Shown here one piece after another: positions 1 to 64,000 of a stretch of 64,000 nt of DNA (within the stretch, counting starts at the first letter, position 1; each line of letters starts with the position of its first letter). Source of the stretch: Candidatus Pyrohabitans jungbluthii (GTDB lineage Archaea > Hydrothermarchaeota > Hydrothermarchaeia > Hydrothermarchaeales > BMS3B); NCBI GenBank assembly GCA_002010065.2, contig MTMD02000010.1:1-64000 (forward strand), in the 5' to 3' direction. Under the pieces are notes generated by a model. The model was not told the origin of the DNA, made no database searches, and saw only the letters and a program-made list of their open reading frames with translations. Made by a program: the position numbers and the translations under genes.

Positions 1-2
1 TA

Positions 3-76
3 TCCCGGCGGCCGGATTTGAACCAGCAACCTAGGGATCTACAGTCCCCCGCTCTACCAGGTTGAGCTACGCCGGG
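3..76 (-). tRNA. tRNA-Tyr (anticodon GTA)
   Basis: Read on the minus strand this folds as a complete 74-nt cloverleaf. The acceptor stem CCCGGCG pairs with CGCCGGG followed by discriminator A; the anticodon loop is CTGTAGA, giving anticodon GTA; and the T loop GTTCAAATC is canonical. The first pair C1-G72 is the identity element of archaeal and eukaryotic tRNA-Tyr (bacteria use G1-C72), so the gene also supports an archaeal source. No intron is seen and CCA is not encoded. A T-rich TATA-like stretch lies at about 105-113, upstream on the minus strand. Confidence 0.95.
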
Positions 77-213
77 TGTGGGTAATATAGAAGATTAACG
101 AGAGGAAAATAAAACTCCAAGGCGAGGTGGAGGGGCATGAATGTAAAAATCTGTGCAACCATGCGCATCAACCTATTTTGTAAATAAAGAGGAATCTTCA
201 ATCCCAAGAAGAA

Positions 214-270
214 AAATTTTTATACCCGGGTTTGCATACCTATACACAACTCATCTAAGAGAGAGGAGGC
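214..270 (+). promoter_or_regulatory. Promoter and ribosome-binding site of the hydrogenase operon
   Basis: An archaeal TATA box (AAATTTTTATAC, about 214-224) is followed roughly 50 nt later by a strong Shine-Dalgarno sequence (GAGAGGAGGCG, about 261-271) just before the ATG at 277. The 77-276 interval after the tRNA contains no other convincing feature. Confidence 0.6.
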
Positions 271-276
271 GAATAG

Positions 277-1197
277 ATGGTAAATGTGGTTTGGATGCAG
301 GGAGCTACAGATAATGGCTGTCTTGTCTCTTTTTTGAACGCACAGCAGCCGGATGTGTATCAGGCGATTGAGAAGCTGGGAGTCACAATAAGCTACCAGA
401 ACACAATAAACCCAACCAGCGGTAAGGATGTTATCGCAACCCTGGAAAAGTACATCGCTGGCGAGGAGCAGCTGGACGTGCTCATAATCGAAGGTGCCAT
501 TCCTCGCGGGCCTAACGGCACAGGCATGGCGTGCTTTATTGGGCCGAGGAGCTTCGCCCAGTGGGTGAGCGAACTCGCGCCAAAGGCGAACTACGTTCTT
601 GCGGTAGGAACCTGCGCTGCCTTTGGCAACATTCCAGCGGCTGAGCCCAACCCAACCGACGCAACTGGCGTGCAGTGGCACAAGCGCGAGTTTGGCGGCT
701 TCCTAGGCAAGGACTTCAGGTCAAGGGCTGGCTTGCCGGTGATAAATATCTCCGGCTGCCCAGCGCATCCGGACTGGGTTGTGCAAACCCTAGTGGCTGT
801 ACTTCTTGGCAAGAAGGTGGAGCTGGACAAATACAATCGCCCACGCGACTTCTTTGGTGAGGACATAACGGTGCATGACGGCTGCCCGCGCAACGAGTAC
901 TACGCCTTCAAAGTCGCGGCTGAGAAGTTCGGCGATAAGGGCTGCCTGTACATGAACTTGGGCTGTGCTGGGCCACACACCAACAGCGACTGCAATCGCA
1001 GGCTCTGGAATAGGCAGAGCAGCCTTACGCGGTGCGGCATCCCATGCCACGGATGTACCAACCCCGACTTTCCAGAGGGAAGCATGCCCTTCTTCCAGCG
1101 CCGCAGGCTGGTTGTGGAGGGCTGGAAGTTGGTGCCCTACATTGTTGGCTCGGGATTCATGAAGCTTGCGAAGCCTTCGAGGCTGAAGAACGAGTGA
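277..1197 (+). CDS. [NiFe]-hydrogenase small subunit
   Basis: This is the electron-transfer subunit (306 aa) of an uptake-type [NiFe] hydrogenase. It should carry three Fe-S clusters leading electrons away from the NiFe site. The GTCAAFGNIPAA block with C113 and the SGCPAHP block with C161 are the third and fourth proximal-cluster ligands. H200, C203, C223 and C230 fit the distal cluster; C239, C257 and C260 (with C253 nearby) fit the medial cluster. The usual first proximal motif CxGC reads D12-N-G-C15, so the first Cys is replaced by Asp. There is no Tat signal peptide and no C-terminal membrane anchor, so the enzyme is probably cytoplasmic or held by a partner not seen here. It is first in an operon with the large subunit 10 nt downstream. 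Group 1 or group 2 affinity is inferred from motif style only. Confidence 0.93.
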   Translation: MVNVVWMQGATDNGCLVSFLNAQQPDVYQAIEKLGVTISYQNTINPTSGKDVIATLEKYIAGEEQLDVLIIEGAIPRGPNGTGMACFIGPRSFAQWVSELAPKANYVLAVGTCAAFGNIPAAEPNPTDATGVQWHKREFGGFLGKDFRSRAGLPVINISGCPAHPDWVVQTLVAVLLGKKVELDKYNRPRDFFGEDITVHDGCPRNEYYAFKVAAEKFGDKGCLYMNLGCAGPHTNSDCNRRLWNRQSSLTRCGIPCHGCTNPDFPEGSMPFFQRRRLVVEGWKLVPYIVGSGFMKLAKPSRLKNE

Positions 1198-1207
1198 GGT
1201 GAATATG

Positions 1208-2695
1208 ATGGCTGAGCTTGACCTGAGTCCAATAACCCGAATTGAGGGACATTTAGATTTTAAGATAAATGTGGAGAACGGCGTGGTAACCGACGCAAAA
1301 GCTATCGCCGCCCTGTTCAGAGGATTTGAGATAATCCTTAAGGGGCGCGATCCCCTTGATGCGCTGGTTATAACCCCGCGCATCTGTGGCGTTTGCCCAA
1401 CTTCGCACAACGACGCCTCCGCTCGTGCCCTGGACGATGCACTCAATGCAAGTATACCTGAGAATGGCTACCTGCTGCGCAGCATTCTTTTGGGTGTAGA
1501 GAATCTGATGAGCCATGCGGCGCATACTTACGTGCTTTTTGGTCCTGACCTGGCGAACAAGAAGTATGAGAAGCACGAGGCTTATCCTGAGCTTGCGAAG
1601 CGCTTTGCACCGCTCACAGGCACATCCTACAAAGGTGCTGTTTTCGCCAGGATAAAGCTCGACGAAATCTTCGCCATCTTTGGTGGTAAGCATCCCCACA
1701 CCACCTTCGTTCCAGGTGGTTCGCCTGCGCGTCCGCAGGTCAGCGACATAACCAAGGCGCTGAGCATATTTATGCAGGTGCAGGATTTCATTGAGAACAC
1801 CACTTTGGGCTGCTCCATAGAGCGCTGGCTGGAGAACAAGAGCCTAAAGGACGTGCAGAAGTGGCTCGAGGAGGATGAAAAGCACGCTAACAGCGACCTT
1901 GGGCTTTTTATACGCTATGGCCCAGAGCTTGGGCTGCACAAGCTGGGCAAGGGTCCAGGAAACTTCCTGTCCTACGGCGTGTATGCACAGGCTGATGGGA
2001 AGAACTGGCTTCCGGCTGGCTTCTACGACGGCGAACACCACAGCCTCGACCAGACAAAGATTGAGGAGCACATCAAGTACTCCTGGTATACTGGCTACGA
2101 GGGCGGGCGTCATCCCAGCGAAGGCGTAACCGAACCCTACTATGAGGAAGGGGAGAAGTACAGTTGGGCAAAGTGCCCGCGCTACGACGGCAAACCCGTG
2201 GAGGTCGGCCCCCTCGCCAGGATGATAATTGATAAAGACCCGCTTGTGCTTGACCTAGCAAAGGAGTACGGACCCTGCGTCTACACGCGTGTACTCGCGA
2301 GGCTTCACGAGGCAGTTAGGTTAGCGGCAAAGATAAGGGAGTGGCTGCTTGAGCTCGACCCGAGCAAGCCCTTCTTCGGCAGCTACGAGAAGGTGAAAGA
2401 TGCTGAGGGAATAGGTCTGACAGAGGCGGCGAGAGGAGCACTAGGCCACTGGATTAGAATCAGAGACGGCAAGATAGACAACTACCAAGTAATAACACCC
2501 ACGGCATGGAACGTCTCGCCCAAGGATAGCAATGACGTTCATGGTCCAATAGAGCAGGCGGTGATAGGAACTAAGGTGGAGGACGAGAACAACCCCGTTG
2601 AGGTGCAGCACGTAATAAGAAGCTACGACCCATGCATCGCGTGCACTGTGCACGTGATAACCCCACGCAAGAGCTACAGGCTTAAGGTGGTGTAG
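1208..2695 (+). CDS. [NiFe]-hydrogenase large subunit
   Basis: This is the catalytic subunit (about 495 aa) holding the NiFe(CN)2CO site for reversible H2 cleavage. The L1 motif RICGVCPTSH (C60, C63) and the L2 motif DPCIACTVH (C476, C479, H482) provide all four nickel-site cysteines. Thirteen residues follow the L2 His, the expected C-terminal peptide removed after nickel insertion, which fits the protease gene next door. The start was set at the ATG at 1208 because GAGGTG at about 1196-1201 is then 6 nt upstream; a GTG at 1199 is in frame but overlaps that Shine-Dalgarno sequence. A T-rich stretch follows the stop. Residue style is that of uptake hydrogenases (groups 1/2), not of F420-reducing or energy-converting types. 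Confidence 0.95.
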   Translation: MAELDLSPITRIEGHLDFKINVENGVVTDAKAIAALFRGFEIILKGRDPLDALVITPRICGVCPTSHNDASARALDDALNASIPENGYLLRSILLGVENLMSHAAHTYVLFGPDLANKKYEKHEAYPELAKRFAPLTGTSYKGAVFARIKLDEIFAIFGGKHPHTTFVPGGSPARPQVSDITKALSIFMQVQDFIENTTLGCSIERWLENKSLKDVQKWLEEDEKHANSDLGLFIRYGPELGLHKLGKGPGNFLSYGVYAQADGKNWLPAGFYDGEHHSLDQTKIEEHIKYSWYTGYEGGRHPSEGVTEPYYEEGEKYSWAKCPRYDGKPVEVGPLARMIIDKDPLVLDLAKEYGPCVYTRVLARLHEAVRLAAKIREWLLELDPSKPFFGSYEKVKDAEGIGLTEAARGALGHWIRIRDGKIDNYQVITPTAWNVSPKDSNDVHGPIEQAVIGTKVEDENNPVEVQHVIRSYDPCIACTVHVITPRKSYRLKVV

Positions 2696-2734
2696 GCCAC
2701 CATCTTTTTTCTCCTCTTTTTGAGGTGCCCCCGC

Positions 2735-3211
2735 TTGCTGATCGTCGGACTGGGAAATATAATAATGGGCGACGATGGCGTTGGGGTGCGCGCAGTACGC
2801 GAGCTTGAGAAGTTTAAGATTAAAGGTGTGGAGCTTCTTGAGGGTGCAACCTCAGGGATAAGTCTGCTTCCCCATCTCCGTGGTAAGAGGCGAGTGATTA
2901 TAATCGACGCGGTTCAGGGTGGTGGCGAAGAGCCGGGCACAATATACCGTCTGAGTGAGAAGGAACTCCAGAAACCCGAGTTCAGGTTCTTCTCGCTGCA
3001 CGACATTTCGCTGGAGCACGTGCTTGCTCTGGGTAGGGAGCTTTTCAGCGATGAGTTTCCGGAGGAGATAGTTATTTATGGAGTGGAGGTAAAGGAGATT
3101 AAGCTGAGTGAGGAGCTCAGCGAGCCGGTGAAAAAAGCCTTGCCAAGGCTTGTGGAGCTGCTGCGCAGGGAGATGGAGAATCATGTGTTTAGCGGTGCCG
3201 GGAGTGATTAA
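2735..3211 (+). CDS. Hydrogenase maturation endopeptidase (HyaD/HycI family)
   Basis: This Ni-dependent protease should clip the C-terminal tail of the hydrogenase large subunit after the metal centre is assembled. The N-terminal signature IVGLGNIIMGDDGVGVRAV is diagnostic, with the conserved Asp of MGDDG, and FSLHDISLEHVLAL carries the conserved His region. A TTG at 2735, seven nt after GAGGTG, gives the usual short N-terminus; an earlier in-frame TTG at 2720 is possible. The 3' end overlaps the hypC start by 29 nt, indicating translational coupling. Confidence 0.9.
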   Translation: MLIVGLGNIIMGDDGVGVRAVRELEKFKIKGVELLEGATSGISLLPHLRGKRRVIIIDAVQGGGEEPGTIYRLSEKELQKPEFRFFSLHDISLEHVLALGRELFSDEFPEEIVIYGVEVKEIKLSEELSEPVKKALPRLVELLRREMENHVFSGAGSD

Positions 3212-3410
3212 GGAGATACGAGGAAACATTGCAGTCGTGGATTATGGAGGCGTAGTTAAGGAAGCCGACATTTCCCTCTTAGAAAGCGTTGATGTGGGCG
3301 ACTACGTTATAGTGCACGTGGGGTACGCGATAACAAAGCTGAGCGAGGACGAGGCAAGGCAGAGTATTGCCGCGTGGAAGGAGGCGCTGGAGAGGCTTGC
3401 TCGCTTTTAA
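3183..3410 (+). CDS. hypC: Hydrogenase maturation chaperone HypC
   Basis: This is a 75-aa HypC/HupF family chaperone that carries the Fe(CN)2CO group between HypD and the large-subunit precursor. The start MCLAVPG with the essential Cys2 is the family signature, and it fixes the start at 3183 inside the end of the protease gene. The middle VDYGGVVKEADISLL and the helical C-terminus match the OB-fold plus helix of HypC. It overlaps hypD by about 14 nt. Confidence 0.95.
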   Translation: MCLAVPGVIKEIRGNIAVVDYGGVVKEADISLLESVDVGDYVIVHVGYAITKLSEDEARQSIAAWKEALERLARF

Positions 3411-4482
3411 GGACTTCAGGAGTAGGGAGCTTGCGAAGCGCGCGCTTGGGGTGATAGAGAAGCTCGCCGCGGAAGAGAGCTACACCTTTATGCACGTGTG
3501 TGGCACCCACGAGCAGGCAATAACCAGGCACGGCTTGAGAAGCCTGCTTCCGGCTAACATAAAGCTCATCGCTGGACCTGGCTGCCCTGTGTGCGTAACT
3601 CCAGCTAGCGAGGTTGACGCAGCTGTTGCGCTTGCTGAAGAGGGAAAAGTTGTGCTCACCTACGGCGACGCTTTGCGGGTGCCAGGAAGTGAGCTCTCGC
3701 TGGCACAGGTAAGGGCTAAGGGCTGCGATGTGCGCGTGGTTTACAGCATTCGCGAGGCGGTTAAGCTTGCGCAGGCAGAACCAGAGAAGGAGATGGTCTT
3801 CTTTTCCATAGGTTTGGACACCACGGCGCCCAGCGTCGCTGCAGAAATTGCCCGTGGCTTGCCTGAGAACCTGAGCATACTCAATGCACTACGCCTAACT
3901 GTGCCTGTTATGGAGCTTCTCCTCGGCTTGGGAGACCTTCGCTTTGAGGGCTACCTTGCGCCGGGTCATGTCTCTGCGATAATAGGTGCGAAAGCCTATG
4001 AGGTTATTCCCCAAGCTTATGGCATGCCCGTGGTAATCTCAGGGTTTGAGCCTCTTGATCTGCTGCTCAGCGTGGCCATGCTGATAAAGCAGGTGAAGGA
4101 GGGCTCCGCGAAGGTTGAGAACGAGTACTCTCGTGCTGTGAGCTACGAGGGCAACCTCCGCGCTCAGGAACTGGTTAATAAGGTTTTTGAGGTCGCCACC
4201 ACGCAATGGCGGGGCATAGGCAGGGTACCCTTTTCCGGACTGAAGCTGAGAGAGGAATACGCTGAGTGGGACGCGAGAAGGAGGTATGCGCTTAAGGAGA
4301 GCAGAGGCGTGGACATTCGCCCTGGATGCAGCTGCCACCTTGTCATCATAGGCAAGCTCTCACCTCAGGAGTGCAGAATGTTCGGCAGCGTTTGCACTCC
4401 GGCTAAACCTTACGGGCCATGCATGGTCTCCCAGGAGGGGACATGCAATGTAGCCTACAGGTACTCGCAGCAAGTGGTGTAG
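3397..4482 (+). CDS. hypD: Hydrogenase maturation protein HypD
   Basis: HypD is the [4Fe-4S] scaffold on which the Fe(CN)2CO unit is built together with HypC and HypE. The signatures MHVCGTHE, GPGCPVCVTP, FFSIGLDTTAP, EGYLAPGHVSAIIG and a Cys-rich C-terminus (GCSCHLVI, then conserved Cys residues) are all present, and length is normal (about 361 aa). The likely start is the TTG at 3397 (reading MLAFKDFRSREL), near the usual HypD N-terminus; an upstream in-frame TTG at 3367 would add ten basic residues with no family counterpart. It sits between hypC and hypA in one operon. Confidence 0.93.
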   Translation: MLAFKDFRSRELAKRALGVIEKLAAEESYTFMHVCGTHEQAITRHGLRSLLPANIKLIAGPGCPVCVTPASEVDAAVALAEEGKVVLTYGDALRVPGSELSLAQVRAKGCDVRVVYSIREAVKLAQAEPEKEMVFFSIGLDTTAPSVAAEIARGLPENLSILNALRLTVPVMELLLGLGDLRFEGYLAPGHVSAIIGAKAYEVIPQAYGMPVVISGFEPLDLLLSVAMLIKQVKEGSAKVENEYSRAVSYEGNLRAQELVNKVFEVATTQWRGIGRVPFSGLKLREEYAEWDARRRYALKESRGVDIRPGCSCHLVIIGKLSPQECRMFGSVCTPAKPYGPCMVSQEGTCNVAYRYSQQVV

Positions 4483-4485
4483 CGC

Positions 4486-4830
4486 ATGCATGAGCTCAGC
4501 ATAGCTCAGGGCATCGTAAGCGCTGTGCTCTCCCACCTTAAAGGAAGTAAAGGAAAGGTGCTGGAGGTGCACGTTGCCATAGGTGAGCTTACGCACATAA
4601 ATGAAAAGCAGCTTGCCTTCGCCTTTGAAATCGCCTCTCGAGGTACACCTGTTGAAGGCACAAGACTGAAAACACGCACCATAGAAGCGAGGCTTCGATG
4701 CGTGAGCTGCGGCTGGCAGGGAAAAAGCTTTACCTGCGAAGCCTGCGGCTCTGCAATGGAGGTTATCGCCGGAGAGGAGCTTTTGCTGGAGAGAATCAGA
4801 GTGGAGGTTGATGAGGATGCACAAAGTTGA
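4486..4830 (+). CDS. hypA: Hydrogenase nickel incorporation protein HypA
   Basis: This 114-aa nickel metallochaperone delivers Ni to the hydrogenase large subunit with HypB. The N-terminal MHE (Ni-binding His2) and the zinc site CVSCG...CEACG are both intact. It starts 3 nt after the hypD stop and its end overlaps the start of hypB, so the two Ni-insertion proteins are co-translated. Confidence 0.95.
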   Translation: MHELSIAQGIVSAVLSHLKGSKGKVLEVHVAIGELTHINEKQLAFAFEIASRGTPVEGTRLKTRTIEARLRCVSCGWQGKSFTCEACGSAMEVIAGEELLLERIRVEVDEDAQS

Positions 4831-5479
4831 GGACATCAAGGTGGAGGAAGACCTCCTTGCCGCGAATCGCGAACTTGCCCTGCTTAATCGCGAGCTTCTT
4901 GACGCCAACAAAGTGGTTGCGATAGAGGTGAGCGGCGCCATAGGCTCTGGGAAGACCACCCTCATAGAGCTTGCTGCACAAAATTTAAAGGAGTACCGCA
5001 TCGCCGCCGTGGCTGGTGACGTGGTCGCAAGTTTAGATGCAAGGCGCTTTGATAAGCTTGGCATCCCGACAATAGCTCTGAACACCGGCAAGGAGTGCCA
5101 CCTCGATGCTCACCTGGTCAGCCATGCCCTTGAAAAACTACCTCTGGATGAGCTGGACATAATCTTCATAGAAAATGTGGGAAATTTAATATGCCCCGCG
5201 GATTTTGATCTAGGTGCGCATTCCCGCGTTGTTGTGGTGAGTGTCACCGAGGGCGACGACATAGTCGCCAAGCATCCTGCGATCTTCCGCCGCGCTAATC
5301 TTGTGGTTATCAACAAAGTGGACATCGCAGCCTATGTGGAGGCAGATCCCCACAAGATGGAAGAGGACGCGAGAAAGATAAATCCCTCGCTTGAGGTGAT
5401 ACAGGTTTCTGCCAGGAAAGGGTATAACATCGACAGATGGCTGAACTTCATTGCAAGAACGGTGCAAAACAAAAGGTGA
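4817..5479 (+). CDS. hypB: Hydrogenase nickel incorporation GTPase HypB
   Basis: HypB is a SIMIBI-class GTPase that drives nickel insertion. The P-loop reads GAIGSGKTT, a mild variant of the usual GxPGxGKTT; IENVGNLICP carries the metal-linked Cys; and NKVD is the guanine-specificity motif. There is no N-terminal Cys- or His-rich nickel-storage segment, as in most archaeal forms. ATGs at 4811 and 4817 are both possible; 4817 leaves 9 nt after the GGAGG at 4803-4807. This is the last gene of the hydrogenase operon; hypE and hypF are not in this window. Confidence 0.93.
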   Translation: MHKVEDIKVEEDLLAANRELALLNRELLDANKVVAIEVSGAIGSGKTTLIELAAQNLKEYRIAAVAGDVVASLDARRFDKLGIPTIALNTGKECHLDAHLVSHALEKLPLDELDIIFIENVGNLICPADFDLGAHSRVVVVSVTEGDDIVAKHPAIFRRANLVVINKVDIAAYVEADPHKMEEDARKINPSLEVIQVSARKGYNIDRWLNFIARTVQNKR

Positions 5480-5562
5480 GCAGAGCAGTTTTTGAAATTC
5501 ACTTCTTCTGACTTTAGAAAAATAAAGTATAAGTATCCTGCTTCCCCTACAGGGTACTGGGG

Positions 5563-5958
5563 GTGGGTTTGGTAAAAATCCTGTGTGTGGACGACGACCC
5601 CGAGTTTTTACGAATTCTCGGAAGAATGCTTGAGGAAAAAGGCTATGAGGTTTATCTCGCTGAGAGTGGAAAGAAGGCTCTGGAAATTCTGAAGAATGTT
5701 TCGCCAGACTTGATACTCCTCGACATCATGATGCCTGAACTAGATGGATGGGAAACTCTCAAGGAAATAAGGAGCACCGGCAATAAGGCTCCAGTAATCA
5801 TGATTACCATAATGTATGCGATAGAAGACAGGGAGAAGAGCTTTGAACACGGCGCGGACGCCCATGTACCGAAACCCATCAAGAAGGTGCAGCTTTTTAA
5901 AACCATTGAGTGGGTGCTGAAAAACTCGGCCAGGAGGCGCTCTCTTGCAAATCACTGA
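5563..5958 (+). CDS. Stand-alone response-regulator receiver protein (CheY-like)
   Basis: This is a single receiver domain of about 130 aa with no output domain. The acidic pair in CVDDDPEF, the phospho-acceptor Asp in LLDIMMPELDGWE, the conserved Thr of VIMITIM and the Lys of HVPKPIKK are all present, so it should accept phosphate from a histidine kinase and signal by protein contact. The start is a GTG at 5563 (TTG at 5569 also possible) after a G-rich stretch; a TATA box AAAGTATAAG lies at about 5523-5532. Its 3' end overlaps the RAD55-like remnant by 14 nt, a common archaeal pairing. The two histidine kinases at 34-39 kb are possible but unproven partners. Confidence 0.9.
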   Translation: MGLVKILCVDDDPEFLRILGRMLEEKGYEVYLAESGKKALEILKNVSPDLILLDIMMPELDGWETLKEIRSTGNKAPVIMITIMYAIEDREKSFEHGADAHVPKPIKKVQLFKTIEWVLKNSARRRSLANH

Positions 5959-6480
5959 GGGATGCGTGGTAATGATTTCAGGTGCACTGGGCACTGGTAA
6001 GAGTGACCTCACCATCAAGCTTTTGGAACATCTCTTCTCTGAAAAAGGCAAGGAGATCGTTTATATAACAACAGAACTCACGCCCATAGAGATAGAAAGT
6101 GCTCTGCTTGCTTCCGGTATTCGCAGAACTACTCTTTCAAGGGTGAGGTATCTCGATGGAACCCAATGGTCTATTGAGGATTATAAAAGGGTGTCGTACA
6201 TCACAGGCGCCGTAAGTCATATGAACTCAAAAAAATTTACACGACATCCTAGCTGGTATTCAAAATAAACGGGTAAACCTTATAATAAACTCTCTTTCGA
6301 CTTTTTATTCAGAATAAACGCAAAAAATGAAATAAAGCACTTCTACGAAAAATATCGCACCTGAAATCCCGGGGAAGCTTTCTGCTGTTCACAGTGCACG
6401 ACTACCTCCATCCACCCCATGTGTATGCCTCTCTTGAGTCCGGGGCGGATGTGATTATAAAGACGGACGTTTCTCATGAG
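5945..6480 (+). pseudogene. RAD55/KaiC-like ATPase, broken by frameshifts
   Basis: The first part reads as a RecA-superfamily ATPase with Walker A GALGTGKSDLT and YITTELTPIEIESAL (TTG start at 5945). That frame ends at 6268. Other frames continue the family: from about 6237, DILAGIQNKRVNLIINSLSTF (Walker B-like region); from about 6297, FLFRINAKNEIKHFYEKYR; and from about 6366, a segment containing SFLLFTVHDYLHP and ESGADVIIKTDV, matching the C-terminal end of RAD55-like proteins. At least three frame changes are needed, near an A7 run (6229-6235), a T5 run (6302-6306) and about 6355-6365. The gene is therefore degraded, unless the assembly has homopolymer errors. It would have been translationally coupled to the receiver gene. 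Confidence 0.75.
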
Positions 6481-6640
6481 GATAGAACCTTGCAGAAAGA
6501 CACCGAATCCCTCTTATATAGTGATGCAGAACGCAAAACTGCCAGTTCCAGGCATATTCAAAGAAAATGTTTTAAAAATCTATTTAAATTAGATAAAAAT
6601 ATGTTTAAAAAAAGTTTTTATATAACAAATTCTAGATATT

Positions 6641-6706
6641 ATGTTGGGGTAGGATTCCTCATGTGTTTTCACCTCCTATTTTAGAATCCTGCCCTACATC
6701 TTTTTT
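6641..6706. other. Near-perfect inverted repeat with SD / anti-SD sequence in the loop
   Basis: Positions 6641-6657 (ATGTTGGGGTAGGATTC) and 6684-6699 (GAATCCTGCCCTACAT) are inverted copies with few mismatches; the plus strand then runs into T6 (6701-6706). A TATA-like GTTTTTATATAAC lies at about 6614-6625. The loop carries CACCTCCT on the plus strand, which on the minus strand is AGGAGGTG followed by an ATG and a seven-codon frame. It could be a short terminated RNA on the plus strand, a shared terminator, or the relic of a gene start. No function can be assigned. Confidence 0.45.
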
Positions 6707-6745
6707 GCGTAAGTGTGTAGAGTAAAAAAAGAGGGTGGAGACTTC

Positions 6746-8035
6746 TTAGAGTCTCCTTCTTGCCGCCACACCAAACAGCGGAAGCAGTGCTAACAGCGCA
6801 AGCGAGGTGGGACCACAGACACCCTTCTTGGGTGGTGCTGTCTCCGGTGGCTGCGTCGGCGGTGCCGTCGTTACAGGTGCTGGTGTCTCTTTCACTTTGC
6901 CCAGCTCGTGTATGTTCTTCTCTGCATAGCTCGCTGCCCACGCTTTGTCCTTATCCTCGTGGCACTGGAGGCACACGTAGTCAAGCGTTAAGTAGCCAGA
7001 AGCGTACTCCTTGCCGTCATCCGCCTTGAAGATAAGCTCTGCGTTGGGGTCGGTGTTTATCCTGAAGAGGTGAACCCTGACGTCAGCTACGTACTTGCTT
7101 TTCGCTACCGCCGACTTTGCCGCCTTGGGCATGTGGCAGTCAATGCAGCGCACGCCTGCTTTCTGCATCTCGCTGCCCTCGAACACCTCTGCAACGTCTG
7201 CATGACAATCCTCACACTTCTTTATTATTCCATAGCCCTCAACGTCATTTGTAGCACCCTTATGCACCGGCTTGTGGGGATCGTGGCAGGTGACACACTT
7301 CAGGTTTGCCATGCCACCAGAGTTCTTGAGCTCCTGGTACTGCTCATGGTGGCGTATGAAGCCCTTTTTCGCCGGGGGTTTGTCGCTTGTGCCTCGAACG
7401 TGGCAAAGCCCACAGAACTCGGCGCTGTCATTCACAATTATAGCAACGCCCTTGCCACCACCTCTGGCAACGTGCTCACTCCCTGGGCCATGGCAGGCTT
7501 CGCACTGCACGCCACGGAAGGTCCAGTTGCCAACCATGCCAGGCAGGTCCTTGTGGTTCTCATCGTAAGTTGATCCGGTGTTGTGGCATCTGGTGCAGTC
7601 GTACTTCTTATCCTCGCCGCTGTGGTAAGCACTCCATGTTCCAGTCTCCCAGTTGTACTGGTTCTTTTCGAGGGGCTGTCCATCTTTTGTCTTTGTGATT
7701 ATAAAGCCGTCCTTGCCGATGTAGCGGGACTTCCAGCCCCAGCCGCCAAGAACGTAGAGGATGTCGTCCCATGTGTAGCCCTCTGGCAGCGGTATCTCTG
7801 GCCTAATCGCCTTCGCTTCTTCGGGTGTCATCAACTTATAGGGGTGTCCCGACTTCTTCCAATCCTCATACTTATCTGGGTGGCATGTTTTGCACTTCTC
7901 TGCCCCAACATAAGTCGCCGCCGGGTCACCTTTAGCTACTGGCATCTTTTGGTCGCCAATAACGTACTCTTTTGCTGCCACCGGTATGGCAATAAGTAAC
8001 ATGGCAGCAAGTAGAACTATGGGTAATCTCCCCAT
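6746..8035 (-). CDS. Octaheme c-type cytochrome with CGP-CTERM-like tail
   Basis: This is a secreted multiheme protein of about 429 aa. It has an N-terminal signal peptide (hydrophobic LPIVLLAAMLLIAIPVAA) and eight CxxCH heme-binding motifs: CKTCH, CTRCH, CEACH, CGLCH, CVTCH, CEDCH, CIDCH and CLQCH. A Pro/Thr-rich linker then leads to a final CGP + hydrophobic helix + RRR tail resembling the CGP-CTERM anchoring signal of Thermococcales, implying attachment to the outside of the membrane. It should carry electrons outside the cell membrane; whether it is a reductase or a pure carrier cannot be told. The ATG at 8035 is chosen because AGGAGGTG lies just upstream; a GTG at 8041 overlaps it. The gene is divergent from an HTH regulator and close to thioredoxin/PCYCGC genes suited to cytochrome c maturation. 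Confidence 0.9.
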   Translation of the reverse strand: MGRLPIVLLAAMLLIAIPVAAKEYVIGDQKMPVAKGDPAATYVGAEKCKTCHPDKYEDWKKSGHPYKLMTPEEAKAIRPEIPLPEGYTWDDILYVLGGWGWKSRYIGKDGFIITKTKDGQPLEKNQYNWETGTWSAYHSGEDKKYDCTRCHNTGSTYDENHKDLPGMVGNWTFRGVQCEACHGPGSEHVARGGGKGVAIIVNDSAEFCGLCHVRGTSDKPPAKKGFIRHHEQYQELKNSGGMANLKCVTCHDPHKPVHKGATNDVEGYGIIKKCEDCHADVAEVFEGSEMQKAGVRCIDCHMPKAAKSAVAKSKYVADVRVHLFRINTDPNAELIFKADDGKEYASGYLTLDYVCLQCHEDKDKAWAASYAEKNIHELGKVKETPAPVTTAPPTQPPETAPPKKGVCGPTSLALLALLPLFGVAARRRL

Positions 8036-8041
8036 ATCCAC

Positions 8042-8229
8042 ACCTCCTAATTTTATAAACCAATCTTCATTATATTTATAATTTTATTTAAGCTTTTCCT
8101 TTCGGCAATCCAAAAATCTGCTCTGGACGCAAAAGGGTGGTGCTCTCGAATCATAGAAGATAATTTCTATTACCATAGAATGTTAAAAAGTGAAAAACCT
8201 TTTAAGCCAAGAAGAATATCCGATAACCA
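8042..8229. promoter_or_regulatory. Divergent promoter region with ATAGAA/TTCTAT operator-like repeats
   Basis: The region between the cytochrome and the HTH gene has AT-rich TATA-like elements for the minus strand at about 8068-8092 and CTTTTAAGCC (about 8199-8208) for the plus strand. ATAGAA at 8153-8158, TTCTAT at 8165-8170 and ATAGAA at 8175-8180 form a palindrome plus an extra half-site, a plausible binding site for the adjacent winged-helix regulator. Function is inferred from position and symmetry only. Confidence 0.4.
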
Positions 8230-8529
8230 ATGAAAAGACTTCTCTGGTGGCTCCTTGCCGGCACCCGTGGGGGAGAAACACGAGCCATGATTTTAAAGCT
8301 CCTAAAAGAGCGACCATACAACGCTAACCAGCTAACACAGGAGCTTGGACTGGACTACAAGACTATCCGTCACCACCTCCGTGTGCTCCAGAAGAATAAA
8401 ATAGTGGTTACGAGGGGTGGCAGGTATGGCAAATTATACTTCCTCTCACCCGAGATGGAGAAAAACCTTGACATCTTCGAAGAAATCTGGAGCAAAATTG
8501 GGAAAAACAAATTAAGTAAAAGGAGGTGA
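8230..8529 (+). CDS. ArsR-like winged-helix transcriptional regulator
   Basis: This 99-aa protein is a winged helix-turn-helix regulator. Residues 17-70 ([20 protein letters not shown], then [19 protein letters not shown]) give the recognition helix, and the following Gly-rich YGKLYFLS is the wing. No metal-binding Cys cluster is seen, so the ligand is unknown. It is divergent from the octaheme cytochrome and 3 nt upstream of a small membrane protein; HTH/three-TM-protein pairs of this type recur in archaea. It may control the cytochrome or itself through the repeats at 8153-8180. Confidence 0.82.
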
Positions 8530-8532
8530 ATC

Positions 8533-8820
8533 ATGTATATGTTCCATGAGATATACGCGGCTTCGAATTTTATAAATATGGTACTTCTTATCGTGCTGAT
8601 CTATCTCTTCCTTCAGGACTATATAAAGGTGCGCTCATATTTCACCTTGGGGCTGGTGATCTTTGCTGTAGTGTTGTTTATAAACGCCTTACTCTCGTGT
8701 CCAAGCGTGCAGTACCTTTTTTCCGAGTACGAAGCATGCCCGTACGAACCCTACCACGCCGCCGCTTCTGTGTTTGAAACCATCGCATTGGTTGTGCTAC
8801 TGTATATAAGCACACGGTAG
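8533..8820 (+). CDS. Small three-helix membrane protein paired with the HTH regulator
   Basis: This 95-aa protein has three predicted transmembrane segments (about residues 11-27, 34-52 and 74-92). The loop CPSVQYLFSEYEACP between TM2 and TM3 contains two Cys residues that would face outside and could form a disulfide or sense redox state. A GGAGGTG precedes the ATG and overlaps the stop of the HTH gene, so the two are co-translated. Function is unknown; a membrane sensor that modulates the regulator is a guess. Confidence 0.7.
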   Translation: MYMFHEIYAASNFINMVLLIVLIYLFLQDYIKVRSYFTLGLVIFAVVLFINALLSCPSVQYLFSEYEACPYEPYHAAASVFETIALVVLLYISTR

Positions 8821-8868
8821 TTTTGAAAGAATTGACAAGGTTAAAATCAAGAGCAGGGGATGAAGTAC

Positions 8869-9348
8869 ATGGCAAAAAAAAGGAAGGTTAAGAAAAATAC
8901 GAAAAAACAAAAGAATCCCACCCTGCTGCTTCTTTCCATTGTAGTTATTGCAGGGGCAGGGATATATTTCATGATGGGCGGTAGCAAGGATAATTTGCCG
9001 GAGAATATTCCGCTTCCTGATTATGCATACAAGAGCGAGAGAGTGCTTACCGCTTACAAGATAGCCGTGGCTTACCCGGAGATCGGCAAGGCAGTGCCCT
9101 GCTACTGCGGATGCAAAGATGTGAGAACACCTCAGTTTCCCACAGGGCACAAAAATCTGTACAACTGCTTCCTCGATGACCTCGGGCGATTCACCTCTCA
9201 TGGGGCCAACTGCTTTATATGCGTTGATGAGATGCTGGAGAGCTACGAGATGTACAAGAAAGGCTACTCTTTGAGGGAGATTCGCGCTGCTATAGATGGA
9301 AAATACGCAGGCAAGTATGCCGATCCCACACCTACACCACCTGTATGA
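8869..9348 (+). CDS. Membrane-anchored PCYCGC-motif protein
   Basis: A basic N-terminus is followed by one transmembrane helix (about residues 17-36) and an external domain with the diagnostic PCYCGC motif, then HKNLYNCF and CFICVDE, six cysteines in all. This matches the family of PCYCGC-motif proteins of unknown function known from Bacillus and some archaea. The ATG at 8869 was preferred to 8860 because of its spacing from AGGGGA. It lies 9 nt before a membrane-anchored thioredoxin, suggesting a thiol/metal role outside the membrane, perhaps in apocytochrome or copper handling. That role is inferred from context only. Confidence 0.8.
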   Translation: MAKKRKVKKNTKKQKNPTLLLLSIVVIAGAGIYFMMGGSKDNLPENIPLPDYAYKSERVLTAYKIAVAYPEIGKAVPCYCGCKDVRTPQFPTGHKNLYNCFLDDLGRFTSHGANCFICVDEMLESYEMYKKGYSLREIRAAIDGKYAGKYADPTPTPPV

Positions 9349-9357
9349 GGTGAGAGT

Positions 9358-9816
9358 ATGAATCCAAAAACGCTTATAACCGTGGCTGCGTTAATTGCCA
9401 TCGCAGCGTTTGCAGTGCTCTCGGCGAAGACAACACCCGTGGTTAGCGACAAGGACCATACCTACGTGGGCGATTTAGTGTGGCTCAACTCGTACGAAGC
9501 TGGACTGGAGAAGGCAAAACAGGAGAACAAGCCTGTGCTCCTCTATTTTTGGGCGACCTGGTGCAAGTTCTGCAGAAAGCTGAATACAGAGGTTTTCCCT
9601 GATCCAGAGGTCAACTCCCTGCTTCGCGAGCGTTTTGTGCTTGTGGCGATAAACATCGACCAAAACAAGGAGATACCCCAGAAGTATGGGGTGCAGTACC
9701 CACCTGCAGAGATTTTTGTGGACGCCGATGGCAATGTCATAACAAAGGTGATGGGCTACACCCCAAAGGAGAACTTCCTGCGGTACATAAATACAGTGCT
9801 CGCTCAGTATAGCTGA
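9358..9816 (+). CDS. Membrane-anchored thioredoxin-like protein (CKFC)
   Basis: This 152-aa protein has an N-terminal helix (residues 5-22) that anchors or exports it, and a thioredoxin fold with active site WCKFC in the context YFWATWCKFCRKL. PAEIFVDADG contains the cis-Pro region. It should act on disulfides outside the membrane, such as those of CxxCH apocytochromes. It is clearly paralogous to the protein at 60823-61296: both share the TPV(V/I)SD...TY segment after the anchor. It is coupled to the PCYCGC gene. Confidence 0.88.
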   Translation: MNPKTLITVAALIAIAAFAVLSAKTTPVVSDKDHTYVGDLVWLNSYEAGLEKAKQENKPVLLYFWATWCKFCRKLNTEVFPDPEVNSLLRERFVLVAINIDQNKEIPQKYGVQYPPAEIFVDADGNVITKVMGYTPKENFLRYINTVLAQYS

Positions 9817-9823
9817 GTCTATT

Positions 9824-10014
9824 GTAGCAGAGGCAACCGCTGGTGATTACCGGAACGAAGATTGCGGCGTGACGGAGTTGCCCGTCTCACGCGTTAGCGT
9901 GATAGGGTGACGAAGAAAGCGCTACCATATCGTGGATCTTATTCAGCTCGGAAGGGGTAATAGAGGCGGGGTAGGCGCCCCTATCCGGCGAAATCTATTT
10001 AAATATTCTGCTAC
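9824..10014 (+). ncRNA. Structured non-coding segment upstream of alba
   Basis: This intergenic stretch has strong self-complementarity. GTAGCAGA (9824-9831) pairs perfectly with TCTGCTAC (10007-10014), closing about 190 nt. GGCAAC (9832-9837) pairs with GTTGCC (9877-9882), but GTTGCCC (9877-9883) can instead pair with GGGTGAC (9905-9911), so the two helices exclude each other. CACGC-GTTA-GCGTG (9888-9901), GGT-GATT-ACC (9842-9851), CTC-GGAA-GGG (about 9947-9956) and GGGG...CCCC (9968-9981) are further hairpins. No known archaeal RNA family is recognised. The alba TATA box (TTTAAATA, about 9998-10005) overlaps the 3' end, so it is either an independent RNA or the 3' region of the thioredoxin transcript. 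The strand is assumed. Confidence 0.5.
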
Positions 10015-10040
10015 TATGTGTAAGGAGGAGGTAGATAAGA

Positions 10041-10310
10041 ATGGCTGACGACAACGTCGTTTATATCGGCAACAAACCCGTGATGAACTACGTTTTGGCT
10101 GTAACAACGCAGCTGAACAGTGCCAATGAGGTTACAATAAAGGCAAGGGGTCAGGCAATCTCCAGAGCTGTTGACACCGCCGAAATAGTGAGAAACCGCT
10201 TCATGCCAGAGGTCAAGGTTAAGAGCATAGAGATAGGCACAGAGACTATAACGCGAGAGGATGGGAGCACCATCAACGTCTCCAGTATGGAGATTACCCT
10301 GGCCAAGTAA
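10041..10310 (+). CDS. alba: Alba family DNA/RNA-binding chromatin protein
   Basis: This 89-aa protein matches Alba, the abundant archaeal chromatin and RNA-binding protein. [16 protein letters not shown] contains the conserved acetylatable/DNA-contacting Lys region, followed by [20 protein letters not shown] and a beta hairpin ([12 protein letters not shown]) that contacts the DNA minor groove. A strong AAGGAGGAGG ribosome-binding site and a TTTAAATA box indicate high expression. It lies just after the structured RNA segment and before polB. Confidence 0.96.
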
Positions 10311-10357
10311 ATAAACCTCCCCTACTTTTTTTATACCACCTCGCCCATAGTTAGTTT

Positions 10358-12772
10358 ATGCCCCGCGTGGTTAAAGGTTTTCTTATCGACGCTGACTACG
10401 AAACCGTCGAGAGGAAAGCGCTTATCAGGCTGTACCTGCGTGATGAGCAGGGAAAGAGTTTTATCGCCTACGACGACTCCTTCTCACCCTATTTCTTCGC
10501 TCTTCCCGGCGATGAGCCGGAGAAGGTTAAGGATAGGATACTCACCTCAGACGAAGAGGGTATTATACAGAGCATTACCATAGAAGAGAAGAGGTTCTTT
10601 GGCAAACCCGTTACAGCGCTCCGCATCACTGTACGCCACCCTCAGGATGTGCCACGAATACGGGAGCGGATACGCCACCTTGAGGGCGTAGATGCGATAA
10701 ATGAACACGACATCCTATTCGTTAGACGCTACCTGATAGACCGCGGGATTAAACCTCTTACCTGGCTCACGATGGAGGTTGAAGAAAGGCAGGACAAGCT
10801 CTTTGTGCGCAGAATTGAGCAAGCGGAGGGTGAGTTACCCGGAAGCGGAGCTTCCGGTGTGACGAAGCCTCCAAAGCTAAGGGTGGCGGCTGTAGATATA
10901 GAGGTTTACAATCCAAAGGGGGCGCCGCGCAGCAAGCAGGATCCCATAATCATGGTGAGCATAGCTACAAACGACGGCATGGAGAAGGTGCTAACCTGGA
11001 AACCTATAGAAGGCGAAGCGTACGTTGAGACCCTAAGCAGCGAGGAGGAGATGCTGCTCAGGTTTGCGCAGCTTATGCAGGAAGGCGATTACGATGTGAT
11101 CGTGGGGTACAACACAGACAACTTCGACTTCCCGTACATTAAAGATAGGGTGAAGAAGCTTGGCATTTCCCTGCCCCTGGGCAGGCTAAACGCAGAGCTT
11201 GAGGTGAGCAAGAGAGGCCCGCTACCAGAGGCGAGAATTCGTGGCAGGGCGCATGTTGATTTATACCCCATAGTGAGGCGCCACGTTAAGCTGAACAGCT
11301 ATGTGCTCGAGAGCGTGGTGGAGGAGCTTCTTGGGATAAAAAAGGAGAAGATAGACGGGGATAAGCTCTTCACATACTGGGATGCTGGCGGGGAAAACCT
11401 TGCTATGCTCGCCAGGTATTCTCTTGAGGATGCGCGGGTTACCCTGAGCCTGGCTGAGAAGTTTCTCCCTCTCTACTACGAGCTCTCCACTATCGTGGGA
11501 CAAAGCCTAAACGACGTTGCGAGAATGACGTCTGGACAACTTGTCGAATGGCTGCTCATGCGGTTCGCTACGCCAAGAGGAGAACTAATTCCCAACCACC
11601 CCGCTGGCGAGGAGTATGCAGCGCGGGCGAGTGCGACCTACGTTGGTGGGTATGTACGTGAGCCGAAGCGGGGGTTAGTCGAGAACATAGCGGTGTTTGA
11701 CTTCCGTAGCCTTTACCCAAGTATAATTGTGAGCCACAACATAGACCCGAGTACGCTGATTATAGGCAACTGCGAGGAGAACCGCGCGCCAGGTTTAGAC
11801 TACTGCTTCTCCCTGGATAAGGAGGGATTCATACCCGAAATTTTAAAGGGGTTGATCCAGCGCAGGGCTGAGATAAAGCAGCAGATGAGGCAGGTAGGCG
11901 AGGATAAAAGAAGGATGCTGGACGTCGCTGAGAAGGCACTTAAAATCCTTGCAAACTCCTTCTATGGCTACATGGGCTACCCGCGAGCGAGGTGGTACCG
12001 CCGCGAGTGCGCAGAGAGCGTCGCCGCCTTTGCGAGGATGTACATAAAGCAAGTTATGCGCATCGCCGAGGAGGAGTTCAACCTGGAGGTGGTGTACGGC
12101 GATACAGATTCGCTCTTCGTGGTAATTCCGCCTGCTAAGCGTGAGGTGGTGCAGGAGTTTCTGCGCAAGGTCAACGCCAGCATGCCGGGCATGATTGAGC
12201 TGGAATTCGAGGGCTTTTATAAGCGAGGACTGTTTGTTACAAAAAAGAGGTATGCGCTTCTGAGTGAAGAAGGCAAGATGGTGGTCAAGGGCTTAGAGTT
12301 TGTGCGCCGCGACTGGGCACCGATAGCGAGAGAAACCCAGCGGGAGGTGCTTCGCATTCTGCTGGAGGAGGCAAACCCCGAGAAGGCGGCAAAGCTTGTT
12401 CGCGACGTTATTCAGCGAATACGTGAGCGCAGGGTAACTCTTGAGGACATAACAATATACACCCAGCTTACAAAGCGAATAAAGAGCTATAAAAGCTTAG
12501 AGCCCCATGTGGTGGCGGCGCAGAAGCTTAAGGAGCGCGGTCGCGAGGTGGCGCCTGGCATGATTATAGGATACATAATAACCAAGGGCGCAAAGGCGAT
12601 ATCACATCGCGCTCTGCCTGTGGAGTTCGCCAAGCTTGAGGATTATGACCCGGATTACTACATAGACAACCAGATCCTGCCCGCGATACAGCGCATATTC
12701 GAGGCGATAGGCTACACCCGGGATTACCTCAGGGAGGGGATTACTCAGACCAGCTTAAGCAAGTGGTTTTAG
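10358..12772 (+). CDS. polB: Family B DNA polymerase (PolB)
   Basis: This 804-aa archaeal B-family DNA polymerase has 3'-5' proofreading. Exonuclease motifs: AAVDIEVY (Exo I), YNTDNFDFPYI (Exo II) and YSLEDARVT (Exo III). Polymerase motifs: DFRSLYPSI (A), KILANSFYGYMGY (B) and YGDTDS (C), followed by the KKRYA block. The length is normal and no intein interrupts any of the usual insertion motifs. The ATG at 10358 gives MPRVVKGFLIDADYE, a typical start. It converges on the complex I operon, whose last gene ends 52 nt downstream. Confidence 0.96.
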   Translation: MPRVVKGFLIDADYETVERKALIRLYLRDEQGKSFIAYDDSFSPYFFALPGDEPEKVKDRILTSDEEGIIQSITIEEKRFFGKPVTALRITVRHPQDVPRIRERIRHLEGVDAINEHDILFVRRYLIDRGIKPLTWLTMEVEERQDKLFVRRIEQAEGELPGSGASGVTKPPKLRVAAVDIEVYNPKGAPRSKQDPIIMVSIATNDGMEKVLTWKPIEGEAYVETLSSEEEMLLRFAQLMQEGDYDVIVGYNTDNFDFPYIKDRVKKLGISLPLGRLNAELEVSKRGPLPEARIRGRAHVDLYPIVRRHVKLNSYVLESVVEELLGIKKEKIDGDKLFTYWDAGGENLAMLARYSLEDARVTLSLAEKFLPLYYELSTIVGQSLNDVARMTSGQLVEWLLMRFATPRGELIPNHPAGEEYAARASATYVGGYVREPKRGLVENIAVFDFRSLYPSIIVSHNIDPSTLIIGNCEENRAPGLDYCFSLDKEGFIPEILKGLIQRRAEIKQQMRQVGEDKRRMLDVAEKALKILANSFYGYMGYPRARWYRRECAESVAAFARMYIKQVMRIAEEEFNLEVVYGDTDSLFVVIPPAKREVVQEFLRKVNASMPGMIELEFEGFYKRGLFVTKKRYALLSEEGKMVVKGLEFVRRDWAPIARETQREVLRILLEEANPEKAAKLVRDVIQRIRERRVTLEDITIYTQLTKRIKSYKSLEPHVVAAQKLKERGREVAPGMIIGYIITKGAKAISHRALPVEFAKLEDYDPDYYIDNQILPAIQRIFEAIGYTRDYLREGITQTSLSKWF

Positions 12773-12823
12773 GGTTCAAATTGTACTTCAAAATGAAATT
12801 AAATTAGAAAATTGAAGAGATTC

Positions 12824-14302
12824 TTACGAAAACAGGCTGCTTGCCGCATTCAGCGACAGCGAGACAAAAGAGTCTGGGAAAACGCCGATGTAGATAACCA
12901 GAAGCGCTGCTACTACCAGTGCCACGCTCAGCAGCAGGGGCTCGCGCTCACGCTTTACCTCGGCTTCTGCGAAGTACATGTAGCGGATTACGCGAGCATA
13001 GTAGTACAGCGAGACCACGCTGTTGATTATGAGCAATATGCCAAGTATAAGATAAGCGCCGCCCGCAGCAATGCTTGCGGTGAGTATCATGAACTTGCTC
13101 ACGAAGCCTGCGAAGAAGGGTATCCCCGCCAAGGAGAGTAGGAATATGGTCATTGTCAGCGCAGTCACGGGAAGGCGCCTTCCCAGCCCAGCAAAGTCCT
13201 CAAGGTTGGAGCCTATCATATAGTAGCTCGCAGCCGCAACCGCGAGGAATGCCCCGCCCTTCATTATCGCGTGCGTAAGGATGTGGAGCAGGCCAGCGCC
13301 AATGCTGAGGTTGAGGTCCACCTGCGTCGAGGCGAGCAAAGCAAAGACTATGAGCACATAGCCGGCTTGGCCAATGCTGGAATAAGCAAGCATGCGCTTT
13401 ATGTTGGTCTGTGCCAGAGCAACGACGTTGCCCAGGGTCATGGTTATCGCAGCCAGAATAGCGAAGAGCAATGCCCATTCCTTAACAAGCGCCGGCATGG
13501 AGAGGGCGATTAAGAAGATGCGCAGCAGGGCTACGAAGGCCATCTTTTTGCTCGCGGCAGCGAGAAAGGCGCTCACCGGCGAGGGCGCACCCTGGTAGGT
13601 ATCGGGTGCCCACATGTGGAAGGGCACCGCAGCGACTTTATAACCGAAGCCTGCGATGAGGAAGACTACAGCCAAAATGAGCACCCAGTGGAACTCTGCA
13701 GTCTTAGGCAGAGCCTCTGCTATCGCATACAGGTTCGTGCTCCCGGTTAAGCCGTAGAGCAGGGACATGCCAAACACAATTAAACCTGAGGAGAAGGCAC
13801 CTATGACGAAGTACTTCATAGCCGCCTCTGTGCCAGTGCGGTTTTTCCTGAAGGCGGCTAAAGCGAAGGTGGAGATGCTCGCCAGCTCCACAGCGACGAA
13901 GAGGAGCACTAAATCAGCGGCCATGGCAGCGAACATCATTCCAAGCGTTGCGAAGAGTATGAGCGAGTAATACTCCCCCTTGTACTTATCCTTGCGGGTG
14001 GCATCGAGGGAACCCAGGATTACCAGAAGCGCCACCAGCAGAAACACCAGCTTGAAGAAAACCGCAAAGAGGTCAACGCGTATTAAGCCGGAGAAGAAGC
14101 TCACCTGAAGTGCCTGCTTCGCTGCTATGGCAGCGAGAAGTGATTTTGCCTGGGAGAAAACCATAGCGAGGGCAATACCCACGCCTACAAGACTGAGGTA
14201 GCCCAGAAATTCCTTATCGTCTTCGCGCAGGGTCATGTCTATGAAGATAACAGCCAGCGCAAATACTGCAATTACCAGCTCCGGCATAAGTGCTTCGAGC
14301 AT
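12824..14302 (-). CDS. nuoN: Complex I-like oxidoreductase subunit N (antiporter-like)
   Basis: This 492-aa polytopic membrane protein with about 14 helices is the N subunit, one of three proton-pumping antiporter-like subunits. KVAAVPFHMWAPDTYQGAPSPVSAFLAAASKKMAF is here the classic channel motif with its Lys and Trp-Pro residues, and IKRMLAYSSIGQAGY follows. It is the last gene of the nuoA-to-N operon. AGGAGGT precedes its ATG, 1 nt from the end of nuoM. Confidence 0.94.
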   Translation of the reverse strand: MLEALMPELVIAVFALAVIFIDMTLREDDKEFLGYLSLVGVGIALAMVFSQAKSLLAAIAAKQALQVSFFSGLIRVDLFAVFFKLVFLLVALLVILGSLDATRKDKYKGEYYSLILFATLGMMFAAMAADLVLLFVAVELASISTFALAAFRKNRTGTEAAMKYFVIGAFSSGLIVFGMSLLYGLTGSTNLYAIAEALPKTAEFHWVLILAVVFLIAGFGYKVAAVPFHMWAPDTYQGAPSPVSAFLAAASKKMAFVALLRIFLIALSMPALVKEWALLFAILAAITMTLGNVVALAQTNIKRMLAYSSIGQAGYVLIVFALLASTQVDLNLSIGAGLLHILTHAIMKGGAFLAVAAASYYMIGSNLEDFAGLGRRLPVTALTMTIFLLSLAGIPFFAGFVSKFMILTASIAAGGAYLILGILLIINSVVSLYYYARVIRYMYFAEAEVKREREPLLLSVALVVAALLVIYIGVFPDSFVSLSLNAASSLFS

Positions 14303-14303
14303 C

Positions 14304-15758
14304 TCAGATACCTCCTATTAACGCCACTATCGCTTGGGATGTGGTGCTTATCATATTCATCAGGGGCGCAGGATAGAGTCCCAGCAAGGTTATGAGTATA
14401 ACCAGAACAAGAACTGGCACTGCTTCGTGCCATGCAACGTCGCTGCGCGCGCTCTCAATGAGTTCGCTGGTAGCGCCAAACGCTGCACGCTGGAGCATCC
14501 ATAGATAATAACCTGCGGTAAGGGGCAACGAAAGCACTGCAAGGTAGGCAAGAGAGGAGAAGCTCTTGAAGAGCCCTAGGAGGATGCTGAGCTCAGCCAC
14601 GAAGCCGCTAAGCCCCGGTAAGCCCAGCGAAGCGAGTGAAGCGAACACCAGGACCCAGCCCAGGAAGGGCGCCTTGGTTATAAGCCCGCCTAGGTAGGGG
14701 ATCTCTCGCGAACGTGCTTTCTCAACAAGCATGCCTGTGAGGAAGAAGAGTAAAGCGACGATTAAGCCGTGGCTCACCATCTGGAATATCGCACCGTTTA
14801 TTCCGATTAAATTCAGGGACGCTATACCGAGAACAATAAAGCCCATGTGCGAGACGCTGGAGAAAGCCACCAGACGCTTTATATCCCGCTGTGCCAGAGC
14901 AGCGAAGGCAGCATAGAATACGCTCACAACCGCAAGCACGGCGATAGCATAGGCATAGCTCTGGAAGGTCTCAGGTAGAAGGGTGACGCCAATGCGGAGC
15001 AAGCCATAGGCACCCATCTTGGAGAGCAACCCAGCGAGGAGCACACTCACCGGCGTGGGTGCCTCGGTATAGGCATCTGGCAACCATGAATGGAAGGGCA
15101 CCAGGGGGATCTTGAAGGCAAAACCTATGAAGAGCAGGAGGAAGACAAAGCTCTTAAAGCCTGCATCTAGAGAGGCGAGGGTGTCTGAGATGGCGAAGAA
15201 GGAGAAGCTTCCCGCCTTGAGGTAGAGCAGTATGAAGCCAATAAACATGAAGAGGCTTCCCAAGTGGGTGTAGATGAGTATCTTCATGGCAGCATAGCTT
15301 CGCTTAGCTCCGCCCCAGCCGTTTATCAGGAAGAACGCGGGGATGAGCACAATCTCCCAGAAAACGTAGAAGAGGAAGAGGTCTAACGCAAGGAAGACGC
15401 CCATTAGACCGGCTTCCATGAACAGGAGCAGGGCGTAGTAACGCTTGGTGTTCGCCTCTATATTCCAGGAGGCAAGTATGGCTACGACAAAGAGCAGGGC
15501 AGTGAGCAGCACAAGCGAGAGGCTCATCGCATCCGCGCCCAGGGTGAAGGTAATCCCAAAGTCTGAAATCCACTCCCAAGCTTGAGCTGGGAACATCTCC
15601 TTCCCGCTCAGGAAGCTGTTCAGCGCCGCGAGGGAGACGAGCAGAGTGAGAAGCGACGTAGCGAAAGCTACAGAGCGCGCTTTGGCTATGCCATAGCGCT
15701 CAGCGAAGTAGCTCGCAAAGGCTCCTACGAATGGAATGGCAATGAGATAAGCCAGCAT
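14304..15758 (-). CDS. nuoM: Complex I-like oxidoreductase subunit M (antiporter-like)
   Basis: This 484-aa polytopic membrane protein is a proton-channel subunit. FYVFWEIVLIPAFFLI supplies the conserved membrane Glu, KIPLVPFHSWLPDAYTEAPT the channel motif with Lys, and IKRLVAFSSVSHMGF the second broken-helix region. Its start overlaps the nuoL stop by 1 nt. It shares ancestry with nuoL and nuoN but is distinct from both, so all three antiporter-like subunits are present. Confidence 0.94.
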   Translation of the reverse strand: MLAYLIAIPFVGAFASYFAERYGIAKARSVAFATSLLTLLVSLAALNSFLSGKEMFPAQAWEWISDFGITFTLGADAMSLSLVLLTALLFVVAILASWNIEANTKRYYALLLFMEAGLMGVFLALDLFLFYVFWEIVLIPAFFLINGWGGAKRSYAAMKILIYTHLGSLFMFIGFILLYLKAGSFSFFAISDTLASLDAGFKSFVFLLLFIGFAFKIPLVPFHSWLPDAYTEAPTPVSVLLAGLLSKMGAYGLLRIGVTLLPETFQSYAYAIAVLAVVSVFYAAFAALAQRDIKRLVAFSSVSHMGFIVLGIASLNLIGINGAIFQMVSHGLIVALLFFLTGMLVEKARSREIPYLGGLITKAPFLGWVLVFASLASLGLPGLSGFVAELSILLGLFKSFSSLAYLAVLSLPLTAGYYLWMLQRAAFGATSELIESARSDVAWHEAVPVLVLVILITLLGLYPAPLMNMISTTSQAIVALIGGI

Positions 15759-17605
15759 TACGCCGCACCTCCTGTAAGGCGAGCGATTATGAGAAGCAAA
15801 CTCGCTCCCAGCAGGAGCCAGGAGGCGTAGTCCTGGGTTATGCCTGTCTGAATTCTCCGCATGACTTCACCTGCCTTCGCAGTGGCTTTGCCTATGCCAT
15901 TCACCAGGCCATCGATGAAGTAGGCATCAATAGCGTTTATAACGGTGCTGGTATCCTTGACCACTTTCGTCGCGAAGAAGAGGTATATGTGGTCTAAGTA
16001 GTAGCGGTCGATTAGCAGAGTATGCAGTGGTTTAAAGGTGGTGCGTATCTTCTCAGCTGAGAGCACAGGCTTATAGTAGGTTATCCCCGTAAGCACAATA
16101 CCCAGGGCAGCAAGAGCTATTGAAAGGCTCATAACAAATCCGTGCCCGCCCTCATGGGCTGCGAAGTGCTCCGCGAGTTCAGCGGGCAGGGTATTGAGCA
16201 CAAACTCCTCAAAGCCAGCGAAGCGAACAAAGCCTGAGAAAAGCGCCCCCAGGGATAGGATCATGAGCGGCACCGTCATAACCCTCGGCGCCTCATGCGC
16301 ATGCTTTACAGCCTCGCTCTCTTTGCCTGTGAAAACTATGAAGAAGAGTCTTGAGATGTAAACAGCGCTGAGTAGCGCCGCGAAGGCGGCAATTATGAAG
16401 AGCGGTGTGCTGTACCCATAAACCGCCGCAAGAATGTCGTCCTTGCTCCAGAAGCCGCTCCACGGGGGTAAGCCAGAGAGAGACCACGCACCGATGAAGA
16501 ACGCAGTGCCAGTGATTGGCATGCGTTTCCACAGCCCGCCCATGTCGCGAATATCCTGAGAATGCACCGCATGTATCACCGCACCCGCGCTGAGGAAGAG
16601 CAGCGCTTTAAAGAAGGAGTGGTTGAGCAGATGGAACACGCCAGCGGCGTAGCCACCGACACCCAGAGCTAAGGTCATGAAGCCCAGGTGGGAGACTGTG
16701 GAGTATGCTATAACCCGCTTGAGGTCTGTCATGACCACAGCCATCGTCGCGGCCATGAGCGCTGTTATACCCCCTATCCATGCAACCACGAAGAGAGACT
16801 CAGGGGTAAAGAGGGGGTAAGCTCTGGCTACGAGGTATACACCTGCCTTTACCATAGTTGCCGCATGTATAAGCGCGCTGACCGTGGTGGGACCCTCCAT
16901 TGCGTCGGGCAACCACACGTGCAGCGGGAACTGTGCGCTCTTACCTACCGCTCCGCCGAAGAGGAGAAGCGACGCAAGGGTAAGCGTAGCAGGCGCCGCG
17001 CTCGGCGCGAGCTCGAAAAGTTCGCTTAGATTAAGGGTGCCAAACTTGGCGTAGAGCACAAGTATGCCCGCCAGGAGCATAATGTCGCCCACACGGGTGA
17101 CCAGGAAGGCCTTCTTCGCCGCGCTCGCCGCACTGGGCTTGCGGTACCAGAAGCCTATTAAAAGGTAGGAGCACAGACCCACCAGCTCCCAGCTGATGAA
17201 GAGGAAGACAAGATTGTTAGCTATAATTAATGCCAGCATGCTGGCTATGAAGAGGCTTATCTCGGCGTAGTAGCGCTGTACCCCGGGGTCACCATGCATA
17301 TAACCCAGGGAGTAGACCACGATGAGAAATCCCACAAAGCTAACCACGAAGAGCATCACCGCCGCGAGGGGGTCTATGAGAAAGCCAAAGCGAAAGGCTT
17401 CGCTACCCAGCCATGAGATGCCCTCGCTTTCGTACCTGCCAACTGAGAAAACATCGCGAATTGTGAGCAGCGAGACGAGCATGGACAAGCCAACAAAAGC
17501 TACAGCAACGTAGCCTCCGCCCTCTTTCATGCGCTTGCCAAACAGGAGGATAATCAGAAATGAAATCACTGGAAACAGTGGAATGAGCCACGCCTGTTCT
17601 ATCAT
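15758..17605 (-). CDS. nuoL: Complex I-like oxidoreductase subunit L (antiporter-like)
   Basis: This 615-aa membrane protein is the distal proton-pumping subunit. LFISWELVGLCSYLLIGFW has the conserved Glu, KSAQFPLHVWLPDAMEGPT is the channel motif, and LKRVIAYSTVSHLGF follows. The C-terminal extension (about residues 480-615) includes YYLDHIYLF and ends in a final TM, consistent with the lateral helix/anchor of NuoL. It lies between nuoK and nuoM, spaced 1 nt from nuoK. Confidence 0.94.
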   Translation of the reverse strand: MIEQAWLIPLFPVISFLIILLFGKRMKEGGGYVAVAFVGLSMLVSLLTIRDVFSVGRYESEGISWLGSEAFRFGFLIDPLAAVMLFVVSFVGFLIVVYSLGYMHGDPGVQRYYAEISLFIASMLALIIANNLVFLFISWELVGLCSYLLIGFWYRKPSAASAAKKAFLVTRVGDIMLLAGILVLYAKFGTLNLSELFELAPSAAPATLTLASLLLFGGAVGKSAQFPLHVWLPDAMEGPTTVSALIHAATMVKAGVYLVARAYPLFTPESLFVVAWIGGITALMAATMAVVMTDLKRVIAYSTVSHLGFMTLALGVGGYAAGVFHLLNHSFFKALLFLSAGAVIHAVHSQDIRDMGGLWKRMPITGTAFFIGAWSLSGLPPWSGFWSKDDILAAVYGYSTPLFIIAAFAALLSAVYISRLFFIVFTGKESEAVKHAHEAPRVMTVPLMILSLGALFSGFVRFAGFEEFVLNTLPAELAEHFAAHEGGHGFVMSLSIALAALGIVLTGITYYKPVLSAEKIRTTFKPLHTLLIDRYYLDHIYLFFATKVVKDTSTVINAIDAYFIDGLVNGIGKATAKAGEVMRRIQTGITQDYASWLLLGASLLLIIARLTGGAA

Positions 17606-17606
17606 T

Positions 17607-17912
17607 TCACCACCTCAACTCCTTGATTTCACGCAGATTGACAGTGCGGAAGTTGCGGTAAAGAGCTAAGAGAATCGCCATACCAACGCCTGCCTCCGCG
17701 GCGGCTATTGCTATGGTGAAGGCAGCAAAAGCCTGACCACTCAGGTTGCCCAGGTAGCTTGAGAAAGCCACCAAATTAATATTAGCGGCGTTTAGCATGA
17801 GCTCAATGCTCATGAGCATTCTCACGGCGTTGCGCGAGGATAGCAAACCATAAGCGCCGATGGAGAAGAGCACCGTCGCCAGGAACACATAGTGGAACAC
17901 CGTAACGCTCAT
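17607..17912 (-). CDS. nuoK: Complex I-like oxidoreductase subunit K
   Basis: This 101-aa three-helix membrane subunit has the two conserved membrane glutamates in the contexts LMSIELMLNAANINL and AIAAAEAGVGMAI, which take part in proton translocation. Its ATG overlaps the stop of nuoJ (ATGA). Length matches the family. Confidence 0.95.
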   Translation of the reverse strand: MSVTVFHYVFLATVLFSIGAYGLLSSRNAVRMLMSIELMLNAANINLVAFSSYLGNLSGQAFAAFTIAIAAAEAGVGMAILLALYRNFRTVNLREIKELRW

Positions 17913-18409
17913 TTCGCAGCCTCCTTTTTCGCCAGGAATATGGCACCTACCATTGCAGCAAGCAGAAGCAAGCCTACAAGCTCAAAGGGTATAACATAAG
18001 CCTGAGGGTTGAATATAAGCCCGCCTACACTGCCCACGCTTCCAATCACACTGGCGCGCTCTCCCAGTGAGGCAAAGCCCGAACTGGCGACATAGAAGAG
18101 GGCAACTATCGCGAAGATCACAGCACTAACCGGCGCAAGTTCATCGCCACGAGGCGGCCTCTTTAACTGAAGGTCGCTCTTTGTAAGCATTGTGGCAAAG
18201 AGGAAGAGCACCACAACACCACCAGCATAGACGAGCACCTGAATGACGGCGAGAAACTCCGCGCCAAGAGTTACAAACACCGCAGCGACGCCGAGCAGAG
18301 CCAGAGCTAACGCGAGTACTGCATGGAAAATGCGCTCTGCCATGACAACGCCCACTGCGCCTGCGATGACCACCGCCGAGATTATGAAGAACACCAGCGA
18401 GTCCATCAT
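17909..18409 (-). CDS. nuoJ: Complex I-like oxidoreductase subunit J
   Basis: This 166-aa membrane subunit has about five helices. The conserved TM3 region FLAVIQVLVYAGGVVVLFLFATM, here with its pi-bulge Tyr, is diagnostic. It overlaps nuoI and nuoK by 4 nt each, indicating tight translational coupling. Confidence 0.94.
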   Translation of the reverse strand: MMDSLVFFIISAVVIAGAVGVVMAERIFHAVLALALALLGVAAVFVTLGAEFLAVIQVLVYAGGVVVLFLFATMLTKSDLQLKRPPRGDELAPVSAVIFAIVALFYVASSGFASLGERASVIGSVGSVGGLIFNPQAYVIPFELVGLLLLAAMVGAIFLAKKEAAK

Positions 18410-18864
18410 TGTGTTTCGCCTCCTTGCTCTGGTTCGCGCTCATAGCCTGCGAGCTTCCACCAGGGGTAGAAGAGTTCTTCCCGCGAATATTCCGCAAGCT
18501 CTATAGCCTCATTGTCCCAGGTTAGCGCACCCGTGGGGCAGGCTTCGACGCAGAGTCCACAGAACATGCATCTCCCGAGGTAAATTTCGGGATGCTTCTT
18601 TTCCTTCTTTATTATGCGGTCCTTCACCTTCTTCTCCTCTATCCCCACAACCTTCATCTCTATGGTAGCATTAGGACAAGCACGGGCACAGCTGCCGCAG
18701 CTTATGCACTTTTTAACATCCAGGCGCTGCCTCCCGCGATACCGCGGCTTCATCACGTCGCGCTGCTCGGGATACTGTATGGTAATGGGAGGCTTGAAGA
18801 GATGCTTAAAGGTAACGCTCATTGGCAGCAGATGGGAGAGATTCTTGAGCTTCTGTTTCAGCAT
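18406..18864 (-). CDS. nuoI: Complex I-like oxidoreductase subunit I (2x[4Fe-4S])
   Basis: This ferredoxin-like subunit of about 152 aa carries the two [4Fe-4S] clusters leading to the quinone-site cluster in NuoB. CISCGSCARACPN and CMFCGLCVEACPT are both intact. The start lies in a GTG-ATG-ATG-ATG run; the third ATG (18864) is about 6 nt from AAGGTG, so the N-terminal extra Met residues are probably not translated. The short N-terminus is amphipathic, as usual for membrane attachment. Confidence 0.93.
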   Translation of the reverse strand: MLKQKLKNLSHLLPMSVTFKHLFKPPITIQYPEQRDVMKPRYRGRQRLDVKKCISCGSCARACPNATIEMKVVGIEEKKVKDRIIKKEKKHPEIYLGRCMFCGLCVEACPTGALTWDNEAIELAEYSREELFYPWWKLAGYEREPEQGGETQ

Positions 18865-18874
18865 CATCATCACC

Positions 18875-19906
18875 TTAAATACTCAGTACTACACCTGTAA
18901 TAACCACATTCGCCAGCGCCAGAGGGAGCAAACCCTTCCAGCCGAAGCTGAGCACGTGGTCAACCTTTGTTCTCGTAAGCGTGCCGCGCACCCACATGAG
19001 GGTGAAGATTATCACGTACATCTTTGCCACAAAGATGCCCGCCTGGACTATGTACTTAATCCATCCCAGGTTTTCCACTAGCGGGGAGATTATGGGCAGA
19101 TGCCATCCGCCAAGGAAAAGGGTCACCACAAGCGCCGAGCCTACGACGAAGTGGATGTACTCAGCGAACATGAACATGGCAAACTTCATCCCGCTGTACT
19201 CCGTATGAAAGCCTGCGACGAGCTCAGACTCGCTCTCCGGCAGGTCGAATGGTATCCTGCCCATTTCCGCCACGACGGCTGCAAAGAACACTATAAACGC
19301 AAGCGGCTGGTAGAAGATGAACCATTTGGGTATTATCCCAAACCATGCCTGGGACTGCGCCGCGACTATATCCTGCGTACTTAGTGAGCCAACTATCGCC
19401 ACTATACCAATCATACTCAGCACAAGGGGTATCTCATAGCTCAGGCTTTGCGCTGCAGTTCGCATACCTCCAAGCAGAGAATATTTGTTGTTTGAGCCCC
19501 ACGCTGCCATCAGGATAGCCAAGGTCGAGAGCGACGAAACGGCGGCAATGTAAAGCACGCCAACACCTATGTCAGCGGCAATGAGCCCGCTCCCTATGCC
19601 TACCGCTGCCGCCGGCATAAGGGCGAATAGAAAAGCCGCCATCGGAGCAAGGTTGTACACCAGCTTGTCAGCCTTCTCCGGCACTATGTCCTCCTTGGTC
19701 AGGAGCTTAATCATGTCTGCGATGGGCTGAAGCAATCCGTAGGGCCCAGCACGGTTGGGGCCGTAGCGCACGTGTATGCGCGCTATAACCTTTCGCTCAA
19801 GCCAAGTGAGGAAGAGCACATTAAGGGAGAGGAATAGAATAACGGCTACCACGCCTATGAGTCCGCGTATAATGTTCATTATCAGGGGGTTTTCCACGCT
19901 CACCAT
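18875..19906 (-). CDS. nuoH: Complex I-like oxidoreductase subunit H
   Basis: This 343-aa membrane subunit forms the quinone-binding chamber and the link to the proton path. Signatures: WLERKVIARIHVRYGPNRAGPYG near the N-terminus, LKLLTKEDIVPEKAD in the first loop, DLPESESELVAGFHTEYSG in the conserved E-rich loop, and WVRGTLTRTKVD near the C-terminus. It lies 4 nt after nuoCD. Confidence 0.95.
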   Translation of the reverse strand: MVSVENPLIMNIIRGLIGVVAVILFLSLNVLFLTWLERKVIARIHVRYGPNRAGPYGLLQPIADMIKLLTKEDIVPEKADKLVYNLAPMAAFLFALMPAAAVGIGSGLIAADIGVGVLYIAAVSSLSTLAILMAAWGSNNKYSLLGGMRTAAQSLSYEIPLVLSMIGIVAIVGSLSTQDIVAAQSQAWFGIIPKWFIFYQPLAFIVFFAAVVAEMGRIPFDLPESESELVAGFHTEYSGMKFAMFMFAEYIHFVVGSALVVTLFLGGWHLPIISPLVENLGWIKYIVQAGIFVAKMYVIIFTLMWVRGTLTRTKVDHVLSFGWKGLLPLALANVVITGVVLSI

Positions 19907-19910
19907 GGTA

Positions 19911-21566
19911 TCACCTGTCTATCTCGCCCATCACAATATCCACACTTGCAAAGTTGACTATCATGTCGGGGATTATCTCGCCAGTAGCATAGTGGGGGAA
20001 AGCAGAGAGATTGCAGAAGGCAGGGCTCCTTATCTTAACGCGGTATGGGTTGGGCGACTTGCCGTCGCTCACTATGTAGTAGGCCAGCTCGCCCTTTGGC
20101 GACTCTATGCGAGAGTAAGCCTCACCCTTGGGCGGGCGTATAACCTTGGGCACCTCGGGGGAGCGAACCTCGCCCTCAGGTAAATCGTTGAGCGCCTGCT
20201 CTATTATATTTAAACTCTCGAATATCTCGCGGAAGCGCACATTGAACCTGGCGAGGGTATCTCCCGCCTCTTCGGTTACAACCTCAAAGTCAAAGCGGTC
20301 GTATATGGAGTATGGGTCATCCTTGCGAACGTCTCGAGCTACGCCGCTGGCGCGCAGCATTGGACCTGTGACGCCGAGCTCAATTGCCAGCTCTGGCTCG
20401 AGTACGCCCACACCCTCACATCTTTTTATGAAAATCTCGTTGTTGTAGAAGTAGGTCTTGTAGTCAGCCAGGCGCTCTGGCAGAACGCGAAGGAAGTTGC
20501 GCACGTTCTCAACCCAGCCCTCAGGCACATCTTCTTTAAGACCGCCTATGCGTAGGAAGTTGTAAAGCAGGCGCTGCCCTGAAACCTGCTCCATTAAATC
20601 CAGAACCATTTCGCGCTCGCGGAAGCCGTACATCATCACCGTCCACGCACCAAGGTCTGCGCCGAAGGCGGCGATGAACATTAAATGGTTGGCGATGCGC
20701 TGCAGCTCAGAGAGAATAACGCGGAGGTACTCCGCCCGCTCAGGCACCTTCACACCAAGAAGCTCCTCCACCGCCAGCACGTATGCAAGGTTGTTGGTGA
20801 TAGAGGATATATAATCCATCCTGTCTGTTAGAGGTAAAAACTGCGGATAGGTGCGCTTCTCAGCAATCTTCTCCACGCCGCGGTGAAGGTAGCCTATCAC
20901 CGGCTCTATCTTCACCACAGTCTCGCCGCTCAGCGTGGTAACCAGCCTGCACACGCCGTGGGTAGAGGGATGCTGGGGACCTATGTTGAGCACCATGGTC
21001 TCGGTCTCGCCCTCCTCAGGCGGTGAAACCTCCACCTGAGTCTCCCACATCTCAGCCTCGCCCTCAGAGTACCAGGACATGGGCTCGGTTTTAAAGTCCT
21101 TGCGCAGGGGGTGACCCTTAAAGCTCTCCGGCAGTAACATGCGCTTCAGGTTGGGGTGTCCCTTGAAAATTATACCCACCATGTCGTAAGCTTCGCGCTC
21201 ATGCCAGTCTGCAGCGCGGTAGAGAGGCACCAAACTCGCAATCTCAGGATTTTCGCGGGGAAGCTCCGCGTTTATCTGCATCAGCTCCCCTCTCGGGTAG
21301 CTCCATATGTGATAAACAGCCTCTATTCTATCCTCGTAGTCCACACCAGAGATGCAGGAAAGGTGATCAAAGCCAGAGTTCTTTAAAAACTCCGCCACAG
21401 GGTAAAGGTCCTCGCCCTTTATCCTCACCTGAAGTCTGCGTGGGCGTCTCAGCTTGGCTTCCAGAATCTTCTCCCCAAACTTTGACTTCAGCGTATCCAG
21501 AAGCTCGTGCTTAACTTCCTGCGCCTCTTCTACCTTCTCCTCTTTCGCTGGTTTCTCCTCTGCCAT
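19911..21566 (-). CDS. nuoCD: Complex I-like oxidoreductase fused subunit C/D
   Basis: This 551-aa fusion has an N-terminal NuoC (30-kDa) domain (about residues 20-170, with WHEREAYDMVGIIFKGHPNLKR) and a C-terminal NuoD (49-kDa) domain (from about 180, MVLNIGPQHPSTHG, with GYLHRGVEKIAE and RMDYIS). NuoD frames the quinone site and is homologous to the large subunit of [NiFe] hydrogenases, but lacks the nickel cysteines. The first 20 residues are a charged Glu/Lys-rich tail. Such C-D fusions are known from enterobacteria; archaeal Fpo complexes usually keep C and D apart. Confidence 0.94.
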   Translation of the reverse strand: MAEEKPAKEEKVEEAQEVKHELLDTLKSKFGEKILEAKLRRPRRLQVRIKGEDLYPVAEFLKNSGFDHLSCISGVDYEDRIEAVYHIWSYPRGELMQINAELPRENPEIASLVPLYRAADWHEREAYDMVGIIFKGHPNLKRMLLPESFKGHPLRKDFKTEPMSWYSEGEAEMWETQVEVSPPEEGETETMVLNIGPQHPSTHGVCRLVTTLSGETVVKIEPVIGYLHRGVEKIAEKRTYPQFLPLTDRMDYISSITNNLAYVLAVEELLGVKVPERAEYLRVILSELQRIANHLMFIAAFGADLGAWTVMMYGFREREMVLDLMEQVSGQRLLYNFLRIGGLKEDVPEGWVENVRNFLRVLPERLADYKTYFYNNEIFIKRCEGVGVLEPELAIELGVTGPMLRASGVARDVRKDDPYSIYDRFDFEVVTEEAGDTLARFNVRFREIFESLNIIEQALNDLPEGEVRSPEVPKVIRPPKGEAYSRIESPKGELAYYIVSDGKSPNPYRVKIRSPAFCNLSAFPHYATGEIIPDMIVNFASVDIVMGEIDR

Positions 21567-21570
21567 GGCG

Positions 21571-22041
21571 CTACCTCTTTATCTTGCCCTCTTTGATCTT
21601 TTTCTGGAGCTTTACTATCGCATCGATTAGCGTCTCAGGGCGCGGAGGACATCCGGGCACGTACACATCGACGGGAATAATCTCATCCGCACCGTTCACA
21701 ACACTGTAGCTGTCGTAGAAGGGTCCACCGCAGATCGCGCACTCGCCCATGGCGATGACATACTTGGGCTCCGGCATCTGCTCATAGAGTCTGCGCACAT
21801 TGGGCGCCATCTTCTTTGTAATGGTGCCCGCCACTATCATCAGATCCGCCTGTCTGGGCGTTGCGCGGAAGAGCATGCCAAAGCGCTCAAAGGCGTCATA
21901 GCGCGAGCAGCCGGTGGCCATCATCTCTATGGCGCAGCACGCTAAGCCAAAGGTGAGAGGCCACATCGTGTAGGGCCTCGCCTTATCGAAGACCAGACGG
22001 TCGAGCTTTGTCAATATAACGTTGGGAAGCTTTACCTCCAT
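21571..22041 (-). CDS. nuoB: Complex I-like oxidoreductase subunit B (cluster N2)
   Basis: This subunit of about 156 aa holds the terminal [4Fe-4S] cluster that reduces the quinone. The ligand motifs LACCAIEMM (adjacent Cys pair), [10 protein letters not shown] and VPGCPPRPE are complete. An ATG at 22041 (MEVKLP) overlapping the nuoA stop fits the family length; a GTG at 22074 would run 43 nt into nuoA. It is homologous to the hydrogenase small subunit. Confidence 0.94.
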
Positions 22042-22409
22042 CCACGCATCCACTCCAGTGCACCTTTCTTCCACGCGTAGGCCAAGCCTAACGCAAGCAC
22101 GGCGATGAAGATTATCACCTCAACCGTGGCGAATAAGCCAAAGCTTCGATACGTCATCGCCCAGGGGTATAAGAACACTGTCTCGACATCGAAGATGACG
22201 AATAACAGAGCATACATGTAGTACTCCACATTGTGCTGAACCCACGCAGGACCAAAGGGTAGGACGCTGCACTCATAGGTAAGGTACTTCTGGGGCTCAG
22301 GCGTCCTGGGCTTCCGCAGCAGGCTTGCGACAAATATCGTTAAGACAGGGAATATCGCTCCCACAATCACAAATAGCGCAATGGTGATATACTGCTCGCC
22401 GACGCTCAA
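22032..22409 (-). CDS. nuoA: Complex I-like oxidoreductase subunit A
   Basis: This 125-aa three-helix membrane subunit opens the operon. The conserved loop [16 protein letters not shown] with its Cys, and [15 protein letters not shown] with the acidic residues of TM2, are diagnostic. The start is a TTG after GGAAAGGTGG. The ten genes, equal to eleven subunits counting the C/D fusion, follow the classical order with no NADH-binding (EFG) genes. Confidence 0.94.
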
Positions 22410-22439
22410 GGTACCACCTTTCCGACTTTAAAGAATCAA

Positions 22440-22485
22440 CAACCGCACTATATAATTACCAAGTGGTATAAAAATTTTTCCACCA
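22440..22485 (-). promoter_or_regulatory. Promoter of the complex I operon
   Basis: On the minus strand AAATTTTTATACC (about 22469-22481) and AATTATATAG (about 22450-22459) are strong archaeal TATA-like elements 40-70 nt before the nuoA TTG. The rest of 22410-22562 is AT-rich and shows no gene. Confidence 0.5.
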
Positions 22486-22562
22486 TCATAGTTTAAAGTT
22501 TATCAAACACCTTATTCTTTTCAGACGGATTCATATAATTTAAAATAATATTTAAAAAAATT

Positions 22563-23033
22563 TTAAAAAATTTTAACCATCCTCAACCACTTTCCAACCA
22601 CGTCCTTAGCTTGAAAGCCCAGACTCTCGTAGAACCTCTTTGCTGAGCGATTCTTCACCCCAACCCAGAGCTCAGCCACACTTCTACCCCTTCCCTTCAG
22701 GTATTCCAGCGCCTTTTCCATCAGCCGTCTTGCGACCCCCATGCGCCTGTATTCAGGAAGCACCACCAGCTCGTGTATCGCACCCACCTCTTCCTTTGCA
22801 TAGTCGCTAAGCCAGCGGGAGTCGCTGCATATGAAACCTACAACCTGCCCGGAAACCTCTGCCACAAAAACTCCTGCGCTATCGCGGGTAATCAGCCAGT
22901 GGAAGTACGCCTTTATCCTCCTGCGGGTGGTGTACGCATAGTCCTCTAAACCTTTGTACGCCCTTGTGTACACATCCAGAAATGCAGGAAGGTCTTCTCT
23001 TCTTGCACGGCGTATCTTTATCTCCATGCTCAT
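22563..23033 (-). CDS. GNAT-family N-acetyltransferase
   Basis: This single GNAT domain of 154-156 aa would use acetyl-CoA. HELVVLPEYRRMGVARRLMEKAL is here the acetyl-CoA-binding motif A, with VLPEYRRMGVA as the signature loop, and AKRFYESLGFQAKDV is motif B. It resembles the RimI/RimI-like class, but the substrate cannot be named. ATGs at 23033 and 23027 are both possible starts. It is divergent from the M20 peptidase gene with only about 30 nt between them. Confidence 0.88.
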   Translation of the reverse strand: MSMEIKIRRARREDLPAFLDVYTRAYKGLEDYAYTTRRRIKAYFHWLITRDSAGVFVAEVSGQVVGFICSDSRWLSDYAKEEVGAIHELVVLPEYRRMGVARRLMEKALEYLKGRGRSVAELWVGVKNRSAKRFYESLGFQAKDVVGKWLRMVKIF

Positions 23034-23064
23034 CTTTTTATTTCTAAAGTATATATGTAACCTA

Positions 23065-24045
23065 ATGATTGAAAAGGTCGCTGAACTGCTTCGGGAGCTG
23101 GTTGATATAGCCTCTCCTCCCGGAGAGGAGAATAAGCTGGCAGGACATATTGAGGAGAAGTTTGATAAGCTTGGCTACGAAGCCGAGCGCTTTCAGGGTA
23201 ACCTGCTCCTGAATCCGGAGGCAGACTTCTGGGTAGCGACACACCTCGATGCCCTCACTGTGAGCAGCGAATTTCGCATCTCTCGCGGCTATGCCTTCGG
23301 TCCCGGTGTATGCGATGCCAAGGCAGGCATTGCAGCGATGCTGCTCGCGCTTGAGCGCATCGCAGAGCTTAAGCTTGGTTTTGCCCTGTTTGTGGAGGAG
23401 GAAACCACAGGCAAAGGCTCAGCGCTCATCGCAGAGCACTACTCCCCGCGACGCTGCGTTGTGCTTGAACCCACCTCGCTGCGCATCGCGAGGGAGCAGT
23501 ATGGAAGTATTGAGCTGGCTTTCAGCATTACCGGAAAAGCGGCACATGCTGCAGTACCAGAGCGGGGGGTTAATGCAGTAGAACGCGCCTTCGCACTGCT
23601 CGAAGAGTTGAGAAAGCTCCCTGCGAATGTGAGCATTTTGAAGATCGCTGGAGGGAACGACATCTACGCAATACCCGAGAGCTGCAACATGGTGGTGGAC
23701 ATAATATTCCCTCCCGGGGTTAGCCTGAAGGAGGTGCGCAGCGCAGCCCTCAGGATTGGCAGAGCCTATGGAAGCGTTGAGGTGGTGGAGGAAGAAGAGG
23801 CTTTTAACTTAGACGGTGAAGCTGCAGGGCTTCTGGAAGAAGCTCTAAAGCGGATGAAAATAGAACCACGAACCTCAGCCATGCCCTCGTGGTGTGATGC
23901 CTCAAATCTCAAAAAGGCTGGCTGGGATGTTGTGGTTTTTGGACCAGGAGAGCTTGCGCCCTGCCATACGCAGCGCGAGAGGGTTAGCCTCCGCGAGGTT
24001 CTTCTAACTTCACGGGTTATTGAGGAGCTGAATGCGCTGGTGTAG
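23065..24045 (+). CDS. M20-family metallopeptidase/deacylase (LysK/ArgE-like)
   Basis: This 326-aa di-zinc hydrolase fits the LysK/ArgE/DapE group. Metal ligands visible are THLD (H60, D62), GVCDAKAG (D84), FVEEETTGKG (catalytic E111/E112), VLEPTS (E135) and PCHTQRERV (C-terminal His). The best guess is removal of an acyl or carrier group from a lysine/ornithine intermediate, as by archaeal LysK; no lys or arg genes neighbour it, so the substrate is uncertain. The ATG at 23065 lies about 25 nt from a TTTTTATTT box, consistent with a leaderless mRNA; longer in-frame starts would run into the GNAT gene. Confidence 0.85.
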   Translation: MIEKVAELLRELVDIASPPGEENKLAGHIEEKFDKLGYEAERFQGNLLLNPEADFWVATHLDALTVSSEFRISRGYAFGPGVCDAKAGIAAMLLALERIAELKLGFALFVEEETTGKGSALIAEHYSPRRCVVLEPTSLRIAREQYGSIELAFSITGKAAHAAVPERGVNAVERAFALLEELRKLPANVSILKIAGGNDIYAIPESCNMVVDIIFPPGVSLKEVRSAALRIGRAYGSVEVVEEEEAFNLDGEAAGLLEEALKRMKIEPRTSAMPSWCDASNLKKAGWDVVVFGPGELAPCHTQRERVSLREVLLTSRVIEELNALV

Positions 24046-24077
24046 GTGCTTAAAAATCTTTTTACACGTGGCTTCGC

Positions 24078-25856
24078 ATGCTGAGCACGGGTGAGCGCTT
24101 GAGGATCGCGGTTATAGACTACTCTCGCTGCCAGCCCAAGAAGTGTTCTCTGGAGTGCATAAAGTTCTGCCCCGGCGTGCGCATGGGCGATGAGACAATT
24201 GTTATGGACGAAGCCAGGGGCAAGCCTGCGATTTCAGAACTCCTGTGCACGGGCTGTGGAATCTGCGTTAAGAAGTGTCCCTTTGAGGCAATAACAATAG
24301 TTAACCTCCCCGACGAGCTGGACCGCGACAAGGTGCACCAGTACGGGGAGAACGGTTTCCGCGTTTTTCGACTGCCCTACCCGAAGGAGGGTGCGGTTAC
24401 AGGCCTAATTGGCGAGAACGGCATCGGCAAGACCACAATCCTGAAAATCCTGGCGGGCGAACTCGTGCCCAACTTCGGCGAGGATAGTGCTGATAAACAG
24501 CGCGTGCTTGAGCACTTCGCGGGCACGCAGCTTCACGACTACTTCAAAGCGCTCTACGCCGGAGAAATTAAGCCTGTGCACAAACCCCAGTACGTGGATG
24601 CTCTGCCCAAGGTGGTTCGCGGAGAAGTTCGCGAGCTTCTGGAGAGCATAGACGAGCGGGGCGAAATGCGCGAGATGGTGGAAAAGCTTGAGCTGACCCA
24701 TGCACTGGATAGGGAGCTTTCCCAGCTCAGCGGGGGCGAGCTCCAGCGCGTGGCAATAGCGGCGGCGCTTCTTCGCGAGGGCGATGTGTACATCTTCGAC
24801 GAGCCCTCGAGCTACCTCGACGTTGCCCAGCGCCTCAAGGTGGGCAGGGTTATACGCGAGCTGGCACAGGAGAAGCGCGTTATTCTGGTGGAACATGATT
24901 TGGTTGTTCTCGATTACCTCGCCGACTATGTGCACGTGCTCTACGGTAAAGCGGGAGCCTATGGTATCGTCTCCCACCCGCGCAGCGTTCGGCAGGGAAT
25001 AAACGTATACTTAAACGGCTACCTGCGCGAGGAGAATGTTAGAATAAGAAGCGAGCCTGTGAGATTTGAGGTTAAGCCACCAATAGTTGCCAGGGAGGAG
25101 AACCTGCTGCTGAGCTTCTCAAAGCTGAGCAAGAGCTACGATGGCTTTAAGCTTGAGGTGGAGGGTGGCGAGTTCTACCGCGGCGAGGTTGTAGGCGTAC
25201 TCGGACCAAACGCCACCGGAAAGACCACCTTTGTGAAGATGCTCGCGGGCGTAATTGAGCCCGACGAGGGTGAGGTGAGCACCTCCGCAAAAGTGGCGTA
25301 CAAGCCCCAGTACATTAAACCAGAGTTCTCTGGAACAGTGCTTGAAGCTCTTGCCAGAGTTGCGACGCTGGGCGATGCCTTTTTCGAGAATGAAATTGCA
25401 AGACCCCTGGACTTAAAATCTCTCTACGACCGCAAGGTGAAGGAGCTGAGCGGAGGCGAACTTCAGCGCGTGGCAATAGCGCTGTGCCTGGCAAGGGAAG
25501 CTGAGGTGTACCTTCTCGATGAACCCAGCGCTTACCTGGATGTGGAGCAGCGCCTCAGAGTGGCGAGGATGATCCGCCGCGTAATGGAGAAGCGCGAAGC
25601 TCTCGGTATAGTGGTGGACCACGACATCCTCTTCATAGACTACATCTCAGACCGCGCTATGGTCTTTGCTGGCGAGCCCGGCAGGCGGGGCGAGGCAACG
25701 GCACCGCTCGAGATGCGCTCAGCTATGAACACCTTCCTGAGCGGGATGGACATAACCTTCAGGCGCGACCCGGAGACAGGGAGACCCCGTGCGAATAAGC
25801 CAGGGAGCGTTAAGGATCGCGAGCAGAAGGCGAAGGGAGAGTACTACTACCTGTAG
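24078..25856 (+). CDS. ABCE1 / RNase L inhibitor homologue (ribosome recycling ATPase)
   Basis: This 592-aa protein splits post-termination ribosomes in archaea and eukaryotes. The N-terminal Fe-S domain has two cluster motifs ([15 protein letters not shown] and [13 protein letters not shown]). Two ABC domains follow: Walker [10 protein letters not shown] with [12 protein letters not shown], then GPNATGKTT with [12 protein letters not shown], joined by the hinge. Domain order and length are as expected. Present in essentially all archaea and absent from bacteria, it is good evidence for the source. Confidence 0.97.
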
Positions 25857-25980
25857 CTTGAGCCCAAAACCGCAAAGTATATAAATCACACCGCAAGAGA
25901 GGGGATGACCTCAGGTGCCTCCGCAACTCCTGGGCAGAATGGAAAATATTAAATATACCCGCGATAACTGTTGAATTCTG

Positions 25981-26283
25981 GTGGTTATATTGACTGGTGA
26001 TAATTGGACTGATGAAGAGGAAAGTGTGTTTCACAAAAAACTGAAGATAAAACTGAAGGAGAAGGGCAAAGAGGGAAGAATTCTGTTCCTTAAGGATTAT
26101 CTGGATTATCTCCTGAGGAACGACAGACCTCTGCCGCCCGACTTTCCCACTTTTGCAAGGGAGATTATGGGTCTCGACGACAGAAAGGGGTTTATCCACA
26201 TACGGATATGGCACGAGAGGAGCGAACTCGTGGAGTTCGCCCAGGCGATGGGATACGAGTACAGGATAGACCACTATGACTGA
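25981..26283 (+). CDS. Uncharacterised 100-aa protein coupled to Fae-Hps
   Basis: No family is recognised. The protein is charged (Lys/Glu-rich first half), soluble and without Cys clusters. It ends in a Trp/His-containing segment ([18 protein letters not shown]). A GTG at 25981 or TTG at 25990 could start it; TTAAATATAC at about 25949-25958 is a TATA box, making the mRNA leaderless or nearly so. Its stop overlaps the fae-hps ATG by 8 nt, so both are translated together and the protein may have a role linked to formaldehyde or ribulose-monophosphate chemistry. That link is context only. Confidence 0.6.
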
Positions 26284-27472
26284 AGAGGATTTTCTTGTGG
26301 GAGAGGCTCTCGTTGGAGAGGAGCCTGAAATAGCGCATATAGATTTGATTGTGGGCAAGAAGAGTGGGCCCGCCGGCATGGCATTCGCAAACTCCTTCGC
26401 CCAGCCGAGGGCAGGGCATACGCCGATACTTGGAGTTATCCGCCCCAATCTTCCCGCGAAGCCGGCGACGCTCATAGTGCCCAAGGTGACTATCAGAAAC
26501 CTCGAAGATGCGGAGAAGATGTTCGGCCCGGCGCAGAGCGCCGTTGCCAAGGCAGTGGCTGACGCCGTAGAGGAGGGAATTATTCCCAGAGCGCAGGCGG
26601 AGGAGCTTGTGGTTATAGTTTCAGTGTTCATCCATCCCAGAGGCAGGGACTACCAGCGCATCTACCGATACAACTACGCAGCAACGAAGCTTGCACTCCG
26701 CAGAGCGATGAGCAAATTCCCGTGTATAGATAAAGTTTTAGAGGAGAAGGATAAGTCTATGCATGCTATGATAGGATTTAGAATAAACAATCTGAAGAAG
26801 CCCCCATACCTGGAGGTGGCTCTGGACATTCCGGACTGGCGCAGGGTGGAAGGGATTATCAGAGCATTACCGAGGAGCGACGCGATTATAATCGAGGCAG
26901 GCACGCCCCTGATAAAACGCTATGGCGTGGAGGTGGTGCAGAAGATCCACCAGCTTAGGCCGGAGACCGTCGTGGTGGCTGACCTTAAGACCCTGGACAC
27001 AGGTAACTTAGAGGCGAGGATGGCGGGCGATGCCACGGCTGACGTGATAGGTTTCTCAGGCCTTGCCCCGCTCAAAACCATGGAGAAGTTCATAGAGGAG
27101 TGCAAGAAGGTTGGAGCACTCTCGCTGATGGACACCCTCAACGTTCCCGACCCCGTGGAGGTGCTCAAAAAGCTGAAGGTTAAGCCGGACATAGTGGAGC
27201 TTCACAGAGCCATAGACGTGGAGCAGACGCAGGAGTCTGAGTGGGGCAACATCCAGGAGATAAAGAGGGTGTGCGACAACAAGGTTCTCGTAGCAGTGGC
27301 CGGCGGGATAAGAGTGGACAAAGTACCAGAGGCACTAAAGGCAGGCGCTGATATCCTCGTCGTCGGTCGTGCGATTACCGCAGCCAAGGACGTTACAGGC
27401 GCTGCGAGGGCATTCCTCCAGAAGATGGGCGTTGAGGAAGTGGATCAGTTCAGAATAATGACGGACTTTTAG
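26276..27472 (+). CDS. Bifunctional formaldehyde-activating enzyme / hexulose-6-phosphate synthase (Fae-Hps)
   Basis: This 398-aa fusion protein has an N-terminal Fae domain (about 1-160, with [15 protein letters not shown] carrying the catalytic His) joining formaldehyde to tetrahydromethanopterin. The C-terminal Hps domain (about 175-390, an OMP-decarboxylase-like barrel with [11 protein letters not shown] and [14 protein letters not shown]) releases or fixes formaldehyde on ribulose 5-phosphate. In archaea the fusion mainly serves the reverse ribulose-monophosphate route that makes ribose phosphates. The fusion is known from methanogens and Archaeoglobus. It implies tetrahydromethanopterin in this organism. 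Confidence 0.94.
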
Positions 27473-27505
27473 CTGAGAAAATCAGATTTAAAGTAAAAAG
27501 AGAGC

Positions 27506-27631
27506 TCACCAGTAGGTTTTGAGAAGGTCGTCCTCGGTGAGCTTTCTGACCTTGCGCGGGTCATACACCTGCGCAGCCTCGCCATCGCCTCCGTAACCAT
27601 GAGTTCCGCAGTTGCCAGTGCACATTCCCAT
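27506..27631 (-). CDS. 41-aa Cys-containing peptide
   Basis: This short minus-strand frame starts MGMCTGNCGTHGYGGDG and ends in LLKTYW. An ATG is preceded by GGGGTGA at 5 nt spacing, and AAAAATATTTGC further upstream looks like a TATA box. CxxxC followed by a His and a Gly-rich turn, then a charged helix, suggests a small metal- or redox-linked protein. No family is recognised. It is convergent with fae-hps. It accounts for most of the otherwise empty 27473-27712 interval. Confidence 0.6.
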   Translation of the reverse strand: MGMCTGNCGTHGYGGDGEAAQVYDPRKVRKLTEDDLLKTYW

Positions 27632-27712
27632 TTTTTCACCCCTGGTTATTTTAACCTGTGGTTAGAATACTAACATTGCAAATATTTTTACAAGGCAAAA
27701 AAAGAGGCGTGT

Positions 27713-28456
27713 TTATGCTCCCACTTTCTCCAGAACTCTGGCGAGGGTTGCTTTTATTTCGTCTATTTCTTCGTAAATCCTTGCAATATCGCTGGCAAGA
27801 TGGTCTTTAAAAGCTTCTCTGTTCTTTTCTCCCTCCTCTTTAATCGCGCGAATGGTCTCATCCTGCTTGTTGAGCATTGCCGAAGTATCTTCTTTTACTG
27901 ATTTTATGGTTTGGATAGTCTCATCCTGCTTTTGAAGCATTGCTGACGTGTCCTCTTTTACGGATTTTATGGCTTTGATAGTTTCGTCCTGCTTTTCAAG
28001 CATCATCGTTGTGTCTTCCTTAACAGACTTTATAGCTTCGATAGTTTCGTCCTGCTTCGTGAGCATCGCCGTTGTGTCTTCTTTCACAGATTTTATTGCT
28101 TCGGTAGTTTCATCCTGCTTCTTAAGCATCTTACCCCCATAGGTAGCAATTTTAGAGAGCTGCATCGCCGTGAGGTAGCGGTAGTAGTTTTCCGTTTTCA
28201 TAACGTTCCCCGAGTAATCTTCACTCTCTACTTTCTCCACTTGGCTGTTCTCCGGGAACTTCGAAGAGACGATTTCAAGAAAGGCGTTGACCTTCTCTTC
28301 AGAAGAATCAATTAGAGTAAAAACAGCCTGCCTGCCGTTGATGTAGGTGTTGTCGGCAAAAAAGCGCTCTATTTCAAGAGACTCTGCTATGCCAAGGAGA
28401 AAGGGGCGGTAGCCAACGTCGTGGACACTGCCGATAATCGTTATTTTCTTCTTCAT
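27713..28456 (-). CDS. Acylphosphatase-like domain joined to a tandem-repeat coiled coil
   Basis: This 247-aa protein begins with an acylphosphatase-like domain (about residues 4-80). GSVHDVGYRPFLLGIAESL resembles the phosphate loop GxVQGVxFR, particularly the HypF version ending GYRPF, and FADNTYINGR offers an Asn at the catalytic position. Residues 112-216 are five 21-residue repeats (KQDET.EAIKSVKEDT..ML), three heptads each, predicting a long coiled coil. The tail is a further helix. The start at 28456 follows a TATATATAAGG box by about 25 nt, indicating a leaderless mRNA. Function is unknown; a multimeric scaffold or sensor is plausible. Confidence 0.75.
   Translation of the reverse strand: MKKKITIIGSVHDVGYRPFLLGIAESLEIERFFADNTYINGRQAVFTLIDSSEEKVNAFLEIVSSKFPENSQVEKVESEDYSGNVMKTENYYRYLTAMQLSKIATYGGKMLKKQDETTEAIKSVKEDTTAMLTKQDETIEAIKSVKEDTTMMLEKQDETIKAIKSVKEDTSAMLQKQDETIQTIKSVKEDTSAMLNKQDETIRAIKEEGEKNREAFKDHLASDIARIYEEIDEIKATLARVLEKVGA
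27809..28123 (-). repeat. Five tandem 63-bp repeats inside the coiled-coil gene
   Basis: The coding repeats are 21 codons each. Copies 1-4 are highly similar and copy 5 is diverged after KQDETIRAIK. The unit length is exactly three heptads, so copy-number change would keep the coiled coil in register. Confidence 0.85.
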
Positions 28457-28629
28457 AATAAATGGATTCCAGAGGCGCCTTATATATAATTTTCCTGTGG
28501 GCAGGTTCTTGCACAACCTCAATCGCTTATCTATAAGTACATTTTTTAATAGCATTTATTTACCTTAAGGCGTTTATAGTTGTTAATTATTCAAAATCGA
28601 GGGTGAGTTGGAGGAAGGGCAAATGTCAG

Positions 28630-29055
28630 ATGAAAAAATTAATTGAGATAGAATTATATAAGGAAATATTGAGCTTTCGAAAACATAACGACACAATTTT
28701 GATGTCTGAAGCTTCAATACTAACAGCTTTAACTTCTGGGTTAATTTATGCTTACGGAACGTATGCAGGCAGCATAATAAGTGCATATATCGCAATAGTA
28801 GGTATTGCTTCTTCTATATGTTTCCTGCTTTTAATGCGGCAGATGGTACTTGGTGCCGAGGCAAGAGATAAAATAGCAAAAGATATTGAGAAAAAGTTAG
28901 GATTTAAACACATTAATTATGTTAAGTTTTATATGAAATTCTGCCGATGGAGCGTTAAAGCAAGGCATATCATAATTGGCTATGGAATATTCCTTATGAT
29001 TTTATGGTTATCTTTGTTTACTGCTGCTTTAGATTATCTAATTGCTAGTTGTTAA
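28630..29055 (+). CDS. Small membrane protein (three helices)
   Basis: This protein of about 141 aa has two adjacent TM segments (about residues 25-44 and 48-68), a charged stretch (AKDIEKKLGFKHINY) and a C-terminal TM ending in Cys. The layout matches the protein at 29943-30410, so the two are probably distant relatives; both faintly recall RipA/SLATT-type small membrane proteins. The ATG at 28630 follows GGAGGAAGGG; a GTG at 28603 is also open. Base composition is clearly more AT-rich than the flanking housekeeping genes, suggesting acquired DNA. Confidence 0.6.
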   Translation: MKKLIEIELYKEILSFRKHNDTILMSEASILTALTSGLIYAYGTYAGSIISAYIAIVGIASSICFLLLMRQMVLGAEARDKIAKDIEKKLGFKHINYVKFYMKFCRWSVKARHIIIGYGIFLMILWLSLFTAALDYLIASC

Positions 29056-29133
29056 ATTACGAAACGTTTAAATATAAGATTTTCAATTATCTAAATAAAT
29101 TTCCATCCAAGCACATTCGTGTTGGAGATTGAA

Positions 29134-29931
29134 ATGGGGAATTTTATTTTATATGGTCTGCAACATAAAAATGTCTTTGTAAAAATATATACAAGTTTAT
29201 TAATTTTGTGGTTCTTGCTAATTTTGTGGTTTGGAATAGATTCTAAGGATATTGGTACGTTTTTAGTTGCCTTAATATTTTTTGCTCTTCCGCCTGCAAT
29301 CCCACTAATTTATTTCGAAAGAAAGCGTAACAAACCCGTCCAAACAATGGTCACCAAAGATGCAACGCACATAACAGAAGAAAAAGATATACTTATTGAA
29401 CAAAAATTGGATGAAAAGTGTCCTTATTGCTCAGGAGACCTTTTTGAAATTGAAAGAAAAGGTTTATTTGGAATTAAAAAGGAGATTAAATGTAAATCAT
29501 GCGATAATAAATGGAAAAATATAGATCAATTGCTTAAATTTAAGAATATGCTGGATGAACTGGCAAAAGCGAGAGCAGAAGAAAAAAAGAAAATTGAAGT
29601 TGATAAATTCACTATTAAGTTTTGCCCTAAATGTGGCAATGAAATATCTAAAAGAAGTAATTTCTGTCAGAATTGCGGTCAAGATTTAACTGCCTATAAA
29701 GCTAAATCATCAGGAAATACATTTGGAGTTGCTGCTCTTGCAAGTGCGGTAGTTGGACTTATAACATCTTTTGTAGGTCTAGGAATTCTTTTGGGACCTC
29801 TTGCTATAATATTAGGTGCAATAGCACAAAGTAGAGGAGAAAAATATGCCATTGCAGGAATTTTCCTCGGAATAATTACAACTTTGTGGAGCCTTTTCAT
29901 TGAAATTTTGGCTGCACTAATATTCTTTTGA
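29134..29931 (+). CDS. Membrane protein with two zinc ribbons
   Basis: This protein of about 265 aa has two N-terminal TM helices and a soluble middle. That middle holds a first zinc ribbon (CPYCSG...CKSCDN), a charged helix, and a second zinc ribbon (CPKCGN...CQNCGQ). Two C-terminal TM helices follow in a Gly-rich DUF4190-like segment (SAVVGLITSFVGLGILLGPLAIILG is one helix pair). It starts at the ATG at 29134, 6 nt after GGAG; an upstream TTG is possible. Zinc-ribbon plus DUF4190-like proteins are widespread but uncharacterised. It is AT-rich like its neighbours. Confidence 0.65.
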   Translation: MGNFILYGLQHKNVFVKIYTSLLILWFLLILWFGIDSKDIGTFLVALIFFALPPAIPLIYFERKRNKPVQTMVTKDATHITEEKDILIEQKLDEKCPYCSGDLFEIERKGLFGIKKEIKCKSCDNKWKNIDQLLKFKNMLDELAKARAEEKKKIEVDKFTIKFCPKCGNEISKRSNFCQNCGQDLTAYKAKSSGNTFGVAALASAVVGLITSFVGLGILLGPLAIILGAIAQSRGEKYAIAGIFLGIITTLWSLFIEILAALIFF

Positions 29932-29942
29932 TGTCTTAAATT

Positions 29943-30410
29943 CTAACAATCGAGTATTAAATACACCTGAAGGACTGTTATTACAATAAAAATAAAGAAA
30001 ATAAAGTAGTGTATTGGTACCTTCAAGAGACAATTTTTGACAAATTGTGGCATCTTGATAAATTCTAAATAATTCTTTCGCTCTATTCCAAAAAGTAAAT
30101 TTTTAATGCCTAACTCTTCTTCGATTTTCTGCATTCTCTTTTTTCGCTCTTCATTAAAATATGTCAGCCTTCTATCAATCAACCATGCTATAAGGATGAG
30201 TAAACTAGACAAAATTCCTGCAAACTTTTTGTAAGTTTCTATATTTCCTTTGAGCAGTTCTCCAAAGATCGAAAAAGACGATAACAATAAAATAGACATC
30301 AGAGCATAACTAATATACGTATTTCTTTTTCTTTCTTCTCTTAATTCTTGATATTCAAATTTTAGTAATTCGCATTCTTCTTTGGTTAACTTTTTGTCCT
30401 TCTCTGCCAT
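29943..30410 (-). CDS. Small membrane protein (three helices), relative of the 28.6-kb protein
   Basis: This 155-aa protein starts with a charged soluble helix (residues 1-30), followed by two TMs (about 31-52 and 63-80). A charged linker contains KRMQKIEEELGIKN, and a C-terminal TM ends in Cys. The order and the EE(L)G(I/F)K motif parallel the protein at 28630-29055. It is convergent with the zinc-ribbon gene (11 nt between stops). The family is not firmly recognised. Confidence 0.6.
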   Translation of the reverse strand: MAEKDKKLTKEECELLKFEYQELREERKRNTYISYALMSILLLSSFSIFGELLKGNIETYKKFAGILSSLLILIAWLIDRRLTYFNEERKKRMQKIEEELGIKNLLFGIERKNYLEFIKMPQFVKNCLLKVPIHYFIFFIFIVITVLQVYLILDC

Positions 30411-30476
30411 TTATTTAACCGTCCTATACTTTGTAGACATACTATGCATGCTCTTTCTATTTTTAAATTTTAGTGG

Positions 30477-30547
30477 TGTCCAAATAAGCGTCGAAATGTC
30501 ATGTTTTCCAGTACCACAGATTATCTATCCAGTTCTTATTTTGGACA
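30477..30547. repeat. Inverted repeat at the edge of the AT-rich stretch
   Basis: TGTCCAAATAAG (30477-30488) and CTTATTTTGGACA (30535-30547) are inverted copies differing by one inserted T. A nested TACCAC/GTGGTA pair lies inside and beside them. No protein is encoded. It may be the relic of a small mobile element or a regulatory hairpin; the rest of 30411-30636 holds nothing else convincing apart from an AT-rich, TATA-like stretch near 30580-30590. Confidence 0.4.
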
Positions 30548-30645
30548 GATATGCTAGCAGTGGTAGAAAATCTTTATACACTTTTTATAACAAGTCTAGA
30601 AGCGATTCGAAAGAGTTATCATAGACTTAATGGTAAGTGATACCC

Positions 30646-32061
30646 ATGCCTCAGAATCCACCCATCAAGCTCTACAACACCATGACGCGCAGGAAGGAGC
30701 GATTTGTCCCCCTTCACGAGGGCGAGGTGAGAATGTACACCTGCGGACCTACGGTTTACGACTATGCCCACATAGGCAACTTCCGTGCGTACGTTTTTGA
30801 AGACCTTCTGCGCAGGTTTCTGGAGTACAAGGGCTACCGCGTTATACAGGTGATGAACATCACCGATGTGGATGACAAGACGATAAAGCGAAGTCGCGAA
30901 GAAGGGGTTAGCCTACGCGAGTATACGCGGCGCTACGAGCGTGCATTCTTTGAAGACCTCGAAAAGCTGAATATAGAGCGAGCGGAGTACTACCCCCGCG
31001 CCACTGAGCACATCCCAGATATGGTGGCGCTCATTCAGAAGTTGATGGAGAAGGGCTACGCCTACAAAGCCAGCGACGGAAGCATCTACTACGACATCTC
31101 CAAGTTTAAAGAATACGGAAAGCTCTCCCAGCTTAAGCTCGAAGGGCTGAAAGCGGGGGCGAGGGTGAGGCAGGACGAATATGCGAAGGAAGAGGCACAC
31201 GACTTTGCGCTGTGGAAGGCGTGGAGCGAGGAGGATGGCGAGGTTTACTGGGACACCCCTCTTGGTAAAGGCAGACCTGGCTGGCACATAGAGTGCAGCG
31301 CCATGAGCATGCGCTATTTGGGAGAGACGCTTGATATACACGCAGGCGGAGTGGACCTGATATTCCCCCACCACGAGAATGAGATTGCCCAGAGTGAGGC
31401 GGCGACGGGCAAGACCTTTGTGCGCTACTGGGTGCACAATGAGCACCTCCTCGTGGAAGGGCGAAAGATGAGCAAGCGCTATGGCAACTTCTACACTCTG
31501 AGAGACCTCCTCGCAAAAGGTTACGACCCCTTAGCAATACGCTACCTCCTGCTGGCGACGCACTACCGGAGGAAGCTCAACTTCACATTCAAAGCCCTGG
31601 AAGACGCTGCGCAGGCGCTGCGCAGACTCAACGACTTCCTCTCCCGCCTTGAGAGCTACTCGCCTTCTGCGAAAGAAGCCACGGAGCTTTCAAAGCGCGT
31701 GGATGAGGCAAGGCAGGAGTTCGACGCGGCGCTGTGTGACGATCTCGATACTCCCCGCGCTCTTGCCGCGGTTTTTAAACTTGTGCGCGAGGCTAATAAG
31801 GCTATTAACCAGAAAAGCGCCAGTAGCGCTGACGTGGCTGCTCTGAAGCGCTTCTTCGCAGACTTCAACCGCGTCTTCGGCGTTATACGTGAGGATAAGC
31901 GGGAGCTTCCAGAGGAGCTGATGAAGCTAATACGTGAGAGAGAAGAGGCGCGCAGGCGAAAAGACTTCGCCACTGCAGATCGCCTGAGAGAGGAGCTTCT
32001 GAAGCGAGGAGTTATAGTGGAAGACACCCCCCAGGGCACGCGCTGGAAGTGGAGAAAATAG
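30646..32061 (+). CDS. cysS: Cysteinyl-tRNA synthetase
   Basis: This class I aminoacyl-tRNA synthetase of about 471 aa charges tRNA-Cys directly. MYTCGPTVYDYAHIGNFR contains the HIGH-type motif and a zinc Cys; GWHIECSAM and HAGGVDLIFPHHENEIAQ complete the zinc/active-site region; and GRKMSKRYGN is the KMSKS motif. The C-terminal DALR domain ends at a basic tail. The ATG at 30646 is preferred to the GTG at 30637. SepCysS at 47462 provides a second route to Cys-tRNA in the same genome. Confidence 0.96.
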   Translation: MPQNPPIKLYNTMTRRKERFVPLHEGEVRMYTCGPTVYDYAHIGNFRAYVFEDLLRRFLEYKGYRVIQVMNITDVDDKTIKRSREEGVSLREYTRRYERAFFEDLEKLNIERAEYYPRATEHIPDMVALIQKLMEKGYAYKASDGSIYYDISKFKEYGKLSQLKLEGLKAGARVRQDEYAKEEAHDFALWKAWSEEDGEVYWDTPLGKGRPGWHIECSAMSMRYLGETLDIHAGGVDLIFPHHENEIAQSEAATGKTFVRYWVHNEHLLVEGRKMSKRYGNFYTLRDLLAKGYDPLAIRYLLLATHYRRKLNFTFKALEDAAQALRRLNDFLSRLESYSPSAKEATELSKRVDEARQEFDAALCDDLDTPRALAAVFKLVREANKAINQKSASSADVAALKRFFADFNRVFGVIREDKRELPEELMKLIREREEARRRKDFATADRLREELLKRGVIVEDTPQGTRWKWRK

Positions 32062-32099
32062 TTTAGAGGTTAAGAGTTGGGGTTTAGGCAGGTGAAAGC

Positions 32100-32378
32100 A
32101 TGGTAGAAAAAGAGATAGTGGTAAAGGCGCTGAAGGAGATTATAGATCCTCATACTGGCATAAGCGTGTACGACATGGGGCTCATCAAGGACCTGGAGGT
32201 AAACGATGGCGAGGTCTCGCTAACTTTCGTGCCCTCCTCGCCCTTCTGCCCCCTCGGAGTGCAGCTCAGTATGCAGATAAAGGAGAAACTCGAAGGTATA
32301 GAGGGGGTTACAAAGGTTAAGGTGCGCGTCTCGGGGCATGTGCAGGAGAAAGAGCTCAACGAGATGCTCTGCAAGTAA
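32100..32378 (+). CDS. DUF59/MIP18-family Fe-S assembly protein
   Basis: This 92-aa single-domain protein of the DUF59 (PaaD/SufT/MIP18) family has DPHTGISVYDMGLIKDL as its N-terminal signature and SSPFCPLGVQL with the conserved Cys. Family members help Fe-S cluster maturation. It lies 38 nt after cysS and may share its transcript. Confidence 0.85.
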   Translation: MVEKEIVVKALKEIIDPHTGISVYDMGLIKDLEVNDGEVSLTFVPSSPFCPLGVQLSMQIKEKLEGIEGVTKVKVRVSGHVQEKELNEMLCK

Positions 32379-32508
32379 GGGCGCCGCACCCGCCCTTACC
32401 AACCCATCCTCACCATAAAGGACCAATTATCTGGTGAGACCTCCTAATTATAATCATCATCCCTGCCTCTAATGTGAAAGTGGCTCTTTAGGCAATATGG
32501 GATGATAT

Positions 32509-32994
32509 ATGAGCTTTTTCGCTCTCCTTGGCGAAATTGAGGGGCGCGAGCAGGTGCTCCGCCACGTTGCAGGGTACTGCTCAGGCAGGGTGCTGGACGT
32601 AGCCACCGGCTCAGGTTACTTAGCGCGAAAGATTCGCGGAAGCGTTGTATGCCTGGACATCGACGCAAACGCAGTGGCGAGACTTAGCGATGTTGTGATA
32701 GGCGATGCTCGAAGGATGCCCTTCCAAAGTGAGAGCTTCGACGTCGTCGCCACCTGGTCGGCTCTGGCTCATATACCAGAATGGCATTCTGCGGTTGCGG
32801 AGATGTTCCGCGTGGCGAGGAGGCTGGTGATTACCGCCGAGCCAAAAGGAAAGCTCGCTCTGCTCGCATTTCGCGATTTTCGGTGCAAGCATGAGCTCAG
32901 CCTTGAGGAGGTTATAGCAGAGTTTGAGCGTTTTGGGAGGGTAGAGGTGGATAACTTTGAGTTCTTCACAGTGGTGAAGGGGTGGAAGGATTAA
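32509..32994 (+). CDS. SAM-dependent methyltransferase (class I)
   Basis: This 161-aa Rossmann methyltransferase resembles the UbiE/Methyltransf_11 type. VLDVATGSGYLARKI is the SAM-binding motif I; CLDID supplies the ribose-binding acid; VVATWSALAHIPE is the post-motif region. The usual N-terminal cap is short. The substrate cannot be told. The 130 nt between it and the DUF59 gene hold no gene. Confidence 0.82.
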   Translation: MSFFALLGEIEGREQVLRHVAGYCSGRVLDVATGSGYLARKIRGSVVCLDIDANAVARLSDVVIGDARRMPFQSESFDVVATWSALAHIPEWHSAVAEMFRVARRLVITAEPKGKLALLAFRDFRCKHELSLEEVIAEFERFGRVEVDNFEFFTVVKGWKD

Positions 32995-33010
32995 GGCATC
33001 AACCGCAGGG

Positions 33011-33039
33011 TTTATAAAATATATGTTTATAAAATATAT
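33011..33039. repeat. Tandem TTTATAAAATATAT pair in an AT-rich leader
   Basis: TTTATAAAATATAT occurs at 33011-33024 and again at 33026-33039, followed by a TATATAGCATATATAT palindrome. Each copy contains a TATA-like box, so this may be a tandem promoter for the regulator gene at 33174. Confidence 0.45.
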
Positions 33040-33099
33040 ATAGCATATATATTTTTATAGCTTAATTTATACCTGTGAATATGTGTTCCTGGAGGTCTC

Positions 33100-33157
33100 G
33101 CCAGCTCTTTCAGAGCTGGCTTCGACTTCCCTCGTCACCCTCACTTCGTCGGGTAAC
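33100..33157 (-). repeat. REP-like hairpin element, copy B
   Basis: On the minus strand 33157-33132 reads GTTACCC, GACGAAGTGA, GGGTGAC, GA: a 7-bp stem with a ten-base loop. It is followed by a second perfect hairpin, GCCAGCTC-TGAAA-GAGCTGGC (33120-33100). The first part matches copy A at 54726-54752 in 24-25 positions. It sits in the 5' leader of the AbrB-PhoU gene. Confidence 0.6.
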
Positions 33158-33173
33158 GGTGGAGGTTCCTGTA

Positions 33174-34178
33174 ATGCAGACGCGCAAGATATACATGAGT
33201 GGCGGAAGCACCTACATAATGTCCCTGCCCAAGAAGTGGGTGCAGCGGGTTGGGCTTAGAGAAGGAGACAGCGTCGTCGTAACAGAGCGCGAGGGCGCCC
33301 TAACCATAGAGGCTCGTGAGAGGGAGGAGGAGAGCAGGGAGGTGACGATTAAAATCTCGCAGGTAGAGAGCGGCGAGGTTCTTGAAAGGCTGCTGATATC
33401 CTACTACCTGATAGGCTACGACACCATTAAAATTCTCCTCGACGACTCGCAGCACCTGAAGTACCGCGAGGTGGCGCGTAGAATACCCGACCTCCTTGTG
33501 GGCGTGGAAATTGTGGAGGATACCGACGAGGCGCTGACACTGGAGATCCTCCTCAATGAGCGCAAGATGCCCACACTAAAGGCAATGCGCAGGATAGATT
33601 TAATAGTGAGCTCAATGCTTGCAGAGCTCATACGCGTGCTGGAAGGTGAGGATGAGGCGCTGGCGAGAGATATTATTGAGCGCGAAAAGGAGGTTGACCG
33701 CCTTTATTTCTTAGTGGTGAGGCAACTCAAGGGGGCAGTGCGCTACCATCAGCTGGCTGAGAAGCTGGGCATCGCAAATCCACGAGATGCTCTGGGCTAC
33801 CGAATGGTGGTTAAGAGCTATGAGCGCATTGCTGACCACTGCGAGAACATCGTCCAGCTTTACCTCAGGCTCCTCGCGGAGGGGGGAGATGAGCTTGCAG
33901 ATTGCGCAGCGCTTGCAAAGCTCGCATCTCAGGCATACAGGAAAGCCTCAAAGGCGTTTTTTGCTCTTGACATGCATCTCGCCCATGAGGTCTTCTCCCA
34001 CCTCAAAGAGATAAGGGAGCTCCAGGAGGACATACTCAACCGTCTCTTCCAGAGCAACATAAAGGCGAGCAGGGCGATGCTCCTCAAGGGGATGATGGAC
34101 AGCCTCAACAGAATCGCAAGCTACTCCAGCGACATCGCGGAGATAGCGATTAACATGAGCGTTGAGGTGCCGGGGTGA
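33174..34178 (+). CDS. AbrB-like plus PhoU-domain regulator
   Basis: This protein of about 334 aa has an N-terminal SpoVT/AbrB-like DNA-binding fold (residues 1-45: RKIYMSGGSTYIMSLPKKWV, then GLREGDSVVV) and a C-terminal PhoU-like helical region (about 180-330, with SYERIADHCENIV and DSLNRIASYSSDIAE). Archaeal proteins of this build are thought to control phosphate uptake. The ATG at 33174 is 8 nt after GGAGG; in-frame codons further up fall inside the hairpin leader. No pst transporter genes are in the window. Confidence 0.87.
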   Translation: MQTRKIYMSGGSTYIMSLPKKWVQRVGLREGDSVVVTEREGALTIEAREREEESREVTIKISQVESGEVLERLLISYYLIGYDTIKILLDDSQHLKYREVARRIPDLLVGVEIVEDTDEALTLEILLNERKMPTLKAMRRIDLIVSSMLAELIRVLEGEDEALARDIIEREKEVDRLYFLVVRQLKGAVRYHQLAEKLGIANPRDALGYRMVVKSYERIADHCENIVQLYLRLLAEGGDELADCAALAKLASQAYRKASKAFFALDMHLAHEVFSHLKEIRELQEDILNRLFQSNIKASRAMLLKGMMDSLNRIASYSSDIAEIAINMSVEVPG

Positions 34179-34184
34179 AGGAAC

Positions 34185-36023
34185 TTATCTGTCTTTCCCC
34201 TCAATAGGCAGCACCATGTAGAAAGTGGTGCCCTTTCCAAGACCAGATTCCACCCAAATTTTACCCTTGTGGGCCTCGACAATATACCTCGCCACCGCAA
34301 GACCAGTGCCGGTGCCACCGTAGCGTCGAGTTGGACTGGGGTCGAGCTGGGTGAGGGGCTTGAAAATATCTTCAAGCCTGTCTTTCGGGATACCTATTCC
34401 CGTGTCGCTCACCGCTATCTTCACCCAGCCGTTTTCCTTTGACACCCTTACTCTGACCTCGCCGCCAGTGCGGTTAAACTTTATTGCGTTGTCCAAGAGG
34501 TTTAAAATCACACGTTTCAGCTTAATGGGGTCAGCCACAATCTCACCGTCATAGTCCAGCTCCACCTCTATCTTCACGTTCTTTTCTCCTGCCATCTTCT
34601 CCTTCTCTTTAACCGCGCTGCTCACCATCTCTGCAAGGCTCACACGCTTTTGCTGTAGGGTGAGGTCACCCCGCTGAATTTTCGCCACCTGGATGAGGTC
34701 CTCAACAATATCATTAAGCCTGTAAAGCGCCTTAACCGCAGACTTGAGCTCATCCCTTCGCTCATTCTCGTCCTCCTCCATCATCGCAAGTTCAATAAAT
34801 CCCTTGGCTATGGTTATAGGCGTGCGAAGCTCGTGGCTCACGTTGGCTATTATGTTGCTCTTAAGCTCGTCTATCTCCCTAAGCTCCTCGTAGGCGTGCT
34901 GCAGCCGCTCATGTGCCTGCGCTATCTCCTCAGCCATGCGGTTAAAGGACCTTGCCAGTTCCCCAAGCTCATCTTCGTCTTCGAGGCGTCTGTCCTTTAC
35001 CCTAACCCGGAGGTCGCCCTTACTCATCCTCCGCGTCGCATCCACCAGTATGTTAATGGGCGTGATTATTTCCCTACCACCTAGGTAGCTCAGTCCCAGA
35101 GCCACCACAAAGCTCAGTACAGCCACCATGGCTATCGCCCTTTCAACACTCCCCATCAAGGCGGTGAACTCCTCCTCCCTCACGCCCACTGCTAGGGCGC
35201 CTACCACCTCGCCATCTAGGTTGCGGATGGGTTCACCGATGAACGCATAGGCAGGGCCATCTTTTATTTCCATGCTCCTGTGCACTCTCCCCGCCGCGAA
35301 GTCTTCCAGGGCATCGCCTGGAATCTCTCTACCAACAACGCTGCTGCCCTCTTCCCCTGAGATTGAGGATATCACATCTTTACCTTGAATAATGAGCATC
35401 TGCATTTCTGGAAGCTTTTCCCTTACAGAATCAGGCACCCAGCTGTCGCCGTTGAGCAGGTCCCCGGTGATTATAACCCCCAGGACATCTCCGCTGTCGT
35501 CCAGCACTGGGGTGGCGACCAGAAGCACAAGTCCATATTCACCCGCCATAGCTTCTATTCCCTCTTTTCTGAGAACATCCCATGGGAACAGCTCGGATGA
35601 TACTACGGGCTGCTTATTCTTAACTGCTCTTTCCACGATTTTGGCATGGTAGAAGATGTCACCTGTCTTCTCGCTTCCCAGCCTGGCGACTATTCTACCC
35701 TCTGGATTTACCACCATCCAGATGTCCACGTAGGGGCGGTACTTTTTCCACTCTCCCATCTGCATCCTGAGCGCTTCCGTATCCCCAGAGGCAATCCTGG
35801 CTTTGGTATGGCGTTCAGCAGCCGCTTGGAGCATTCCATACTTCATCTGCTCCCCCCTTACATAGAACTGTATCCACGCCAGCTCCAAGTCGTGACGCAG
35901 TTTTTGCTGAAGGCTTTCCTCAACCTTTGCTTTGGAAACAGAAATCGCCAGCATCGAGAGGGTCCCCAGGGGAATAATTGTTACCACAAGTAAGGTCAGC
36001 ATCAACTTTACCTTAATCTTCAT
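34185..36023 (-). CDS. Membrane sensor histidine kinase (Cache-HAMP-HisKA-HATPase)
   Basis: This 612-aa kinase has TM1 at about residues 7-29, an extracytoplasmic double-Cache-like sensor (about 30-290, with YVDIWMVVNPEGRIVAR and DGPAYAFIGEPIRN), TM2 at about 295-315 and HAMP at about 316-370. A HisKA domain follows ([11 protein letters not shown], phospho-His), then an HATPase domain ([11 protein letters not shown] box, DTGIGIP G1, [11 protein letters not shown]2). It probably senses an external small molecule. It faces the PhoU-like gene tail-to-tail. The last 250 codons are nearly the same as those of the kinase at 36698, with a 254-bp identical block. Confidence 0.93.
   Translation of the reverse strand: MKIKVKLMLTLLVVTIIPLGTLSMLAISVSKAKVEESLQQKLRHDLELAWIQFYVRGEQMKYGMLQAAAERHTKARIASGDTEALRMQMGEWKKYRPYVDIWMVVNPEGRIVARLGSEKTGDIFYHAKIVERAVKNKQPVVSSELFPWDVLRKEGIEAMAGEYGLVLLVATPVLDDSGDVLGVIITGDLLNGDSWVPDSVREKLPEMQMLIIQGKDVISSISGEEGSSVVGREIPGDALEDFAAGRVHRSMEIKDGPAYAFIGEPIRNLDGEVVGALAVGVREEEFTALMGSVERAIAMVAVLSFVVALGLSYLGGREIITPINILVDATRRMSKGDLRVRVKDRRLEDEDELGELARSFNRMAEEIAQAHERLQHAYEELREIDELKSNIIANVSHELRTPITIAKGFIELAMMEEDENERRDELKSAVKALYRLNDIVEDLIQVAKIQRGDLTLQQKRVSLAEMVSSAVKEKEKMAGEKNVKIEVELDYDGEIVADPIKLKRVILNLLDNAIKFNRTGGEVRVRVSKENGWVKIAVSDTGIGIPKDRLEDIFKPLTQLDPSPTRRYGGTGTGLAVARYIVEAHKGKIWVESGLGKGTTFYMVLPIEGKDR
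34291..34544 (-). repeat. 254-bp block identical to 36801-37054
   Basis: Over this span, which encodes most of the HATPase domain, the two kinase genes have the same bases at every position, while the bases on either side differ at many sites. The offset is 2510 bp. Direct orientation. This pattern indicates recent gene conversion or duplication followed by uneven divergence. Confidence 0.9.
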
Positions 36024-36344
36024 TATTGTTTTCTCCTTGTGCTAATTGATACGCTTTCCCTATATAGCTTATAGGGTATGAGGTCTGAAGAAGCAACATA
36101 AATTAAGTAATCGAATAAAATATAAACTTTTTTATAAAATAGATTTTAAATAATAATATAAAACTTCACTTTTTTACTTTTTTATAATATAATTTCATAT
36201 CGATTATATTAAAAAATATCTCAATGCTAGTCTGAGAAATCCTAACAACATATTCTTTGAAGTAGATTTTTGTTTTCCATATTCTTCTCTCCTTTAAATT
36301 TCATGAATTACTGCTTAAATATAGCACTCCTAAGGGGCTGATCG
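36024..36344. other. AT-rich intergenic segment between the kinase genes
   Basis: About 320 bp without a gene. It contains several TATA-like stretches on both strands and the likely promoter for the kinase ending at 34185 (minus-strand CTATAAGCTATATAGG, about 36060-36075). No conserved frame is seen. Confidence 0.5.
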
Positions 36345-36480
36345 CAAAATCTATCACCTAACTCTTCCTTTCTGCGTCCGACAAGTTCCAGGGCAGCATA
36401 GTTCGCCTCGATAATTGTATGGTTGAGGACAATAACGATTACTACCTCGTCAATGGCTTGAAAACATCCTTAAGGAGTTC
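36345..36480 (-). pseudogene. Remnant of a third sensor kinase (PAS fragment)
   Basis: On the minus strand one frame reads EVVIVIVLNHTIIEANYAAL, then ELVGRRKEEL, close to the PAS N-terminus of the downstream kinase ([20 protein letters not shown] and [10 protein letters not shown]). Upstream a different frame gives ELLKDVFKPLT, matching [11 protein letters not shown], so there is a frameshift, and stops follow. The rest of 36481-36697 is unassigned. It shows that the kinase family was once larger here. Confidence 0.75.
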
Positions 36481-36697
36481 ACTATATCTGTTTTCAAGAT
36501 ATCTCGGACAGGTATAAAATCCCTGCAATGGATTCAATAAGTGAACACCTGCCGGGTGAGAAGATACCACTAAAAAAGAAGAAAGATAGGTGACTTGAGC
36601 TGTCGAAAAGAGAGAAGGAATTTGTAAAATAATATTTTATGAGTTGATTCCGCTTAATTGAAGAAAGCAAAAAATTTGGAAGAACGGCAGAAGAAAT

Positions 36698-39265
36698 TTA
36701 TCTCTTCCCTTCAACAGGCAACAAAACATAGAAGGTAGAGCCTTTTCCAAGCTCAGACTCCACCCAGATTTTGCCTCCATGCGCCTCGATTATGCGCTTC
36801 GCCACCGCAAGACCAGTGCCGGTGCCACCGTAGCGTCGAGTTGGACTGGGGTCGAGCTGGGTGAGGGGCTTGAAAATATCTTCAAGCCTGTCTTTCGGGA
36901 TACCTATTCCCGTGTCGCTCACCGCTATCTTCACCCAGCCGTTTTCCTTTGACACCCTTACTCTGACCTCGCCGCCAGTGCGGTTAAACTTTATTGCGTT
37001 GTCCAAGAGGTTTAAAATCACACGTTTCAGCTTAATGGGGTCAGCCACAATCTCGCCCTCGTAGGCAAGCTCTAACTCAACCTTCACATTCTTCTCCTTC
37101 GCCAACTTCTCCTTCTCCTTAACCACGAGACTTATCATTTCAGCGATGCTAAGCCGCTTTTTCTCAAGGGTTAAATCTCCCCGCTGAATGCTCGCCACTT
37201 CTATAAGGTCTTCCACAATATCATTGAGCCTGTGAAGCGCCCCAACCGCAGACTTGAGCTCACTCCTGCGCTCCTCTTCGTCGTCCTCCATCATCGCAAG
37301 TTCAATAAATCCCTTGGCTATGGTTATAGGCGTGCGAAGCTCGTGGCTCACGTTGGCTATTATGTTGCTCTTAAGCTCGTCTATCTCCTTAAGCTCCTTG
37401 TAGGCGCGCTCCAGCTTTTGCTGCGCCTCCTTAAGCGGAGTTATATCTACAAATGATGCAACAACGCCCTCCACACTACCGTTCTCGTCGCGCATCGCTG
37501 AGAGGGATAGCTGCACAGTCTTACCGGAGTGGAGTGTAGCCTCCATGGTCACAGGCTCATCTGCCACCTCGCCGCTGAGTAGCTTTCGCACCGTTTCCTC
37601 TACCTGAGCTTCCATGAAGTGTTCTCCTATGCTCGTGCCCAGAATCTCCCTCTCGCTCTTCTCCAGGTATGCCATGGCGCGCCGGTTGAAAAAGTTTATA
37701 AGCCCGTCGCCGTTGGTGGTGAGCACCGCCGCGGGTACGGTATGTACGATGCTCTCCAGCTCTCTGAAGAAATCCTGAAGTTTCCTCCGCGATTCTTCAA
37801 GGATGACCTCCGCTCGCCTGCGCTCAACCGCTGCTGTTATCATATTTGCCACCGACTGCAGGAAGTCAACATCCGCAGAGGTGAATCTTCTCCTCCGCTT
37901 AGAGTGCACCCCCATTACCCCATAAACCTTATCCCCATAAACCATTGGCACGCTTATCCCGGAGACTATGCCGTGCTCTAGGAGCAGCGCTGGTGCTCTG
38001 AAGCGTTTCTCCTTGGTGAGGTCTTCCACAATCACCGGTTTGCGTATTTGCAGAGTATAACCTGCCTGGGATTCAATCCCGGTGCTCACAGTAGCTTTAC
38101 CTACCACTCCATCACGCCAACCAACACCTGCGACGAGTCGAAGCTTATCCCCTTCAAGCCACAGAATTTTGCAGAACTCCGCATTCATCGCTTTTGCCAC
38201 AAGCTCAACGGCTTCCTGCATTAGCCTTTCAATCTCTGCTCCGCTCAGGAAAAGCTCACCAACCCTCGCCACCACCGCATGCTGGGCAGCCCTCCTCCTT
38301 GCCGCCTTCTCCGCCTGCCTCTTCTTCTCCTCATCCTCAATAGCCTTAAGCGCAAACGCAAGGTCTTCACTTACCCGCATGAGCAGCTTAATCTCCTCCT
38401 CCGTAAACACCTCGCTGGTATCGGAGTAAACACTGAGTGCGCCGTACACGCGGTCGCCGTAAACTAGGGGCACCGACACAGAAGATATGTATCCCCTCTT
38501 CAGGGCCTCCTCGCGCCAAGGTTTAAAGCGTGGGTCATTGGGGATGTCCCTCATAACCTGAGGTTTCTTCGTCTTTATCGCCATGCCCGTTGGCCCCATC
38601 CCCGTCTCGGAGTCGTCATAGGTTATGCGCACAGATTCGAGATAACCTTCCTCAATCCCCGCCTTCGCTACTGGCACAACTTCCTTGGTATCCTCCTTTA
38701 CCAAGCCTACCCAGACCATTTTGTATCCTCTAACCCTGTGAAGAGTCTCACAAACCTTTTTAAAGAGGGTGTTCGCATCTTTTTCGCGGGTAATAGCGCT
38801 GTTTATCTCGTTTATAGCTTTTAGCACGCTGTTTAAGTGCTCTATCTCTTTTTCAGCACGTTTCTGAAAGGTTACATCCCTGTTTATCTCCACTATTCCA
38901 ATAATCTTCCCACCCTTATCCCTCAGGGGAGTTGCAGAGATTTCAGAAGTCCAGGGTTCCCCTGACCCTTTTATATGTTCGTGGATGAGACCTTTAACTT
39001 CGCCTTTCTCCAGTACCCCCTCTATTGTGCATGGCACGTCCTTGCACGGCTCGCTTTTTCCATGGGCAACCTTATAACATTTTCTGCCTATGAGCTCTTC
39101 CCCTTTGCGTCCGAAAAGTTCCAGAGCGGCAGGGTTCGCCTCGATAATTGTGTAGTCGAGGTCGATGACGATTACCCCCTCGCCCATGGCGTTGAACACA
39201 TCCTCCAGAAACTCACTCCTCTCTGCTTTTGAGGGCAGTTTTTTCAAATCCTCATGTACCTCCAT
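36698..39265 (-). CDS. Cytosolic hybrid-sensor histidine kinase (PAS-GAF-GAF-PAS-HisKA-HATPase)
   Basis: This 855-aa kinase has no TM segment. The first PAS domain (about 20-130) includes a Cys-rich loop [17 protein letters not shown] that could bind a metal or heme. Two GAF domains follow (about 150-315, [19 protein letters not shown]; and about 330-490, [19 protein letters not shown]), then a second PAS (about 510-620), HisKA ([11 protein letters not shown]) and HATPase ([27 protein letters not shown]). It probably senses redox or small ligands inside the cell. The start is the ATG at 39265. The stand-alone receiver at 5563 is a possible partner. Confidence 0.92.
36801..37054 (-). repeat. 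254-bp block identical to 34291-34544
   Basis: This is the second copy of the shared HATPase-coding segment. A second shared run lies at about 37306-37388 (matching 34796-34878) over the HisKA phospho-His region. Confidence 0.9.
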
Positions 39266-39826
39266 ATGTTATTCCGGCTTCTGCATTACGAAATTATTTT
39301 ATTATTTATATAATATGATAAATAAAAAGCTTTCTAAGATAAAATTCTACACTGGGGATTGTCTTTATTTTAAATAAGAAATAATAAGAGAATAGGAAAA
39401 TTATAAAAAACACCTCTATTATCCATAAATCAACCAGGAGGTTAAGGTGTAAATCTGTAGGCAATCCCCAACTTTATAGAAAACATAATCCTCGGAGAGT
39501 ACCCCCAGAGGAAGAACATACCGAGGGTTGTGGTAAGCCGCTCGGTAGCGTTTCTCAACATCGAACTCCGCTTCATGCCATGAACGAACCCTTCTGCACC
39601 CATCTTAATGTATAGTTATAATGCCCTAATTTTTTATTAAAATTAATTCCAAACGTAATTTGGAGTTTGTATAGGGTAATCTCATGTTTTTATCCATTTT
39701 ACGCCTTCGTGGACGGTCATGGACATTTATGGATGGATTTAACTCTTACCACACCATCAAGATGCTTTGGTCGTGTAGGCAAATTATAGCTCGAATGTTG
39801 CAAAGGTAGTGGCGAGGTGATTTGAA
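39266..39826. other. Gene-poor segment with inverted repeats and a possible decayed frame
   Basis: About 560 bp without an intact gene. TGGGGATTGTCT (39353-39364) and AGGCAATCCCCA (39459-39470) are inverted copies matching at 11 of 12 positions. TACCGAG (39519-39525) and CTCGGTA (39541-39547) form a second perfect pair. Between about 39458 and 39590 a plus-strand frame reads NFIENIILGEYPQRKNIPRV before a stop, which may be the end of a degraded gene. AGGAGGTTAAGGTG at 39436-39449 looks like a stranded ribosome-binding site. The stretch from 39650 on carries AT-rich sequence before the next gene. Confidence 0.4.
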
Positions 39827-40696
39827 ATGGAAAAGAAGAAGGTTGCAATTGCGGCACTCGCAAGCTACGCCCTGCTGCTCAGCTACACCTTCGCCATGGG
39901 CATGATGGGTGGCTATGGCATGGGCGGTGGAATGATGGGTGGCTACGGCGGCTATGGCGGAATGATGGGCGGCTATGGCGTTGCTCCAGGCTATGCTTGG
40001 GGAGACGACTACACGCAGACGAACCAGAGAGGCTTTGTTGATAGATTTCTCGGTGGCTTCCTCGGTAGAGGCTTCGCTGGCTATGGTATGGGCGCAGGGA
40101 TGATGGGCGGCGCTGGCTACGGTGGAATGATGAGCGGCTATGGCATACCTAGCGGCTACAGCGGCATTATGGGTGGCTGTGGCGGCTTCTGGGGTGGCTA
40201 TGCTACAGGTGAAGAGATAACCCCAGAGCAGGCAGAGGAGGCGATCGAGGACTACCTCAGCTACATCGGGGATGACAACCTTGGAATCAGGGAGATAATG
40301 GAGTTTCAGTACAACTACTATGCCATAGTTGAGGAGAAGGATACCGGTAAGGCTGCGTTTGAGCTGCTGGTAGATAAGCGCACAGGCGTGGTTACGCCCG
40401 AGCCCGGGCCCAACATGATGTGGAACCTGAAGTATGGGCATCACAGCTTCGGCTACGCTGCAGAGAATAAGATAACCGAGGAAGAGGCTGTGAAGATAGC
40501 CCAGCGCTATCTCGACGTCTTTGCCCCCGGCTGGCAAGCGGATGAGCACGCGGATGAGTTCTACGGCTACTACACACTGCACACCCTCGACGAGAACGGA
40601 AACATAACAGGCATGTTGAGCGTCAACGGCTTCACCGGCGAGGTGTGGTTCCACACCTGGCATGGCGAATACGAGGGCGAGGGGCACGAGGAGTAG
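39827..40696 (+). CDS. Exported Met/Gly-rich protein with PepSY-like repeats
   Basis: This 289-aa protein has a signal peptide (residues 1-23). A low-complexity region rich in Gly, Met and Tyr (about 24-130, GMMGGYG-type repeats) follows, then two related acidic domains. Those begin ITPEQAEEAIEDYL and ITEEEAVKIAQRYL and each end in a beta hairpin (LLVDKRTGVV; LSVNGFTGEVW), like PepSY domains. Met-rich segments often bind Cu(I); that role is inferred. It leads a small operon with two SHOCT-tail membrane proteins whose sequences also contain Gly/Met runs. Confidence 0.75.
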   Translation: MEKKKVAIAALASYALLLSYTFAMGMMGGYGMGGGMMGGYGGYGGMMGGYGVAPGYAWGDDYTQTNQRGFVDRFLGGFLGRGFAGYGMGAGMMGGAGYGGMMSGYGIPSGYSGIMGGCGGFWGGYATGEEITPEQAEEAIEDYLSYIGDDNLGIREIMEFQYNYYAIVEEKDTGKAAFELLVDKRTGVVTPEPGPNMMWNLKYGHHSFGYAAENKITEEEAVKIAQRYLDVFAPGWQADEHADEFYGYYTLHTLDENGNITGMLSVNGFTGEVWFHTWHGEYEGEGHEE

Positions 40697-40724
40697 CCCT
40701 CTCGCCTTTTCAAAGGTGATGGAG

Positions 40725-40994
40725 ATGAGTGAGAAGAATACACTTGTGGCGGTAGGTTTGGGAATACTCTTCCTCATCCTGCTCATTCCAGGCTTTGGAA
40801 TGGGCGGTATGATGGGCATAGGCATGGGAATCGGCTTAGTCTTCTGGGTAGCCGTTGCTGCGCTGCTGTACTACGCCATCATTGGCAGAGAAGAGAAAGA
40901 AAAAAGCGCACTGGAGATACTTAAGGAGAGGTATGCGAGAGGCGAAATCTCTCGCGAGGAGTACCTGAGAATGAAGGAAGAGATAGGAGGTTGA
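40725..40994 (+). CDS. Small membrane protein with SHOCT-like tail (first copy)
   Basis: This 90-aa protein has two TM helices, the connecting part Gly/Met-rich (FGMGGMMGIGMGIG), and a C-terminal SHOCT-type helical motif (ILKERYARGEISREEYLRMK). The ATG at 40725 is 7 nt from AAAGGTG. Its stop is 1 nt before the next start. SHOCT tails are common at the ends of membrane and lipid-linked proteins and probably drive oligomerisation. Confidence 0.75.
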   Translation: MSEKNTLVAVGLGILFLILLIPGFGMGGMMGIGMGIGLVFWVAVAALLYYAIIGREEKEKSALEILKERYARGEISREEYLRMKEEIGG

Positions 40995-40995
40995 G

Positions 40996-41361
40996 ATGAG
41001 CAGGTATATTGCATACGCAGCCTTCGGGCTTCTCGCACTGCTGCTCCTCCTGACGTGGCACTACGAGAGCGGTGGCTCCGCCTTAGGGGTGTGCCGCGCA
41101 TGGGGGAGCTTTCTAACAGGCTCAGCACCGTGGAACGCGGCAGGGAGTATGCAGGAGATGCACCTGCGCCACATGGGTGGCTACGGCTTCCGCGGCTTTG
41201 GTCTAGCCTTCTGGGTGCTTGTCATAGCTTTCCTTTACCTCCTGCTCTCTGGCGGAGAGCGCAAACTCAGCCCCATAGACGAGCTTAACGCAAGATTTGC
41301 CCGCGGGGAGATAACGCGGGAGGAGTACGAGAAAGCAAAGAGGCTGCTGGAAGAGAAGTAA
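40996..41361 (+). CDS. Small membrane protein with SHOCT-like tail (second copy)
   Basis: This 121-aa protein has an N-terminal TM (residues 5-21), an external loop with one Cys, several Met and His residues (MQEMHLRHMGGYGFRGFG), a second TM, and a SHOCT tail (LNARFARGEITREEYEKAK). The tail matches that of the preceding protein, indicating duplication. The Met/His loop could bind copper. It is co-transcribed with the two genes upstream. Confidence 0.75.
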   Translation: MSRYIAYAAFGLLALLLLLTWHYESGGSALGVCRAWGSFLTGSAPWNAAGSMQEMHLRHMGGYGFRGFGLAFWVLVIAFLYLLLSGGERKLSPIDELNARFARGEITREEYEKAKRLLEEK

Positions 41362-41433
41362 AAGATTTGCCTCAGAAATTTTCCATTGTGGCAAATAAAA
41401 ACTATAAATAGTGGCCAGGTTCTCAGATTTTCC

Positions 41434-42294
41434 ATGAGTCTGAGCAGCTTCTTCCATGAATACTTCGTCAAGCCTCTCCAGACGGGTGCCGGGTACAACC
41501 CCTACAATACCGTAGCTTATGGAATCCTCCTTATACTGGGCGCCTACGCAGTTTTGCGACTCTTAAGGCGTCTCGACGTTCGCCTGGATGAGGAGCTTTT
41601 CAGGGCTCTTGTCCCTTTTGTGATTCTAGGCGGCTTGATAAGGGCACTGGAAGAGTTCGCAAGGGTAAGCGGCTCAGGCTTGGTTCCTCACAGCTTCCTA
41701 TTTCTCACGCCCGGGGTTTACTTTTTAATTCTCACCCTTGTTTTATTATCCCTCGCAACCGGTATAGCGCTGAAGAAGGAGAAGTATCACCAGGTGGTCT
41801 TCTACTCCGGTGTGCTCCTGTGCGCCTTCGCCTCTGTGCTTTTCCTCTATGACCTCTCTCTGGTCGCTTCGCAGAGGGCGATATCTCTTTTTTCAGGTGA
41901 GCCACTGAAGCTCCAGGTGAGGGTTTTTATTGGCATCCTTCTATTCTCTCTGGGGCTTGCTCTCCTGGCCATGCTCCCGCTGAGGCGGCTCAACCTGGCC
42001 TCTCGCTTAAATACCCTGATTGTGTGGGGCGTTGCCTTCGACGCTGCCTCGGTGAGCCTGGCGGCACTTTCCTTGGGTTATGCGGCAGAGCAACCCCTTA
42101 CCCAGAGCATGCTCTCCGCACATCCTTTAATTTATCCCCTCTTCAAGATGGGTCTCTACCTGGCTATCCTTTACTTCGTTGAGAGTGATGTGCCCAGGGA
42201 GGATGAAACCTACTGGCTCACCAAGCTTATCCTGCTGGTGCTTAGCCTGCCCATGGGTTTGCACAACTCGCTTCAGGTGCTTTTAGGGGTTTAG
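41434..42294 (+). CDS. DUF63 membrane protein
   Basis: This protein of about 286 aa has around eight TM helices and the DUF63 signatures GYNPYNTVAYGIL near the N-terminus and LGGLIRALEEFAR in TM2. DUF63 is an archaea-specific family without known function. ACTATAAATAG (about 41400-41410) lies 24 nt before the ATG at 41434, so the mRNA is probably leaderless. Its 3' end overlaps the convergent gene by 4 nt. Confidence 0.88.
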   Translation: MSLSSFFHEYFVKPLQTGAGYNPYNTVAYGILLILGAYAVLRLLRRLDVRLDEELFRALVPFVILGGLIRALEEFARVSGSGLVPHSFLFLTPGVYFLILTLVLLSLATGIALKKEKYHQVVFYSGVLLCAFASVLFLYDLSLVASQRAISLFSGEPLKLQVRVFIGILLFSLGLALLAMLPLRRLNLASRLNTLIVWGVAFDAASVSLAALSLGYAAEQPLTQSMLSAHPLIYPLFKMGLYLAILYFVESDVPREDETYWLTKLILLVLSLPMGLHNSLQVLLGV

Positions 42295-42884
42295 TAAGGG
42301 GAGAGGTCCACCACGCCTAGGTAGCCCGCGATGGCCACGAGAACAAAGGTGAGCACCGCCACCACGAGGGTGACTCTGAACACCCTCTCCATGTTCACCC
42401 TGTAGAGCACCTGGAACCTGCTTCCTTCCTGGAGGAAACCATTCTGGGCAATAATTTTGAGCATGAAGGCAAGGCCTACGAGGTTTGAAAGCAAGCCAAG
42501 CACCATAAAGAGAAGCTGGTACTCAGTCAGGAAAAGCGCCGCCGCAGAGACGCCGAGGATGGGCAGAACATCGCTGACGTGGTGAGCGCAGCACGCCACC
42601 ATGGCAACGCCGCTCATGCCTCCGCTTGCGGCGACGCCTGCGCCGGCATGTGCTTTTCTGAGCTTTGAAACTGCTCTGATGTAGTAGTATAGCGCCATCT
42701 GTGTGCCAAAGCCTGCGGAGAGAGCGAGGATCCAGTACCAGAGTTCTCTGAAAGAATCCAAGGCGTGCTCAAAGCTCTGCGCAACGGTGAGAATGCCAAA
42801 GTAGAGAAGAAGAAGGGCAGAGCCCCCGGCAAAGCCAGCGATAATCGCGCGAGTCTTTAGCGCGTTGAAATCCTCGCTTTGCAT
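42291..42884 (-). CDS. Polytopic membrane protein with a CCAHH motif
   Basis: This protein of about 197 aa has five TM helices. The motif VACCAHHVSDVLP in the middle, with adjacent Cys and His pairs at a membrane edge, is typical of metal-binding membrane proteins. No family is named with confidence; a metal transporter or a helper of cytochrome/copper handling is possible. ATG 42884 or GTG 42887 starts it after AAGGAG. It is followed on the same strand by nothing; the lipoprotein gene lies upstream on the same strand. Confidence 0.65.
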   Translation of the reverse strand: MQSEDFNALKTRAIIAGFAGGSALLLLYFGILTVAQSFEHALDSFRELWYWILALSAGFGTQMALYYYIRAVSKLRKAHAGAGVAASGGMSGVAMVACCAHHVSDVLPILGVSAAALFLTEYQLLFMVLGLLSNLVGLAFMLKIIAQNGFLQEGSRFQVLYRVNMERVFRVTLVVAVLTFVLVAIAGYLGVVDLSPY

Positions 42885-42965
42885 CACCTCAACTCCTTCA
42901 AGTAGATAGGAACCACCAGCGGGTTCCTATTACCTCCTGCAACCATATGATTCATAATATCCACC

Positions 42966-43457
42966 CTATTGCTTGAAGTTCAGATTCCACCTGAAGATTC
43001 TCTTGCCCTGAATGCCGTCGATCTCAAGCACAATATACTCATCCTCCGGCGAAATCAGCTCTGTACCATTGATTCTTGCAGGAAGAACGAGATAGCCATA
43101 GCGATGATGCGAGGATTCTCTTTCCGGCACCCAGGTGAAGCCCTCATTCACCACAACGCCGCGACTGTTCCTGAAGGTGGAGAGCTTCTCAACCCTGTAG
43201 CCGGAGAGGTCAACGGAGTGGGTGTTCAGATATACCTTAAATACTATTTTCTCCTTCTCCTCCGGCATCAATGGGTTAAGATATACTACATCCACGTCCA
43301 CCGCTCCGAGGCTGCTCCTTCTTACCAAGTCCCTCTCGCTGAGGGTTTTCCCAGAGGCAGCTGAGATGGAAGCGTCGCCACTTCCACTATTAGACGAAGT
43401 ACAGCCTGTAAACAGCACAATCGCGCCAATCAGAAAAATTGCAAGGATTCTTCTCAT
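42966..43457 (-). CDS. Lipoprotein of unknown function
   Basis: This 163-aa protein starts with a lipoprotein signal (hydrophobic stretch ending LFTGC, Cys19 the probable lipidation site) and a Ser-rich linker. A beta-rich domain with no recognised family (VFKVYLNTHSVDLSGYRVE, FRWNLNFK at the end) follows. It is upstream of the CCAHH membrane protein on the same strand with 81 nt between, so the two may be co-transcribed. Confidence 0.7.
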   Translation of the reverse strand: MRRILAIFLIGAIVLFTGCTSSNSGSGDASISAASGKTLSERDLVRRSSLGAVDVDVVYLNPLMPEEKEKIVFKVYLNTHSVDLSGYRVEKLSTFRNSRGVVVNEGFTWVPERESSHHRYGYLVLPARINGTELISPEDEYIVLEIDGIQGKRIFRWNLNFKQ

Positions 43458-43515
43458 TTCATCACCTCATACTTTAATCACACCTAAAGGGAGATGAAAT
43501 TTGTTCGTAAAACTG

Positions 43516-43678
43516 TAGGCGAATGGAAATTCAGAAGGCACCCTCTTGCAACAACTACGCCTGAGACCGTCCAAAACGGTACGCCGGGCACATTTTGGCT
43601 TCCGATTTCCATAACGCTTTCTTTGATGCGTACACCAAGGATGCGAAGGCGTTTACGCCTTCTGATTATACTCGCCTA
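43516..43678. ncRNA. Structured intergenic segment before hisD
   Basis: TAGGCGA (43516-43522) pairs perfectly with TCGCCTA (43672-43678). Inside it, ATGGAAAT (43523-43530) pairs with ATTTCCAT (43605-43612), ACCGT-CCAAA-ACGGT (43566-43580) is a hairpin, and GAAGGCG-TTTA-CGCCTTC (43644-43661) another. CAGAAGGC just after the second helix can compete for GCCTTCTG. No protein frame is convincing. It may be a non-coding RNA on either strand or a degenerate palindromic element; the hisD TATA box (AATTTAAATAC, about 43704-43714) lies just downstream. Confidence 0.4.
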
Positions 43679-43736
43679 ACGTAGCGCGCATGCTTCCACA
43701 ACAAATTTAAATACCTTCAAGCCTTACTTCATCAGG

Positions 43737-45020
43737 ATGCTTTTCTCTGAGATTGCCAAGCTCACCCAAGAGCAGAAGGCTAAGCTCCTGCGCAGGGGCA
43801 GGGCAGACCTGAGCCAGGTTGAGGCGAAGGTAGCCGAGATTCTTGCAGAGGTTCGCTCACGAGGCGACGCTGCGCTGCGCGAGTTTACACGGCGCTTCGA
43901 CGGCGTTGAGGTGGAGGAGCTCAAAGTCAGCGAGGAGGAAATCGAGAAGGCGAGGGAGAGAGTAGATGGAAAGCTCATAGAGGCGCTGGAGCTTGCGAAG
44001 GAGAACATCGCCGAGTTTCACCGCCGCCAGCTCCGCAATGACTGGAGCTATGCCAAGGACGGCATTACTCTGGGGCAGGTTTATCGTGCCATTGAGAGCG
44101 TGGGGTGCTACGTGCCCGGCGGAAGAGCAAGCTACCCCTCTACTGTGCTGATGTGCGCAATCCCCGCGAAGGTCGCAGGGGTAAGCCGGGTAGTTGTGAC
44201 CACGCCGCCCATGAAGGGCGGTGAGGTGAACCCCTTAACCTTAGCCGCTTGCTCCATCGCGGGTGTAGACGAGGTATACCGCGTTGGCGGGGCTCAGGCA
44301 ATAGCAGCCCTCGCCTACGGCACCGAAAGCATAGCGCGGGTTGAAAAAATTGTTGGCCCTGGCAACGTTTACGTAACCGCCGCGAAGCGCTTAGTGAGCA
44401 GCGAGGTTGCCATAGACATGCCCGCAGGTCCAAGCGAGGTGCTCATCATCGCGGACGACTCCGCTGACGCACGCTTCATAGCGCTGGACATGCTTGCACA
44501 GGCGGAGCACGACCCCTTAGCCACGAGTGTGCTCGTAACCACCTCGCTGGAACTTGCAAAGCGGGTAAGAGAAATCCTTGAAAAAGAAACGCCTGCCCGC
44601 GCTGAGGCAAAGCAGGCGATTGAGGCTAATGGTGCGATACTCGTAGCCAGCGACATCGCCCAGGCGATAGATTTTGCAAATATGTTTGCGCCCGAGCATC
44701 TTGAGATTATCACTCGCGACGACGAAGCTGTGCTTCGCAGGATAAATAGCGCTGGCTCAGTTTTCCTGGGCAGCTATTCCCCTGTTGCGTGTGGCGACTA
44801 TGCGAGTGGCACAAACCATGTGCTGCCCACCGCAGGGTATGCGCGCGCCTACTCTGGACTAAACGTTTACGATTTCCTCAAGGTAATATCCTTCCAGAAG
44901 CTGAGCAAAGACGGGCTGGAGAGGCTTGCAAAAGCAATAGTACCCCTTGCAAAGGCGGAAGGACTTGAGATGCACGCTAAAAGCGTGGAAGCAAGATTAG
45001 CGAGGCGAGAGCATGATTGA
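43737..45020 (+). CDS. hisD: Histidinol dehydrogenase
   Basis: This 427-aa Zn/NAD-dependent enzyme makes histidine from histidinol in two oxidation steps. CYVPGGRASYPSTVLMCAIPA, here with the Gly-rich NAD region, plus VGPGNVYVTAAKR, IDMPAGPSEV, AQAEHDPLA (Zn-binding Gln/His) and FAPEHLEI (catalytic Glu-His) are all intact. It overlaps aspS by 8 nt. Other his genes are not in the window. Confidence 0.96.
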   Translation: MLFSEIAKLTQEQKAKLLRRGRADLSQVEAKVAEILAEVRSRGDAALREFTRRFDGVEVEELKVSEEEIEKARERVDGKLIEALELAKENIAEFHRRQLRNDWSYAKDGITLGQVYRAIESVGCYVPGGRASYPSTVLMCAIPAKVAGVSRVVVTTPPMKGGEVNPLTLAACSIAGVDEVYRVGGAQAIAALAYGTESIARVEKIVGPGNVYVTAAKRLVSSEVAIDMPAGPSEVLIIADDSADARFIALDMLAQAEHDPLATSVLVTTSLELAKRVREILEKETPARAEAKQAIEANGAILVASDIAQAIDFANMFAPEHLEIITRDDEAVLRRINSAGSVFLGSYSPVACGDYASGTNHVLPTAGYARAYSGLNVYDFLKVISFQKLSKDGLERLAKAIVPLAKAEGLEMHAKSVEARLARREHD

Positions 45021-46329
45021 GCGCGTTTATTCGGGTGAGCTTTCCCCTGAGAAGGACGGAGAAGAGGTAAGCATCGCAGGCTGGGTGCATGAAAAGCGCA
45101 AGCTGGGCGGGCTTCTTTTCCTCCTCGTTAGAGACCGCGACGGCATAGTGCAGGTAACCCTGCCCAAGAAGTTCGTCCCAGCTGAAGTTTTTGAGACCGC
45201 AAAAGGTGTGAGCAAAGAGAGCGTCGTTGTTGTGAAGGGGAAGCTTCAGGCAATGGATAAGGCTCCCGGCGGAGTTGAGGTTATCCCCTCGCAGATAGAG
45301 GTGCTGAGCAGCGCCGCCTCGCCTTTACCCCTTGACCCCACTGGCAAGGTTCCCGCTAATTTGGACACTCGCCTGGACCACCGCGTGCTCGACCTGCGCA
45401 AGCCCCAGGTGGCGGCGATTTTCAAGATACGCAGCCGTGCTCTGAAGGCTGCAAGGGAGCACCTCCTGAGCCAAGGCTTCATCGAGGTGCACACTCCTCG
45501 AATAATCTCTACCGCCAGCGAGGGCGGCACAGAGCTATTCCCAATAAGCTACTTCGAGCGCGAAGCCTTCTTAGCCCAGAGCCCGCAGCTGTACAAGCAG
45601 ATGCTCATGGGCTCAGGTTTAGACCGCGTGTTTGAGATAGCCACCTATTTCCGTGCTGAAGAGCATGACACCATATGGCACCTGAATGAGATTACCGCCG
45701 TCGATTGTGAGCTTGCATTTATCTCTGGCTATGAGGATGTGCTCAAGGTTATTGAAGGGCTGATCTGTGCCATGATACGCGAGGTTAAAGAGCACTGCTC
45801 GCAGGAGCTTGAGCGGCTTGGGGTGGAGCTTGAGGTACCGCGCACGCCCTTCCCGAGGCTAACCTATGCGGAGGTGCTCTCACTACTTGAAGAGGAAGCA
45901 AACTTGAAGCTGCCCTTCGGTGAGGATTTAACCACCGAGGCGGAGAAGAAGCTCGGCGAGATAATGCACCAGCGAGGGCACGAGCTTTACTTTGTCACCC
46001 GCTTCCCCCTCGACGCCAAGCCCTTCTACACCATGCCCGACAGCGAGGATCCCGAGCTGAGCGCCAGCTTCGACTTGGAGTTCAAGGGAAGGGAGATTAT
46101 CTCCGGTTCGCAGCGTATCCACGATTATGATCTCCTCGTGCAGCGCATAAAGGCGAAGGGGCTCAGGGAGCAGAACTTCTCCAGCTACCTGGAAGCCTTT
46201 AAGTACGGCATGCCGCCTCATGGAGGCTTTGGCATGGGCATAGAGCGCTTCCTCATGCTGCTCTTAGACCTGCCAAACATTCGCGAGGCGGTGCTCTTTC
46301 CGCGAGATAGGCACCGCCTGGAGCCGTAA
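45013..46329 (+). CDS. aspS: Aspartyl-tRNA synthetase, archaeal type (probably non-discriminating)
   Basis: This 438-aa class IIb synthetase has an N-terminal OB-fold anticodon-binding domain (1-105), motif 2 (YFRAEEHDT) and motif 3 (GGFGMGIERFLMLLLDLPN is the final block). Residues H26 and P85 replace W26 and K85 of the tRNA-Asp-specific Thermococcus enzyme; published swaps at these positions broaden recognition to tRNA-Asn. The enzyme probably also makes Asp-tRNA-Asn for amidation. It overlaps hisD by 8 nt. Confidence 0.95.
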   Translation: MIERVYSGELSPEKDGEEVSIAGWVHEKRKLGGLLFLLVRDRDGIVQVTLPKKFVPAEVFETAKGVSKESVVVVKGKLQAMDKAPGGVEVIPSQIEVLSSAASPLPLDPTGKVPANLDTRLDHRVLDLRKPQVAAIFKIRSRALKAAREHLLSQGFIEVHTPRIISTASEGGTELFPISYFEREAFLAQSPQLYKQMLMGSGLDRVFEIATYFRAEEHDTIWHLNEITAVDCELAFISGYEDVLKVIEGLICAMIREVKEHCSQELERLGVELEVPRTPFPRLTYAEVLSLLEEEANLKLPFGEDLTTEAEKKLGEIMHQRGHELYFVTRFPLDAKPFYTMPDSEDPELSASFDLEFKGREIISGSQRIHDYDLLVQRIKAKGLREQNFSSYLEAFKYGMPPHGGFGMGIERFLMLLLDLPNIREAVLFPRDRHRLEP

Positions 46330-46332
46330 AGG

Positions 46333-47331
46333 TTAAAACCACTTCTTAAACGTGGCTATGGTTACGACGGCTATGGCAAGCTGAAAGAGCAGCACAGTTG
46401 CCACGACCTCATATTCGTAGGCTTTTCCCTTTATTTTCCTGAGCAGAGCAACCGCCACGTGGGGCACACTGTAGATTTTGCTCTTAACCGCTAGGGAACC
46501 ATCTTCGAGCACCTTTGCTGGCCACTCAGGCTTGAACCTCCCTCTCGCCTTGAGCACCAGCTCCATGTAATACATGGCGAACAGCACCGCCGCAAACCTC
46601 TCTATGTTCCCCAAGATTGCCACTATTGCCACGCCCGCGCCAGCGAAGTAGGTGAGCACATCACCAGGAAACACCTTTGAAGGATACCAGTTGAATATTA
46701 AGAAGGCGAGCAGCGCCCCAACGATGCACGCCGAGATGAGAAAGGCGTCAAAAGCATCCACCTCCCACGAGAGGTATGCCAGCGTGGAGAATATCACTAC
46801 ACCCTGCAAAGCCTCCAAGCCATTGTAGCCCGCGAGCATATTAAAGGCGTTTGTAGTACCTACGATGCCTATGGGCACTATGAGCAGAGGATAGAGCAGC
46901 CCCAGCTCCACCTGCCCCAGAAAGGGGAAGGTCATCATCGCATGCCCGGCATTAACCACCATTATAGGGATGGGCACCATAAACGTGAGAAGCACCTTTT
47001 CACTCTGCCTTAGCCCTATCCTCCACCCCAGCATGTCGTCAACCATGCCTATAAGTGCGGCTATGAGCAAGCTCAGCGTGGCTGCAAGTAGCTCTATTAT
47101 AGAGCCATCGCCATAGTAGAAGGTTTCAAGGGCGATCATCACAAGCAGTGCAAGGAGCACCCCAAAGACAACGGCGATGCCCCCCATCTCCGCAACCTCT
47201 CTTTCATCCTGCTTGTGCACATCTCTTCCCACGAAACCGGTGCTCCTCGCGCGGTGTATCCACTTTGGCAGTGCCACCAGTGTCGCAAAGAAGCTGATGG
47301 CAAATAAACCCACAGCGACCCCCAAGTCCAT
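46333..47331 (-). CDS. MraY/WecA/Alg7-family glycosyl-1-phosphate transferase
   Basis: This 332-aa membrane enzyme has about ten helices and transfers a sugar-1-phosphate (commonly GlcNAc-1-P) from UDP-sugar to a polyprenyl/dolichyl phosphate. It would be the first step of N-glycan or lipid-linked glycan assembly. GMVDDMLG holds the catalytic DD, NAFNMLAGYNGLE the Mg site and FPGDVLTY the third motif. In an archaeon this is the Alg7/AglH-like role, not peptidoglycan. It ends 4 nt from the convergent aspS stop. Confidence 0.92.
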   Translation of the reverse strand: MDLGVAVGLFAISFFATLVALPKWIHRARSTGFVGRDVHKQDEREVAEMGGIAVVFGVLLALLVMIALETFYYGDGSIIELLAATLSLLIAALIGMVDDMLGWRIGLRQSEKVLLTFMVPIPIMVVNAGHAMMTFPFLGQVELGLLYPLLIVPIGIVGTTNAFNMLAGYNGLEALQGVVIFSTLAYLSWEVDAFDAFLISACIVGALLAFLIFNWYPSKVFPGDVLTYFAGAGVAIVAILGNIERFAAVLFAMYYMELVLKARGRFKPEWPAKVLEDGSLAVKSKIYSVPHVAVALLRKIKGKAYEYEVVATVLLFQLAIAVVTIATFKKWF

Positions 47332-47461
47332 GGTGGTAGAGTCTGATGGCAGGTATTTAAAAGTAACGAAAGTGTTTATAAATTCTGTTTAAAGTTACAC
47401 CGGCGGCAAACCTTTATCTACGCTGAGAAATAATAACTGGATCCTGAAGGAAGGTGAAAAC

Positions 47462-48634
47462 TTGAAGTTTGTGAACCGTTATAAGGACTACGTGGTCATA
47501 AACCCGCTCATGCGTGGCGGGATTCTTCCGCAAGAGGTGCAGGAGCAGCTCTGCCAAGACGGCTGGCTGGAGATAGGTTACTCGGTGTGCCACGACTGCA
47601 TCGAGGGAAGGAGCAGCCTGATTACCAAACCGCCGATTAGAAAATTTCTGAAACAGGTGGCAGAATTCTTTGGCGGCGATGAAGCGGAGCACACCTTCGG
47701 ATGCAGGGCGGCGCAGTACGTGGTGATGAAAACCATAGCCGACCATGTGAAGGAGGAGGGGCTTGAGCCAGTGGTGGTGGTCGACCCTAACTCCCACTAC
47801 ACCACAAATATAGCGGCAGAGATGGTTGGCCTGCGCGTGGTTGAGCCTCCTCATACTGGCTATCCTGAGTACAAGGTTACCGTTGAAGCCTTTCAGGAGA
47901 AGATCGAAGAGGTAGGCAGGCCAGCGCTCGTGGTTGCAACGCATGCCGACCCTTACTTCGGCAACATTGAGCCCGTGGAGGAGCTGGGCAAGCTGTGCGA
48001 GGAGCTTGAAGTACCCTTCATGGTAAACGCCGCCTATACTGCTGGCGTGGCACCGATAGATATGAAGAAGATACGCGCCGACTTTCTCACAGTAAGTGCG
48101 CACAAGAGCATGGCTTCTCTTGCCCCTCTCGGCTTCGTGGTGACCACCTACGAGTGGAGCAAGAAGGCTTTCGCAGCGTCGAAGTCAAAGGCGGAGTGGA
48201 CAGGCAGGGTGTTCGGGAAGAAGCTGCCCAACCTCTTTGGGTGCAGTGTGGGTGGAATACCTCTTATATCTGCGATGCTCAGCTTCGACTACGTTAAAGC
48301 GAGGGTAAAGCACTGGGAGGATGAGCTGAAGAAGATTAACGACTTCGTGGACAAGCTCGAGGATATAGGCGAGGGCGATATAATGCTCCTGGGCGAGCGT
48401 CCAAAGCGCCACCACCTGCTCCACTTCGAGACTCCGCTGTTCTGGGAGATTTCCAAGAAGCACAAGCGAAAGGGCTTCTTCCTGGCGGAGGAGATGCTCA
48501 AGCGCCGCATCGTGGGGCTGCACAAAGGGCTGAGCAAGCACATAAAGCTGAGCGTCTACGGCTTGAGTGACGAGGAGCGCGAGCGAGTGCTTACCGCTTT
48601 TGAGGAGATTGCAGCGCTCAGGGAGAAGCTGTAA
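47462..48634 (+). CDS. pscS: O-phosphoseryl-tRNA(Cys):Cys-tRNA synthase (SepCysS)
   Basis: This 390-aa PLP enzyme turns Sep-tRNA-Cys into Cys-tRNA-Cys. The PLP Lys is K215 in SAHKSMASL, and HTFGCRAAQYVVM binds the cofactor phosphate region. Three cysteines essential in studied SepCysS are kept (C43, C46 in SVCHDC and C261 in LFGCSVGG). The start is a TTG 8 nt after GGAAGGTG. SepRS, needed to make Sep-tRNA, is not in the window, and a normal CysRS is present at 30646. Confidence 0.93.
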   Translation: MKFVNRYKDYVVINPLMRGGILPQEVQEQLCQDGWLEIGYSVCHDCIEGRSSLITKPPIRKFLKQVAEFFGGDEAEHTFGCRAAQYVVMKTIADHVKEEGLEPVVVVDPNSHYTTNIAAEMVGLRVVEPPHTGYPEYKVTVEAFQEKIEEVGRPALVVATHADPYFGNIEPVEELGKLCEELEVPFMVNAAYTAGVAPIDMKKIRADFLTVSAHKSMASLAPLGFVVTTYEWSKKAFAASKSKAEWTGRVFGKKLPNLFGCSVGGIPLISAMLSFDYVKARVKHWEDELKKINDFVDKLEDIGEGDIMLLGERPKRHHLLHFETPLFWEISKKHKRKGFFLAEEMLKRRIVGLHKGLSKHIKLSVYGLSDEERERVLTAFEEIAALREKL

Positions 48635-48682
48635 TAAAACAGTCAGGAACATTAGCCGGAGGCTTCACCAAGCCTACGTGGT

Positions 48683-49759
48683 TTACACCCCGCTTTTAAA
48701 TCTGTTCACACTTTTAATCAAAACCAGATAGAGAGGCAGAGGCATTAGCGCAAATAAAGCGAAGGGGGCAATCTCATAACTCCCACCCAGAGAGAGACTT
48801 GTGACCACATTCAGGGGCGATATGGTGCTGAATTGCATGCCCGCCAGGAAGAGGTTCATTAATAGCAACGAATACAGGAAGTGGGCTGTGCCCCTTTTCC
48901 TGTAACTCAGCACAAGAAGACAGCCAGAGATAATTAAAATAAGGGCGACGCTAAGAGTTAAGAGGAGGATTAAAAGTTCCCGCTCAACGGCGATGCCATT
49001 AAACTCCAGCAGCCTTATCCAGAGGTAGGACTGCACAGGCACTATTGCAAGGCAGACGATGATTTTGGCATTTATAACCTGAAGCAAGCTTAAGGGCGAA
49101 GAAATGAGAATGTCTAGGGTCTTTTTCTCCATTTCCTCTGTGAATAAGTCGATAATCAATCCGCCTGCAATAAAAGCGGGAGCAAGTATCAGCAATGGTA
49201 TAAGTATACCATAGACGAACTCAAAATAGCTTGATTTAACCCTGCTTTTCCCGATGCTGAGCTCATACCCCAGCACTTCCCTGATACCATCGGGTAAATA
49301 ATCAACTCTCCCCCTGCGAAGATTTTCCTCATACCTTTCAATGGGCTCCTTGAGATAAGAGGCTATCAATGTAGCTTTGATATCATTTTTGGGCAGATAT
49401 AAATCTATTTTAACAGGATCTGAGTATGGATCTCTTCCCGTAGATACCACCAGTATCCCATCCACATCATATCTATAAAAAGAATCAAGCGCTTTAGAGA
49501 AATCCTTGTAAAATTTCAGATTAAACTTTCCATCCTGCTGAAGCAGATTTATCAGTTCTTTGTCCTCAGATAGAACCGCCAGATCCACTCTCTCAAGGCC
49601 GTATGTGCCTAAAGTCTCTGGAGAAACATAACTCATAATTCCTACAACCAGAAAGGCGGAAAAGGAAGCTATTAAAAGTTGAATCAGCACCGTCAAAATT
49701 AGAGTCTTTTCCTTTATCAGACTCCTGAACTCCTTCTTGACCAGAGCTAACTCCTTCAT
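48683..49759 (-). CDS. ABC-2 type permease (NatB-like)
   Basis: This permease of about 358 aa has one N-terminal TM, a large external domain (about residues 50-180) and five C-terminal TMs including the amphipathic coupling region LFTEEMEKKTLDILISSP. It overlaps the upstream permease gene by 4 nt (ATGA). With that gene and the divergent ATPase at 51665 it should form an exporter of the Na+/drug-like NatAB class. The start at 49759 follows GGAGGGGG; a longer frame to 49858 lies inside the neighbouring gene. Confidence 0.85.
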   Translation of the reverse strand: MKELALVKKEFRSLIKEKTLILTVLIQLLIASFSAFLVVGIMSYVSPETLGTYGLERVDLAVLSEDKELINLLQQDGKFNLKFYKDFSKALDSFYRYDVDGILVVSTGRDPYSDPVKIDLYLPKNDIKATLIASYLKEPIERYEENLRRGRVDYLPDGIREVLGYELSIGKSRVKSSYFEFVYGILIPLLILAPAFIAGGLIIDLFTEEMEKKTLDILISSPLSLLQVINAKIIVCLAIVPVQSYLWIRLLEFNGIAVERELLILLLTLSVALILIISGCLLVLSYRKRGTAHFLYSLLLMNLFLAGMQFSTISPLNVVTSLSLGGSYEIAPFALFALMPLPLYLVLIKSVNRFKSGV

Positions 49760-51561
49760 GCTCCCCCTCCAAGCAAAGAGTAATTGTAAAGAAGGTGAGC
49801 GACGCCTGAAAGCGTTAAGAGGAGTAAAAACCTCCTGTTTATCCTCCCTCTGCTCCACACCAGTCCCAGAGCAGCTGTGGAAGTTAACACCACATGAAGC
49901 AAAAGAGCATTGAGCAGATATCCCTTGAGGAAAATAACATAGCCAAACAGGGACTGGGAAATCTGGGCAAGGGTTACAAGAGCTATCAGCTTTTCTCCGA
50001 TAAAGAAACCTGAACCGCAGAACGCGCCAAGGAGTACTGTTCTACCAGGGCTCAATTTGGAATACCTGACAACTCCAGCCACGAAGGCTATCTTGATAAC
50101 CTCCTCTAAGAAGGCAGAGAGGGTAAGCATCAGGTAGAGTGATAGTGGGAGAGGCACCTGGAATAGAGCCACTATAAATATTAATTCAAGCATGTACGCC
50201 GCTACCGATGCCAAAATTCCAAAGAATACGCCTGCAATTAACCTCTCTCCACCCTTCTCCCACATTATATTAATGCCATAAAAAATTTTGTCAAAGATGC
50301 CCTTCTGGGAAAAGAGTACCTCCTCTCTGAACATCAGAGTCCCCATGAAAAATATAATTGCGCTCATTGCAAATAAAGGGAGAGTTGTAAAAATATATTT
50401 GGAAAATTCTACTTTTTCGCCATCCATAACATTTACTATTATTGAAACAGGAGATATGTTGCTCACCGCATGTATATTCACAAACATAGCCGGAAAGAAT
50501 AGGAAAGAGAAGAATATTACTGAAATAAAAATTATAATAAAGGAATTTTCTTTATAGCTTCTGCTCAATATGGACACCAGGAAAGAAAGGGACAGTAAGA
50601 AAAGAATAACCGGAATCAGTATCAAGATTATCTCAACTTCCAGCTTCTTTCTCAGAATCAGCGTTATTGCTATCACACTGATCAAAGTTAATAAAAAGTG
50701 CGCAAGGGTTTTGCCAATTACCACATCCCCTGCGCTGAGAGGAGATGTCAGGAGCAGCTCAGCACGGCGATTTGTTCTCTCTTCCAGCATGCTCGAAGAA
50801 TAAAACTGCGAAAACAGGTATATTGGAAAGGCAAGCAGAAAAGTTAGAAGGACTGATTTAAAAGGCAATGGGGGAGAGAAAATAGCTGGAAGGGTTATCC
50901 TCGACTCTTCCTGAGTTATTCCACGAACATCAAACCTCGCCTTCCTGTACTTCTCAATCAGATTCACAACTTCAGAGCGGGGCAGTGATTTTGGGTTGAG
51001 ACTCTCAACCCTGCCCCCATCCGGGAAAGATTCAACTGCAGCTGAAACCTTCTGCTCCTCAGGCTGAGCGGAGGTGAAGTACTGGAACTCCTCGCTGCGT
51101 TTTAAATAATGAGTCTGAATCCATAGCGGGAAGGCATAGTTGACATGCTCTTCATCCACAGCAAAGATGGTCAGGGTTTTATACAGCCTTAAAGCCTGGG
51201 AGAGGGCATCCAGGGCTGCGAGCGACCTTTTAGAATCAGTATAAATTATCTTCGTCTCACCATTGGAGACCACAAGCAAATCCAGCTTTCCTCCTTCAAG
51301 CAGAACCTCCCCTCCATCTTTTATGTCCACTAGCCTGAACCTTCCGTCGTATTCGAGGGCAGATTTTATTATCCTGTCTTCTCCAGATATTCCGGCTGAA
51401 TACAGAGCTTGTCCAGATGATGGCGAGGAGATAGATAGTAAAAACAGGGCTATAAAAGAGGCGAAGAGTAAAAGAGTGAGAATAGTAACATTGAAGCCAA
51501 ATTTTGGCTTTGAACGTTTAATTTCCCATTTTGCTATGATCAGGATATTTTTAAAATTCAT
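49756..51561 (-). CDS. ABC-2 type permease fused to a PrsW-like membrane protease domain
   Basis: This 601-aa protein has an N-terminal ABC-2 permease half (about 1-415): TM1, an external domain of about 190 residues, then five or six TMs with the coupling segment SMLEERTNRRAELLLTSPLS. The C-terminal part (about 430-600) adds around six helices with PrsW-like protease motifs: EEVIK (E486, E487, K490), GFFIGEK (E523), LLHVV (H556) and a last H589. Glutamic-type intramembrane proteases use just such Glu/His residues. The fusion suggests a transporter tied to proteolysis of a membrane peptide or signal precursor. Confidence 0.75.
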   Translation of the reverse strand: MNFKNILIIAKWEIKRSKPKFGFNVTILTLLLFASFIALFLLSISSPSSGQALYSAGISGEDRIIKSALEYDGRFRLVDIKDGGEVLLEGGKLDLLVVSNGETKIIYTDSKRSLAALDALSQALRLYKTLTIFAVDEEHVNYAFPLWIQTHYLKRSEEFQYFTSAQPEEQKVSAAVESFPDGGRVESLNPKSLPRSEVVNLIEKYRKARFDVRGITQEESRITLPAIFSPPLPFKSVLLTFLLAFPIYLFSQFYSSSMLEERTNRRAELLLTSPLSAGDVVIGKTLAHFLLTLISVIAITLILRKKLEVEIILILIPVILFLLSLSFLVSILSRSYKENSFIIIFISVIFFSFLFFPAMFVNIHAVSNISPVSIIVNVMDGEKVEFSKYIFTTLPLFAMSAIIFFMGTLMFREEVLFSQKGIFDKIFYGINIMWEKGGERLIAGVFFGILASVAAYMLELIFIVALFQVPLPLSLYLMLTLSAFLEEVIKIAFVAGVVRYSKLSPGRTVLLGAFCGSGFFIGEKLIALVTLAQISQSLFGYVIFLKGYLLNALLLHVVLTSTAALGLVWSRGRINRRFLLLLTLSGVAHLLYNYSLLGGGA

Positions 51562-51664
51562 TTTTAATCAGAATTACTGAGGAATTTCTTAACCTTTTTG
51601 TTTCGATAGCTGAAAAATAATGCTTAAATAATCTGCTTCGAAAAACTAAGAAAGAGGTATTTTT

Positions 51665-52543
51665 ATGTTAAAAGTTGAGAATGTATCAAAAAAGTATGGT
51701 GATTTTCAAGCTGTTGATAATATATCTTTCAGAATAGATAAAGGGGAGATATTTGGAATAGTCGGGCCAAATGGTGCCGGGAAAACCTCAATTATTAAAA
51801 TGATAGTCGGTCTAATAGAGCCGTCGGAAGGTGAAATCTGGATTTCACACTACAACATCAAAACCATGAGTGAGGAGGCGAAACGGCTGATAGGCTACCT
51901 GCCCGAGGAGAGTCCTGTATATGAGGATATGACAGCCATCGAATACCTGGATTTTTTCGGAGAGATATATGGAGTAGAAAGGCAGGAGTTAAAAGAAAGA
52001 GTGGATGCTATTTTAAATGATTTAAATCTTAAACACAGGAACAGGAAGCTTGGTGAGATGTCCAAGGGTATGAGGCGTAAGGTCGCGATTGCCCGCTCCC
52101 TCATAAACAACCCCTCTGTGCTTGTTTACGACGAGCCCACTTCTGGCTTGGACCCCATAACCTCCAACTATGTAATGGAATATATCAGGAAATTAAAGGG
52201 TGAAAAAACCATACTTTTAACCACCCACAACCTCTACCAGGCAGAGAAAATCTGCGATAGGATACTGATACTGAAGGACGGCAGAATCGTGGCTGCTGGA
52301 CCTGTGGAGGAGATTAAGCAGAGGTTTGGAGGGGTGAAATATGCGCTCTGGTTTAGATTAAAAAACATTTCAGGAATTGATCTGCCAGTGGAAAATAGAA
52401 ATGGGTGCAGAGTTGCTTTTAGTTCTAACATTGAAGATATCAATGCTCTCGCTAGCGAGGTGTCCCGAAGGGGCGGAGAGATTGTAAAGATAGAACACCA
52501 TCCCTCAAATCTTGAAGAGGTGTTCTTGGAGGTTGTTAAATAG
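51665..52543 (+). CDS. ABC transporter ATP-binding protein
   Basis: This 292-aa protein has a standard ABC ATPase domain (1-215): Walker A GPNGAGKTS, signature MSKGMRRKVAIA, Walker B VLVYDEPTSGLDP and an H-loop with His in LLTTHNLYQAE. A C-terminal extension of about 75 residues follows, as in NatA/DrrA-type ATPases. It is divergent from the two permease genes with about 100 nt between, so it probably powers them. GAAAGAGGT precedes the ATG. Confidence 0.9.
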   Translation: MLKVENVSKKYGDFQAVDNISFRIDKGEIFGIVGPNGAGKTSIIKMIVGLIEPSEGEIWISHYNIKTMSEEAKRLIGYLPEESPVYEDMTAIEYLDFFGEIYGVERQELKERVDAILNDLNLKHRNRKLGEMSKGMRRKVAIARSLINNPSVLVYDEPTSGLDPITSNYVMEYIRKLKGEKTILLTTHNLYQAEKICDRILILKDGRIVAAGPVEEIKQRFGGVKYALWFRLKNISGIDLPVENRNGCRVAFSSNIEDINALASEVSRRGGEIVKIEHHPSNLEEVFLEVVK

Positions 52544-52582
52544 GTTATACCCAAAATTATAAATATTCTCCTTTTACTTAGG

Positions 52583-52604
52583 GTGCTATGAAATGACATA
52601 GCAC
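52583..52604 (+). promoter_or_regulatory. Perfect 8-bp inverted repeat next to the ribosome-binding site
   Basis: GTGCTATG-AAATGA-CATAGCAC ends directly before AGGAGG (52605-52610). A TATA box (AATTATAAATAT, about 52555-52566) predicts transcription starting near 52583-52590, so the mRNA would begin with this hairpin, or the repeat would be a repressor site over the start point. It may stabilise the mRNA or control translation of the binding protein. Confidence 0.55.
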
Positions 52605-52618
52605 AGGAGGTGCCGAGG

Positions 52619-53956
52619 TTGAGAAACGCATGGAAGATTCTATTGCCGCTTATGCTTCTGGCGCTTATTGCAGGATGCGCCCAGAAGGCAGAGGAGGGGG
52701 CACCTAAGGCAGCTGGTGCAGAGGCTCCAGAGGCGATACGCATTGGTCTTGTGGCGCCACTCACCGGCCCAGCAAGCACCACCGGCAACGACATGTTAGA
52801 AGCGGCTGAGCTTGCAGTGGAGGAGATCAACGCCCAGGGCGGAGTTTATGTGAAGGAGTATGGCAAGAAGATTCCGCTCAAGCTCTACAAGGGCGACACA
52901 GAGACTTCTACACAGGGCGGTGTTAAAGCCGTGACAAAGCTCATAACCGAAGACAAGGTGCATGTGCTTGTGGGCGGATTCTCGAGCAGCATTACCTACG
53001 CTGATCAGGTTGTTGCGGCAGAGCACAAGATGCCATTCATAATCACCGGCGCGAGCTCACCCGTTATTACCCGAAGAACCGACATAGACACGTCGACCTT
53101 CTTCCACCACTGCCCCACTACAGAAGACTACTCCGAGGCGACAATGCTCTTCGTCGACCAGGTCATAAGGCCGGCGATAAACGCCAAGTTTGGCTTCAGC
53201 GAGGATAGACCGCTTCGCCTGGCGATGGTGTACCAGGAGGGCAAGTACGGTGAGGGCGTTCTCGAGGGTGTGAAGAAGGCGATTGAGAAGCACGGGCTCA
53301 AGATAACCATCGTAGCCGAGGAGAAGTTCAAGCGCGGAGAGAGCGACTTCCGCACCATACTGACGGCGGTTAAAGCGGCGAAGCCAGACGTGGTGTACCC
53401 CGCCACCTTCCTGAACGAGCAGGTGCCACTCGTTACGCAGGGCAGGCGCGACGTGGGCCTGAACACCATTTATCTTGCGGTTGAGGCAACGGACGACCCG
53501 GACTACTACCGCGACGTTGGCGAGTGGGGCGACTACTCCATACAGGAGAGCAGATTCTCACCATACACCACGCCACCAACGCCAGTAGGCGAGAGAGCCC
53601 AGCGCTTCAAGGAAAACTTCTACAAAAAATACGGGGACTACCCGAGCATGATGGGCGCTTCAACCTATGAGGGCATATACATCGCCGCCAAGGCGATTGA
53701 GATGGCAGGCAGTCTGGACAAGGCGAAGATCGTGGAAGCGCTCAACCAGCTGGAGATGGAGGAGATAGTGGAGCCCATGAAGGGCGGCAAGATATCCTTC
53801 AAGAACCAGTACCACGAGAGCAAGTTCGAGCTGTACATGCAGCAGCTTCGCTACGACCCCAACATAGGCGAGCCTCGCCCTGTGATAGTCTGGCCAGACA
53901 ATCTGAAGGAGGCGGACTTCGAACTTCCGCCGTGGTATGAGCCGGGACCGCCCTAG
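52619..53956 (+). CDS. Branched-chain amino acid-type ABC substrate-binding lipoprotein
   Basis: This protein of about 445 aa has a lipoprotein signal (LLPLMLLALIAGC, lipidated Cys) and an Ala/Glu-rich linker. A type I periplasmic-binding fold of the LivJ/LivK (Peripla_BP_6) group follows, starting IRIGLVAPLTGPASTTGND. A TTG at 52619, 8 nt after AGGAGG, is the likely start; GTG 52610 overlaps the Shine-Dalgarno sequence. No livHMGF permease or ATPase genes are adjacent, so its partner is elsewhere or it serves as a sensor. The ligand is uncertain: amino acids, amides or urea are all used by relatives. A T-rich run follows the stop. Confidence 0.9.
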   Translation: MRNAWKILLPLMLLALIAGCAQKAEEGAPKAAGAEAPEAIRIGLVAPLTGPASTTGNDMLEAAELAVEEINAQGGVYVKEYGKKIPLKLYKGDTETSTQGGVKAVTKLITEDKVHVLVGGFSSSITYADQVVAAEHKMPFIITGASSPVITRRTDIDTSTFFHHCPTTEDYSEATMLFVDQVIRPAINAKFGFSEDRPLRLAMVYQEGKYGEGVLEGVKKAIEKHGLKITIVAEEKFKRGESDFRTILTAVKAAKPDVVYPATFLNEQVPLVTQGRRDVGLNTIYLAVEATDDPDYYRDVGEWGDYSIQESRFSPYTTPPTPVGERAQRFKENFYKKYGDYPSMMGASTYEGIYIAAKAIEMAGSLDKAKIVEALNQLEMEEIVEPMKGGKISFKNQYHESKFELYMQQLRYDPNIGEPRPVIVWPDNLKEADFELPPWYEPGPP

Positions 53957-54038
53957 GGCGGCTCTCTCTATTTTCTCTCTTTTTTAGGACGGTATCTTTT
54001 TCAGCTTATTCTGCATAATATTAAGCGGAGGTGGAGAG

Positions 54039-54710
54039 ATGAAGATAACCTGGCACGGGCATGCTTGCTTTGAGCTTGTGGGAAGCAAACGTGTACTCAT
54101 TGATCCCTTCATCACCGGCAACCCGCTTGCAAAGGTTAAACCTGAGGAGCTTTCGCCGGATGTGCTGCTGATAACCCATGGGCATGAAGATCACCTGGGC
54201 GACGCCGTGGCGATATCCAAGCGTGCCAAACCAAAGATCGCCGTGATTCACGAGATAGCGGTTTTCCTGCAGGAGCAGGGTATCGAGGCGGAGGGGATGA
54301 ACTTCTATGGCTCGGTGGATTTAGATGGGGTGAAGGTTACCATGGTGCCTGCGCTGCACTCCAGCAGCTACGCAGGGCGCTACATGGGCGACGCCTACGG
54401 TTATGTGGTTGAGATGGACGGCATTAAGGTATACCACGCGGGCGACACAGGTATCTTCGGAGACATGAAGCTCATAGGCGAACTTTTTTCGCCAGATATC
54501 ATGCTGGTACCAGTGGGCGACAGGTACACCATGAGCCCACAAATAGCCGCCAAAGCGGTGGAGCTGGTCTCGCCAAAGATTGCGATACCAATGCACTTCG
54601 CCACATTCCCGGTGCTTGTGAGCAGCGCCGCTGACTTCAAGCGCCTCGTGGAAGAACGCAGCAAGACTGAAGTTGTGGTTTTAGAGCCAGGCGAGAGCTA
54701 CGAGCTTTAG
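54039..54710 (+). CDS. UPF0173-type metallo-beta-lactamase-fold hydrolase
   Basis: This 223-aa enzyme has a single MBL domain with the metal motif THGHEDHLGD, VPALHSSS, YHAGDTGIF and PMHFATFPV ligands, and begins MKITWHGHACFEL. This matches the UPF0173 group, whose substrate is unknown. It has a GGAGGTGGAGAG ribosome-binding site. Context does not define its role. Confidence 0.9.
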   Translation: MKITWHGHACFELVGSKRVLIDPFITGNPLAKVKPEELSPDVLLITHGHEDHLGDAVAISKRAKPKIAVIHEIAVFLQEQGIEAEGMNFYGSVDLDGVKVTMVPALHSSSYAGRYMGDAYGYVVEMDGIKVYHAGDTGIFGDMKLIGELFSPDIMLVPVGDRYTMSPQIAAKAVELVSPKIAIPMHFATFPVLVSSAADFKRLVEERSKTEVVVLEPGESYEL

Positions 54711-54725
54711 CTCAGCTTTTTTTAA

Positions 54726-54763
54726 GTTACCCGAATGAAGTGAGGGCGACGATTCAAAGAATC
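54726..54763 (+). repeat. REP-like hairpin element, copy A
   Basis: The sequence runs GTTACCC, GAATGAAGTGA, GGGCGAC, then GATTC-AAA-GAATC. It has the same order as copy B (33100-33157): a GTTRCCC/GGGYGAC stem, then a second hairpin, then a TCGACC-type end. AAGTTAC occurs on both sides (54724-54730 and 54770-54776), giving a short direct repeat around the element. It lies between the MBL gene and the radical SAM gene. Confidence 0.6.
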
Positions 54764-54814
54764 TCGACCAAGTTACTTTTCAAGAACTTATTTTAAAGCT
54801 TCAGTAGTGATTGT

Positions 54815-55840
54815 ATGCTTAGAGAAGCGTGCTGCTATGAGCGCTTAAGCGAAGGCAGAGTGCGGTGCAACCTCTGCATAAGGAGATGCATAATCAGCGA
54901 AGGTAAGCGTGGTTTTTGCAGAGTTCGCGGGAATCGTGGTGGTAAGCTGTACAATCTCCACTACGGCGAGCTTTCCAGCTTCTCTGTGGACTACGTGGAG
55001 AAGACTCCGCTCTACCTCTTCTACCCCAACCACCAGTTTCTGAACCTGGGAGGCGTGGGGTGCAACCTTGCATGCGATTTCTGCCTCACCTGGAACATCA
55101 CTCAGGTTGACCCCAACGAGGTTAAAACCTCGAAGCTAACGCCGGAGCAGATAGCCAGCGCTGCAAAGGCGACGAGATGCAAGGGCATAGTTTACACTCA
55201 CTCGGAGCCAACGCTAAACCTGGAGTTCTACCTTGAGGTGATGAAGGCTGCGAAGGAGCAGGGGCTGAAGAATGTGCTTGCCACCAATGGCTACATTACC
55301 CTAGAGGCCTTCTCCAAGATTGAGCCCTATCTGGATGCAGTGGCGCTGACCTTTAAGGGCAGTGCTGACTTCTACTCCCGCAGGTGCGGCGTCGCCTATG
55401 CGAAGGAGCACCTCCATGCGCTTGCGAGGAGAATTCGCGACGCAGGCAAGCACCTCGAGGTGGTGATGGTTCTCATCCCTGACGAGAACGACGACGAGGC
55501 TAGCCTGGCTGAAGCTGTGCATCTTGCCAAGCTCGGCAATGCGAGCATTATCTTCCTGCGCTTTTTCCCCAGCTACAGGATGGACACCCTCGAGGCAACG
55601 GACGAAGCGACGCTGGAGCGCGCTCTGAGCTATGCATACTCCAATGGCGTGGTCGCATTCCTGGAGAACATCTTCTCCCACCCCGGAAAGAACCTGTACT
55701 GCTCAAGCTGTGGAAACCTTTTAATAAGGCGCGAGGGTTATGGTGTTGTGGAGTGGAACCTGCGTACCTCTGGGGATAAGAACTTCTGCAAAGCGTGCGG
55801 GGCTTTGGCTAAAGTCGTGGGAGACCTGAGGAATGATTAG
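54815..55840 (+). CDS. Radical SAM protein, AmmeMemoRadiSam / PflA-like
   Basis: This 341-aa protein has an N-terminal Cys-rich segment (CNLCIRRCIISEGKRGFC), then the radical SAM motif CNLACDFC in a context typical of PflA-like activases (COG1180). A C-terminal rubredoxin-like knuckle follows (CSSCGNLL...CKACGAL), probably a second metal site. This build matches the radical SAM part of the AmmeMemoRadiSam system; Memo and AMMECR1 partners are not in the window. It overlaps the next ABC gene by 8 nt. Confidence 0.87.
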   Translation: MLREACCYERLSEGRVRCNLCIRRCIISEGKRGFCRVRGNRGGKLYNLHYGELSSFSVDYVEKTPLYLFYPNHQFLNLGGVGCNLACDFCLTWNITQVDPNEVKTSKLTPEQIASAAKATRCKGIVYTHSEPTLNLEFYLEVMKAAKEQGLKNVLATNGYITLEAFSKIEPYLDAVALTFKGSADFYSRRCGVAYAKEHLHALARRIRDAGKHLEVVMVLIPDENDDEASLAEAVHLAKLGNASIIFLRFFPSYRMDTLEATDEATLERALSYAYSNGVVAFLENIFSHPGKNLYCSSCGNLLIRREGYGVVEWNLRTSGDKNFCKACGALAKVVGDLRND

Positions 55841-56780
55841 GGTCGAGCGTCTGAGCAAGCGTTATGGCAATGCCCTTGCTTTAAGAGAGGTGAGCTTCTC
55901 CGTAGAGAGGGGTGAGGTCTTCTGCCTTCTGGGCCCCAATGGCGCTGGTAAAACCACGCTGCTTTCTATACTGGCGACGCTCGTGAAGCCAAGCGCTGGT
56001 GAAGCGTACATCAACGGCATCTCGATTCGCGATGCCAAGGCTGTGCGCAGCCGCATTGGCGTTGTCTTCCAGGACCAGAGCCTTGACTTAAAGCTCACTG
56101 CCTGGGAGAACCTCGAGACAATAGGGGTGCTCTACGGGCTACGTGGCGAAAGGCTTGCGCATCGCATTGCGCAGGTGCTGGAGCTCCTCGGCGCAAGCGA
56201 AGTGGCGAACACGCTTGTGAAAAACTTATCCGGGGGTATGAGGCGCAGGGTTGAGGTGGCTAGAGCACTCCTGCATGAGCCAGAGGTGCTCATTCTGGAC
56301 GAGCCCACTCTGGGACTTGACCCCAAGGTGAAGGAGGAGCTCTGGGACCACCTGCTCAGGCTTAGGCGTCGCGACGCGACGGTGCTGCTCTCCACCAACG
56401 ATTTGGAAATCGCAGAAGCGTGCGACCGCATAGCCATAATGGACCGAGGCAGCGTAGTCGCTATTGGCTCAGCGGCGCAGCTTAAAGCGAGGATCGCCGG
56501 AGAGGTGGTGCGCATTACAACGCGCGCTCCTGAGGAAGCACTGGAGAAGCTGCGCGAGCTTGATATTCACTCTCCCCGGGTGCTAAGGGAAAAGCTCGCC
56601 TTCATTGCCAAAGATGCTGAAGAACTGGTGCCGCGCATAGCGAAGCTCCTCGGCGAGCTAGCTCTGGCGATAGAGGTGCGCCGCCCTACTCTAGCGGATG
56701 TCTTCCTCTTCTCCACAGGCAGAGAGATAGAGGGCGACAAAGGGAAGGGGCGCAAGAAGCGCGGGAGGCGCAGGCGATGA
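55833..56780 (+). CDS. ABC transporter ATP-binding protein (DrrA-like)
   Basis: This 315-aa protein has an ABC domain with GPNGAGKTT, LSGGMRRRVEVA and VLILDEPTLGLDP. The H-loop position reads LLSTNDLEIAE, with Asn in place of the usual His that helps hydrolysis, an unusual change. The C-terminal domain ends in a strongly basic tail (Lys/Arg-rich last 15 residues). It is in one transcript with the permease downstream (overlap 4 nt) and the radical SAM gene upstream. Confidence 0.9.
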   Translation: MIRVERLSKRYGNALALREVSFSVERGEVFCLLGPNGAGKTTLLSILATLVKPSAGEAYINGISIRDAKAVRSRIGVVFQDQSLDLKLTAWENLETIGVLYGLRGERLAHRIAQVLELLGASEVANTLVKNLSGGMRRRVEVARALLHEPEVLILDEPTLGLDPKVKEELWDHLLRLRRRDATVLLSTNDLEIAEACDRIAIMDRGSVVAIGSAAQLKARIAGEVVRITTRAPEEALEKLRELDIHSPRVLREKLAFIAKDAEELVPRIAKLLGELALAIEVRRPTLADVFLFSTGREIEGDKGKGRKKRGRRRR

Positions 56781-57532
56781 GCACCTTAGCGTGCATCTTC
56801 ATAATCTGGAAGCGGGACATAAAGCGCTACCTGAGGGAGCGCTCCCAGATTTTCTCAACGCTTTTCACCTCCCTGCTGTGGCTGGTGCTTTTCGGCATAG
56901 GTATAGGAGCGATGGAACTCAAGCGCGTGGACATAAACTACCAGGCGTTCCTCTTCCCCGGCATAATATCCATGGCGCTTCTTGTTACTTCTGTGCGCTC
57001 CGGTATATCTGTGATACGCGATCGCGAATTCGGCTTTCTGCGTGTTCTGATGATTACGCCGGCGCCAAGGCATGCGCTTGTGCTCGGGAAGGTGCTGGGC
57101 GGCAGCACAGCGGCGCTGCTTCAAGCGCTGGTGCTCCTCTCCCTAGGATGGGTGCTCGAGGTGAGAGTAACTCCGCTCAGCTTTGCCCAAGCTGCGCTGC
57201 TTGTGGTGCTCACCTCCCTTGGCTTTGTCGCCTTGGGTGTGGTGATCGCAAACCTCATAGACAGCTTAGAGGGCTTCAACCTGGTTATGAGTCTGCTCAT
57301 TATGCCTGCGTTCTTCACCAGCGGGGCGCTCTTCCCGATATTCGTTCTCCCAGAATGGATGCAGACGCTGGCAAAGCTCAACCCACTCTCTTATGGCGTC
57401 GACGCCCTGCGCGAGGTTCTTGTTGGATTCCCGCCCAGCTACTTCGGCTTGGGCAGAGACGTTGCGACGCTTGCTGTGTTCACCTCGGCGATGCTCCTTC
57501 TGGCGGTGCTCACCTTTGAGAGGCGCTCATAG
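56777..57532 (+). CDS. ABC-2 type permease (DrrB-like)
   Basis: This 251-aa permease has six TM helices and the ABC-2 signature region (YQAFLFPGIISMALL, FGFLRVLMITPAPR, then LNPLSYGVDALREVL). Together with the ATPase before it, it forms an exporter of the DrrAB type; the cargo is unknown. It converges on the class V aminotransferase gene with an overlap of 6 nt. Confidence 0.9.
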   Translation: MSTLACIFIIWKRDIKRYLRERSQIFSTLFTSLLWLVLFGIGIGAMELKRVDINYQAFLFPGIISMALLVTSVRSGISVIRDREFGFLRVLMITPAPRHALVLGKVLGGSTAALLQALVLLSLGWVLEVRVTPLSFAQAALLVVLTSLGFVALGVVIANLIDSLEGFNLVMSLLIMPAFFTSGALFPIFVLPEWMQTLAKLNPLSYGVDALREVLVGFPPSYFGLGRDVATLAVFTSAMLLLAVLTFERRS

Positions 57533-58624
57533 GCTAGCGATCTTTGCTATCGCCTGCGAAACCTCATCGCGGGTGTTGTAGGCGTGGGGAGAGAGGCGGA
57601 TGCTCTCCCTAACAGTCGCTATAATGCCCTGCTCCAGCAGCTTGGCTTTTGTGACGCCAGCTCTGCGAAGCGCCACGATGCCGGAGCGGTTCTCCTCGGG
57701 AAAATCTGACACCACTTCAATGCCACGCTCCCTCGCAGCCTCTATCGCAGCGCTCGCAAGCTCAAGCACGTGCTTCTCTATCCTGCGCCTTCCCACCCGC
57801 GAAATCAGCGAAAGCGCCTCGGCTAAGCCGAGCAGAGGCGCGACTGCGAGGTTGCCAAGCTCAAACTTCTGGGCCTCACGGAGAGGAGCATAGTTTTTCA
57901 CGTTGAGGCTGAGGAAATCCTCGACGCTACGCCACCCGAGCACCGGCGTCGCCTCGAGGTGCTCCTCGCGGGCGAAGAATATAGCGGAGCCAAGAGGAGC
58001 AAGAAGCCACTTGTAGCAGCCCGCGCTCAGAAAGTCTATCTTAGCACGCTTCACATCAACCTCAAAGACGCCCAGGCTTTGAATCGCATCCACGTGGAAG
58101 AGCACGCCGCGCTCCTCGCACAGTTTGCCTATAGCTTCGATATCCACGCGATAGCCGCTCTGGTACAGCACGTGGCTCAGCGAAACCATTCGCGTATGCT
58201 CGTCCAGCGCTGCCTCGACCTCACTGGGGGTGAAGAAGCCTTTAAGATAGACCACCTCCACACCCTTGCGGCGAAGGTTGAGGAAGGGAAGCACATTCGC
58301 GGGAAAGTCCAGCTCACTCACTATAACCTTGTCTCCCCGCCTCCACTCAACCAGCTGGGTTACCAGATTAACCCCCTGCGAGGTATTTGTGAGCAGTGCA
58401 ATCTCACCTCGAGCTGCACCGAGCAGCCTCGCCGCCTTCTCGCGAGCCTCCTCTATGCGGGAGTACCACTCGTTGTAGAAGAGGGCGCCACCCTGCTGCG
58501 CCTCCTCAAGGTAGCGCAGCACCGCCTGCTTAACAGGCTCCGCTAAGGGTGCCATAGAAGCAGCGTCCAGGTAGATATAACGCCTGGTTACGGGAAAGAG
58601 GGCGCGAAACTGCGAGAAGCGCAT
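57527..58624 (-). CDS. Class V aminotransferase-family PLP enzyme
   Basis: This PLP enzyme of about 365 aa carries its cofactor Lys in SAGCYKWLLAPLG, with HVDAIQSLG (Asp/Gln contacting PLP) and SHVLYQSGYRVDIEAI. The C-terminal IRLSPHAYNTRDEV segment resembles the isopenicillin-N-epimerase/selenocysteine-lyase-like branch and lacks an obvious cysteine-desulfurase active-site Cys loop. The substrate is unknown. The start at 58624 (MRFSQFRALFP) is preferred to a longer frame from 58663. Confidence 0.85.
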   Translation of the reverse strand: MRFSQFRALFPVTRRYIYLDAASMAPLAEPVKQAVLRYLEEAQQGGALFYNEWYSRIEEAREKAARLLGAARGEIALLTNTSQGVNLVTQLVEWRRGDKVIVSELDFPANVLPFLNLRRKGVEVVYLKGFFTPSEVEAALDEHTRMVSLSHVLYQSGYRVDIEAIGKLCEERGVLFHVDAIQSLGVFEVDVKRAKIDFLSAGCYKWLLAPLGSAIFFAREEHLEATPVLGWRSVEDFLSLNVKNYAPLREAQKFELGNLAVAPLLGLAEALSLISRVGRRRIEKHVLELASAAIEAARERGIEVVSDFPEENRSGIVALRRAGVTKAKLLEQGIIATVRESIRLSPHAYNTRDEVSQAIAKIASL

Positions 58625-58732
58625 GGTTTTACTTCGTCGCGGGAGATTAAAAAGGTTGTACATGCTTACTGACAGCGTGCAAGAGCACAGTTAGCAGGGA
58701 ATTTATCACACCGGCAAAGAGGAGCTTAGGCA

Positions 58733-59611
58733 TCAAAACAGGTAACAGTGGTCACACTCCGCCTTAAGCGTCTCCTCATACTTCTTCGCAGCCTCTGGAG
58801 ATAAGTATGGCGGCACGCGCTTCATAGCCTCGAGGAAGTGGCGCATCGCCACGCCCTTAAAATTCGCCCCCTGCTCGCGAATCGCGATTACGGTAGCCTC
58901 CCTCACAAGTCCGCGTATATCAGCTCCGACATAGTATTCGGTAAGCCTGGCAAGTTCTTCGAGGCTTACATCCTCATTGAGAGGGGTATTGCGCAGGTGG
59001 ATTTTGAAGATCTCAAGACGATCCTCGTAGCTGGGCGCTGGCACGTATACTCTGCGCTCCAGTCTGCCCTTCTTCCTCGCCTGATCGTCGAGCACATCCG
59101 GGCGGTAGGTACCACCTATGGTAATGACATCCCACCGCTCAGCCACGCGGTCAAGGTTCTCGTAGAATATCACAGTAACCTCCTCGCTGGCAATGCGCAC
59201 TGGCGCATCTCGAGTTATGCCCACAGCCCACAGCGAGCTTGCACCCCGCTTGGGCGCAAGGGCGTCGACCTCATTTATAAAAACAACGCACGGTGCTAAT
59301 TCCAGAGCCTTGTCGTACATCGCAGTTATCTCTTCAGGTTCGCCTATGATCTCAATAGCTTTGACTGCAATGTAGTTGACCCCCGCCTCGTATGCACAAG
59401 CCTCGGCGAGCACCGTCTTACCCCCGCCCGGCGGTCCCCACAGGAGAACGCCAGAGGGTGGGGCGAGATTAGCTTTTCTGAAGGTCTCGGGGTACTTGAG
59501 AGGAAGCACCACCATCTCTTCAAGGCGCTCCTTAACCTCTCGCAAGCCGCCAACTTTAGCGAAGTTCCAGCGGGGCTGCTTTATCTTGAAGTAGGCGCCA
59601 GTCTCTTTCAA
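58733..59611 (-). CDS. Single-domain AAA ATPase with altered motifs
   Basis: This 292-aa protein has one AAA module like the second domain of Cdc48/VCP or PAN and no N-domain. Walker A GPPGGGKT (59-66) is intact. Walker B reads FINEVD (N113-E114 instead of D-E), and the sensor-1 position reads TYRPD (Y169 instead of Asn). The Arg-finger stretch KKGRLERR is kept. It ends CDHCYLF, a CxxC tail. It might bind ATP with little hydrolysis or have a specialised role. It is divergent from the MtaA-like gene. Confidence 0.85.
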   Translation of the reverse strand: MKETGAYFKIKQPRWNFAKVGGLREVKERLEEMVVLPLKYPETFRKANLAPPSGVLLWGPPGGGKTVLAEACAYEAGVNYIAVKAIEIIGEPEEITAMYDKALELAPCVVFINEVDALAPKRGASSLWAVGITRDAPVRIASEEVTVIFYENLDRVAERWDVITIGGTYRPDVLDDQARKKGRLERRVYVPAPSYEDRLEIFKIHLRNTPLNEDVSLEELARLTEYYVGADIRGLVREATVIAIREQGANFKGVAMRHFLEAMKRVPPYLSPEAAKKYEETLKAECDHCYLF

Positions 59612-59700
59612 GGCACTGCCTCCAGATAATACATCCTCGCTAACAAATCAAAATGTTTCTTAACAAAGGTTAAATAACTCTACAAACTTTAAGCTTACCT

Positions 59701-60708
59701 ATGTCTTTGTTGCTCGAGGCAATCGCCGGCAAGGCGGAGCGCGTGCCGGTTGCGCCGCTAATCACCCTCGGTCACGCATGCAGAATCGCCGGCGTAGCTC
59801 AGGTGGATTACGTGTTAAAGCCGGAGAGCTACGCAGAGGCGCAGCTTAAAACAAAGCGCTACTACGGCTACGACTGGGTGTGGAGCCACCAGTTCTTTCA
59901 GGGGCCAAGCGAGAGAGAAAGGCAAAGCGCAGAGCGCGTCGCCGAGGGAGTAGCACTTACCCTTGACTTCGGGGCGAGGCTTCTGATACCCCACAAAGGC
60001 ATGCCCCGTGTGCTCAGCGTGGCGCTTTCAAACAAAGAGGAGCTCTCTGAGCTTGAGGTGCCGGAGATCGGCGAGGAGAAGATGGCACCTCTGAAGCTTC
60101 TTCTGGAGAGCGAGGGCTTTGCCGCTGGCAACCTTAGAATGCCCTTCACCTTTGCGGCAACCTTGCTTTACCCCCTGGAAAACTTCCTGCTTGACCTCAG
60201 CCTGGACAAGCGCTTTGTCCACGCACTTCTTGATTATGCCTACCGCTACAACCTGGAGCTTGCCAAGGCGATGATAAACGCTGGGGCGGAGCTGATATTC
60301 ACAGAAGACCCAAGCGCATCGAGCAGCGTAATCTCGCCTTCGCATTATCGGGAGTTCGCCTACCCCTACGAGAAGAAGCTTATCCGTGAGATTAAAAGGC
60401 AGGGGGCTAAGACTGTGCTGCACATCTGCGGCAATATTTCGGCTCTGCTTGAGGACATGCTCACGCTGGGCGTCGACGCCATAAGCGTAGACGAGAGCAT
60501 GGACATGGCGACGCTCAGAGAAAAAACAGTAGCCTGGGGCAACGTCGCGCCCTCGCTGCTGGTTAGCGGCTCCCCCGACGAGGTGGCTGAAGCGAGCAGG
60601 GCAATAGTTGCGCTACGCGAAGGCGTTGTGCTAAGCTCAGGCTGTGTTGTGCCGGGCAACGCCAAGCCTGAGAATATCGCTGCGATGGTGGCTGCAGCGA
60701 AGGAATAG
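59701..60708 (+). CDS. Uroporphyrinogen decarboxylase-fold methyltransferase (MtaA/MtbA-like)
   Basis: This 335-aa TIM barrel belongs to the MtaA/CmuA branch of the UroD superfamily. Zinc ligands H241-x-C243 (LHICGN) and C315 (SSGCVVPGN) match methylcobamide:thiol methyltransferases rather than true UroD. It would move a methyl group from a corrinoid protein to a thiol or other acceptor. No corrinoid protein or methyltransferase 1 gene is nearby. TTAAATAAC about 30 nt upstream predicts a leaderless mRNA. Confidence 0.85.
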   Translation: MSLLLEAIAGKAERVPVAPLITLGHACRIAGVAQVDYVLKPESYAEAQLKTKRYYGYDWVWSHQFFQGPSERERQSAERVAEGVALTLDFGARLLIPHKGMPRVLSVALSNKEELSELEVPEIGEEKMAPLKLLLESEGFAAGNLRMPFTFAATLLYPLENFLLDLSLDKRFVHALLDYAYRYNLELAKAMINAGAELIFTEDPSASSSVISPSHYREFAYPYEKKLIREIKRQGAKTVLHICGNISALLEDMLTLGVDAISVDESMDMATLREKTVAWGNVAPSLLVSGSPDEVAEASRAIVALREGVVLSSGCVVPGNAKPENIAAMVAAAKE

Positions 60709-60822
60709 TACCCTGGCTTCAATTTCATCCTGAAAAGAATTTTTGTGGCTATTTTTTCAGTTTGTCAATAAAAAAGTAATTAAATATCTGCAAAGATTAT
60801 TTAAAAGAAAGGAGAATCTGTC

Positions 60823-61296
60823 ATGCTAAAAACCAGGAAGATACTCACCATTGTTGCGATTGTGGCTGTGCTTGTATTTGCGTATTATGCCGCCAATGCA
60901 ACGCCTGTGATAAGCGACCAGAACTACACATACATCGCAGAGCTGGAGTGGTACAATACCTACGACGCAGGCGCGAAGGCAGCGGCGGAGGCTAAGAAGC
61001 CCCTGATAGTTTACTTCTGGACCATATGGTGCGTCTACTGCGAAAAGTATCACAAGGAGGTATTCTCCCGCGAGGACATAAGGGAGATTCTCGCCCAAGA
61101 TTTCGTGAGGGTGGCGATAGACATGGACGTGAACAAAGAGGATACGCGAAGGTTCAACGTCCAGGCGCCGCCACATGTAATTTTCATGACCTCCGAGGGC
61201 GAGATAATCACGCGCGTCCCAGGCTATATGCCAGCGGATGAGTTCAAAGAGGTACTGCTCAGAGTTAAAGCCTCTGCTGGAGGAGCGCACCCATGA
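60823..61296 (+). CDS. Membrane-anchored thioredoxin-like protein (CVYC), CcmF-linked
   Basis: This 157-aa protein has an N-terminal anchor (residues 6-24) and a thioredoxin fold with WCVYC in YFWTIWCVYCEKY; APPHVIF provides the cis-Pro. It is a paralogue of the protein at 9358-9816. Its stop overlaps the ccmF start by 4 nt, so its role is almost certainly reduction of apocytochrome CxxCH disulfides before heme attachment. Confidence 0.9.
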   Translation: MLKTRKILTIVAIVAVLVFAYYAANATPVISDQNYTYIAELEWYNTYDAGAKAAAEAKKPLIVYFWTIWCVYCEKYHKEVFSREDIREILAQDFVRVAIDMDVNKEDTRRFNVQAPPHVIFMTSEGEIITRVPGYMPADEFKEVLLRVKASAGGAHP

Positions 61297-63674
61297 GCAT
61301 AGGCGACGCGCTTCTATCGCTTGCTCTGCTCACCGGCAGTGCCACCGCTGCGCTGCTGGTGCTGCCCCATCAAGAGAAGCTGGAAAAACTGAGGAGAGCC
61401 ACTCTGGTGCTATTCGCTTCCTCTCTCACAGCCGCCTTCATCCTTCTCCTCTACTACTTCGCTATAAGCGACTTCCGCATCTTCTATGTCTGGAAGTTCA
61501 GCAGCAGCGCATACCCCCTCTACTACAAGCTCTCAGGTGCATTAGCCGGGCAGGAAGGTACGCTCCTCTTCTGGGCAATGCTGATAGCGCTAAGCGCACT
61601 CTGGCTTGAGCGTGGAGAAGAGCGAAAGCTTGCATTCGTGAAGCAGACCCAGCTGGTCGTCGTAGCCCTTGGGCTTTACTTTACCTTTCTCACCTTCCTC
61701 CAGTCGCCATTCACAACAATCTACGAAGCTTTTCCCGACATACCAGTTGGCTACCTTCCCGAGGACGGCAACGGCTTGAACCCTCTCCTGCTCGACCCCT
61801 GGATGGCATCCCATCCCTTCACCACCTTTCTAGGCTACGCAGGCACAACGATACCCTTCGCAGGCGCTGTGGTGTACCTTTTCACCACCGCAAGAGCGGG
61901 TGGCGTGGAGGGCGCTGCGCAGAGGCTGTGGGTAACCAAGGGCTTGCAGTGGCTCCGCTTCGCTTGGCTGTTCTCCACGATTTCAATGGCCTTCGGCGGG
62001 ATATGGGCATACAAAACCCTGGGCTGGGGCGGCTTCTGGGCGTGGGATCCGGTGGAGACGGCGATGCTACTGCCCTGGCTGATGCTCACCGCGGCGGTGC
62101 ATGTTACGCTGGAGCATCGCCGCGACAGGACGAAGTACAACGTTTTAGCCCCCATCCTCGTTGCCTTCTCCTTCTCTCTGGTTGTGTACGCCACCGCCGT
62201 AACGCGCAGCGGAATTTTTGAGAGCGTCCATGCCTTCATCGCAGGCAGCGTGGGGAAGTACATAATGCTTCTGGTGGGTATATCCTTTGCCGTGCCTCTA
62301 GCGCTGGGACTCTGGAAGTATACCCGCATCCCGAGGAGAGAAGAGGAGGACGAGATTATAAACAGGACGAATATATTCTACGCCGCCATTCTGGTCTTCC
62401 TCATAACAATCTTCATCTCCTTCTACGGGATAACCTTCCCGCCTATAATGAAGCTGATAACCACACAGAAATACGCCATAACAAAGCAGTTCTTCAACCT
62501 CTGGCTCTATCCATTCTTCCTACTCATGCTACTCCTCATAGGCTTGGGCCTGCACTACCGTGAGAGCAGAAAAGCAGAGGTTTTGCGAGATTTCTTCATT
62601 TTCACCCTCTTCACCATAGTGGCGGCCTTCATAAAGCCCACAGAGGACTACAACATCGTGGACTACACCTCCTTCATCTCCGCCTCAAAGCCGCTGCTCT
62701 ACTCAACCATAGGCGAGATTTCCTCATTAAGCGTGGTTCCGCCCGCCTTCTACATCTTCTACGCTTCCATAGAGAGGTGGCGCTTCTTTGCCTCCGCGTC
62801 AACGCGGAGAAAGCTTAGAGAGGCGGGAGTCATAGCGATCCACATTGGCGTCGCCCTCATTGCGATAGGCGTGGTCTTCTCTTCCATGTTTACCAGCGAG
62901 TTCTCGGTGACACTGAACAAGAATCGCATAGGAGAGGAGAAGGTGCTCGCCCAGGCGGTATTCCACGAGGGTTTCGGCAAGCTCGGCACCTGGGGTGTGC
63001 ATCAGGGCGAAGTTTTAACCGATTACAAAATAAAGCTTCTTGACTACAAGGAGTATGTGGATTACGGCAGCGCCTCCAGGGTTAATTCAAAGCGTGGGAT
63101 GAGCATACAGGAATTCCGCGCCGCAATTGCAAGGGGAGACGCGAGGAGCGAGTACACTGTGCGAGGCACGGTGAGCAGGGTACTCAGAGGAGAGCATGCC
63201 ACATTTATAAAGCTCAGCGACGAAAGCGGCGAACTGTGGGTGGCAGCTGACCCAAGCCTGAGAGTTCCTATAGGCGTGGAGGCTGTTGCTAGGGGTGTGC
63301 CGCTGAGGGGGGTTAAAACCCCGGACGGTGCTACGGACGTGGTGCTCCTTGCCAATCAGGTTAGCGATACCATCGCCCAAGCATTCAAGAAGGTTCAGCT
63401 CGCTCGCGTTGCGATTTACAAAGGCAAAGCGAAGATCGGCGAGGGAGATGTGAAGTTTGAGGTGTACAAAAACGGCGATGCGAGGCGTCCCCTCATCGAC
63501 CGCAGTTTAGTAAGAGACGTTTTTGTGGTGCTGGATTCGCCTACCTATCAGGGAGACCTGTCAATAACAGTTAGGATAAAGCCCCTGATAAATGAAATCT
63601 GGCTGGGCGTTATTTTATTTGTGCTGGGTATAGTTCTGTGCATCTTCTACGAAGCCAGAGGCTCAGAGAAATGA
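61293..63674 (+). CDS. ccmF: CcmF-like cytochrome c heme lyase with inserted OB-like domain
   Basis: This 793-aa protein with about 14 TM helices attaches heme to apocytochrome c. The heme-binding WWD motif WGGFWAWDPVETAMLLPWL is intact and external His residues flank it. The C-terminal external domain (about residues 530-760) contains an added segment of some 70 residues (about 610-680, with YTVRGTVSRVLRG, FIKLSDESGELWV and VEAVARGVP) that looks like an OB fold of the kind found in CcmE and DUF4920-like proteins. It lies between a thioredoxin and a third gene in one operon. Confidence 0.88.
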   Translation: MSIGDALLSLALLTGSATAALLVLPHQEKLEKLRRATLVLFASSLTAAFILLLYYFAISDFRIFYVWKFSSSAYPLYYKLSGALAGQEGTLLFWAMLIALSALWLERGEERKLAFVKQTQLVVVALGLYFTFLTFLQSPFTTIYEAFPDIPVGYLPEDGNGLNPLLLDPWMASHPFTTFLGYAGTTIPFAGAVVYLFTTARAGGVEGAAQRLWVTKGLQWLRFAWLFSTISMAFGGIWAYKTLGWGGFWAWDPVETAMLLPWLMLTAAVHVTLEHRRDRTKYNVLAPILVAFSFSLVVYATAVTRSGIFESVHAFIAGSVGKYIMLLVGISFAVPLALGLWKYTRIPRREEEDEIINRTNIFYAAILVFLITIFISFYGITFPPIMKLITTQKYAITKQFFNLWLYPFFLLMLLLIGLGLHYRESRKAEVLRDFFIFTLFTIVAAFIKPTEDYNIVDYTSFISASKPLLYSTIGEISSLSVVPPAFYIFYASIERWRFFASASTRRKLREAGVIAIHIGVALIAIGVVFSSMFTSEFSVTLNKNRIGEEKVLAQAVFHEGFGKLGTWGVHQGEVLTDYKIKLLDYKEYVDYGSASRVNSKRGMSIQEFRAAIARGDARSEYTVRGTVSRVLRGEHATFIKLSDESGELWVAADPSLRVPIGVEAVARGVPLRGVKTPDGATDVVLLANQVSDTIAQAFKKVQLARVAIYKGKAKIGEGDVKFEVYKNGDARRPLIDRSLVRDVFVVLDSPTYQGDLSITVRIKPLINEIWLGVILFVLGIVLCIFYEARGSEK

Positions 63675-64000
63675 AAGCTAAAAACGCTGCGCTTGTGCTG
63701 CTTGGCATAGCTTTGCTCGTCTTCGCCTTCTCTGCCCAAGAGGAGGAAACCCCCAGCAAGGCTCAGCCAGAAGGGGCAATGAAGCTCCACCCCGCGAACT
63801 TCACCCTTGCAAGCCTTAAAGGTGGAGAAGAGGCTTTAAAAGAGGTTAGAGCACTTCACCGCGGCAGTTCTGCACTTGAGCTGGAAGACGCCCTCGTTGC
63901 CGAGTACATAACCCAAGACGGCAGGCTGGTGAAGGTGTGGGTGGGCATAGCTCGCAATGAGAGCACAGCAAGAGAAATGCTGGCGCAGATGCGCGCGAAG
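63671..64000 (+). CDS. Exported protein, start only (window end)
   Basis: The ATG overlaps the ccmF stop (ATGA). The first 110 codons are visible: a signal peptide or anchor (AALVLLGIALLVFAFSA), a Glu/Pro-rich linker and a soluble stretch with no stop (FTLASLKGGEEALKEVRALH, then VKVWVGIARNESTAREML). It is probably another part of the cytochrome c assembly or redox operon. The family cannot be named from this part. Confidence 0.75.
   Translation, partial: MKAKNAALVLLGIALLVFAFSAQEEETPSKAQPEGAMKLHPANFTLASLKGGEEALKEVRALHRGSSALELEDALVAEYITQDGRLVKVWVGIARNESTAREMLAQMRAK

Follow-up and report, generated by a model that had tools for sequence, protein, structure and literature searches.

A protein of the deep-sea archaeon Candidatus Pyrohabitans jungbluthii (phylum Hydrothermarchaeota) combines an ABC-2 permease with a C-terminal membrane domain (residues ~440-601) whose motifs and profile relationships identify it as a divergent, minimal PrsW-type intramembrane protease domain. 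The gene lies in the window, the 64,000-nucleotide stretch of DNA analysed here, beside genes for a second ABC-2 permease and an ABC ATPase. The same three-gene unit recurs in other archaeal lineages, and the residues corresponding to the PrsW active site are the most conserved columns of the PrsW-type domain.

Gene organisation

The locus contains the following features.

48683..49759, minus strand: second ABC-2 permease, 358 aa, without protease domain (PF12698, 6e-15)
49756..51561, minus strand: fused gene, ABC-2 permease and predicted PrsW-type intramembrane protease domain, 601 aa
49759..50244, minus strand: predicted PrsW-type domain, residues 440-601, five TM helices (hhalign, PF13367 in relatives, AF2 model)
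49783..49797, minus strand: motif 4, HLLYN, residues 589-593 (H589, N593), from conservation
49894..49896, minus strand: motif 3, H556, from conservation
49990..50010, minus strand: motif 2, GFFIGEK, residues 518-524 (F519, E523), from conservation
50092..50106, minus strand: motif 1, EEVIK, residues 486-490 (E486, E487, K490), from conservation
50287..51561, minus strand: ABC-2 permease part, residues 1-425, six predicted TM helices (Pfam, AF2 helices)
50872..51429, minus strand: predicted extracytoplasmic domain between permease TM1 and TM2, residues 45-230 (hydropathy, AF2 model)
51562..51664, no strand: divergent intergenic region, 103 bp, with the start sites of both transcription units
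51665..52543, plus strand: ABC ATPase, DrrA/NatA-like, 292 aa, divergent (PF00005, 3.6e-33)

All three genes are located where a sequence-only reading of this DNA had placed them, with E486/E487, GFFIGEK (518-524), E523 and H556 correctly numbered and the ATPase divergent as described. The same reading had the two permease genes overlapping, as they do. A mechanical ORF call put the start of the second permease at GTG 49858 and thereby created an overlap of 103 nt, whereas the start is most likely the ATG at 49759, which overlaps the stop of the fused gene by 4 nt (ATGA). The 103-bp region at 51562..51664 probably holds the promoters of both units. The ATPase has the motifs Walker A GPNGAGKT, signature SKGM and Walker B VLVYDE. 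In the Pfam scan PF12679 was above its cut-off of 27.2 bits in both permeases, with 30.6 and 38.2 bits; for the permease part of the fused protein this corresponds to 2.6e-7, while PF12698 was just under its cut-off at 1.6e-6. AF2 modelled residues 45-230 as mixed alpha/beta with low confidence.

Identity of the C-terminal domain

Motifs, profile matches of relatives, conservation and phylogeny all bear out the extra PrsW-type membrane domain that the sequence-only reading proposed for one permease. Its C-terminal helices had also been expected to match a protease profile; directly they do not, since neither the window protein nor its isolated domain gave a PrsW or CPBP match in the Pfam and NCBIfam scans, and the assignment is therefore made through relatives, where the expected match was found. 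A 54%-identical relative from the same genus (L005) reached PF13367 (PrsW) with 27.2 bits against a cut-off of 23.5, the domain of L001, a fused paralogue on contig C11 of this genome, matched it at 2.3e-9, and the fused relatives L009, L014 and L030 were likewise over cut-off. The profile of the window clade's domain aligned to the Pfam-positive fused domains by hhalign with E = 1.3e-12 over 150 columns, motif on motif. Standalone archaeal PrsW proteins were detected by a profile of the fused domains with E-values down to about 4e-15, and by a profile from the window clade alone with marginal E-values, the best being 2e-4. The motifs EExxK, FxxxE, H and HxxxN/D follow each other in this order on consecutive TM helices of the fused protein. 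Searching a structure database by sequence with the domain profile gave no real match among solved structures.

Every PF13367 match in Hydrothermarchaeota was a fused-type gene or its contig-end fragment, so there is no standalone PrsW in that phylum to explain the matches. Some PrsW proteins of other archaea are similarly long (~500-600 aa; L096, L097, L099, L103-L106), and these were set aside as different architectures without an ABC2 match.

Conservation, selection and topology

The 27 fused proteins compared for conservation come from Hydrothermarchaeota and from six further family groups of archaea. All 27 share E486, E487, K490, F519, E523 and H589; position 556 is His in 25 and Gln in two, and position 593 is Asn in 25 and Asp in two. 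The conservation anticipated for E486/E487/E523/H556 is thus complete for the three Glu and nearly so for the His. Outside the window's own orthologue group the identity of the domain to that of the window is 17-31%, and invariance of these six residues across 27 proteins of such low overall identity is an active-site pattern far beyond chance. In published models the PrsW active site is formed by EExxK, a His on TM5 and HxxxD on TM6, and the conserved columns of the fused domain correspond to the active-site residues so modelled (PMC4602095). The PrsW-type domain is most likely catalytically active. Comparison of the window gene with that of genome G004 gave a dN/dS of 0.13 for the protease part and 0.10 for the permease, which indicates that the protease domain is under purifying selection much like the permease; a second, much closer pair had too few changes for dN/dS to be judged.

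A typical PrsW protein has about eight TM helices (PMC3482391), and the fused domain has five. In the AF2 model these follow the six of the permease at residues 440-465, 473-500, 505-531, 539-569 and 576-600, with EEVIK on the second, FxxxE on the third, H556 on the fourth and H589 on the fifth; pLDDT was 83 for the isolated domain and 62 for the full protein. Averaged over the 27 sequences, the predicted cytosolic loops carry 2.6-4.1 K/R and the outside loops 0.2-0.5, charges that fit one topology, with the catalytic residues all predicted close to the middle of the membrane and the C-terminus on its outer side. Fold searches with the full and the isolated-domain models gave E-values all short of significance. 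With the full model the best matches were ABC transporters, and a weak match to gamma-secretase chain C (5a63_C) appeared lower down; with the isolated domain, the only listed matches to reach a TM-score of at least 0.5 were multipass-translocon/BOS complex entries (7tm3_6, 9c7u_C). These chains are APH-1 and its relative TMEM147, which are non-catalytic members of the PrsW/CPBP/APH-1 superfamily.

Recurrence and evolution of the module

Across lineages the recurrent unit consists of the ATPase, the fused permease and the second permease. The 4-nt overlap of the permease genes was found again in many lineages, distant relatives included, a sign that the two partner subunits may be translationally coupled. 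Close relatives and several distant lineages likewise have a divergent ATPase; in the C11-type paralogues it lies upstream and co-directional. Neighbourhood comparison found no neighbour conserved between lineages beyond the three genes; the neighbours are DNA ligase, SepCysS, UPF0182, a DUF11 surface protein, MscS, a Na/Pi cotransporter and others. The sequence-only reading had proposed a survey of small peptide genes nearby: the module neither contains nor adjoins such a gene, and no small ORF recurs across lineages. Transport is predicted from the family to be outward; the conserved module has no substrate-binding protein.

Relatives within Candidatus Hydrothermarchaeota include Ca. Pyrohabitans JdFR-17 and Ca. 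Hydrothermarchaeum profundi, and further fused relatives were found in six other archaeal family groups. The distribution is patchy, the fusion being missing from several Hydrothermarchaeota genomes. Trees of the permease half and of the protease half recovered the same main groups, which indicates that the halves have been inherited jointly, and the second permeases grouped in the same way as the fused proteins. There are two groups, the window type, common to other archaeal families, and the C11 type, here confined to Hydrothermarchaeota. As the closest kin of the window type are in other archaeal families, the window type may owe its occurrence in a single genus to transfer. In other archaea the first permease also has unfused counterparts that lack the domain (L147, L148), and a single clade of all fused permease halves was mildly rejected by the AU test (p = 0.03, with long branches). 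The fusion may have arisen once, followed by loss in the lineages with an unfused first permease, or it may have arisen twice. A plasmid search with a fused relative as query returned one match, to the permease only.

Relation to known systems

The sequence-only reading had supposed that a transporter cutting its own cargo in the membrane, or regulated by cleavage, would be a distinct peptide-export or signalling system. Its distinctness is overstated, as a permease fused to an intramembrane protease of the PrsW/CPBP superfamily is an already catalogued kind of protein. The curated NCBIfam family NF041647 (ABC_perm_CPBP), an ABC transporter permease subunit/CPBP intramembrane protease, likewise joins an ABC-2 permease to a C-terminal protease of the same superfamily, but its protease is of the CPBP type (EExxxR) and the one described here of the PrsW type. 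NF041647 covers the permease half of the C11-type relatives L001, L009 and L030 and reaches the EExxK region at the same junction, but its scores of 72-93 bits fall far short of the cut-off, which is 435; for the window protein there was no match. Among 394 sampled archaeal genomes no ABC-CPBP fusion was over the NF041647 cut-off, the best matches being to the permease half alone. No description of an ABC permease-PrsW fusion was found in the open-access literature searched, and the PrsW-type, archaeal version appears to be undescribed there.

In PCAT, the C39-peptidase ABC exporters, a protease domain that trims the cargo is also fused to an ABC exporter. The PCAT protease, a cysteine protease, is soluble and belongs to another class of ABC exporter, and the Pfam scan found no C39 domain in any protein of the module. 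With the PrsW family (PF13367, MEROPS M82; B. subtilis PrsW) the fused domain shares EExxK, FxxxE, H and HxxxN/D in order on successive helices, and differs from it in having five helices instead of about eight, in the ABC permease fusion and in a divergence large enough for the window copy to escape the Pfam model. The exporter SagG, SagH, SagI works with a separate CPBP-type protease, SagE, believed to remove the peptide leader, and the exporter SkfEF is paired with SkfC (PMC4513790, PMC8172795); unlike the fused protein, these proteases are of the CPBP type on separate chains, and the peptide gene is in the cluster. The SagH model gave 14.1 bits for the window protein and 21.5 bits (8.5e-5) for L009, neither reaching the cut-off of 450. 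In the TMcin system the S2P protease TmcP cuts a TM peptide in the membrane and the ABC exporter TmcBC extracts the product (PMC13252029), but TmcP is a site-2 metalloprotease, the chains are separate and the cargo is encoded in the cluster. PrsW has also been found fused to other domains in the PrsW-toxin fusions, where an N-terminal PrsW precedes a C-terminal toxin and which have been proposed to process exported proteins (PMC3482391); these are without an ABC transporter.

Possible functions

In the proposed mechanism the three genes would encode one ABC-2 exporter, in which the ATPase is present twice and the two permeases pair as a heterodimer. The C-terminus of the first permease would place a minimal five-helix protease of the PrsW family (EExxK, FxxxE, H and HxxxN helices) beside the transport pathway, so that a protease active site would adjoin the exporter at a constant 1:1 stoichiometry. 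Such an arrangement would most simply serve the stepwise handling of one hydrophobic substrate, which is cut in the membrane and then extracted or exported with ATP: a TM peptide, leader or signal remnant, for instance, would be cleaved by the domain while inserted in the membrane, and the permease pair would remove the product. The whole would then be a one-chain version of SagE plus SagGHI, or a membrane-embedded analogue of the PCAT exporters. This coupled cutting and export by a heterodimeric exporter with a competent protease is the most likely reading, at about even odds. Counted against it are the lack of a conserved cargo gene, the missing direct Pfam match to PrsW, the Gln at H556 in two members, the five helices against eight, the non-significant E-values of the fold searches and the unfused L147 and L148. 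That it amounts to a distinct archaeal exporter class, in which intramembrane proteolysis of a TM cargo and ABC extraction form one machine, is a possibility that we regard as rather doubtful.

As no cargo gene belongs to the module, the substrate would be encoded elsewhere or be generic, which makes clearance of membrane peptides a serious rival, if a somewhat unlikely one. The exporter-protease would then expel and destroy membrane-inserted peptides for self-protection, such as foreign antimicrobial peptides, leftover signal peptides or orphan TM segments, the protease part limiting their re-insertion, with no dedicated maturation of cargo. A general substrate fits the absence of a conserved cargo gene from the module and its neighbourhood, and conservation across archaea fits a housekeeping role; CPBP relatives of PrsW are reported to confer bacteriocin immunity (PMC9298176), and PrsW itself is active in antimicrobial-peptide resistance (PMC4602095). 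Such substrates are nevertheless presumed ones, and the patchy presence among Hydrothermarchaeota genomes speaks against an essential role.

Regulatory and scaffold roles are less likely than either coupled handling or clearance. It is improbable that the domain senses or cuts a regulator or the partner permease, switching on the transporter or gene expression, with a cargo different from the substrate of the protease; the known role of PrsW is site-1 cleavage of the anti-sigma factor RsiW (PMC4602095, PMC3482391), but neither a regulator nor a TM anti-sigma-like gene travels with the module, and fusion to a permease would be an odd location for a general regulatory protease. A non-catalytic membrane module like APH-1 in gamma-secretase, serving to bind a hydrophobic helix or to stabilise the permease, would accord with APH-1 belonging to the same superfamily, with the weak 5a63_C match of the full-length search, with 7tm3_6 and 9c7u_C being, among the matches listed, the only ones with TM-scores of at least 0.5, and with the Gln at H556 in two members. 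In all 27 proteins, though of very low overall identity, the two Glu and the Lys of the first motif, E523 and H589 are however unchanged, as in an active site, and a scaffold is accordingly more improbable still. An ordinary ABC-2 permease with additional C-terminal TM helices and a Glu/His pattern arisen by chance would agree with the missing direct Pfam PrsW match of the window protein, but it is refuted by the hhalign result (E = 1.3e-12), the PF13367 matches of fused relatives and the invariance in 27 proteins, leaving it a negligible likelihood.

Separate proteins that couple intramembrane proteolysis with ABC export have been described in TMcin and SagE/SagGHI. A single-chain version, conserved in deep archaeal lineages, would show that both activities form one physical unit; it would provide structural studies with a compact target and open a route to the hydrophobic peptides that archaea process or expel.

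Module paralogue and neighbouring genes

The same genome carries, on another contig (C11:59246-62034; loci L001 and L108), a second module paralogous to that of the window. An ATPase, a fused permease-PrsW protein of 564 aa and a second permease are encoded there in a single co-directional run, adjoined by an ATP-dependent DNA ligase gene, and in Hydrothermarchaeota this is the commoner type of module.

The genes near the module in the window, and those downstream of the second permease in two other archaeal families, are as follows.

Window 47462-48634, +, Sep-tRNA:Cys-tRNA synthase gene (NF006810, 385 bits)
Window 55833-57532, +, ordinary, separate DrrA/DrrB-like ABC-2 exporter (ATPase and one permease)
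L107:2-1631 and L139:10067-12652, UPF0182 membrane protein, family f16
L138:10515-12359 and L137:5535-7367, DUF11 surface protein (about 610 aa, TM segment at the C-terminus), family f36

The synthase gene lies just past the second permease and has no evident link to the module. The DrrA/DrrB-like exporter, 3 kb from the module, is without a protease domain. In each of the two species sampled from one f16 genus, the UPF0182 gene comes next after the second permease, and in f36 the second permease is directly followed by the DUF11 surface protein, a possible substrate or partner of the module in that family.

Other PrsW architectures

Two further groups of PrsW proteins come from other archaea.

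L096:5635-7491, L097:6610-8382 and L099:7049-8797, about 600 aa
L103:6807-8330, L104:6106-7716, L105:6862-8349 and L106:7113-8570, about 500 aa, strong PF13367 matches

In the longer proteins PrsW is close to the N-terminus and followed by a long C-terminal part, which in one of them weakly matches a double zinc ribbon; none of the three has an ABC-2 permease match. The shorter ones occur in archaea with small genomes (0.8-0.9 Mb), and in that of L103, the one member scanned, PrsW is C-terminal, preceded by about 280 aa that carry no family assignment.

Natural variants

In the fused proteins of L005 and L098 the His at the H556 position is replaced by Gln with the remaining catalytic positions kept, L098 additionally having Asp in place of N593. 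These Gln variants provide a natural handle on the role of this His.
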